Assembly (NCBI GenBank): GCA_016867235.1
Contig: VGJY01000020.1
Coordinates: 1-35,498 of the forward strand
Direction: 5' to 3'
DNA: 35,498 nt
DNA from: Candidatus Tanganyikabacteria bacterium
GTDB lineage: Bacteria; Cyanobacteriota; Sericytochromatia; S15B-MN24; VGJW01
The translations under genes and the position numbers were made by a program. The notes under the pieces are model-generated. The model did no database searches. It was not told where the DNA came from and worked only from the letters and a program-made list of their open reading frames with translations. Positions 1-35,498 of the stretch are shown here, piece after piece (positions within the stretch are counted from its first letter, which is position 1; each line of letters begins with the position of its first letter).

Positions 1-438
1 GGCATCGCGGCCGGCACGGAGGCCGGCCCCACCCGTTGCATCGGTGGCGCAGGCCTCCGTGCCTGCGTCCGATAGGCGCCAGGTCATTTGAGCGCCGCTA
101 TCAGTGGCACTTCAACCATTTGGGATTCGAACCATTGGCAACTCATGTCGCCAGTGCCAGCCTAGTCCTCGGCGGCGTTGAAAAGGCAGACCCGAAGGCA
201 ATCCACGCAAACCGGAAGCTCGACCTGCTCGCGGTCGGCGGCCCGTCGGCGCTGGGGGGGGTAGGTGACTTGCCGCTCCGCCCTTCGTCGCTCGCCATCG
301 ACTCTACTCCGCCACGTCCGTTCGACACGATTCGTCCTGCCAGCATTCCCGTCGTAGGGCTTGCAGACTTGCCAGGAGCGGGCCGCAACTGCCCCGCGGA
401 TCGGGCATCAATGCAAGTTTTGGCATCCCGCCGCCAGA
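1..438. other. Non-coding left edge with two imperfect hairpins
   Basis: I see no convincing gene here; the open frame that crosses it only becomes protein-like at 498. At 10-66 an 18-nt arm (10-27) is matched by a near-perfect inverted copy (49-66, two mismatches), with a shorter inner stem in the loop, so the whole element can fold into one long hairpin of the REP type. A second imperfect hairpin follows at 71-102 (arms GATAG+GCGC and GCGC+CTATC with a two-base bulge). No mobile-element gene is attached. Confidence 0.5.
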
Positions 439-466
439 TTGCGACTATGCGGGCGGGGGATATGAT
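439..466 (+). promoter_or_regulatory. Promoter of the toxin-antitoxin operon
   Basis: A -35-like TTGCGA (439-444) and a -10-like TATGAT (461-466, 5 of 6 consensus positions) are 16 nt apart. The expected transcription start is about 25 nt before the antitoxin ATG at 498, which has a GGAGG at 487-491. This supports the short antitoxin start. Confidence 0.5.
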
Positions 467-497
467 AGAGAGCGTTGAAGTGAACTGGAGGCTTGAC

Positions 498-773
498 ATG
501 AGCGAGGTCGAACGGCTGCTGTCGGTCTTCGAGCGCCTTCCCGAAGGCGCCCGTGGGGAGGTGATTGACTTCGCCGAGTTCCTCGCGCAGAAATCCGGTT
601 GCGAGGGCGAGGCTGACGAGCAGGATCGAGCCTGGCTGGACGCCGACTTATCCGGCCTGGGCCGATGGGAGCCCTACGACTGGGGGCCTGGCGGGCCGCC
701 GAAGGGCCGCCCTGTCATTTGGGATGACGCTCGCGGCGTCTTCTTCGTCGAGGACGCGAGCGATGCCGGGTAG
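498..773 (+). CDS. DUF2281-type antitoxin of a MazF/PemK toxin-antitoxin pair
   Basis: A 91-residue protein. Its N-terminal half has the pattern seen in small DUF2281-like antitoxins: a helix with RLPEGARGEVIDFAEFLAQK (residues 16-35), then an acidic, Trp-rich tail ending in GRPVIWDDARGVFFVEDA. Such antitoxins normally bind and neutralise a partner toxin through the C-terminal tail and may repress their own operon; the partner is the MazF-like gene that overlaps its last 11 nt. The start is chosen because of GGAGG six nt upstream and a good promoter at 439-466; the frame extends upstream to 36 but reads as non-protein. The family assignment rests on motif resemblance only. A DNA-binding domain is not obvious, so autoregulation is uncertain. 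Confidence 0.7.
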   Translation: MSEVERLLSVFERLPEGARGEVIDFAEFLAQKSGCEGEADEQDRAWLDADLSGLGRWEPYDWGPGGPPKGRPVIWDDARGVFFVEDASDAG

Positions 774-1128
774 GGACCTTGCACCGGGGGACGTGGTCAT
801 GATCGGGTTCCCGCGCCACGATCCCCGAGGCCATGAGCAGGAGGGGCTACGACCTGCGGTTGTAGTGGGAATCCCTCCGCTGCCGATGCGCTTCCCGCTG
901 GTCTGGGTAGTCCCGCTCACGAGCCAGACCGGGCAGTGGCAGGAAGCCAATCCCGGTCTTTACCCCCTCTTGCCGGCCGGATCCGCCGGCCTCATGAAAG
1001 ATTCCGTCGCCTTGGGCGACAACCTCCGTGCCGTCGATCGTGCTCGGGTGGGCGCGTACATCGGCACCCTTGATTCGGTTTTGATGCGCCCGCTACGGGA
1101 GATCTTGGCGCGCATCCTGTCGACCTGA
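763..1128 (+). CDS. MazF/PemK-family toxin (probable mRNA endoribonuclease)
   Basis: A 121-residue protein whose start carries the PemK/MazF signature: GDVVMIGFP (residues 9-17), then the Gly-His-Glu-Q-[G]-LRPAVVVG segment, which forms the beta-barrel core and substrate loop in this family. A second typical stretch, VWVVPLTSQTG, holds the conserved Thr-Ser region, and the C-terminal helices (DSVALGDNLRAVDRARVGAYIGTL) match family architecture. Known members cut mRNA at short sequences. The ATG lies inside the antitoxin gene (11-nt overlap) with a GAGGA eight nt upstream, the usual antitoxin-first, coupled arrangement. The length is normal for the family and nothing looks broken. Confidence 0.85.
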   Translation: MPGRDLAPGDVVMIGFPRHDPRGHEQEGLRPAVVVGIPPLPMRFPLVWVVPLTSQTGQWQEANPGLYPLLPAGSAGLMKDSVALGDNLRAVDRARVGAYIGTLDSVLMRPLREILARILST

Positions 1129-1543
1129 GGGGCCAAACCCCGGGAGCCTGCCGCCGGTCCAGGCGTGCCGACAGAGAAGGCTGCCCGAACAACGGAGATT
1201 TACAGAGACAATCCAAGGATTTCAACGAAATCCGTCCTACTGCACTTAAGGCCTGCGATGAGCGAATTACAGCTATTCCAGCGATCGGTCGAGAACTAAC
1301 AAGGCAGTTCCATAACCATCCCGCCAGGTGTACTAACGGTCGGTCGCCTGGTTCAAGGGCAGGCATTCCGCCTGACCACGCGCTCTGCCATGGAGCCAAC
1401 GTCTCAATATTGCTACTCGGCGCTCTGGGTCCCGGCCGCGAGATCCACGGGTCGGGTTCGGCCATGGTGATTCGGCCGAGTCAGTCGTCCGGAAAGCTCT
1501 CGATCGTGGGCACAGGTGAGGCGTGAGCAAGCGCCATTGGCAC
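1129..1543. other. Gene-free spacer after the toxin-antitoxin operon
   Basis: About 415 nt separate the toxin stop from the convergent amidase stop. The short minus-strand frames here have no recognisable protein character. The only structure I see is a small hairpin at 1217-1233 (7-bp perfect stem GGATTTC/GAAATCC, 3-nt loop) without a T-tract, too weak to call a terminator. Base composition is less GC-biased than in neighbouring genes. Confidence 0.5.
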
Positions 1544-3811
1544 CTACCCCAGGTCGTCGGGGATCTCCGGGCGTTCCATCTCCACGACCACCTCCCGGCT
1601 CTCGCCGGCCTCGACGCCCATGACGCGGACGTGGCGGATGCGTTTGCCGTCGTCGATGGTCAGCAGGTGCTGGCCGGGCGGCATGCCCGGGAAGATCCAG
1701 GCGCCGTCGGGGCCGGTCTGGCCGATCCAGGCGCCATCGAGGCGCACCAGGGCGTTGGCCACCGGCTTGCGGTCCTGCTGGGCGACCACCTTGATGAAGG
1801 CGGCGTTGGGCTCGGGGGGCATCAGGCCCCGGAAGATGGCGTCGGCCTCCAGGCGGCAGCGGGCCTCCAGCGCGTGCTCGGGCACCTGCTCGATGCCGCC
1901 GGTGTAGATCACCACGGCGTCGGTGGTGGTCTGCAGCAGGGGGTAGGAGGTGTTGGGGACGGCGCCGGCGTCGATCACGCCCAGCGCTCTGGCCAGGTTT
2001 GCGGAGATCACCCCCGCCAGCTTGCCGGTGAGCTTGTTGTTGGGGTGGTGCTCGGCACGTGACTGCGGCGCGGCGCCCACCAGGTGGCCGATGCGCACGT
2101 AGAGCACCGCGTCGGAGCTGTTGGCGACGCGCATCCGCACCACATCGGGCTGGCCCTCGTCCGGCCGGCGGGTGAGGATGACATTGGCGCCGGCGGCCTC
2201 GAAGATCGCCTTGAGCTGCCGCGCGGTGCGCCAGCTGGCGTCCTGGGCCCGCATGGCCGCGGCGTCGCGCCGCGCGTCGCCGCCCTCGGGATCGAGCACC
2301 ACGGTCTGGTCGACCCACAGGCCGGCCACGGGCTCGAGTTCGGTCCACCGGAACGCCGCCGCGCGGGCGTCGAGTATCTCCTCGCGGTAGCCCGGCGCCC
2401 ACACCCGGATCTCCCGGAGGCCGCCGGGGTTGCCCTGCAGCCACCAGAGCCCCTCGCGATTGGTCCGGCTCGCCATCGAGCGCGTGGTCGACGTGACCAG
2501 GATCTGCGCCCCCGCGACCGGCTGGCCGCCCCGCGCGGTCACCAGCCCCATCAGGGCCGGCCGGCTCGCGCCCGGCACCTTGACCGCCGCGGAAATCGCG
2601 CCGGCCGAGGCGGTGAGCGTGGCGCCGGCCTTCGGAATCCGGATGAGGTAGGCCGCCGCATGCCCCCCGTGCGTGACGATTTCGTCTTGCGCCAGCTCAC
2701 CCGCGCTCGCCTTGAGCTTGATCTTGGTGCCGTCCGCCACCGGTCGGCCCAGGACGTCCACGATGCTGATCTGCACGGGAGCCGGCCCCCCGCTCGGGGC
2801 GAAGTCGAAGGCCGGCGAGAGCGTGATGGCGGCCGGCGGCTCGTTGATGCTGATGCTCGCCGTGGCGGGCACCGACGTGCGACCCGCGAGGTTGCGCACC
2901 CACACCTCCACGGAGTGGCTGCCGTTGGCGAGGGGCCCGGGCGCCCGCCAGACCACGCGATCTCCCCGCAGCACCGGCCGTTCGGCCGCGCCATCGACTT
3001 CGAGCGAGATCGCCTGCGGATCCAGGGGACTCCCGCCGCCAGACAGGACGGCGACGACCTCCGGCCGCAGCTTGTCGCTCTTGAAGTCCACCTCCAGCGA
3101 GAGCACCCTGGGCACCCCGGGCTGGAAATAGTCGCAGATACCGTAGAAGTAGGCCTCGGCTTCCTGAGCGACGCCCTCGGGCGTGCGGAGCTTGCGCGCC
3201 ACGCCGGGGTGGGTGATGTAGGCGGCTTCGCCCAGCACGGCCGCGGTGCGGGCGTTGCGGATGACCGAGTAGTTGCCCGGGATGAGCATCTCGGCCGGCG
3301 GCTCCAGAGCGCGCACGAGGTAGCGGTGGATGCTGGTCGCCGCCTCGAGGGAGGCGCCCAGATCGTCCATCCGGTAGTAGGTCTCGGTGGCGGTGAGGTC
3401 GGTCTCGCGCTCTCCCTGCCGGGCGTTGTGGTGAATGGACAGGAAGAGGTCGGCGCCGATGCGATTGGCGATGGCCGGCCGCTCGCGCAGATCCTCTCCG
3501 AGGCTCCGGTCCAGGACGGCGCGGTCGGTGGTGCGCGTGAGGTGGACCGTCGCCCCGACGGCCTCCAGGCGCCGCGCCAGCTCCAGCGCCACCGCCAGGT
3601 TGGCGTCCTTTTCCAGCAGGCCGTCGGGACCCTCGGCGCCCGCTTCCTTGCCTCCATGGCCTGGATCGAGCACCACCACCTTGCCCGCCGTGCCCCCGCA
3701 GTCCGGAACCGGGAGCGTCTCTACCGCGGCCCCCCGGTCGGAGGCGCGGGCCGCCTGGCAGCCTGCGGCCAGGGACGCCAGGAGGGCCGCAAGCAGGGCT
3801 CGGCGCAGCAT
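1544..3811 (-). CDS. Lipoprotein N-acetylmuramoyl-L-alanine amidase with a degenerate second amidase domain
   Basis: A 755-residue exported peptidoglycan hydrolase. Residues 1-18 are a lipoprotein signal (LASLAAGC, Cys18). Residues 43-229 form a complete Amidase_3 domain with zinc ligands His52 (DPGHGG), Glu67 (LLEKD), His127 (SIHHN) and catalytic Glu195 (LGEAAY), so it should cleave the amide between MurNAc and the stem peptide. Residues 235-415 look like Ig-like domains, and 417-480 like a carboxypeptidase-regulatory fold. Residues 500-665 repeat the amidase pattern (VVLDPEGG; AIFEAAGANVILTRRP; DAVLYVRIGH) but lack the zinc His/Glu residues, so this copy is probably a non-catalytic wall-binding domain. 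Residues 670-755 are another regulatory-like beta domain. The start is placed at the ATG before the signal peptide rather than upstream TTG codons; there is no Shine-Dalgarno, but a -10-like box lies 9 nt upstream. Confidence 0.88.
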   Translation of the reverse strand: MLRRALLAALLASLAAGCQAARASDRGAAVETLPVPDCGGTAGKVVVLDPGHGGKEAGAEGPDGLLEKDANLAVALELARRLEAVGATVHLTRTTDRAVLDRSLGEDLRERPAIANRIGADLFLSIHHNARQGERETDLTATETYYRMDDLGASLEAATSIHRYLVRALEPPAEMLIPGNYSVIRNARTAAVLGEAAYITHPGVARKLRTPEGVAQEAEAYFYGICDYFQPGVPRVLSLEVDFKSDKLRPEVVAVLSGGGSPLDPQAISLEVDGAAERPVLRGDRVVWRAPGPLANGSHSVEVWVRNLAGRTSVPATASISINEPPAAITLSPAFDFAPSGGPAPVQISIVDVLGRPVADGTKIKLKASAGELAQDEIVTHGGHAAAYLIRIPKAGATLTASAGAISAAVKVPGASRPALMGLVTARGGQPVAGAQILVTSTTRSMASRTNREGLWWLQGNPGGLREIRVWAPGYREEILDARAAAFRWTELEPVAGLWVDQTVVLDPEGGDARRDAAAMRAQDASWRTARQLKAIFEAAGANVILTRRPDEGQPDVVRMRVANSSDAVLYVRIGHLVGAAPQSRAEHHPNNKLTGKLAGVISANLARALGVIDAGAVPNTSYPLLQTTTDAVVIYTGGIEQVPEHALEARCRLEADAIFRGLMPPEPNAAFIKVVAQQDRKPVANALVRLDGAWIGQTGPDGAWIFPGMPPGQHLLTIDDGKRIRHVRVMGVEAGESREVVVEMERPEIPDDLG

Positions 3812-3820
3812 CGTTAACGC

Positions 3821-3826
3821 ATGATA
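3821..3826 (-). promoter_or_regulatory. Possible leaderless -10 box of the amidase gene
   Basis: TATCAT reads on the minus strand with 9 nt between it and the amidase ATG, and no Shine-Dalgarno lies between them. Transcription would start almost at the ATG. The -35 region is poor, so this is a suggestion only. Confidence 0.35.
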
Positions 3827-4036
3827 CCCGGCCGCGCCCCGGCTTATTGTGGGTCGCCCTCCGCGCCTTGCAAGCGGCGGCGCGTCCAGGGGCCCCACTC
3901 TCGATTGGCCCCCTGGATTAGAGACTCGGCCAAGCTTAAGGCCGCCTTTACCCAAAGATTAGCTCGAATTGGGAAAGAGCTGTTAATCCGTGGCAGATAC
4001 GTAGCTTGGAGCATCCTTGAGGAGCATGGAGGAACC

Positions 4037-4822
4037 ATGGCGTACCGTCGGGCAGGATTCATCGCCGTACTGGCCATCGGCCTCGGCATCGCGGGCTGCG
4101 GCAGCGACACAGCCGTCCAGACCGGGTCGGGCGAATTGACCACGCTCAAGCCGACCACCGGCGCGGGCGCGGGCGCCGGCCAGCAGTACCAGGCGCCCGG
4201 CGCTCCCCAGGCGGGCAGCGAGGAAGCCGCCAAGGCCCTGGTCAAGGACGTCTCCGCCGCGTTCCAGGCGCTCCAGGGCTACTCGGGCAGCATCGAGTGC
4301 ACCGACGCCAAGGACGGCACCGGCAAGCAGATCATCAGCAAGGCCAACGTCAAGTTCATGAAACCGGAGCAGATCCGGGTAGACCTGACCTTCAACTCCG
4401 ACGATCCCAAGAAGGCCGGTACCAAGGCCGTCTGGAAGGGCGGGGACACGATGAAGGTAAAGCCCTCGGGCCTCCTGGGCTTCGCGAAGGTCGACCTCGC
4501 GATCGGCGATACCCGCCTCCTGACCGAGAACGGCTGGAAGATCAACCAATTCTCGCTCAAGGCCAACATCGACACGCTGACGAATCCGTCGGCGAAGGTG
4601 AAGTACATGGGCCGCAGCCAGCTTGCCAACTACACCCTGGCCCTGGCCGACGTCTCGGGCCCGCTCAAGATGACCAAGGCCGACCACATCAAGATGGGCA
4701 TCGACATCAACACCAAGCTGCCCGTCTACGCTGAGTACCTGCAGGGCACCAAGCTCCTGTACTCGATGCGGCTGCTGAACGTCAGCATGACGCCTCCGAG
4801 CGCGGCGGACTTCGAACTGTAG
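4037..4822 (+). CDS. Lipoprotein with LolA/outer-membrane-lipoprotein-sorting-like domain
   Basis: A 261-residue exported lipoprotein: signal peptide MAYRRAGFIAVLAIGLGIAGC (lipid-modified Cys21), a low-complexity Gly/Ala/Gln linker (about residues 35-62), then a beta-rich domain. The stretch from about residue 70 (AAFQALQGYSGSIECTD, then KANVKFMKPEQIRVDLTF) resembles the first strands of LolA/RseB/DUF1571-type folds, which bind lipid or lipoprotein moieties in a half-barrel. The function is therefore inferred only as envelope lipid or lipoprotein handling. The start is the ATG with GGAGG four nt upstream, exactly before the signal peptide. The gene is monocistronic: it ends at a strong intrinsic terminator and is divergent from the amidase, 225 nt away. 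Confidence 0.7.
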   Translation: MAYRRAGFIAVLAIGLGIAGCGSDTAVQTGSGELTTLKPTTGAGAGAGQQYQAPGAPQAGSEEAAKALVKDVSAAFQALQGYSGSIECTDAKDGTGKQIISKANVKFMKPEQIRVDLTFNSDDPKKAGTKAVWKGGDTMKVKPSGLLGFAKVDLAIGDTRLLTENGWKINQFSLKANIDTLTNPSAKVKYMGRSQLANYTLALADVSGPLKMTKADHIKMGIDINTKLPVYAEYLQGTKLLYSMRLLNVSMTPPSAADFEL

Positions 4823-4840
4823 AGCCGCTTCAAGCTATAC

Positions 4841-4876
4841 GCGGCCTCGCCTCGGCGGGGCCGCTGTTTTATTTCT
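4841..4876 (+). terminator. Intrinsic terminator after the LolA-like lipoprotein gene
   Basis: A GC-rich stem of about ten base pairs (left arm from GCGGCCTCG, right arm ending GGGGCCGC, one T-G wobble) with a tetraloop is followed directly by TGTTTTATTT. It lies 18 nt after the stop codon and is the clearest factor-independent terminator in the window. Confidence 0.85.
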
Positions 4877-4967
4877 CTGTTAGGTCTTTGTTTTTCAAGC
4901 AATTTGCTTAACGAAGGATTCTAAAAGATGTGCGGGAAGCGTGATTGTTTTCGAGGAGCGAGGACTG

Positions 4968-6143
4968 ATGGGATTTGTTGCGGGTACTGGCGCGCCCATG
5001 CAAGGCGCGGTCGCCATTTCGCCGGCCGGATGGTACTTCGGCGCCCGCCGCTCGCAGGAAGCCGAGCTCCGCCGGGGTATCCACAACGACATCGCCCGCG
5101 GCGAGCACGCCATCAAGGCCGACATCCGCGCCAAGGCGGCCAAGGTCGGCAAGCCGGGAGGCCTCAGCCCCGAGGAGTACCGTGCGTACCGCAACGACAT
5201 GAACGCCCGGCTGGGCATGCTTGCCGACCTGCGCAAGGTGGCCGCCGAACCCGGCCTCACCATGGCGCTGCTCAAGGATCTCTCGGCCAAGACGCGCAAC
5301 GTCGGCCGGCCGGGCGGCCTGGCGCCCTCCGAGTTCCAGGCGTACCTGCTCGACATGAAGTTCCGGGCGCGCCACAAGATCCCGGGCGGCCCCGGCTCGC
5401 CGTATCCCGAGCACCTGCGCAACCTGGTGACCCAGGTCAACACGATGGAAACCATCGCGATGGCCAAGCAGGATCTGCTCCGCGACCAGAAGGCCAAGGC
5501 CAGCAACTCCGGGCGCGCCGGCGGCCTCTCGCCCGAGGAGTTCCAGGCCTACTCGATCGACATGGACGGGCGCCTCAAGAAGCTCGATCAGCTCGAGCAG
5601 CTGATCAAGACCTACGAGTTCCCGGATGCGCTCATCCGCGACATCAAGAGCAAGGCCAGCAACCTGGGCAAGGCGGGCGGCATGTCGCCCGAGGCGTTCG
5701 ACGCCTACATGCTCGACATGGCGTTCCGCGCGAAGTACAAGATGCCGGGCCCGCTGGGCTCGCCGTACCCGGAGAACCGCGTGCACCTGGTATCGGCCGT
5801 CAATGCGATGGAGGCGGTCTCGTCGGCCAAGCAGGACCTGGTGCGAGACATGAAGGCCAAGGCCGCCCACGTGGGCCGCGCCGGCGGCTTCTCGCCCGAG
5901 GAGTACATGGCCTACTCGCTGGACATGCAGACCCGCCTGCAGATGCTCGACGGTACCGCCACGCTGCTGCGCCGCTACGAGTTCCCGGCGGCCGTCTCGC
6001 GTGACATCCAGGCCAAGCTGGCCACCGTGGGCCGCGCCGGCGGGATGTCGCCCGAGGAGTTCGCCGCTTACGCCGCCGATCTCCGGACCAAGGCCATCGG
6101 GCCTGGCCCCCTACCCGGCAACGGCTTCTCGGCGATCCGCTGA
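4968..6143 (+). CDS. Unrecognised protein of six paired helix-loop-helix repeats
   Basis: A 391-residue soluble protein with no signal peptide or membrane segment; I do not recognise the family. A 28-residue motif occurs six times, at residues 51-78, 103-130, 172-199, 224-251, 293-320 and 345-372. Its consensus is RD(I/M)KAKA..VGRAGG(L/M)SPEEF.AY..DM. Spacings alternate 52, 69, 52, 69, 52, so the real unit is a 121-residue pair. The 69-residue step always carries a conserved insert with a Pro/Gly-rich GSPYPE and a helix ending AKQDL. The loop resembles the second half of an EF-hand (Gly at position 6, hydrophobic at 8, Glu at 12 then Phe/Tyr), but the acidic ligands at positions 1, 3 and 5 are absent and basic residues are present, so calcium binding is unlikely. 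The start at 4968 is preferred (GAGGAG 9 nt upstream); a GTG at 4941 is possible. Convergent with the cyclase gene with 1 nt between stops. Confidence 0.8.
   Translation: MGFVAGTGAPMQGAVAISPAGWYFGARRSQEAELRRGIHNDIARGEHAIKADIRAKAAKVGKPGGLSPEEYRAYRNDMNARLGMLADLRKVAAEPGLTMALLKDLSAKTRNVGRPGGLAPSEFQAYLLDMKFRARHKIPGGPGSPYPEHLRNLVTQVNTMETIAMAKQDLLRDQKAKASNSGRAGGLSPEEFQAYSIDMDGRLKKLDQLEQLIKTYEFPDALIRDIKSKASNLGKAGGMSPEAFDAYMLDMAFRAKYKMPGPLGSPYPENRVHLVSAVNAMEAVSSAKQDLVRDMKAKAAHVGRAGGFSPEEYMAYSLDMQTRLQMLDGTATLLRRYEFPAAVSRDIQAKLATVGRAGGMSPEEFAAYAADLRTKAIGPGPLPGNGFSAIR
5118..6083 (+). repeat. Three tandem 363-bp coding repeat units (third partial)
   Basis: The paired motif of the 391-residue protein corresponds to DNA units at 5118-5480, 5481-5843 and 5844-6083 (the last lacks the second linker). 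Codon-level similarity is highest around the GGxSPEE segments. Divergence between units is too high for a recent slippage event, so the duplication looks old and selected at protein level. Confidence 0.75.
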
Positions 6144-6144
6144 A

Positions 6145-9100
6145 CTAGCGGGCCCGGCGATCCCGCCGAGATCCGAAACCTGTATCGCGAAGGGCGCGAA
6201 CCCGCTCCAGGTCGGCGTTCGCGCCTAACCGCGCGAAGCTGGCCTCGGCCTGGGCGAGCAGCTCGCGGGCCCGATCGCCGCCCACCACGGCGGCGAGCGC
6301 CACCTGGGTGCGGCCCAGCTCCAGCTTGACGCCCAGTTCGGCTACCAGCGCCAGCGCCGCTTCCAGGGTCGCCACGGCCCCGGCGGCATCGCCCTCGTTG
6401 ACCTGCACCCGGGCCTGGTGCCGCAGCAGGATAGCCTTCTGCAGCCGGTCGCCGGCGCGATCGGCCAGGATCAGGCCCTTGGCGACGTGGCGCCGCGCCT
6501 CGTCGGAGTACCCGGCCTCCAGCAGCACCCGGCCCAGGATCTGGTGGGCTTCGGGCTGATGCTCGAATGCGCCCAGCCGTTCCAGTCCGGCCAGGCCGTC
6601 GCGCAGCAGGCGGATGGCTTCGTCGTGCCGCCCCGCGCTCGCGTGGGCATTGGCCAGGCCCACCTGCGCGACCTCGATCATGAACGCGTTGCCGGTCCGG
6701 GCGGCCAGGTCATGCGCCCTTTCGAAGTGGGCGGTTGCCTCCGGGACGCGGCCTAGGTCCAGCTTCAGCGTGCCCAGGTTGAGTTCCAGGGTGAGCAGGC
6801 GCGCCACGTCGCCCAGGCGCGCGTAGAGCGTCAGCCCCCTGGCGTAGTGCTCGGCGGCCGCCGGCCAGTCGCCACGCTGGTAGTGCACGAGGCCGAGGTT
6901 CTGGAGGGCGTCGGCGATGCCCAGGAGATCCTCGGCCGCGGTCCGCAACGCCAGCGCCTCGGCGTAGTGCGAGAGCGCCTTCTCCCATTCGCTGGTGCGG
7001 TAGTAGCAGCTACCCAGCGTGTTGTGGGCCTGCGCCCGCTCGAGCGTGTCGGTCAGGTGCTCGAGCGCCTGGCTGGCGAGCCGCAGGCCCTCACCGTAGC
7101 TGCCCTGGCGCAGCGCGAGCCAGCTGCGGGCCGCCAGCAGGCGCGGCACCGCGGCCGGTGTGCGCGCCGCCAGGCGCGCGGCGGCCTCCTCCAGGCGCCC
7201 CAGGCCCATCCGGAGCTCGCCCTGCCGATCCAGGACGCGAGCCAGCAGCAGGTAGAGGTCGGTCACCGCCGGCAGGTCGTCGGCCCGCCACGCGCCTTCG
7301 AGAGCCTCCTCCGCGCATTCCCGCGCTTCGGCGTAGTGGCCCAGCGTGAGGCTCACCTCGGCCAGGGCCGCCAGCACGTCGCGGGCGGCAACCGGTGGCG
7401 GGCCCGGATCGCGCGACAAGAACGCCAGTGCGTCCTGGAACGCGCGCCGGGCGTCGTCGTTGGCGAACGCCCGCAAGGCCAGGCTGCCGGCCCGGAAGAG
7501 GTAGTACGCCGCCTTGCCGGCACACTCGGCCCGGGAATAGTGGTAGGCCAGTTCCTGTGCGGCGGGGGCGGGCAGGTCCTCCAGGGCCTCGGCCACGCGG
7601 CGGTGCAGATCGCGGCGGGCGGACAGCAGGAGGCCGTCGTAGGCGACCTCCTGGATGGCGGCCTGATTGAACGCTATCTCCCCGCTCTCGCGGCGATGGA
7701 AGAAATCCTGCGCCACCAGGGCTCCCACCGCGGCGTCGGCGTCCCCCGGGAAGACCTGGGCGAAGAGATCCGGGTAGAAGCTGCGGCCGATGACCGACGC
7801 CACCTGGATGGCGCCGCGCAGATCGGCGGGCAGGGCATCAAGGCGGGCCGCCACGACGCCCTTGATGGACGTGGGCAGATCCACCTGGTCGAGGGCGTGC
7901 GCGACCTCCCAGCCGTCGCGCCCCCGCACCAGCGCGCGGGCGTCGACCAGGCGCTTGACCAGTTCCCACAAGAAGAGCGGATTGCCCTCGGCCCGCGCCA
8001 CGACGGCCCGCGCAAGCGCCTGCAGCGCGGCGGGCCAGGCGCCCGGATCGGCTGGCAGCCCGAGCGCGGCGGCCAGCAACGCTTCCTGATCCTCGGCCTG
8101 CAACGGCCTCAGCACGATGCGGGTGAGGTCCACCTTGCCGGCCCAGTCCGCCCCGAGATCACGCCGGCCCGGGCGTAGCTGCGCCAGGATCAATACCGGC
8201 AGGTCGCCTTCGGCGTCGCCGATGGCTGCCACGAAGGAATCGAGCCACTCGAGCGAACCGTCGTCGGCCCAGTGCAGGTCGTCGAGCCCGATGATGAGCG
8301 GGACCCGCCTGGCGTCGGCCACGAGCAGATCGTTGAGGGCGCGGAACGCCGCGTTGCGGCTCAGTTCGGGCCCGAGCCTCCCGGGCGCTTCCAGCCCCAG
8401 CAGCGTGCCGACCAGGTCCGCCACGCCGCGATCGTCCGGCACGCCGCAGCGGCGGGCGCGATCGGCCAGGGCCTCCGGGATGCTGGCCGGATGGGCGCCG
8501 CGGGGCAGGCCGAGCCAGTCGGCGAGCAGGGCGTGCACCATCCGGAACGCGTGGTCGCGCCCGTAGGACGGGCAGCGCACGCGGAGCAGTCGACCGGCCT
8601 GCCGGTGGCGGGCCATGTGCACGATTTCGCGGGCGAGGCGGCTCTTGCCCATGCCGGCCTCGCCGATGAGGGCGACCACCTGGGGGTGTCCCGCCCGCAG
8701 ATTGTCCAGGCAGACCATGAGCCGCGCCAGTTCGGCCTGGCGCCCCACCAGGGGCGTGCGGTCGCGCAACTCCCCGCGGGCCGGCGCCCGTACCGCCACG
8801 AGCCGGAATGCCCGCACCGGCGCCGGGATGCCCTTGAGGGTGAGCGGTCCCAGGGGCTCGAACTCGAAGCGCTCCCGGGTGTGCGACCAGGTCGCCTCGC
8901 CGACCAGCACGGTGCCCGGTTCGGCCGCGGTCTCCAGCCGTTGCGCGAGGTTCACGGCCTCGCCCATGACGGTGTACTCCCGCTTGGGGCCGCCGCCCAC
9001 GGCGCCCGCGACGACCAGGCCCGTGTTGATGCCCACGCGGAGCGCCAGGTCGATGCCGGTTTCGCGGGCCAGTTGCGCCGCGTAGGCCCGTGCCGCCTGT

Positions 9101-9432
9101 TGCATCTCCAGGGCCGCCAGGACCGCGCGCTCGGGATCGTCCTCGTGGGCGGTGGGCGCGCCGAACAGCGCCATGATCGCGTCGCCCATGTACTTGTCGA
9201 CCACGCCGCCGCAGCGGTAGATAGGCTCGGTGAGGACCTTGAAGAACGCGTTGAGGATCTCGGTGACGCGCTCGGGATCCAGGCTAGCCGAGAGCGGCGT
9301 GTAGCCCGATACGTCGGCGAAGAGCACCGTCACGACGCGGCGGTCGGACCCGGGCATGGCGATCGGCGCCTGCAGCGGCGCTCCGCATGCGGCGCACCGG
9401 CGTGCGGGATCCTGGCCGCTCGTCTGGTCCAT
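6145..9432 (-). CDS. Adenylate cyclase - AAA ATPase - TPR multidomain signalling protein
   Basis: A 1095-residue cytoplasmic protein. Residues 13-19 hold a single CxxC zinc-ribbon half. Residues 32-190 form a class III nucleotide cyclase domain: metal-binding Asp40 (FADVSG) and Asp84 (KYMGDAIMALFGAP), Lys80 as the expected adenine-selecting lysine, and Asn161/Arg165 (GEAVNLAQRLE) for the transition state, so it looks active. Residues 228 to about 520 form an AAA_16/STAND-like ATPase with Walker A GEAGMGKS (257-264) and Walker B IIGLDDLHWAD. The remaining ~550 residues are TPR repeats (ALSHYAEALALR, LGNVYY-type helices). Known relatives couple protein-protein sensing through TPRs to cyclase output; the ligand is unknown. 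The start is the ATG before the CxxC; upstream codons in the frame are non-protein and would overlap the divergent gene. A TAGAGT box lies 17 nt upstream. Confidence 0.88.
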   Translation of the reverse strand: MDQTSGQDPARRCAACGAPLQAPIAMPGSDRRVVTVLFADVSGYTPLSASLDPERVTEILNAFFKVLTEPIYRCGGVVDKYMGDAIMALFGAPTAHEDDPERAVLAALEMQQAARAYAAQLARETGIDLALRVGINTGLVVAGAVGGGPKREYTVMGEAVNLAQRLETAAEPGTVLVGEATWSHTRERFEFEPLGPLTLKGIPAPVRAFRLVAVRAPARGELRDRTPLVGRQAELARLMVCLDNLRAGHPQVVALIGEAGMGKSRLAREIVHMARHRQAGRLLRVRCPSYGRDHAFRMVHALLADWLGLPRGAHPASIPEALADRARRCGVPDDRGVADLVGTLLGLEAPGRLGPELSRNAAFRALNDLLVADARRVPLIIGLDDLHWADDGSLEWLDSFVAAIGDAEGDLPVLILAQLRPGRRDLGADWAGKVDLTRIVLRPLQAEDQEALLAAALGLPADPGAWPAALQALARAVVARAEGNPLFLWELVKRLVDARALVRGRDGWEVAHALDQVDLPTSIKGVVAARLDALPADLRGAIQVASVIGRSFYPDLFAQVFPGDADAAVGALVAQDFFHRRESGEIAFNQAAIQEVAYDGLLLSARRDLHRRVAEALEDLPAPAAQELAYHYSRAECAGKAAYYLFRAGSLALRAFANDDARRAFQDALAFLSRDPGPPPVAARDVLAALAEVSLTLGHYAEARECAEEALEGAWRADDLPAVTDLYLLLARVLDRQGELRMGLGRLEEAAARLAARTPAAVPRLLAARSWLALRQGSYGEGLRLASQALEHLTDTLERAQAHNTLGSCYYRTSEWEKALSHYAEALALRTAAEDLLGIADALQNLGLVHYQRGDWPAAAEHYARGLTLYARLGDVARLLTLELNLGTLKLDLGRVPEATAHFERAHDLAARTGNAFMIEVAQVGLANAHASAGRHDEAIRLLRDGLAGLERLGAFEHQPEAHQILGRVLLEAGYSDEARRHVAKGLILADRAGDRLQKAILLRHQARVQVNEGDAAGAVATLEAALALVAELGVKLELGRTQVALAAVVGGDRARELLAQAEASFARLGANADLERVRALRDTGFGSRRDRRAR

Positions 9433-9512
9433 CTCTTCGCCCGTCTGAGACTCTAGGCGCCCCGGCGGGCTGGCGTCTCGGGGCGGCCGGCCGAGGTTTT
9501 TCGACCGCTTGA

Positions 9513-9518
9513 TACCAT
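9513..9518 (+). promoter_or_regulatory. Possible leaderless -10 box of the DUF2079 gene
   Basis: TACCAT ends 8 nt before the ATG at 9527 and there is no Shine-Dalgarno. The -35 region is not convincing. It belongs to a group of similar boxes in this window. Confidence 0.28.
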
Positions 9519-9526
9519 GACCGGGC

Positions 9527-11053
9527 ATGCGCGCTGTCTGGTGGCTCGCCGGCCTGGCGACGGTCCTGCTCTTCGCGGGGGCGGCGACCCGGCACGCCCT
9601 CCACTGGTCGAACCTGTGGGATCTCGGGATCTTCGACCAGGCGCTGTGGCTGCTGAGCCAGGGCCGGGAGCCCGTGGTGACTACCATCGGCTTTCACATC
9701 CTGGGCGACCACGCGGCTTTCATCCTCTACCCCCTGGCCCTCGCGTACCGGGTGTGGCCGGATGTCCACTGGCTGTTTGCCTTGCAGGCGGGCGCGCTGG
9801 CGCTCAGTTCCCTGCCCCTGGCGGCCCTGGCGCGGCAGCAGGGCCTCGACCCGCGCTGGACCACCGCGGTTTGCGCCGCCGGCCTGCTCTACCCCGCCGT
9901 CTTCAACGTCGCGATGTACGACTTCCACCCGGAGTGCTTCGCGGTGCCGGCCCTGCTCTGGGCGCTCTGGGCGGGCCAGGCCGGCCGCCACGGGCATCTG
10001 GCAGCCGCCGTCGTCATCGCGCTCTCGACCAAGGAGGTCATGGGCCTGACCGTGGCTGGCCTCGGGGCCTTCCTGTGGCTGCGCGGCACCCGCCGTGCCG
10101 GCGCCGCGGTGGGAGTGGCGGGTCTGGCCTGGTTCGGCGCGGCGACGCTCTGGATCATCCCGCATTTCACCGGGCACCTGCCGGGCGCTGTGGGCCGCTA
10201 CGACTGGCTGCTGCGCGCCCCGCCCCTGGTGATTTTCGAGCGCCTCTTCGGCCTGCCGACCTGGATCTACCTGGCGCTGTTGCTCCTGCCGGTGGCAGTA
10301 GGCCTACGCTGGCGGGCCGCCGCGTACGCCTTGCCGGCCCTCCCCCTGCTGCTCCTGAACGTCCTGTCGGCCGCGTCCGAGCAACGCGACCTGATCCACC
10401 AGTACACGGTGCCCATCTTCCCCTTCCTCCTGGCCTGGCTGGTGGCCTCCCTGGCCCTGGGACCGCCCCGACGGCTCAAACCTGCCTGGCTCCTGATCTG
10501 GTCGTGCGCCGCATTCCTGGCGCTCGCCAAGTGGGGGTTCTTCGTCACGCTGTACCGCTCGGAACTCGCGACCCGGCCAGCCGAACGCCTAGCCGTGCGG
10601 GCCGCCGCGGGCGAGGGCGGCGTGCTCGCCCCGTCGCACCTGGGATCGCACATGGCGCATCGCGAGACGATCGAGCGCATCGCCCGCGATCCGGCCATCG
10701 ACCTGGCCCCCTACCGGTACGTCATCGTAAACCTGCGACGCCCGGGCTGGGACAGCGACGTCCTCACGCAGGAACTGCTCCTGGAGCGCCTGCTGGCCGA
10801 TCCCACGCGTGTACGGCTATTCGGCCAGGACGGCGTCTACGCGTTCGCCCGGACGCAGTTGGCCCGCGCAGACGCGAACTCCCTGACCAGGGTAGAATTC
10901 AGTCATGGACAGGCTCAACGCGAGGGTCCGCGTCATCCGGAGCGGCGAGCGCCCCATTCCGGACGAGGAGTGGGCCTGGTCACCCGAGAAGCGTATCTCG
11001 CTCGTCTGGCAGCTCACCCTGGACTGCTACGCGCTGATGGGGGAAACCGTTGA
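9527..11053 (+). CDS. DUF2079 polytopic membrane protein with a run-on C-terminus
   Basis: A 508-residue inner-membrane protein with about ten hydrophobic segments. The N-terminal family signature is clear: NLWDLGIFDQALWLLSQGR (residues 29-47), then HILGDHAAFILYPLALAYRVWP and YDFHPECFAVPALLWAL. DUF2079 proteins resemble the GT-C glycosyltransferase superfamily, but their reaction is unknown. Family-like sequence ends near DGVYAFART (about residues 436-444). The following ~64 residues come from the flanking 52-bp repeat and from reading the next gene out of frame, so the original stop appears to have been lost when a module was inserted downstream. It overlaps the 65-codon gene by 149 nt and the nucleotidyltransferase start by 4 nt. 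Protein function is probably intact despite the tail. Confidence 0.85.
   Translation: MRAVWWLAGLATVLLFAGAATRHALHWSNLWDLGIFDQALWLLSQGREPVVTTIGFHILGDHAAFILYPLALAYRVWPDVHWLFALQAGALALSSLPLAALARQQGLDPRWTTAVCAAGLLYPAVFNVAMYDFHPECFAVPALLWALWAGQAGRHGHLAAAVVIALSTKEVMGLTVAGLGAFLWLRGTRRAGAAVGVAGLAWFGAATLWIIPHFTGHLPGAVGRYDWLLRAPPLVIFERLFGLPTWIYLALLLLPVAVGLRWRAAAYALPALPLLLLNVLSAASEQRDLIHQYTVPIFPFLLAWLVASLALGPPRRLKPAWLLIWSCAAFLALAKWGFFVTLYRSELATRPAERLAVRAAAGEGGVLAPSHLGSHMAHRETIERIARDPAIDLAPYRYVIVNLRRPGWDSDVLTQELLLERLLADPTRVRLFGQDGVYAFARTQLARADANSLTRVEFSHGQAQREGPRHPERRAPHSGRGVGLVTREAYLARLAAHPGLLRADGGNR
10837..10888 (+). repeat. 52-bp direct repeat, left copy (end of DUF2079 gene)
   Basis: This copy matches 11556-11607 at 48 of 52 positions, with the first 27 bases identical. 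It encodes the end of the DUF2079 family-like region. Read on the minus strand, it also encodes a BtpA-like tail (VREFASARANCVRANA, stop), just as the right copy does. Confidence 0.85.
10893..10898 (+). promoter_or_regulatory. Possible leaderless -10 box of the nucleotidyltransferase module
   Basis: TAGAAT (5 of 6 consensus) ends 6 nt before the ATG at 10905 and no Shine-Dalgarno is present. This would give a leaderless transcript for the small partner gene independent of DUF2079. Confidence 0.4.
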
Positions 11054-11102
11054 ACCCCGACTTCCTCGACATGTTAGCCGCGTTATCCGCGGAGGGCGCT
11101 GA
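10905..11102 (+). CDS. Small partner protein of the nucleotidyltransferase module
   Basis: A 65-residue protein: a basic start, RSGERPIPDEEWAWSPEKRISLVWQLTLDCYALMG (residues 12-46), then an Arg-rich end PRLPRHVSRVIRG. Short proteins with a central W..sP..R...vW.LT pattern and a PRL.R.v.rv.R tail are, to my knowledge, commonly encoded just upstream of AbiEii/DUF6036-like nucleotidyltransferases, and here the next gene is exactly that. The role is unproven; by analogy with MNT-type pairs it could be a toxin, antitoxin or substrate-binding partner. The gene overlaps the DUF2079 run-on tail on its left and the nucleotidyltransferase by 53 nt on its right in different frames, which implies coupled translation. 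It may be leaderless, with TAGAAT 6 nt upstream. Confidence 0.65.
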   Translation: MDRLNARVRVIRSGERPIPDEEWAWSPEKRISLVWQLTLDCYALMGETVEPRLPRHVSRVIRGGR

Positions 11103-11508
11103 GTACCTGCTGATCGGGGCCCACGCCCTGGCCGCCCACCGCCAGGCCCGCGCGACCAAGGACATGGACCTCCTGATCGACGCGACGCCCGCGAACGCGC
11201 GGCGCGTGCTGGCCGCGCTCAGGCGCTTCGGCGCGCATCTCGCCGATCTGACCGAAACCGACCTCACGACCCCCGAGATCGTGTTCCAGGTGGGTGTCGA
11301 GCCCAACCGCATCGACTTCCTAACGTCCATTCCGGCCGTGGACTTCCGTCAAGCCTGGGAACGGCGCATCGAGGTCCATATGGGGGAGATGACCGTCCCG
11401 GTGATCGGTCGCGAAGATCTCATCCGCAACAAGCTGGCAACCGGGCGCCCCCAGGATCTCGCGGATGTCGCCCGCCTGGAGGGGCGAGAAAACGAGCGTC
11501 TCCGGTAG
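11050..11508 (+). CDS. AbiEii/DUF6036-like nucleotidyltransferase
   Basis: A 152-residue protein of the polymerase-beta-like nucleotidyltransferase superfamily: N-terminal helix NPDFLDMLAALSAEGAEYLLIGAHALAAHR (residues 2-31), then the metal-binding ATKDMDLLID with the Asp-x-Asp pair, later NRIDFLTSI with the third acidic residue, and a C-terminal VPVIGREDLIRNKLATGRPQDLADVARLE typical of these stand-alone enzymes. Relatives include type IV toxin AbiEii and MNT antitoxins, which transfer nucleotides to tRNA or partner proteins. The TTG start at 11050 is chosen because of GGGGGA about 6 nt upstream; the ATG at 11071 lacks a Shine-Dalgarno. With the 65-residue gene, it forms a module flanked by 52-bp direct repeats. 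Confidence 0.8.
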   Translation: MNPDFLDMLAALSAEGAEYLLIGAHALAAHRQARATKDMDLLIDATPANARRVLAALRRFGAHLADLTETDLTTPEIVFQVGVEPNRIDFLTSIPAVDFRQAWERRIEVHMGEMTVPVIGREDLIRNKLATGRPQDLADVARLEGRENERLR

Positions 11509-11555
11509 CCGAAACGCCGCGTTGACCGATCGAGGCCCTGGCGCGGCTCCGGGCG

Positions 11556-11607
11556 CTACGCGTTCGCCCGGACGCAGTTGGCTCGCGCCGCCGCGAACTC
11601 CCGGACC
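11556..11607 (+). repeat. 52-bp direct repeat, right copy (3' end of btpA)
   Basis: The partner of 10837-10888 (four mismatches). It covers the last 16 codons and stop of the minus-strand btpA gene. In the frame of DUF2079 it would continue open to a TAG at 11638-11640, which suggests that DUF2079 and btpA once overlapped tail to tail before the intervening 667 bp arrived. Confidence 0.85.
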
Positions 11608-12365
11608 TTTTGCGCCGAGATGCGTTCATCCTCGCCGTAGAGAGCCGTCGCGGCGATGGCGCTGTCGGCCACGGCCGCAAAGCGCTCGAGGTTGGAGATC
11701 GTCAAGCCCGAGCCGACGACCAAGGGCGCCGCCGGCACGGCGCCGCGAACCCGGCGGAAGTCGGCGGCGTCCGCCTCGGCGCCGGTGGCTCGCCCGGAGA
11801 GGACAAGCGCGGTGGCGCCGGCGCGCTTGAAGGCGTCGTCCGCCTGCCCCTCGAGGGTCTGATCTCCCAGCGGCGCGGCATGCTTGACCATGACGTCGGC
11901 CCACAGCGCCACGTCCTCCGCGGCCAGTTGGCGCCGCAGCAGGGCCAGATCCCAGGCCCGCCCCTCGATCACGCCCTGGTCGGTGATCATCGCGCCCACC
12001 AGGACGTTGACGCGGACGAACGAGGCGCCGACGGCCTTGGCGACGGCCAGCGCCGCCTGGGCGTCGTTGCGCAGGACGTTGATCCCCAGCGGGAAATCGG
12101 GGAAGCGGTCGCGCAGCCGCGCCGCGACCGCCGTCAGCGCCGCGACCGTGGCGGGGCCCACGGCTCCCGGAGCGAACGGGCGATCGCCATAATTCTCGAC
12201 GATGCAGCCGTCGAAGCCGCCCGCCACGTAGGCCTCGGCGTCACGGTACGCCGCGGTCAGGACTCGCTCGAGCGAACCGCCCCACGCCGGGGAGCCCGGC
12301 AATGGCAGCAGGTGCACGACCCCGATCAAGGGAAACGGCGCGGTAAACGGGGCGAGAGTCGGCAT
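11556..12365 (-). CDS. btpA: BtpA family TIM-barrel protein
   Basis: A 269-residue protein with the BtpA/SgcQ signature: PLIGVVHLLPLPGSP near the start, then GGFDGCIVENYGDRPF, VRVNVLVGAMITDQGVIEG, ALWADVMVKHAAPLG and a C-terminal phosphate-binding strand-loop APLVVGSGLTISNLERFA typical of (beta/alpha)8 barrels. BtpA was named for photosystem I biogenesis in cyanobacteria, but homologues occur in archaea and non-photosynthetic bacteria, where the role is unknown and probably enzymatic. Nothing photosynthetic is nearby. Its ATG overlaps the ricT stop by one base (TGATG), so it is translationally coupled. Its last 16 codons lie in a 52-bp repeat also found at 10837, and the end (RANCVRANA) may be altered relative to relatives. 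Confidence 0.88.
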   Translation of the reverse strand: MPTLAPFTAPFPLIGVVHLLPLPGSPAWGGSLERVLTAAYRDAEAYVAGGFDGCIVENYGDRPFAPGAVGPATVAALTAVAARLRDRFPDFPLGINVLRNDAQAALAVAKAVGASFVRVNVLVGAMITDQGVIEGRAWDLALLRRQLAAEDVALWADVMVKHAAPLGDQTLEGQADDAFKRAGATALVLSGRATGAEADAADFRRVRGAVPAAPLVVGSGLTISNLERFAAVADSAIAATALYGEDERISAQKVREFAAARANCVRANA

Positions 12366-13213
12366 CACTCCTCCTCCTCGGCGTGCCCGGGGGCCTCGCG
12401 GGAGGCGCGGGCCGGCGCCTCGACCATCACGGCCTTGGCCGACGGTAGGCGCACCTGGCGCTCGTCCTCGGCGAGTTCGACCCGGAGGAACTCGTTGAAC
12501 GGCTCCTGCGCGATCACCTTGGCCAGGCCGTCTGGCGTGCGCACGGTGGCGCCCACCATGGGCAGATCGTGCTTGATGTCGAGGTACATCTCGTGCTCGT
12601 ACGCCAGGCAGCACTTGAGGCGGCCGCACATGCCCGAGAGCTTGGTGGGGTTGAGCGGGAGGTTCTGGTCCTTGGCCAGCTTGATGGTGATCGGCATGAA
12701 CTCCTTGAGGAAGGTCGAGCAGCAGAGTTCCTTCCCGCAGGCGCCCACGCCGCCCAGAAGCCTGGCCTCGTCCCGCACGCCGATCTGGCGCAGGTCGATG
12801 CGCGTCCGGCGGAAGGTGGCCGTGAGATCCTTGAGCAATTCGCGGAAGTCCACGCGGCCATCGGCGGTGTAGTAGAAGGTCAGCCGCGCGAAATCGAAGG
12901 TGTAGACCGTGTCGGTGAGCCGCATTCCCAGGCCGTGGGCGGCGACCTTCTCGGCGCAGGTGCGGTGCGCCTTGGCCTCTTCCCGCCATTTCGTCTCCAT
13001 CTGGATCATGTCCGCCCGGGTCGCCTTGCGGACGAGCTTGACGGTGCCCGCCTCGGCCAGCTGGGACGCGACGAGATCGGAGATCAGGACCGCAGGGCCG
13101 CAATCCAGCCCGCGCTCGGTCTCGTAGACCACGAAGTCGCCCCGCGAGACACCCTCGGGTACCGGGTCGAGGTAGCGGATGTCTCCCACGCGGAGCCGCA
13201 GCGCCAGCTTCAT
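12365..13213 (-). CDS. ricT: PSP1-domain protein RicT (YaaT)
   Basis: A 282-residue protein with the PSP1 C-terminal domain. The conserved core GGVGACGKELCCSTFLKEFM (residues 154-173) and LNPTKLSGMCGRLKCCLAYE (187-206) supply Cys159, Cys164, Cys165, Cys196, Cys201 and Cys202. In Bacillus subtilis the matching cysteines help hold 4Fe-4S clusters of the RicA-RicF-RicT complex that steers RNase Y. RicA and RicF are not in this window. The C-terminus is an acidic, Ala-rich tail (AEEEE). The ATG overlaps the holB stop by 4 nt (ATGA), and the btpA start overlaps its own stop. The holB-ricT order is conserved in Firmicutes, which strengthens both calls. Confidence 0.92.
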   Translation of the reverse strand: MKLALRLRVGDIRYLDPVPEGVSRGDFVVYETERGLDCGPAVLISDLVASQLAEAGTVKLVRKATRADMIQMETKWREEAKAHRTCAEKVAAHGLGMRLTDTVYTFDFARLTFYYTADGRVDFRELLKDLTATFRRTRIDLRQIGVRDEARLLGGVGACGKELCCSTFLKEFMPITIKLAKDQNLPLNPTKLSGMCGRLKCCLAYEHEMYLDIKHDLPMVGATVRTPDGLAKVIAQEPFNEFLRVELAEDERQVRLPSAKAVMVEAPARASREAPGHAEEEE

Positions 13214-14157
13214 GTGAGCGCGATCTCCCGCGCGGTGACGGCCCAGGTCAACTTGGGGCTGGCGCCCGCGTGCAGGCGCTGCCGCGAGGCGTCGAGCAGG
13301 CCCAGGATCCGGAACCAGGCATCGGGAGATCGCCCGGTGGAACCCAGTTGCCGGGCGGTCCCGGGCTGGTCGACGCGGTCCTCGCGGCCGGTGCGCGCTA
13401 GCATGAGCGCGTCGCGCACCATGAGCATGAGGTCTTCGAGCGTCTGGAGCTGCTTGTCCAGGGGCAATGCGGCGGCCCGGTCGCCCTCGTCGAGCGCTTC
13501 CAGCAGATCGCGGGCCACCAGCAGCCGCGGCGGCGTGTCTTCCTGGGTCAGGAGCGCCAAGGAGTACCCGATGCGACCCGCCGCCCGGCGGGCCGCGATC
13601 GCCGCCTGCTCGGGGGTCGCGCCGTGGCGCGCCACCAGCCAGCTGTCGATGTCGGCCTCGGGAACCGGGTGGCACGCCACCCGCTGGCAACGCGACACGA
13701 TCGTGGGCAGCACGTCGGCCAGACTCTGGGCCAGCAGAATGAGAATCGTGCCGGGTGGCGGCTCCTCGAGGGTCTTGAGCAGGCAGTTGGCCGCCGGGAG
13801 GGTCAGGGTGTCGGCAAACACGACGTGCACCTGGTGAGTGCCACGGTAGGGAGCGAGTTCGGCCTGCCGCACCAGGTCGCGCATCTGCTCGATCGAGGTC
13901 GAGCGGCCGGCAGGCTCCCAGAGGTGGAAGTCGACGTAGTTGCCATGCAGGAACGTGCGGCACTCGGTGCAGGCCCCGCAGCCCGTCCGGTCGCGGCAGA
14001 ACAGCGCCATGGCCCACGCCGTGGCCAGCGTGGTCTTGCCCACGCCAGGCAGGCCTACCAGGAGGTAGGCGTGGCGGGGCTGGGCGAGCGTGGCCTGGAG
14101 CTGGGCGACGGCCCGGTCCTGGCCGACGATGCCCGCGAATGCCGGCAAGGGGGTCAT
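13210..14157 (-). CDS. holB: DNA polymerase III subunit delta prime
   Basis: A 315-residue clamp-loader subunit. Residues 10-20 (IVGQDRAVAQL) start the AAA+ domain; Walker A is GLPGVGKT (35-42), followed by the zinc module with Cys54, Cys60, Cys63 and Cys66, then a Walker-B-like HVVFADTLTLPAANCLLKTLEEPPPGTILIL and the SRC motif (VSRCQRV) that senses a neighbour's ATP. Retention of a full Walker A resembles DnaX more than E. coli delta prime, where it is degraded, but the length and SRC context fit delta prime of Gram-positive and deep-branching bacteria. The start is the ATG; an adjoining GTG at 14160 is possible. It lies downstream of the GGDEF gene by 89 nt and is coupled to ricT. Confidence 0.9.
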   Translation of the reverse strand: MTPLPAFAGIVGQDRAVAQLQATLAQPRHAYLLVGLPGVGKTTLATAWAMALFCRDRTGCGACTECRTFLHGNYVDFHLWEPAGRSTSIEQMRDLVRQAELAPYRGTHQVHVVFADTLTLPAANCLLKTLEEPPPGTILILLAQSLADVLPTIVSRCQRVACHPVPEADIDSWLVARHGATPEQAAIAARRAAGRIGYSLALLTQEDTPPRLLVARDLLEALDEGDRAAALPLDKQLQTLEDLMLMVRDALMLARTGREDRVDQPGTARQLGSTGRSPDAWFRILGLLDASRQRLHAGASPKLTWAVTAREIALT

Positions 14158-14164
14158 CACCGCC

Positions 14165-14170
14165 AGTCTA
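14165..14170 (-). promoter_or_regulatory. Possible leaderless -10 box of holB
   Basis: TAGACT on the minus strand lies 7 nt before the holB ATG, with no good Shine-Dalgarno between. It suggests that holB-ricT-btpA can be transcribed apart from the GGDEF gene. Confidence 0.3.
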
Positions 14171-14246
14171 CCCGAAGATCGGCCGTGTCGGCCCCGAGGC
14201 CCCGAGGGTCAAGGTCGGCTCGGGCGACGGCCCGATCCGTCCGAAC

Positions 14247-15203
14247 CTACTCGCCGCGATAGAACTGCAGGCCGCCGCCAGGGGTGGCGTAGCAGATGAC
14301 CTTGCGGTTGCCGTCCTTGCGGGCCAGGTCGAGGCGGCGGGTGGCCAGTTGCACCAGCGCGCGGGGCGAGGTGGTCTCGACCGTGGACGATACGCCCGCC
14401 AGCGGCTCGAGCATCGGGCTGATGGACAGCAGGCGCTTGGTGAAGCGCTTGAGGACCTCGACGCCGGCCTCGGCTGAGGTGGACGGGAAGTAGAACAGCA
14501 GATCGTAGCCGTCCCAGCGGACCGCCCAGTCCGTCTGGCGGACCACCTGGCGGACCACCTGGCCGACCTGCGCGAAGGTGGCGTTGGCCTGGTCGGGCGA
14601 CATCGTCTTGGCGAGGGCGGAGAAGTTGTCCAGGGACACGATCGCCACCGAGCCGGTCTCCTTGGACCGCACCAGGCGCTCGCACTCCTCGCGGAAGCGC
14701 TCGTTGAAGTACATGCGGTTCCACAGGCCCGTGAGCTTGTCGGTGGAGGTGCGCTTGTTGACTTCTTCTTCCAGCTTCAACGCGTGGGCCGCGAGGCCCA
14801 GGGGCGTGGTGAGCACCCGGGCCAGGGCCTGCAAGAACTCGGGATCGTCACCCTTGAGCAACAGGACGCCGTAGGTCTGGCGATTGGCCATCACGTGGGT
14901 GCGGTAGCCGCCCTCGACCTCGGCGATGGGCTGGAACTCGACCTTCTCGGCCTCGGTGAGGATGTCCTCGATTTCCTTGCTGGAGGTGAAAGCATCGAAC
15001 GCGTCGGCCCCGGCGCCGGCCAGCGAGACCGCGCCGTCGGGCGCCGGCCACCAGATGGCCGCGGACACTCCGGTGGCGCCCTCCTTGAGGGCTTCGCGGA
15101 TGAGGCCGTAGTTGTACTCCCAGTTGGTGCTGGGGGCGATCTTGCGGGCGATCGCGACCAGTCCGCCGAGCTGGTCCTGCGACAACTGCGTCAAAGTCTC
15201 CAT
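14247..15203 (-). CDS. Degenerate GGDEF-domain protein with N-terminal GAF-like region
   Basis: A 318-residue cytoplasmic protein. Residues 20-135 look like a small sensory (GAF-like) fold; a helix (140-152) leads into a GGDEF-fold domain starting with the intact DKLTGLWNR (155-163). The signature loop is WDGYDL (230-235) instead of [Y]GGDEF: the first Gly, the metal Asp and the catalytic Glu positions are changed, so diguanylate cyclase activity is doubtful and it is more likely a sensor or GTP/c-di-GMP effector. No inhibitory RxxD site is visible. The start is the ATG with GGAGG upstream (ribosome site in GGGAGGATTG); codons further upstream in frame would be leader. It heads a minus-strand run toward holB. 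Confidence 0.82.
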   Translation of the reverse strand: METLTQLSQDQLGGLVAIARKIAPSTNWEYNYGLIREALKEGATGVSAAIWWPAPDGAVSLAGAGADAFDAFTSSKEIEDILTEAEKVEFQPIAEVEGGYRTHVMANRQTYGVLLLKGDDPEFLQALARVLTTPLGLAAHALKLEEEVNKRTSTDKLTGLWNRMYFNERFREECERLVRSKETGSVAIVSLDNFSALAKTMSPDQANATFAQVGQVVRQVVRQTDWAVRWDGYDLLFYFPSTSAEAGVEVLKRFTKRLLSISPMLEPLAGVSSTVETTSPRALVQLATRRLDLARKDGNRKVICYATPGGGLQFYRGE

Positions 15204-15425
15204 CAATCCTCCCTGCAAGCTGGTCCACATGGGCTTGTTCCCGATTATTGCGAATACTATCACGGTTTAACCCAAATTTAAGTCCGCGCCGCGGGGCGTG
15301 CGGATGACGTTCTGATGACACATCAGAACCGGCGAGCTGTGAACTTCGTCCTTGAGATCGGCCGACCGAACGCGGTAAGCTGGCGACAGCTCGCAGTTCG
15401 CGGCATATTCGCAGTAGGAGCGACG
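15204..15425. promoter_or_regulatory. Divergent regulatory region between the GGDEF gene and murI
   Basis: This spacer is AT-richer than its surroundings near 15240-15282, where minus-strand -10-like TAGTAT and AATAAT boxes face the GGDEF gene. Toward murI, TTGAGA (15352-15357) and a weak TAAGCT (15376-15381) are 18 nt apart. Between them sit two structured elements: a hairpin at 15283-15304 and a perfect palindrome at 15309-15329. Confidence 0.4.
15309..15329. promoter_or_regulatory. Perfect 9-bp inverted repeat, operator-like
   Basis: GTTCTGATG and CATCAGAAC are exact reverse complements separated by ACA. No T-tract follows on either strand, so a terminator is unlikely. The position between divergent genes, the symmetry and the 21-bp length suit a dimeric transcription factor site. 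Confidence 0.5.
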
Positions 15426-16301
15426 TTGCACACCAAGGTTCCCCGGTCGGCGCCCATCGGCCTGTATGATTCCGGCGTGGGCGGCCTTTCGGTCGTGCGC
15501 GAGGTCTTCCGGCAACTTCCCGCCGAAGGCGTCCACTACCTGGGCGACACGGCGCGCGTGCCCTACGGCGGCCGCCAGAGCGCCGAACTGGTGGAGTTCA
15601 ACCGAGAGATCCTCGCCTACCTGGCGTCCGAGGGCGCCAAGGCCGTCCTGGTGGCCTGCAACACCTCATGCGCCACGGCCCTCGAGACCTTGCGGCCGGA
15701 GTGCCGCCTTCCCGTCGTGGGCCTCATCGACGCCGGCGCGCGCTCGGCACTGGCCTACGGGCGGCGCATCGCGGTGCTCGCCACCGAGGCCACCGTGCGC
15801 AGCGGCGCCTACGAGCAGGCCATCTTGCGCCTGGAACCTGGGGCCGAGGTCGTCAGCGTCCCGTGCCCCGGCCTGGTCCCGGTCGTGGAGGCGGGGGACT
15901 GGCATGGCGCGGCGGCACGCGCGGCCGTGCGGGAGGCCCTGGAGCCGTTGCGCGGCGTGGCCGTGGACGCGGCCGTGCTGGGCTGCACGCACTACCCCAT
16001 GCTGGGCGATCTGATCGGCGCCGAACTCGGCCCCGACGTGCGCCTGGTCGATCCGGCCACCGAAGCCGTGGCCGAACTGGCGTGGATCCTCTTCGAGCAG
16101 GACCTCCTCGCCCCCGCCGGGTCGCAACCGGCCCACCAGATCGCGGTCACCGGCGACGCGGAAGCCTTCGCGGTGCAGGCCTCTCGCATACTGGGCGTGC
16201 CGGTCCCGCCAGTCCGGCACATCTTCCTCGAGACCTTGCGTCTGGCCGGCGACACCGTCGAATCTTCCGGCTTCGCACCCTCTTCGGAACGCCAGCGGTA
16301 G
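15426..16301 (+). CDS. murI: Glutamate racemase
   Basis: A 291-residue cytoplasmic enzyme converting L- to D-glutamate for peptidoglycan. The motifs are complete: IGLYDSGVGGLSV with Asp15-Ser16, YLGDTARVPYGGR (38-50), first catalytic cysteine in VACNTSCAT (Cys78), second in LGCTHYP (Cys187) with His189. The start is placed at the TTG with AGGAG 6 nt upstream; an ATG at 15315 in the same frame would add 37 residues not typical of the family. The stop codon is immediately followed by the GTG of the carboxyltransferase gene with no spacer, so the two are probably co-translated although their pathways differ. Confidence 0.93.
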   Translation: MHTKVPRSAPIGLYDSGVGGLSVVREVFRQLPAEGVHYLGDTARVPYGGRQSAELVEFNREILAYLASEGAKAVLVACNTSCATALETLRPECRLPVVGLIDAGARSALAYGRRIAVLATEATVRSGAYEQAILRLEPGAEVVSVPCPGLVPVVEAGDWHGAAARAAVREALEPLRGVAVDAAVLGCTHYPMLGDLIGAELGPDVRLVDPATEAVAELAWILFEQDLLAPAGSQPAHQIAVTGDAEAFAVQASRILGVPVPPVRHIFLETLRLAGDTVESSGFAPSSERQR

Positions 16302-17864
16302 GTGGCCGAAACCGACGTCTCCGCCCTGCCCGAGGTCGTGGCCGACCTCCACCGGCGCCGGGAGAAGGCGCGCGAACTCGGGGGCGCCGACGCCGTCGCC
16401 AGGCAACACGCCGCCGGCAAGATGACCTGCCGGGAGCGCCTGGACCTGCTGCTCGATCCGGAGTCGTTCGAGGAAATCGGCATCCAGGCCCAGGCCCAGC
16501 CGCATCCGGATCTGGCGGGCAAGGAGACCCCCGCCGACGGCGTCGTCACCGGCTTCGGGAAGGTCGACGGCCGCACGGTCGCGGTCGCCGCGTACGATTT
16601 CACGGTCATCGCCGGAACAATCGGCATGGTGAGCGAGCGCAAGGTGAACCGGATGCGCGAATTGGCCTTGCGCCACCGCGTCCCCATGATCTGGCTGCTC
16701 GACTCGGCCGGCGCCAGGGTGCAGGAAATAGCCTCATCCGAGTTCGCCGGCACCGGCAAGCTCTTCTTCGACCAGGTGATGCTCAGTGGCGTCGTGCCCC
16801 AGGTGGCCGCGGTCATGGGCCCCTGCGCGGCCGGCACCGCCTACATCCCGGCCCTGGCCGACGTCGTGTTCATGGTCAAGGGGACCGGCAGCATGGCGCT
16901 TGCGGGACCTCCCCTGGTCAAGGCCGTGACCGGTGAGGACACGACCGCCGAGGAACTGGGGGGCTCGAAGGTGCACTGCGAGCTATCGGGCTGCGGCGAC
17001 CTCGAGGCCGCGGACGATCCCGCGTGTCTCGCGGCCATCCGCGCCTACCTGAGCTACCTGCCTTCCGCCTGCGGCGAGTCCCTGCCGGAGCTTCCCGCCG
17101 AAGCGCCCGCCGGCGATCCCGAGGAGTTGCTGCGGGTGGTGCCGACCGATCCGCGCCGCCCCTACGACATGCGCAAGGTCCTGCGGCTGATCGTGGATGA
17201 AGGATCGCTGTTCGAACTCAAGCCGAAGTTCGGCGCCACGATCATCACCGCGTTCGCGCGGCTCGCCGGCCGGCCGGTCGGTCTGGTGGCCAGCCAGCCG
17301 TCGGTCATGGCCGGCATCCTCAACAACGACTCGGCCGACAAGGCGGCGCGCTTCATCACGCTGTGCGACGCCTACGGCGTGCCCCTGGTCTTCTTCCAGG
17401 ACGTGCCGGGATTCATGGTGGGCACGAAGGTCGAGCAGGGCGGCATCATCCGCCACGGCGCCAAGATGCTCTATGCGGTCTCCATGGCGACCGTGCCCAA
17501 GGTGACGGTCGTCGTGCGCAAGGCGTACGGGGCCGGCTACTACGTCATGTGCGGCAGCGGCTACAACCCGGATCGCATCGTCGCCTGGCCGGGCGCGGAG
17601 ATCAGCCTGATGGGCCCCGAGGGCGCGGCAAACATCGTCTTCCGCAAGCAGATGGAGGCGGCGGCGGATCCGGCGGCCGAACGCGGCGCCCGGGTCGAGC
17701 AGTTCCGGAGCCTGATCAACCCCTACATCGCGGCGGGCAACGCCTTGATCGACGACGTCATCGATCCGCGCGAGACGCGCGCTGTCCTGATCCGCGCGCT
17801 GCTCGATGCCGCCGGCAAGCGCGTGGATCTGCCGCCCCGCAAGCACGGCATCTTCCCGGTCTAG
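16302..17864 (+). CDS. Acyl-CoA carboxylase carboxyltransferase (beta) subunit
   Basis: A 520-residue biotin-dependent carboxyltransferase moving CO2 from carboxybiotin to an acyl-CoA (propionyl-, acetyl- or methylcrotonyl-type). The N-half crotonase-like domain contains RERLDLLLDPESFEEIG, TIGMVSERKVNRM, LLDSAGARVQE and AGTAYIPALADVVFMVKG; then GPPLVKAVTGEDTTAEELGG, the segment that helps set acyl specificity. The C-half has GFMVGTKVEQGGIIRHGAKM, YGAGYYVMCG and MGPEGAANIVF. GPPLVKA is closer to methylcrotonyl-type than to the propionyl-type GPDVVK, but substrate cannot be fixed. The start GTG directly follows the murI stop. Its partner biotin carboxylase-BCCP is the convergent gene 945 nt away, an unusual face-to-face arrangement. 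The last 4 nt overlap the end of the opposite-strand lipoprotein gene. Confidence 0.92.
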   Translation: MAETDVSALPEVVADLHRRREKARELGGADAVARQHAAGKMTCRERLDLLLDPESFEEIGIQAQAQPHPDLAGKETPADGVVTGFGKVDGRTVAVAAYDFTVIAGTIGMVSERKVNRMRELALRHRVPMIWLLDSAGARVQEIASSEFAGTGKLFFDQVMLSGVVPQVAAVMGPCAAGTAYIPALADVVFMVKGTGSMALAGPPLVKAVTGEDTTAEELGGSKVHCELSGCGDLEAADDPACLAAIRAYLSYLPSACGESLPELPAEAPAGDPEELLRVVPTDPRRPYDMRKVLRLIVDEGSLFELKPKFGATIITAFARLAGRPVGLVASQPSVMAGILNNDSADKAARFITLCDAYGVPLVFFQDVPGFMVGTKVEQGGIIRHGAKMLYAVSMATVPKVTVVVRKAYGAGYYVMCGSGYNPDRIVAWPGAEISLMGPEGAANIVFRKQMEAAADPAAERGARVEQFRSLINPYIAAGNALIDDVIDPRETRAVLIRALLDAAGKRVDLPPRKHGIFPV

Positions 17865-18346
17865 TCCGCCGGCAGGCCGACCTGTCGGAACGTCTCGCGC
17901 CACCAGCACAGTTCACGCGGGTCGTACCGTTCTTCGGGACCGGGCAGCAACGGCCCCGCGTACGCACATGGTTCGGCCACCGGATTGGCGGCAGCCTGCG
18001 CCAGGACGAAACCGTAACGCCTGGCCCCCATCCGCAGGAAACGGCCGGCCGGACCGCCCCGGGAAGCGACGGCGGCGGCCAGGGCGGGCGGCGGTTCGGC
18101 ACCGCGCAGGTTCGCGAGCTGGATCGCCATGCGGTGCAGGGTCTCGCCCTCGAGCGGATCGCCCGTCCGCAAGGCGCGACGGAGCTTCTCGCCCGTGGTG
18201 GCCTCGACCTCGCGCACGTACTCGCCGCGGCCGCGCTCTCCCGAGCACCGCGGGTTGGTCCCACCCCGCAGGAACTGCAGCTCGTGGCTCGCCGGCCCGC
18301 AGCCGACCAGGCCGGCGATCGCCAGACAGATTCCGCAATGGCGCAT
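17861..18346 (-). CDS. Small putative lipoprotein of unknown function
   Basis: A 161-residue protein starting MRHCGICLAIAGLVGCGPAS, a short lipoprotein-type signal with the lipobox Cys at residue 16. The mature part is Arg/Ala-rich with four further cysteines (for example NPRCSG, EPCAYAG, ELCWWRE), which could form disulfides outside the cytoplasm. I do not recognise a family. GGGGAGA sits directly before the ATG. It lies between the two subunit genes of the acyl-CoA carboxylase and ends by overlapping the carboxyltransferase stop by 4 nt on the other strand. Confidence 0.6.
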   Translation of the reverse strand: MRHCGICLAIAGLVGCGPASHELQFLRGGTNPRCSGERGRGEYVREVEATTGEKLRRALRTGDPLEGETLHRMAIQLANLRGAEPPPALAAAVASRGGPAGRFLRMGARRYGFVLAQAAANPVAEPCAYAGPLLPGPEERYDPRELCWWRETFRQVGLPAD

Positions 18347-18462
18347 TCTCCCCTCCCCTGTCGCCTTCCGGCGCCAGCTTAGGGGAAGCGTCCCCCCGAC
18401 GTTACCGTCCGATCTGGACAGGCATCAGCGGGCTGCCATCGGCTGGAGGTGGCGGGCTGGCG

Positions 18463-18702
18463 TCAGGCGGCCGAGTAGATCCGGCTCAGCGTCGAGGCGA
18501 TGCCCTCGAGAGTCACGGCCGGCTCCAGCCCGATGGCCGACGTCATGCCCTGGCAGCAGGTCGCGGCGGTATCGCGGCCCAGCGAGGAGCCGCCTGCCGG
18601 CGCGGCGTCGGCCACGTCAGCGGCCTCGGCCGTCGGCCGCGAGTTCGCGACCTTCCCGATTGCACCTGCCAGCTTCTCCAAGCCGCCGAATACATTGAGC
18701 AT
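18463..18702 (-). CDS. Small hypothetical protein (79 residues)
   Basis: Begins MLNVFGGLEKLAGAIGKVA, an amphipathic helix, followed by an Ala/Asp-rich middle and a Cys-Cys pair (TAATCCQGM), then a second helix (VTLEGIASTLSRIY). There is no signal or membrane segment. GGGGG lies about 9 nt before the ATG and a TATAAC box further upstream near 18749 could serve as a -10. I do not recognise it. It is on the strand of, and downstream of, the biotin carboxylase gene. Amino-acid composition is plausible for a real gene but length leaves doubt. Confidence 0.42.
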   Translation of the reverse strand: MLNVFGGLEKLAGAIGKVANSRPTAEAADVADAAPAGGSSLGRDTAATCCQGMTSAIGLEPAVTLEGIASTLSRIYSAA

Positions 18703-18808
18703 CCGCCAAATCCCCCTGGTACGGCGCCCAGCTACCCGCCTCGGAGGTTATATCCGCATTTGCCGCTGCGGACTTACGTTTGGAGTGTGTTAAGCCTCCC
18801 GGCCGACC

Positions 18809-20602
<1,794 letters not shown>

Positions 20603-20614
20603 GGAAACTGCGCG

Positions 20615-21340
20615 CTACCGCGCCGCGGCGACGGCTGGCGCGAATGCCTGCGTCTGGCCGGGTTGCAGCACCGTGACCTCGGCCTTGCCGCCGACGGCCG
20701 CGACGAAATCGGCAGGCTTGCCGGGCAGGCCCTCGAACGTGGAATGGTGCATCGGCACGACGCGTCTGGCGCCGATCAGCTCGACCGCCCTGGCCGCATC
20801 GGACGGGTCCATGGTGTACAGGTCCCCGATCGGCAGCAGGGCGATGTCCGGAGCGTAGCGCTCGCCGATGAGCTGCATGTCGCCAAACAGGGCGGTGTCG
20901 CCCGCGTGGTAGACCTTGAGGCCGTCCTCGAGCGTGAGCACGAAGCCGCATGCCTCGCCGCCGTATATCACCTGGTCGCCGTCCTGGATGCCGCACGAAT
21001 GCCGGGCGTCCACCATGCGCACCTGGATGCCCTGTACCGGCACTTTGCCGCCCTTGTTCATCCCCATGCCGGTCTTGACGCCCTTGCCGGCCAGCCAGAG
21101 GTAGGTCTCGAAGATGGCGACGACCTGGGCCTCGGTACGCCTGGCGAGCTCCACGGCGTCGCCGATGTGGTCGAAGTGGCCGTGGGTGATCAGCATGAGG
21201 TCGAGCTTGTCCAGGGACTTGTAGGCGTCGGGGCAGGCCGGATTGCCCATCACCCAGGGATCGATGAGCACCCGCTTGCCCCCCGGGGTGTCCAGCAGGA
21301 ACGTCGAATGGCCCAGCCAGGTTAGTTCCAGGTTCTTCAT
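20615..21340 (-). CDS. UPF0173-type metallo-beta-lactamase-fold hydrolase
   Basis: A 241-residue protein: WLGHSTFLLDTPGGKRVLIDPW (residues 8-29), metal-binding HGHFDH (53-58), later HSCG, YHAGDTALFGDM and MHHSTFEG, in the order of the UPF0173/YtkL group of the metallo-beta-lactamase superfamily (L-ascorbate-6-phosphate lactonase-like). The physiological substrate is unknown. A strong GGGAGGG lies upstream of the ATG, which fixes the start over upstream in-frame codons. It is followed after 12 nt by the biotin carboxylase gene and is divergent from the M20 gene with a 52-nt shared spacer. Confidence 0.9.
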   Translation of the reverse strand: MKNLELTWLGHSTFLLDTPGGKRVLIDPWVMGNPACPDAYKSLDKLDLMLITHGHFDHIGDAVELARRTEAQVVAIFETYLWLAGKGVKTGMGMNKGGKVPVQGIQVRMVDARHSCGIQDGDQVIYGGEACGFVLTLEDGLKVYHAGDTALFGDMQLIGERYAPDIALLPIGDLYTMDPSDAARAVELIGARRVVPMHHSTFEGLPGKPADFVAAVGGKAEVTVLQPGQTQAFAPAVAAAR

Positions 21341-21378
21341 GACAGCCCTCCCTCTGCTCCGAATTCGCCATGCTAGAG

Positions 21379-21384
21379 TAATCT
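21379..21384 (+). promoter_or_regulatory. Possible leaderless -10 box of the M20 peptidase gene
   Basis: TAATCT ends 8 nt before the ATG at 21393, and AACTGCT between them is not a Shine-Dalgarno. An overlapping minus-strand TAGCAT could serve the divergent UPF0173 gene. Confidence 0.35.
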
Positions 21385-21392
21385 GAACTGCT

Positions 21393-22577
21393 ATGCCAAG
21401 CGCCATCTCGCTGCCTCCCGACGTGGAGGCCCTCTCGGCCGAACTGTACGAGTTGCGCCGCCAGATTCACCAGCAGCCGGAGCTGGGTTTCGAAGAGACC
21501 CGGACCGCGCGCCTGGTGGCCTCCCGGCTGGAAGGCCTCGGCCTGGAAGTGCAGACCGGCGTCGCCCGAACGGGCATAGTCGCCCTGGTGCGCGGAGCGC
21601 GGCCGGGCCGCACGGTGCTCGTGCGGGCCGACATGGACGCCCTGCCGGTGGCCGAGGAGACGTCGGCGCCCTACAAGTCCCAGGTGCCCGGCGTCATGCA
21701 TGCGTGCGGCCACGACGGCCACACGGCGGTGCTGATCGGCCTGGCCAAGGTCCTGGCGGCCAAGCGGGAGCAGATCGCCGGCACGGTGAAGCTGGTGTTC
21801 CAGCCCGCCGAGGAGGGCCCGGGGGGCGCTGAGCCGATGATCGCCGCGGGCGTCCTCGAAGACCCCAAGGTGGACGCCGCCATCGGCTTCCACCTCTGGA
21901 ACAACCTGCCGGTCGGGCAGGTAGGCGTGCGGCCTGGCCCCATCATGGCGGCCACCGACCAGGTGGACATCACGATCAAGGGCAAGGGCGGCCACGGCGC
22001 CAAGCCCCACCTGTCGGTGGACGCGGTCGTGGTGGCTTCCCACGTCGTGACCGGTCTCCAGAGCATCGTGTCGCGCATGGTCAATCCGCTGCATTCGGCG
22101 GTGATCACGATGGGGACCATTAACGGCGGCTTCCGCCACAACGTCATCGCCCCGGCGGTCAGCCTGTCGGGCACGGTGCGCACCTACGAGAAGGGCCTGC
22201 GCGACGAGATGCCGCGGCGCATCGAACGCATGGTGCGCGGCATCTGCGAGGCGATGGGCGCAACCTACGCGATCGACTACGTCCGGGTTTATCCACCCAC
22301 CGTCAACGATCCGGCGATGACCGACCTCGTGCGGGCGGCGGCCGCAAAGGTGGTCGGCGCCGACAACGTCATCCACGTCGAACCCTCGATGGGCGGCGAG
22401 GACATGAGCTACTTCCTCGACGCGGTGCCGGGCTCGTACTTCTTCCTTGGCTCGGCCAACTCCGAGCGAGGGCTCGATCAGCCCCACCACAGCCCGGGCT
22501 TCGACTTCGACGAGGCGGCCCTGCCTATCGGCCTGCAGGTGCTGCAGCAGGCGGTCTTCGACTACCTGGGCAGCTGA
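21393..22577 (+). CDS. M20-family amidohydrolase (hippurate/N-acyl-amino-acid deacylase type)
   Basis: A 394-residue binuclear zinc amidohydrolase. Ligands and catalytic residues are in place: HACGHDGH (Cys105, His107), QPAEEGPGG (Glu140-Glu141), GFHLW (His167), KGGHGAKP (dimerisation-domain His201), and LDQPHHSPGFDFDE near the C-terminus. RADMDALPVAEETSAPYKS is the usual substrate-side loop. Relatives hydrolyse hippurate, indole-acetyl-amino acids or N-acetyl-diaminopimelate; the substrate cannot be told. Length is typical. The last 16 nt overlap the convergent restriction gene. Confidence 0.92.
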   Translation: MPSAISLPPDVEALSAELYELRRQIHQQPELGFEETRTARLVASRLEGLGLEVQTGVARTGIVALVRGARPGRTVLVRADMDALPVAEETSAPYKSQVPGVMHACGHDGHTAVLIGLAKVLAAKREQIAGTVKLVFQPAEEGPGGAEPMIAAGVLEDPKVDAAIGFHLWNNLPVGQVGVRPGPIMAATDQVDITIKGKGGHGAKPHLSVDAVVVASHVVTGLQSIVSRMVNPLHSAVITMGTINGGFRHNVIAPAVSLSGTVRTYEKGLRDEMPRRIERMVRGICEAMGATYAIDYVRVYPPTVNDPAMTDLVRAAAAKVVGADNVIHVEPSMGGEDMSYFLDAVPGSYFFLGSANSERGLDQPHHSPGFDFDEAALPIGLQVLQQAVFDYLGS

Positions 22578-24382
22578 GCGAGGGCGGCCGGAAAGACCGC
22601 GTGCGGCGGTCCGGCCTCGGGATGCGCGGCGGTCAGGGCCAGGGCGGCCGCGAAGCGGCGCTGCTGGCCGGTACCGGGAGCGGCCTCCCAGGCGGCGGCG
22701 ACCGCTTCGGCGGGCAGAGCGATGGCCGCCGCCGCGACGCGCGCCGGGTGCCAGGCAGGCGCAGGCGTGGCCGCAGGCGGCGGCGCCGCGTCGCGTTCGG
22801 GCCGGTCGGGATCGGCGCGGACGGGCAGATCGGCCAGGGGGATGCCGCAAACGTCCACCGCCTCCTCGGCTCCCCAGGCACCTGGCCGCGATCGGCGCAG
22901 ACCGCGCCCCAGCACCTGCTCGACCAGCAATGCCGAACCAAACGGGCGCAGGCCCACCAGTTGCGCCACGTTGGGAGCGTCCCAGCCCTCGGCCAGCATC
23001 GCCACCGACACCACGCAGCGGACGTCGCGACCGGGCGGGACGGCCGGATCGAGGCCAAGGCCCTCGGCCAGGAGGGCGTATTCGGCCGGGGGCCGGCCGC
23101 CGGGCCAGGCGGCGAGCCCGACCGTTAGGCCGGTCCAGCGGAGGTGGCGGGCGACGGCCTGACCCTCGTCCAGGGTGCCCGAGTCGAGGCGGACGGCGTC
23201 GGCGAAATCCGGGTAGGTCGCGCCCAGGTACGCGTGCACGGCTCGGGCCAGCGCCAGATCGCGGCAGACCACCGCGAGGACCGGCGGGGCCGGGGGACGC
23301 TTGCCGGCGCCGGCCTCGTCGGCCCAGCGCGCGGCGGTGGCCCGGTTGCGCTCGGCCATGGCATCGAGAGCCGGCCGGGCAGCGGCCAGGATGGAAGCCG
23401 CCCCGCGCGACCAGGGCAGGCGCGGCATCGCGATCGGTTGCTGGGGGATCTTGACGATACCCGCCTCGATCGCGTCGGCAAGCGGAAAGCGGCTGACCAC
23501 CCAGGGCAGCGGCTCGGCGGATCCCGCATCCAGGGGCGTCGCGGTGAGATCCACGCACAGGCCGATGCCGCGAGCGGCATGGAGGGCGTCGAGGCCCTCG
23601 GCCCACACCGTCGCCTTCCCGCCGGCCGCCGAGCGGTGGGCGTGGTGCGCCTCGTCGTTGAGGACCAGCAGACGCCCCGCACGCCCGACCACGCGCCGCG
23701 CCAGCACCTCGTCGGACTCTGTCCCGCGCGCCACCACGCGAGCGGCTACGCCGAAGGCCTCCCCGAGGTCGCGCCGCATGAGCGCGTGCCAGCTCCGGAT
23801 GACCAGGCGCGCCCGCCGGAGGGCCACCATTTCCTCGGGTGCCACCAGATCCCGCCCCCGGTAGACGCTGCCCTCGCCACGGGCGGGACGCAGGTCGCCG
23901 AGGCGTTCGCGCACCATCACGTTCGGGGCGATCACCAGGATGCCTTCCGGAAACCGCGAATCGCGGGGATAGGCTTGCCGGTTGAAGCCGGACCAGGCGA
24001 TCAGCGCCGCCATGACGGCCGTCTTTCCGGCGCCGGTGGCCAGGCTGCAGGCCATGCGGGGGATCGCGCCGTCGCGCAACCGCGCCTCGGGCGGCGCGCA
24101 CTCGTGGAGGTAAATCACGGTCTCGATCGCTTCGCGCTGCGCGAAGAAGAGCCGCTCGCCGCCGCTCCACCGAGCCAGCAGGCGGCGGGTCACGGCGGTC
24201 GCGCCGGGATACCCCGCGCCGCGCCAGGCTGCGACGCGCCTGCGGAGGCCGTCCACTTCCGGGTCCCCGGCCGGCCGCCTGCCGGCGCGGAGTTCGGGGC
24301 CGGGCGCCCAGTGGGCCGTGGGTTCCGCATAGGGACTCCCGAGGATCGGCGACGCGTCGGCATGCCGAACCCTGCTAGGCAC
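22562..24382 (-). CDS. Restriction subunit, DEAD/DEAH helicase (BPTD_3080-like), nuclease domain not seen
   Basis: A 606-residue superfamily 2 helicase. The N-terminus (ASPILGSPYAEPTAHW, GRRP) is characteristic of BPTD_3080-like restriction endonucleases. Motif I is ATGAGKT (115-121), motif II DEAH (243-246), motif III TATP (280-283), motif VI region VEQVLGRGLRR (to 497). Only about 109 residues follow, Ala/Pro-rich, whereas relatives I know continue for several hundred residues with a PD-(D/E)XK-like nuclease. So this version may be a translocase without its own nuclease, or a truncated enzyme. The GTG start overlaps the methyltransferase stop by 8 nt, the usual operon coupling. The 3' end overlaps the M20 gene by 16 nt. 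Confidence 0.8.
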   Translation of the reverse strand: MPSRVRHADASPILGSPYAEPTAHWAPGPELRAGRRPAGDPEVDGLRRRVAAWRGAGYPGATAVTRRLLARWSGGERLFFAQREAIETVIYLHECAPPEARLRDGAIPRMACSLATGAGKTAVMAALIAWSGFNRQAYPRDSRFPEGILVIAPNVMVRERLGDLRPARGEGSVYRGRDLVAPEEMVALRRARLVIRSWHALMRRDLGEAFGVAARVVARGTESDEVLARRVVGRAGRLLVLNDEAHHAHRSAAGGKATVWAEGLDALHAARGIGLCVDLTATPLDAGSAEPLPWVVSRFPLADAIEAGIVKIPQQPIAMPRLPWSRGAASILAAARPALDAMAERNRATAARWADEAGAGKRPPAPPVLAVVCRDLALARAVHAYLGATYPDFADAVRLDSGTLDEGQAVARHLRWTGLTVGLAAWPGGRPPAEYALLAEGLGLDPAVPPGRDVRCVVSVAMLAEGWDAPNVAQLVGLRPFGSALLVEQVLGRGLRRSRPGAWGAEEAVDVCGIPLADLPVRADPDRPERDAAPPPAATPAPAWHPARVAAAAIALPAEAVAAAWEAAPGTGQQRRFAAALALTAAHPEAGPPHAVFPAALAQLPR

Positions 24383-26534
24383 CGGGCACCGCCCGCATGG
24401 CCACCAGTTCGTGGCCGCGATCGTCGACCACCTTCACCGCGACCGTGCGGTGCAGGCCGGGTTCGAACGGCATGCTGAGCGTGGACCGGCCCCAGGCATC
24501 GTCCCAGGTCTCCCCGAGCAGGCGCCGCAGGGCTTCAAACGCCTGGGTCCGCGGGAATTGCGCCTGGCGCATGCGAAACACCCGGCCGTCGTGGTCGGTG
24601 TCGAGGAACCATGCCGGCACGTCGGCTGCGGCCAGGCGCCGCACGGCCCCCTCGACCGGGTCGAAGACGTCCACGCCGGCCAGGCGCACCGCGAGGCGCC
24701 CGTCAGCGGCCGTCTCGACGTCGAACTCCGGCATCCCGGTGATGGCGAACAGCTCGCTCGCCCGGGTCGTCTTGAGGAGATCGCCCAGCAGGAGATCGGC
24801 GGTGGCGTGGACCAGGGTGACGCCGGTTGCCGCGGCTCGTGCCGCGGCGGGCACGGAGAACGCGACGCCGACGACGAAGATCTCGGAATGGCCTGCCGCT
24901 CGCGCCTCGCGCGCCGCCCCGGCCACCTGCGGCTCGGCGACGGCGCCATGGACGGGGCCGAGTGACAGGCCGACCGGGCGCCCGCCCGCTTCGGCCTCCG
25001 CATGCAGGAACTCTCCGGTGAATTCCCGTAGGCCCGCGAGCTCCAGGCTGCGCCCCCCGGGCAGGCGCAACAACGGAGAGCGCCGCAGGAACTCCAGCAT
25101 TCGGGGCACTCCGGCGCCAGCGGCGGCAGCGGGAGCCCCGGCATCGCCGGCGATCGGAGGCGGGCCCGTGGCGGAAAGCGCAAAGGGCGCAGAGATGCGT
25201 ACGGCACTCTTGTCCTCGGCCGGCTCATCGACGAGGGTGACGGTATCGGGATCCTGGCCGCCCGCGACGGTGCGGAGCGTGATCCGCGGGAGTTCGCGGT
25301 AGCACAGCCCTCCGGCCGGGCCGCGCTCCGGATCGCGCAGGCGCCAGGCTGGGTGGACGGCAGTCAGCAGGCGCTCCCGGGTCAGCGCGATGGGGACGCG
25401 GGCGGTATCGATCGCGATCCAGCGCCGGCCCCAGCGTTCGGCCACCAGCGGCGTCGTGCCGCTTCCGCAGGTAGGATCCAGCACGAGGTCGCCCGGATCG
25501 CTCGTCATCAGGAGACAGCGGGCCACGACGTCCTCGCTGGTCTGGACCACGTAGCGCTTGTCGTAGGCGCCCACGGTGTCCTGCCAGAGGCTGGTGATCT
25601 TCGCCAGCGGAAAATCCTCCCAGTACAGCGTGTACACCAGGGTGCGCCCCTCGACGGCCAGGCGGCCGGCCGCGCGCAACCGCTCCATGCCGTCGGCCGA
25701 GGTGATCCAGGAGCCGCCGGGCGGCGGGCGGTAAGTCGCTCCCGCGAATTCGACCGGGAAGTCGTTTTGCGCCGAGTACCCCGGGGCCTTCATCGAGACG
25801 TACCGGAAACGCCGGCCCCCGCCGTCGACCTTCCAGTGGAAGTCCGCCTGGAGCGGCTGATAGAGCTGCCGGTAGGTCATGCGCTCGGGATCCCTGGCGT
25901 ACCAGAGCAGGTGGTCGCACATCGCATCCAGGAAGCGGGCGCCCAGCGGCATGGTCTTCTTCCGGAACGGGATCTGCGCCACGAAGGCATCCGCCCCGAA
26001 GACCTCGTCGAGGAGCATCCGCACCCGGTGGACGTTCTCGTCGCCTATTTGCACGAAGATCGCCCCGGTTGGCGCGAGGAGCTCCCTGGCCACGGTCAGC
26101 CTGTCCCGCATGTAGGTGAGGTAGCTGTGAATACCCAGCTCCCAGGTGTCGCGGTACGCCTGGATCACCTCGGGTTCGCGCACCAGGTCGCGCCCGTCGT
26201 CGTGCCGCACCCCGCGGGTCCGCACGAAGGGCTGGAAGTTGCTCCCGAAGCGCACGCCGTAGGGCGGATCCATGAACACCGTCTGGACGCTCTCTCCGAG
26301 CCCCTCGTACTCGAGCAGGGCGGTCATGACCACCAGCGAGTCGCCGTGGATCAACCGGTTGCGCCAGGCGCCATGCTCGAAGGCGATCGCGCCGGGCCCC
26401 GCGATTGCGCCGGGCGCCACCACCTCATGCTCGAACAGGGGAAGCACCGGCACCGCCAGTTGCGGCCGCTCGGCCTTCCCTGTCCAGGTCAGCGCCGGGT
26501 CGAGGCCCGGATCGTATTGCCAGGTGCGATGCAT
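24375..26534 (-). CDS. Beta-class site-specific DNA methyltransferase (adenine-N6 type)
   Basis: A 719-residue modification enzyme. Catalytic motif IV FMDPPYG (88-93) comes before the SAM-binding motif I VLDPTCGSGTT (351-361), the beta-class order; DPPY points to N6-adenine (N4-cytosine is possible). Between them, HSYLTYMRDRLTVARELLAPTGAIFVQIGDEN is the family helix-strand unit and the rest probably recognises DNA. The last ~300 residues (Ala/Gly-rich, with domains such as GHSEIFVVGVAFSV and MPEFDVETAADGR) are typical of the long methyltransferases paired with helicase-type restriction subunits. The start is taken at the ATG 26534, with a TAGACT box about 25 nt upstream; a GTG at 26585 in frame would add 17 residues. 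Confidence 0.86.
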   Translation of the reverse strand: MHRTWQYDPGLDPALTWTGKAERPQLAVPVLPLFEHEVVAPGAIAGPGAIAFEHGAWRNRLIHGDSLVVMTALLEYEGLGESVQTVFMDPPYGVRFGSNFQPFVRTRGVRHDDGRDLVREPEVIQAYRDTWELGIHSYLTYMRDRLTVARELLAPTGAIFVQIGDENVHRVRMLLDEVFGADAFVAQIPFRKKTMPLGARFLDAMCDHLLWYARDPERMTYRQLYQPLQADFHWKVDGGGRRFRYVSMKAPGYSAQNDFPVEFAGATYRPPPGGSWITSADGMERLRAAGRLAVEGRTLVYTLYWEDFPLAKITSLWQDTVGAYDKRYVVQTSEDVVARCLLMTSDPGDLVLDPTCGSGTTPLVAERWGRRWIAIDTARVPIALTRERLLTAVHPAWRLRDPERGPAGGLCYRELPRITLRTVAGGQDPDTVTLVDEPAEDKSAVRISAPFALSATGPPPIAGDAGAPAAAAGAGVPRMLEFLRRSPLLRLPGGRSLELAGLREFTGEFLHAEAEAGGRPVGLSLGPVHGAVAEPQVAGAAREARAAGHSEIFVVGVAFSVPAAARAAATGVTLVHATADLLLGDLLKTTRASELFAITGMPEFDVETAADGRLAVRLAGVDVFDPVEGAVRRLAAADVPAWFLDTDHDGRVFRMRQAQFPRTQAFEALRRLLGETWDDAWGRSTLSMPFEPGLHRTVAVKVVDDRGHELVAMRAVPGA

Positions 26535-26595
26535 TTGCGAAGTTCGGCTTGCCCCGTCCCAGTCTAGCAGCCCCGCGTTTAGCACTGCCGGGCTG

Positions 26596-26604
26596 TGGTA
26601 GAAT
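26596..26604 (+). promoter_or_regulatory. Extended -10 promoter of the NYN gene
   Basis: TGG followed by TAGAAT makes an extended -10 element; the -35 region is weak, as usual for this class. The expected leader is about 48 nt, ending in GGGAG before the ATG at 26659. Confidence 0.5.
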
Positions 26605-26658
26605 GTGGCCAGAACCTTCCGTACGGGTCTTTTTGAGTATTTTCAATGCGGGAGATTG

Positions 26659-28785
26659 ATGTCTAACCCCGCGCGTTGCGCACTTTTCGTCGATCACGAG
26701 AACATCTGGCTCAGCCTGAAGCAGGCCTACGGGCAGGCGATCGGTGGCGAGGAGTTCGCCGAGGATCTCGCCCAGGCCCTCAAGGAGTGCTGCCAGGCCA
26801 AGGGTGAGCTCGAATACTGGGCCGCGGTCGCCGACTGGACCAAGGGCGATTTCGCCAGCCACGCCAAGGCCTACAACCGCTACGCCTACGAAGTCATCCT
26901 GAATTTCACCGGCCCCAACAACGCCGACCTCAAGATCCAGGGCGCGATCATGGACCTGATGAACCGGCGCCCGGAAATCGACACCTACATCATCGCGACC
27001 GGCGACAAGGGCTTCCAGCCTACCCTCCAGCGCATCGTCCACAGCGGCAAGCATGCCGTCATCTGGGGCGTGCGCGGCGCGACCAACCAGACCCTGCAGA
27101 CCTTCGCGTCCGACTTCGAGCACCTCGACAAGCTCCTGGCCGACCTCCTGCGCGACGCGGCCGCCAATGCCGGTCGGACAGCGCGACCCGGTGTCGCGGG
27201 CCAGTCGCGGCCAGGCGGCACCGGGCCGATGCGGTCGGGCGCCCCGCGGACCGGCAACGGCCTGGGGACGGCCTCCGAGGCCGTGCCTGGCTCGGCCGTC
27301 GCGACCCGCCGCGCAACCGAGCCGATCGCGGCGAGTCGGCCGCGGAGCCTGCCGGTGCCGCTCATCGAGCCGCGCGACCGGGCCGGCACGCTCTCGACCC
27401 TCGACGCCCTGGTCGTCTACGCCGACTACTACATGAAGGCAAACCACTTCGCGTTCTTCACCTTCGCGAAGTTCCTGGACTTCCTCAACGGGCGCGGCCT
27501 GGTAGGCCTCTCGGACGAAGAGCGCGAGATGTGGCTCAAGAGCGCGGTCAACACCGAGATCTTCAATTCCGAGGAAATACGGCTGACCGATCACCACACC
27601 GGCGAAGCCAAGACCATCCGCCGCTTCCGCCTCGCCGACGAGAACGCTCGCGTTGCCGAGGCCCGCGGCGTCATCGAGCATGTGCTCAAGTTCCTGGCCG
27701 ACACGCTGACCGGGCCGTTCAACCCCAGTTTCAGCAAGCTTCGCGATCAGCTGCAGACCGCCATTCCGGACCTGCAGATCGATCGGGTCCACAACTGGCT
27801 GTCGTGGCTCAAGGAGACCAACGTCCTGCTCACCAAGGAAGTGCCCCACAAGCGCGATCCGGCCATCAAGGTCAAGCTGGTGCGCCTGAATCCGGAGCAT
27901 TTCCTGGTCAAGCACCTGGCGGCCGGGCCATACGCGGGCCCCGAGGAATTGCTGGTCTGCGTCGTCGATTCGCATTTGATCGAGCACGGCCACGCCTGGA
28001 TGGCCGCGAGCAAATTGCTCGAACGCATCGCCGACAAACTGGCCTCCGACGGCCGTCCGCCCGCCGAGGCGCGCAAGGAAGCCAAGGAGATCCTCGACGC
28101 GGCCAAGGCGGATCGCCTGGTGCGCGTCGCCAAGCCCAGCAGCCTCGCTCCTGACGGCGAGGACGGCTCGGGCGACGAGGAGGGCGGCTACTTCCCGTCG
28201 ATGGATCTGGGAATGCCGACCGCGCCACCACCGGCCAGCCAGGTCTACCTCGAGCGCCAACACGCTCGCGTGGCCGAGATCCTCGACCGCCGCAACGGCA
28301 TGGTCCGGCTGATGCACGAATCCTTGCGCGGCCGGGCCTGGATCGCCCGCAGCACCTATCAGCGCGAGGTGGGGGCGTTGTTTGCGCCGCCGGCCGGGGA
28401 GGACGCGGGCGAGGGCGATCCGCGGGCGCCCGAGGTCGGCCAGGCGCCGGACGCGACCGTCCAGGACGCGCCAGCGGCCGGGTCCGGGGAAGCCGGCAGG
28501 GTCGAGGGCGGGGAGGCCCCGGAAGTCGCGGAGATCGCCGGCGACGCGCCGGATGCCGGGAAAGCCGGGCCTGCCGGCCCGGCGGCCCACGAGCTGGTGC
28601 ACTTCTGGATAAACTTGCTGACATACCTGCGGATCTTCCTGCCGCGCCAGGTCCCGAATCCGCGTGGCGGCACGACCAACGCCCTGATGCTGAACCCGTC
28701 CAGTCGCGTCGCGGCCGAAGCCCTCGCCGGGTTCACAAACCTGGCACAGGCGCCCGAGGACGGCGCCGCCATCACCGGGGAGTAG
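26659..28785 (+). CDS. NYN-domain protein (putative ribonuclease) with winged-helix-like C-terminal region
   Basis: A 708-residue cytoplasmic protein. Residues 7-165 form an NYN/LabA-like PIN-fold domain: FVDHEN (Asp12), NNADLKIQGAIMD (Asp90, Asp98), IATGDKGFQP (Asp116), the four acidic residues expected for Mg-dependent RNA cleavage. A disordered basic linker (about 168-245) follows, then LSTLDALVVYADYYMKANHFAFFTFAKFLDFLNGRG and a second similar block (FNPSFSKLRDQLQTAIPDLQIDRVHNWLSWLKETNVLLTKE) that read as tandem winged-helix-like modules, perhaps RNA binding; a further helical region ends in an Ala/Gly/Glu-rich segment and a conserved-looking tail (NLLTYLRIFLPRQVPNPRGGTTNALMLNP). The start is the ATG with GGGAG and an extended -10 promoter. 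It is divergent from the restriction-modification operon; whether it belongs to it functionally is unknown. Confidence 0.82.
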   Translation: MSNPARCALFVDHENIWLSLKQAYGQAIGGEEFAEDLAQALKECCQAKGELEYWAAVADWTKGDFASHAKAYNRYAYEVILNFTGPNNADLKIQGAIMDLMNRRPEIDTYIIATGDKGFQPTLQRIVHSGKHAVIWGVRGATNQTLQTFASDFEHLDKLLADLLRDAAANAGRTARPGVAGQSRPGGTGPMRSGAPRTGNGLGTASEAVPGSAVATRRATEPIAASRPRSLPVPLIEPRDRAGTLSTLDALVVYADYYMKANHFAFFTFAKFLDFLNGRGLVGLSDEEREMWLKSAVNTEIFNSEEIRLTDHHTGEAKTIRRFRLADENARVAEARGVIEHVLKFLADTLTGPFNPSFSKLRDQLQTAIPDLQIDRVHNWLSWLKETNVLLTKEVPHKRDPAIKVKLVRLNPEHFLVKHLAAGPYAGPEELLVCVVDSHLIEHGHAWMAASKLLERIADKLASDGRPPAEARKEAKEILDAAKADRLVRVAKPSSLAPDGEDGSGDEEGGYFPSMDLGMPTAPPPASQVYLERQHARVAEILDRRNGMVRLMHESLRGRAWIARSTYQREVGALFAPPAGEDAGEGDPRAPEVGQAPDATVQDAPAAGSGEAGRVEGGEAPEVAEIAGDAPDAGKAGPAGPAAHELVHFWINLLTYLRIFLPRQVPNPRGGTTNALMLNPSSRVAAEALAGFTNLAQAPEDGAAITGE

Positions 28786-28814
28786 GCACGCGCGCCGGCA
28801 ACGCCAGGGCGGCC

Positions 28815-29114
28815 GTGCTGGGCACGCTGAAATCGGGCGGCGGGGCCTTGATGGTCCTCGGCTTCTTCACCGGCGGCCCCTGGCTGATCGCGGTCGGCGG
28901 CCTCATGGACGCCGGCGCCTACCTGGCCGGGCTGATCCGACCGGCTCGCCGGAAGGTCGGGCAGGATGGCGTCGCGTCCGCGGATCGCCAGCCCGCAAGC
29001 TACCGCCCGAGCGTGTCCTTGCCCGGGCGGGCCGCCGGCACGTCTATCCAGGTGCAACTCGGCGGATCGGTCGCCAGGTCGACGACGCCCACGCAGGGCT
29101 CCGAGCCGTCGTAG
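28815..29114 (+). CDS. Possible small membrane protein
   Basis: A 99-codon frame from a GTG 29 nt after the NYN gene. Residues 7-42 (SGGGALMVLGFFTGGPWLIAVGGLMDAGAYLAGLI) would make one or two glycine-rich membrane segments, followed by a basic stretch (RPARRK). The last third overlaps the end of the opposite-strand phosphoesterase gene by 115 nt and looks like shadow sequence. Either the gene is real with an accidental tail, or only a chance frame; GGGCGG near the start is a weak ribosome site. Confidence 0.35.
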   Translation: MLGTLKSGGGALMVLGFFTGGPWLIAVGGLMDAGAYLAGLIRPARRKVGQDGVASADRQPASYRPSVSLPGRAAGTSIQVQLGGSVARSTTPTQGSEPS

Positions 29115-29506
29115 TTTCGCCAGGCGCTCGCCGGGTTGAAGTAGCGTGTCTTGCCCACCACCTGCGACACGCGCCGGTGCAGGTGCCCGAAGAGCACCAG
29201 ATCGGCCTCGACCTCGGCGGCCCGCACCAGGAGGTTATCCAGGCCCTTCTTGACGTCGTAGAGATGGCCGTGAGTGAGGTAGATCTGCCGCCCGCCCAGT
29301 TCGATCATCTTCTCGGGCATCATTGCGAACGGGTAGTCGGCGTTGCCCGAGACCTGCACGATGGGTGTCCGCAGGGCCGCCTGCAGGATCTGGCCGTCCT
29401 GGAACCCGTCGCCCAGGTGCACCAGCAGATCGCAGGTCTCGGCCACGTGCAGGATGGCGTTGAGGTCCGCCTTGCCGTGGGTGTCGGAGATCGCCAGGAG
29501 CCTCAC
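29000..29506 (-). CDS. YfcE/MJ0936-type metallophosphoesterase
   Basis: A 168-residue calcineurin-like phosphodiesterase with all metal motifs: ISDTHG (Asp8, His10), HLGDG (Asp33), SGNAD (Asn55), LTHGH (His79, His81) and FGHLHR (His108, His110). Members hydrolyse phosphodiesters and possibly 2',3'-cyclic nucleotides; the physiological substrate is unclear. The GTG start overlaps the relA/spoT stop (GTGA, 3 nt shared), so the two are translationally coupled. The 3' end overlaps a possible small gene on the other strand. Confidence 0.9.
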   Translation of the reverse strand: MRLLAISDTHGKADLNAILHVAETCDLLVHLGDGFQDGQILQAALRTPIVQVSGNADYPFAMMPEKMIELGGRQIYLTHGHLYDVKKGLDNLLVRAAEVEADLVLFGHLHRRVSQVVGKTRYFNPASAWRNYDGSEPCVGVVDLATDPPSCTWIDVPAARPGKDTLGR

Positions 29507-31653
29507 CGGCGGACGCGCTGCCCTCTGGCCACCCGGTAGGCCCGGATGACGTCGGCGATGCGGCCTACCACGCCGAGCACGCGTTGCAGGTGGTCGAGGT
29601 CGAAGACGTCTATCACCAGGTGCACGACGACGATCTTGCCCTTGCCCGACTGGCGGACCTCCACGTTGCGGATGTTGGTCTTGGTGTCGGCCATCTTGGC
29701 CGTGACATCCTTGAGCAATCCCACCCGGTCGATGACCTCGATGGCGATTTCCACGGGGAATGTCGACTGATCGCCGCCCGGCCAGTCCACCGAGACCCGC
29801 CGATCGCCCTCGGCGGCCGCGAGGTTGGGACAGTCGGCGGCGTGAATGCTGATGCCACGGGTCTTGGTCACCAGGCCCACGATGGGCTCGCCGGGCACCG
29901 GCGAGCAGCACTTGGACAGGTGCAAGAGCATCCCCGAGTCGCCCTCGACCAGGATGCCCGTGCCGTTGCGCCGCTTTGACGCGGCGGCCGGGACATGGGT
30001 CTTGGGAACGAACGGTTCGAGCGGTTTCTGGTAGGTGTCGCGCAGCAGGTTGGCGACGCTGACGGCCGGCTTCTCGCCGTAGCCGATGGCGGCAAGCACG
30101 TCGTCGGCCGACTGGAACTTGAGCTTGGGCGCGATTTCGGACAGGTACTCGGGCTTGGCGAGGTTGAGGAGGCGCATGCGGTCGAGTTCGCGCTCCAGGG
30201 CCTCGCGCCCGAGTTCGATGTTCTCCTCGCGCCGTTGCCTCTTGAACCAGCTCCGGATGCGTTGCTTGGCCGAGGTGGTCGTGACGAACGAGAGCCAGTC
30301 GAGGCTCGGCTTCTCGACCTTGCTCGTCATGATCTCGATGATGTCGCCGTTGCCCAGAGTGGTGTCGAGGGGCACGATGCGGCCGTTGACCTTGGCGCCG
30401 GTGCAACGGTGGCCCACGCTGGAGTGAATGCGGTACGCGAAATCGATGACCGTGGCGCCGCGCTTGAGATCCAGGACATCGCCGCGAGGCGTGAACACGA
30501 AGACCTCGTCCGAGAACAGATCTTCCTTGACCGACGTGAGGAACTCCTCGGGATCCTTCATGTCGGATTTCAATTCGAGGATCTGCCGCAACCAGGTGAG
30601 CTTCTCGTCGGCCTTGGTGAGGTCGCCACCTTCCTTGTAGCGCCAGTGGGCGGCGATGCCGTATTCGGCGATCTGGTTCATCTCGGTCGTGCGGATCTGG
30701 ATCTCGAACGGCTTGCCGCGTGGCCCCATCACGCTGGTGTGCAGCGACTGGTACAAGTTTGGCTTGGGCATCGCGATGTAGTCCTTGATACGGCCCGGGA
30801 TGGGCCGCCAGAGGTTGTGGACGATGCCCAGGACGTGGTAGCAGTCCGGGATGCTGTCCACCAGCACGCGCAAGGCGGTAAGGTCGAAGAGATCCGTGAA
30901 GGCCTTGCCCTGGCTCTTCATCTTGTTGTAGACACTGTAGAAATGCTTCGGCCGGCCGAAAACCTTGCCCTTCACGCCGGCCGCGTCCATCTCGGACTGG
31001 ATGGCTTCGCAGATCTCGGCGATGTACCGCTCGCGTTCCTCACGCTTCTCGGCGATCAAGCTCCGAATCTGCTCGTATTCCTGCGGATGCAGGTACTGGA
31101 GGGCGAGATCCTCGAGTTCCCACTTGATGCGGCCCATACCCAGGCGATGGGCGAGCGGCGCGAAGATGTCGAGGGTCTCTTGCGCGATCTCGACCTGCTT
31201 GTGCGGCGCCATGTGCTCGAGCGTGCGCATGTTGTGCAGGCGATCGGCCAACTTGACGACGATGACCCGGATGTCCTGGGCCATGGCCATGAACATCCGG
31301 CGGAAATTCTCGGCCTGGCGTTCCTGCTTGCTCGAAAACGAGAGCTTTCCCAGCTTGGTGACGCCCTCGACCAGCACGCGTACTTCCTGGCCGAAGCGCG
31401 CCTCGAGATCCTCGGGCGGCACCGGCGTGTCTTCGAGGACGTCGTGCAGGAGGCCCGCCGCGACCGTCGCGCCGTCTGCCTCCAGGCGGGCCAGGATCAG
31501 CGCCACCTCGTACGGGTGGATGATGTAGGGTTCCTGCGACTTGCGGGTCTGACCGTCATGCTGATCGCGGGCGAATTCGTAGGCGCGCCGACACAACTCC
31601 ACGTCCGCTGGCGGTGCGTACGCGCAGAGGGTCTTGATCAGCTCGTCGGGCAC
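29503..31653 (-). CDS. relA: Bifunctional (p)ppGpp synthetase/hydrolase (RelA/SpoT homologue)
   Basis: A 716-residue long Rsh. The hydrolase HD domain has IIHPYEVA (His46), LLHDVLEDT (His70, Asp71, Glu74, Asp75) and KLADRLHNMRTL (Asp137), all intact. The synthetase domain has GRPKHFYSVYNKM, DLTALRVLVD, YQSLHTSVMGPRGKPFEIQIRT, also intact. TGS domain about residues 385-445 (EVFVFTPRGDVLDLKRGATVIDFAYRIHSSVGHRC), then helical and zinc-finger regions with KCCSPVPGE and HAADCPN, and an ACT domain from about 640. So both making and breaking of (p)ppGpp are likely. The start is the GTG with AAGGAA just upstream. A candidate promoter and an inverted repeat lie upstream, and apt precedes it on the same strand. 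Confidence 0.95.
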   Translation of the reverse strand: MPDELIKTLCAYAPPADVELCRRAYEFARDQHDGQTRKSQEPYIIHPYEVALILARLEADGATVAAGLLHDVLEDTPVPPEDLEARFGQEVRVLVEGVTKLGKLSFSSKQERQAENFRRMFMAMAQDIRVIVVKLADRLHNMRTLEHMAPHKQVEIAQETLDIFAPLAHRLGMGRIKWELEDLALQYLHPQEYEQIRSLIAEKREERERYIAEICEAIQSEMDAAGVKGKVFGRPKHFYSVYNKMKSQGKAFTDLFDLTALRVLVDSIPDCYHVLGIVHNLWRPIPGRIKDYIAMPKPNLYQSLHTSVMGPRGKPFEIQIRTTEMNQIAEYGIAAHWRYKEGGDLTKADEKLTWLRQILELKSDMKDPEEFLTSVKEDLFSDEVFVFTPRGDVLDLKRGATVIDFAYRIHSSVGHRCTGAKVNGRIVPLDTTLGNGDIIEIMTSKVEKPSLDWLSFVTTTSAKQRIRSWFKRQRREENIELGREALERELDRMRLLNLAKPEYLSEIAPKLKFQSADDVLAAIGYGEKPAVSVANLLRDTYQKPLEPFVPKTHVPAAASKRRNGTGILVEGDSGMLLHLSKCCSPVPGEPIVGLVTKTRGISIHAADCPNLAAAEGDRRVSVDWPGGDQSTFPVEIAIEVIDRVGLLKDVTAKMADTKTNIRNVEVRQSGKGKIVVVHLVIDVFDLDHLQRVLGVVGRIADVIRAYRVARGQRVRR

Positions 31654-31668
31654 TTCCTTGTCAGGTAC

Positions 31669-31714
31669 CTCTCCAGATGTCGGTCAGTTTAGCGCTGGAG
31701 AGTTCCCCTTTGAA
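31669..31714 (-). promoter_or_regulatory. Candidate relA/spoT promoter with flanking inverted repeat
   Basis: On the minus strand, TTCAAA (31709-31714) and TAAACT (31686-31691) are 17 nt apart. The 8-nt arms CTCTCCAG (31695-31702) and CTGGAGAG (31669-31676) are perfect reverse complements separated by 18 nt. One arm lies in the spacer and the other in the early leader, an operator-like or leader-hairpin layout. Confidence 0.4.
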
Positions 31715-31731
31715 CCGATCTCCGGCTAGCT

Positions 31732-31750
31732 ACCCGGAATATACCCGGGT
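31732..31750 (-). terminator. Hairpin after apt, possible weak terminator
   Basis: A 6-bp perfect stem (ACCCGG/CCGGGT) with an AT-rich 7-nt loop lies a few nt after the apt stop. There is no run of T, so it may only slow or process the transcript. Confidence 0.25.
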
Positions 31751-31754
31751 GCGA

Positions 31755-32294
31755 TCAGAACGTGACTAGCGGGAAGATATCCAGTCCCTTGGCGGCGACG
31801 CGCTCGCGACCGCCCAGAAACGACAGTTCCACCAGGAAGGTGGCCTCGACGACCTCGCCGCCGGCGGCTCGGACCAGGTCGGTCGTGGCCGAGACGGTCC
31901 CGCCGGTCGCCAGGAGATCGTCCACGATGAGGATGCGGCTGCCCGTCTCGATGGCGTCCACGTGCATCTCCAGGGCATCGGTACCGTACTCCAGCTCGTA
32001 CTCCTGGCGCCGCGTCTCGTACGGGAGCTTGCCCGGCTTGCGTACGGGAATGAAACCGCATTCGAGGCCGTAGGAAATCGGCGCGCCGAAGATGAAGCCG
32101 CGGGACTCGATGCCGACCACCAGATCGATGTCGAAGCGCTTGTACCGCTCCACGATGGTCTCGACGGCCAGGCGAAACACTGCCTGATCCTTCATCAGCG
32201 GCGTGATGTCCTTGAAGACTATTCCGGGCTTGGGAAAATCCGGGATGTCCCGGATGTACGTCTTGATGAGGGCGGATTGCTCAGCTGTAATCAC
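31755..32294 (-). CDS. apt: Adenine phosphoribosyltransferase
   Basis: A 179-residue purine salvage enzyme making AMP from adenine and PRPP. Markers: YIRDIPDFPKPGIVFKDITPLM (residues 13-34), VVGIESRGFIFGAPISY (59-75), KPGKLPYET, EYGTDALEMHVDAI and the PRPP motif ILIVDDLLATGGT (121-133). Full length and typical. The GTG start has no Shine-Dalgarno but a TAGGAT 6 nt upstream. Apt just upstream of relA/spoT on the same strand is a recurrent bacterial arrangement linking purine salvage and (p)ppGpp control. Confidence 0.95.
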   Translation of the reverse strand: MITAEQSALIKTYIRDIPDFPKPGIVFKDITPLMKDQAVFRLAVETIVERYKRFDIDLVVGIESRGFIFGAPISYGLECGFIPVRKPGKLPYETRRQEYELEYGTDALEMHVDAIETGSRILIVDDLLATGGTVSATTDLVRAAGGEVVEATFLVELSFLGGRERVAAKGLDIFPLVTF

Positions 32295-32300
32295 GCCGCC

Positions 32301-32306
32301 ATCCTA
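32301..32306 (-). promoter_or_regulatory. Possible leaderless -10 box of apt
   Basis: TAGGAT on the minus strand ends 6 nt before the apt GTG, with no ribosome site between. It would allow apt to be expressed without the upstream protease genes. Confidence 0.3.
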
Positions 32307-32341
32307 GCGCATCGGGCAGGACCCGTACAGCCGCAGGCCCG

Positions 32342-33148
32342 TCAGGGGAAGATGAGTACCAGGAGGCTCTCGCCGGGCAGGCTCTGGGCAATGCGGTGCG
32401 GCTTCAGGGGGACGTCAGGCAGGGAATAGAGCAACTTCAGCGACTCGCGCTCCTCGGGCGCGAAGTCCATCGGGGTGCGGCTGCTGGTCCCCTTGTTCAT
32501 GAGGGTGTTCGGGCGCGGGTTGTGCTCGAGGCCGGCGGCGTGGCCCAGCTCATGCAGGGCCACGCGGTAGAAGAGCGAGTCAGAGAGACCGGACCGCAAG
32601 CGCATCTTCTCGGAGAAGTCGATCTGCAGGGTCGTCGAGGTGTAGCGGCTGACGACCCGCGCCTCGGTCTCGCCGAGCACGGTGTGGCTCGAAAACGAGG
32701 TGCTGTCGGTGACGGGGATGTCGGCCGACGCGCCATCCGAGAGCATCGAGAAGATCTTGAAGCCGACCGTGGTGTTGAGTTTCTCGACCGCGCGGCGGAA
32801 GAGGTCGCGCTGCATCTGCGGGAGCGGCCGGGCGCCGGGCGAGTAGGCGAGCGTGGCACCGGGCCAGCGCGGAGAGAACTTGGCGTCTTGCACCTCGAAC
32901 TCGATGAACGGGCAGTACTGGGTAGTCGCCGCCTTGTTGGCATCCAGCGCCGTCTTGGGAACCACCTTGGCGACGAAGCTCGCCGTGGCGCCCGGCACGA
33001 GCGCGCCCGGAATCGGAGTGGGCACGGGCGGATCCTCTTCCTCGGCCGGAAACGTCAGGGTCTGCTGCGGGCCGCCCGGAAACGGCAAGGCGCAGGCAGC
33101 CAACCCGAGGGTGATGGCGGCCGGCAAGGCCAGTGACAAGGGGCGCAT
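32342..33148 (-). CDS. Matrixin-like lipoprotein metalloprotease
   Basis: A 268-residue exported zinc protease. The signal peptide ends in LGLAAC (Cys19), so it is a lipoprotein; an acidic Pro-rich linker (33-50) follows. The catalytic HELGHAAGLEH (199-209) is a full HExxHxxGxxH metzincin site with a Met-turn at NTLMNKG (Met217), placing it in the matrixin-like (M10) group. No cysteine-switch propeptide is visible. It lies in a minus-strand run with a subtilase and an alpha/beta hydrolase upstream, suggesting a shared extracellular degradation role. A TATAAA 14 nt before the ATG may be its own -10. Confidence 0.85.
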   Translation of the reverse strand: MRPLSLALPAAITLGLAACALPFPGGPQQTLTFPAEEEDPPVPTPIPGALVPGATASFVAKVVPKTALDANKAATTQYCPFIEFEVQDAKFSPRWPGATLAYSPGARPLPQMQRDLFRRAVEKLNTTVGFKIFSMLSDGASADIPVTDSTSFSSHTVLGETEARVVSRYTSTTLQIDFSEKMRLRSGLSDSLFYRVALHELGHAAGLEHNPRPNTLMNKGTSSRTPMDFAPEERESLKLLYSLPDVPLKPHRIAQSLPGESLLVLIFP

Positions 33149-33162
33149 GGTCGTTTGCTCAG

Positions 33163-33168
33163 TTTATA
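33163..33168 (-). promoter_or_regulatory. Possible -10 box of the matrixin gene
   Basis: TATAAA on the minus strand lies 14 nt before the ATG, in the 41-nt gap after the hydrolase gene. The -35 region is not convincing. Confidence 0.3.
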
Positions 33169-33189
33169 CCCGCGACTTTGCGCGGCTGA

Positions 33190-34155
33190 CTACCGGAGGG
33201 CCCGGCGGAGAAGTTCGAGGACCGCGCCCTCGTACGCCGCCCGGTACAACCGGTGCGGGCTGCGGTCCATCTCGGACATGTGGTCGGCCTCCTTGAAGGT
33301 GAGCACCGCGGTATGCCGCGGATCCGCGGCTTGTGCGATCTCCTCCGAGTTGCTGACGGGAATCACATGGTCGCGGGTTCCGTGGATCAACAGGAGCGGC
33401 CTGGGGGAGAGCGCCGCGACGTTTCTTGCCGCGTCGCCCTGTCCCGGCAGGTGGCCAAGGTGGAACCCCAGCGCGCCCATGATCGCCAGTGCGCCCAGAC
33501 CCGGCAGCGGATAGCCCCTGCCCCGCAGGTAGCCGGTGAGGCCCGACCGGACGGACGCGGGCGCGCCGTCGGAGACGACCGCCTGCACCGCCGGGTCGTG
33601 GGCGCCCTCGGCGATCGCCGCCGCCCCACCGGCACTCGTGCCAAACAGGGCGATGCGGCGGTAACCCTTCTGCCGCGCGAACGCGACCGCGCCAGCCACG
33701 TCCCGGCGCTCGTCGTCGCCGAAGCTGAACGGCGCCCGCCCGCTCTCGCCGTTGCCGCGCGTGTCGATGGCCAGCACCCCGCTGGCCTGGGCCAGCCAGT
33801 AGGTGTACTCGCGCAGCAGGTGCGCCTTGTGGCTGCGGTAGCCCGGCACCACGATCACCAGGCGGCCCTTGCCGGCCGGGTCCGGGAAGAGCCAGCCGGC
33901 GATCGGCACGTTGTCGACGGCCGCCGGAAACCGCACGGCCTCGTAGGTCATGCCGTAGTTCTCGGGACGGTCGGGGAAGGAAAACGGCTTCGGGTGCGCG
34001 ATGCGCTGCGCCCCGGAGACGCCCACGACGCCCAGGTACAGCGCCAACGCAAGCGCGATCGCGCCGATCGCGGGCGGCCCGTATCTGCGCAGGGGCGCCA
34101 GGATGCGCTCGCGGACGCGAGCCCCCTTCCGGCGTTCCAGTTCGGCCTTCAACAC
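33190..34155 (-). CDS. Membrane-anchored alpha/beta hydrolase
   Basis: A 321-residue serine hydrolase with a basic cytoplasmic N-terminus and one membrane segment (about 28-48). The catalytic triad is visible: Ser174 in FGTSAGG, Asp262 in HGTRDHVIP, His292 in EADHM. IAGWLFPDPAGKGRLVIVVPGYRSHK and DTRGNGESG match the prolyl oligopeptidase/dienelactone-like hydrolase group (BAAT or Hydrolase_4 style). The substrate is unknown; an acyl ester or peptide is possible. The GTG start is 12 nt after the subtilase stop, with TAGAAT 9 nt upstream. Confidence 0.85.
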   Translation of the reverse strand: MLKAELERRKGARVRERILAPLRRYGPPAIGAIALALALYLGVVGVSGAQRIAHPKPFSFPDRPENYGMTYEAVRFPAAVDNVPIAGWLFPDPAGKGRLVIVVPGYRSHKAHLLREYTYWLAQASGVLAIDTRGNGESGRAPFSFGDDERRDVAGAVAFARQKGYRRIALFGTSAGGAAAIAEGAHDPAVQAVVSDGAPASVRSGLTGYLRGRGYPLPGLGALAIMGALGFHLGHLPGQGDAARNVAALSPRPLLLIHGTRDHVIPVSNSEEIAQAADPRHTAVLTFKEADHMSEMDRSPHRLYRAAYEGAVLELLRRALR

Positions 34156-34164
34156 GATCCGAAG

Positions 34165-34170
34165 ATTCTA
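34165..34170 (-). promoter_or_regulatory. Possible leaderless -10 box of the alpha/beta hydrolase gene
   Basis: TAGAAT on the minus strand lies 9 nt before the GTG; its first three bases are also the stop codon of the subtilase gene. The evidence is the box alone. Confidence 0.25.
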
Positions 34171-35498
34171 GAATGTTCCCGACAGCGCTTTCCGGATGTT
34201 GACGCGGCCCCAGCCGAATTGCGGATCCCAGCCTCCCGGTCCGAGATCGTCCACGGACGTGCGCAGCTTTTCCTTGAGCCGGGCGACGAGCGCCCGGTCG
34301 CGCGGCGTCGTGCTGCCCACGTACTTGGCATGGATCAGCGCCAAGGTGGCCGACACGAACGGCGCGGCCGCCGACGTGCCGTTGAACAGCTTGTAGGCCT
34401 TGGTGTAGTCGCCGCCCGTGCTCCGCGACGTGCTCCAGATCATGTTGCCGGGGCCCGACACGAAGACCGGATCGCCATGGTTGGAGTACGGAGCGAGCAG
34501 CTCCCAGCCCAGGTACCGCATCGTGACGCTCACCGCAATGGCCGACGGCGAGTTGGACGGCACGGTGGGCTCGCTGGCTTCGTTGCCCACGCTCACGACG
34601 ACCGCCACGCCGTGCGCGACCGCGTTGTCGATGGCGTCCTGGTAGGCCGCCTGCACGCCCAGCGAGCCCGGGATGCCCTGGCTGATGTTGCAGACCGCCA
34701 CCGGCGAGCCATTGCCCACGTTCTTCAGCCACGCGTACGGGGAGTCGGCCTGGTTGTAGTAAGCCGCGATGGTGATGGCGTTCAGCAGCCCCAGGGTCGT
34801 GATGGTCCCGGTCGTGGGCTGCGCGTCCTTGAGGGGCACGATGCGGACACCGGGCGCCACCCCGGCGTTGCCGATCGAGTTGCGCCGAGCGGCGATGACC
34901 CCCGCGACGAGCGTGCCATGGTCGTCGATTGCGGCCTCGAAGGTCGTCGTGGACGGAGCCGTGACCTTGTCGAGGGCGGTCGTGGTCAGGAAACCGCCCA
35001 CCACGCCGGGCGACAGATCGGGATGGCTGGGATCGACGCCCGAATCGACGACCGCCACGTTGACGTTTGACAGCGCCAGGCCGATGCCCGCGTCGATCGC
35101 CGCCCAGCCAGAAAAGACGTCGGACCCGTCGCTGCCGTACTGCCACTGGTAGGGCAGGAGCGGATCGGCCGACGGCAACGCATGGGGTTCGATCACCTGG
35201 TTGCGCACGACCGACGTGACGCCCGGAGCGCGGGAGTAGAAGGCCATGGCCTCCGCCTCCTGTCCGGCCGGGACCCGGACCAGGTCGTAGCTGCGGGCGA
35301 GGAAGAGCGTCTGGGCGACCACGGCGCCGTCGAAGGCAGGGAGCGCCTTGCCGGCCTCGCGGCCCACGATGAGCTCGCCGGGCACTGCCGGCAGGGCCTG
35401 GCCTTCCGGCAGCCGCACGCTTCCCTGGGCGCCGGGCTTCGAGCCGGCGAGCGGCTCGAAGCCCGTGACGGCCATCTGCGGCGCCGGCGCGGCCCGCA
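34168..35498 (-). CDS. Subtilisin-like serine protease (S8), 5' end outside the window
   Basis: At least 435 residues are visible. The frame stays open past the first ATG at 35475 to the window edge, and no signal peptide is seen, so the true start probably lies beyond 35498. Numbered from that ATG: residues 30-95 resemble a propeptide (PGELIVGREAGK, DLVRVPAGQEAEAMAFYSRAPGVTSVVRN), as in fervidolysin-like proteases. The catalytic triad is Asp144 (VAVVDSGVDPSHPDLS), His186 (DDHGTLVAGVIAA) and Ser368 (FNGTSAAAPFVSA), with oxyanion Asn298 (SVGNEA). It ends shortly after the Ser domain (DPQFGWGRVNIRKAL). Probably exported; it heads the hydrolase/matrixin run. Confidence 0.9.
   Translation of the reverse strand, partial: RAAPAPQMAVTGFEPLAGSKPGAQGSVRLPEGQALPAVPGELIVGREAGKALPAFDGAVVAQTLFLARSYDLVRVPAGQEAEAMAFYSRAPGVTSVVRNQVIEPHALPSADPLLPYQWQYGSDGSDVFSGWAAIDAGIGLALSNVNVAVVDSGVDPSHPDLSPGVVGGFLTTTALDKVTAPSTTTFEAAIDDHGTLVAGVIAARRNSIGNAGVAPGVRIVPLKDAQPTTGTITTLGLLNAITIAAYYNQADSPYAWLKNVGNGSPVAVCNISQGIPGSLGVQAAYQDAIDNAVAHGVAVVVSVGNEASEPTVPSNSPSAIAVSVTMRYLGWELLAPYSNHGDPVFVSGPGNMIWSTSRSTGGDYTKAYKLFNGTSAAAPFVSATLALIHAKYVGSTTPRDRALVARLKEKLRTSVDDLGPGGWDPQFGWGRVNIRKALSGTF

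Follow-up and report, generated by a model that had tools for sequence, protein, structure and literature searches.

A nucleotidyltransferase gene pair between copies of a duplicated convergent gene junction in a Sericytochromatia genome, with similar scars around other toxin-type inserts

Introduction

The closest described counterpart of the locus reported here comes from restriction-modification genes, for which insertion with long target duplication was recognized by comparing two Helicobacter pylori strains; the duplicated target is summarized as long, variable and in the 100-bp range (Nobusato et al., 2000, cited through PMC1643837, PMC3874152, and PMC3031569). Nucleotidyltransferase modules of the MNT-HEPN type are mobile and patchily distributed, and comparison of related species has placed their insertions between genes that are otherwise syntenic (PMC2701414); the available text of that source mentions no target duplication. 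In Daphnia, the direct repeats flanking gained introns have been explained by staggered-end fill-in around captured DNA (review PMC3443670), although these insertions, being eukaryotic and having short repeats, are a mechanistic analogue only. The means by which toxin-antitoxin (TA) modules pass between chromosomes in a transposase-free manner represent a long-standing gap.

Here we describe a gene pair, consisting of a 65-residue protein (p65) and a nucleotidyltransferase, that lies between two copies of a 52-bp direct repeat in a draft genome of a Candidatus Tanganyikabacteria bacterium (Sericytochromatia). The window is the whole stretch of DNA analyzed, 35,498 nucleotides of contig VGJY01000020.1. 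As far as the published accounts of the restriction-modification case go, the two systems share a selfish-looking unit, the lack of a transposase and a target that is directly duplicated over a long and variable length. They differ in that the inserts in this genome are of the TA, nucleotidyltransferase or DUF4143 type and in that the duplications measure 25-56 bp and lie at gene 3' ends, three times at overlapping convergent ends; also, the duplication is read here from one genome rather than from a comparison of strains. With MNT-HEPN modules, as portrayed in the source above, the pair has in common a small two-gene nucleotidyltransferase unit and a patchy distribution, whereas p65 matches neither HEPN nor any other Pfam family. 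Similarly, the nucleotidyltransferase exceeds the Pfam cut-off for AbiEii and in this respect resembles type IV AbiE (AbiEi-AbiEii) systems; however, it has 152 aa against a profile of 238 positions, DUF6036 is a slightly better fit, and its partner p65 is not AbiEi-like and has no match in NCBIfam or PADLOC either. Classical transposons and insertion sequences are set apart from the present case by the absence of a transposase and of terminal inverted repeats and by the variable length of the duplication. A partial literature search returned no prior account of TA modules inserted in this way at overlapping gene ends.

Table 1. Features of the window and repeat-flanked inserts elsewhere in the same genome (L numbers denote the sequences to which the coordinates refer).
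Feature	Location	Strand	Basis or content
Adenylate/guanylate cyclase-ATPase-TPR gene	6145..9432	-	Next gene after btpA in genomes of the same family (ancestral neighbor)
DUF2079 membrane protein gene	9527..11053	+	Pfam PF09852, E = 1.5e-61
Left copy of duplicated junction	10837..10888	.	DUF2079 end and non-functional btpA-end copy including stop
Possible -10 element TAGAAT	10893..10898	+	6 nt before p65 ATG; putative function
p65 (65-residue protein, first gene of pair)	10905..11102	+	Related copies at three other loci
Nucleotidyltransferase (DUF6036/AbiEii superfamily)	11050..11508	+	Profile matches, alignments
Right copy of duplicated junction	11556..11607	.	Functional btpA 3' end and DUF2079-end copy
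btpA	11556..12365	-	Pfam PF03437, E = 1e-71
C47 repeat pair	L135 6988-7023 and 7814-7849		36/36 bp; PF09720 antitoxin (Unstab_antitox) and ParE toxin; end of ATPase gene (...RILAGQA*)
C92 repeat pair	L220 1774-1808 and 3172-3206		34/35 bp; DUF4143 ATPase
C33 repeat pair	L121 9849-9873 and 11322-11346		24/25 bp; Phd antitoxin and PIN toxin
C12 repeat pair	L101 129-184 and 2951-3006		51/56 bp; CopG antitoxin and neighbors; end of ychF (...EIVHFRFNV*)
C61 repeat pair	L149 17762-17790 and 19163-19191		29/29 bp; DUF6036 nucleotidyltransferase and unknown-family partner; beside RHH-PIN pair

The duplicated junction

The two copies are identical at 48 of 52 bases and differ at repeat positions 28, 34, 36, and 48, all four within the portion for which the left copy has no need. 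Their match (E = 9e-18) is the sole significant one within the window, the next best having a value of 0.6, and the similarity stops on both flanks beyond the 52 bp. When up to three mismatches are allowed, a 27-base core of the repeat is found across the 6.12-Mb genome at the two window sites only. No transposase, integrase or other recombinase is present between the copies, and no inverted repeat was found at the ends of the insert. Both frames are open through both copies, reading YAFARTQLARADANSLT and VREFASARANCVRANA* in the left one and YAFARTQLARAAANSRT and VREFAAARANCVRANA* in the right one. A preliminary description of this DNA had already placed the repeat and its four differences here, with only the 65-residue gene and an AbiEii-like nucleotidyltransferase enclosed, each copy open in the DUF2079 frame and the opposite btpA frame, and no transposase or integrase; all of this is confirmed by the present alignments, open reading frames and translations, and the membership in a dispersed repeat family that would have spoken against its reading was not found.

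It could be argued that the similarity arose by chance or from a shared coding constraint, as the high G+C content (~70%) lifts background similarity and some repeats of this genome are protein motifs. The E value within the window, the absence from 2.74 Mb of the genome of any inverted low-copy pair that scores comparably, and the presence in both copies of homologous ends of two unrelated genes refute such an origin for practical purposes.

The composition of the copies is informative about their origin. The 13 DUF2079 homologues compared come from the family, the order and the phylum; almost all of them stop at the site equivalent to Arg442 or only a few residues away, and the motif YAFAR at the start of the repeat can therefore be assigned to DUF2079. 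Its native C-terminus thus lies at about codon 442 (10850-10852) and is followed by a run-on tail of 66 codons that passes through the left copy into the pair and extends 54 residues beyond that copy, in line with the approximately 64 residues given previously. The right copy, also as described before, is the 3' end of btpA; it starts exactly at the stop codon (CTA, 11556-11558) and contains the last 16 codons of the gene. The Pfam BtpA profile extends to residue 260 of 269 and the BtpA ends of family relatives contain VR, so that VREFAAAR, which occupies the remaining half, is attributed to BtpA; a VREF-type segment is also present among BtpA homologues. The terminal NCVRANA* of BtpA is antisense to the DUF2079 end, and most family relatives terminate earlier. 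Judged from these alignments, each 52-bp copy is a hybrid of the native C-termini of DUF2079 and BtpA. Because both copies combine both native ends, the simplest history of the junction is a tail-to-tail overlap that existed first and was later duplicated around the pair, and the same order of events, proposed in the preliminary description, is supported by the composite copies together with the portability of the pair (see below). When the flanks are joined in silico, DUF2079 ends in ...DGVYAFARTQLARAAANSRTFCAEMRSSSP* and forms an 85-bp convergent overlap with btpA. The predicted pre-insertion junction consists of DUF2079 ending in ...DGVYAFARTQLARA and overlapping btpA, with one 52-bp copy and without the pair.

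A different sequence of events, in which the module did not insert in one step but the duplication came first, or module and diverged btpA tail arrived together from another strain, appears quite unlikely. It would accord with the left copy still being a plausible tail in the BtpA frame, with one Ala/Ser change and the remaining differences silent. Four differences are, however, not significant, their confinement to the stretch that the left copy can do without is what simple decay predicts, and the repeats at other loci are 100% and 97% identical. Insertion with duplication of the junction is the reading that we hold with high confidence.

The inserted pair and its other copies

The nucleotidyltransferase scores 29.5 bits against Pfam PF19502 (cut-off 23.6) and 26.3 bits against PF08843 (cut-off 22.5) and carries catalytic-type motifs, namely an invariant RAT.D.D and later D residues. 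Its start is a TTG inside p65, preceded by an SD-like GGGGGA, and the end of p65 and the start of the nucleotidyltransferase share a 53-nt two-frame overlap (11050-11102 in the window, with counterparts in L082, L081, and L034). No other DNA of the module is as well conserved as this overlap, which is kept in all three other copies of the pair; in all four the TTG start lies within p65 and is preceded by an SD-like stretch. The window and the relative G008 both have a TAnAAT box upstream of the p65 ATG at a spacing of 6 nt, in G008 as TACAAT; the window's TAGAAT is possibly a -10 element with a leaderless-type p65 start. The pair shows features of a mobile conflict-type module and is putatively toxin-like.

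The three further copies occupy unrelated sites, one of them, decayed, in this genome and two in relatives (G004 and G008). The pair is thus a portable unit. The G008 copy is intact, and the G004 copy (contig C316, L081) lies just after a tRNA-like sequence. Within the phylum, p65 was detected in only 3 of 386 genomes. Searches returned no p65 in plasmids and no nucleotidyltransferase in phages; one p65 match in viral contigs was rejected as chance after inspection. The preliminary description had suggested looking for other modules of this pair with long flanking direct repeats, but none of the other copies has them, and the repeat was consequently rejected as a property of the module.

Apart from this, two of the copies show damage. 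The decayed copy in this genome (G000 contig C22, L034 1501-1760) is located beside rpmA, and its p65 start has apparently been cut off near a copy of a 128-bp repeat. In G004 the nucleotidyltransferase is split by an insert of ~190 bp whose ends resemble each other in inverted orientation (CCTGAATTATTCACG... and ...ATGAATAGTCCAGG).

Repeat-flanked inserts elsewhere in the genome

A scan for comparable structures covered 2.74 Mb (45%) of the draft genome, which comprises 514 contigs, and retained non-paralogous direct repeats of at least 20 bp that lie 0.3-4 kb apart and occur in at most three copies, with inverted repeats serving as the control. At 43 bits or more, 10 low-copy direct pairs were found against one inverted pair, and at 50 bits or more, seven against none. 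Four of the 10 direct pairs were excluded as scars, two since they lie inside single ORFs (L200 and L123) and two that were read as shared protein motifs (L218 and L171); both this reading and the paralogue filter involved judgement. The remaining six, which include the window, all flank TA, nucleotidyltransferase or DUF4143 inserts, and none of these inserts was seen to contain an integrase. In five of the six pairs the repeat carries the 3' end of a gene together with its stop codon, and at three (the window, C92, and C33) convergent genes overlap. At C92 the convergent genes encode an M48 peptidase (...PGKTLG*) and a flavin reductase (...GSGDG*), and their stops overlap as CTAA; at C33 they encode a kinase/ATPase-like protein (...EARLARA*) and a citrate synthase (...PAAGVR*), with stops that overlap as CTAG. 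The C61 case is weaker, given that its repeat recurs in a third copy at another place and does not include the end of a gene. By their gene-end content and type of insert, the other four loci (25, 35, 36, and 56 bp) appear to share the same scar anatomy as the window. As this scar is present at other TA-type inserts and absent from the other copies of the pair, it belongs to the insertion process and not to this pair.

Integrases often target the 3' ends of genes and leave direct repeats by which the gene regains its end. A gene 3' end is indeed present in five of the six cases, at C12 that of ychF, and it is conceivable that circular modules with attachment sites resembling gene 3' ends were integrated by a trans-acting recombinase, for example a tyrosine integrase, and that the repeats are attL and attR. 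We nevertheless regard such site-specific integration as improbable: no integrase was seen in any of the inserts, the repeats have no common sequence, range from 25 to 56 bp and contain mismatches, and the inserts, down to 0.7 kb in size, occupy unrelated targets.

The 128-bp element mentioned above is a dispersed, near-palindromic, MITE/REP-like repeat (ATAGCGCGGCTCTG...TTGAGCGCCGCTAT; L188 2187-2314). It is present in ~68 copies in the 2.74 Mb scanned, with TC and CAG/GAG as recurring flanks, and interrupts several TA-type genes. One copy lies inside the ParE gene of C47 (L135 about 7475-7600), another beside the C22 pair (L034 about 1760-1880), and the C12 insert (L101 129-3006) also includes a methyltransferase-like gene that carries the repeat.

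Earlier history of the locus

Three genomes of the same family have the cyclase-ATPase-TPR gene next after btpA and on its strand, and a fourth has a different cyclase gene in that place. Since btpA directly adjoins a cyclase gene in these relatives, DUF2079 itself is most simply explained as an insertion between the two that preceded the arrival of the pair, and the DUF2079-btpA junction, where each gene ends in the antisense of the other, would then have been the later target. DUF2079 is absent at btpA in the family relatives, and a search of relatives with DUF2079 recovered no btpA neighbor. A BtpA search of whole genomes and GTDB contigs for the single-copy empty site gave no match from the same genus and revealed no such site, which counts against the insertion reading. 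For the C92 locus, the flavin reductase and the M48 peptidase are found on different contigs in relatives and never side by side.

Proposed mechanism

We propose that the portable module, p65 with its DUF6036/AbiEii-like nucleotidyltransferase, was captured at the overlap between the DUF2079 and btpA 3' ends, that these 52 bp were duplicated so that each neighbor would keep an intact end, that the joining was of a repair type, and that a survivorship filter determined what can be observed today. We assign this reading as a whole a probability of roughly three in four. Two routes of joining can be envisaged, in which either two staggered nicks were filled in and sealed around the captured fragment, or replication switched template and returned upstream of its point of departure. 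The variable repeat lengths argue for repair-type joining rather than for a transposase with a fixed target duplication; we consider this part of the proposal about evenly balanced. Ku is encoded in the genome, but no LigD-type polymerase was found with TIGR02778, which weakens the case for fill-in by Ku/LigD.

The filter would act in two ways. Only insertions that duplicate a gene end would leave the neighbors working, and the duplication would be retained because both neighbors stay intact. Likewise, only inserts that punish their own loss would persist between direct repeats, where an insert would otherwise be lost by deletion. That addiction is the reason why only such inserts remain is a tentative suggestion, and we put it at somewhat under even odds.

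Implications

The locus shows how overlapping genes can take an insertion, namely by duplication of the overlap. The process works like a known kind of mechanism, insertion with long target duplication, of which TA-type inserts at gene 3' ends would be a new form. The occurrence of the same scar at four or more further toxin-type inserts suggests recurrent transposase-free movement. It can be speculated, with less assurance than any part of the proposal above, that Sericytochromatia have a general transposase-free route for the entry of TA and similar modules into the 3' ends of genes, chiefly where stop codons overlap tail to tail, with a target duplication of 25-56 bp each time, either through an unrecognized enzyme or because addiction preserves the products of break repair. 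As a single genome offers several insertions of different apparent age, with readable scars and predicted pre-insertion states, the question of how such modules move between chromosomes becomes testable.
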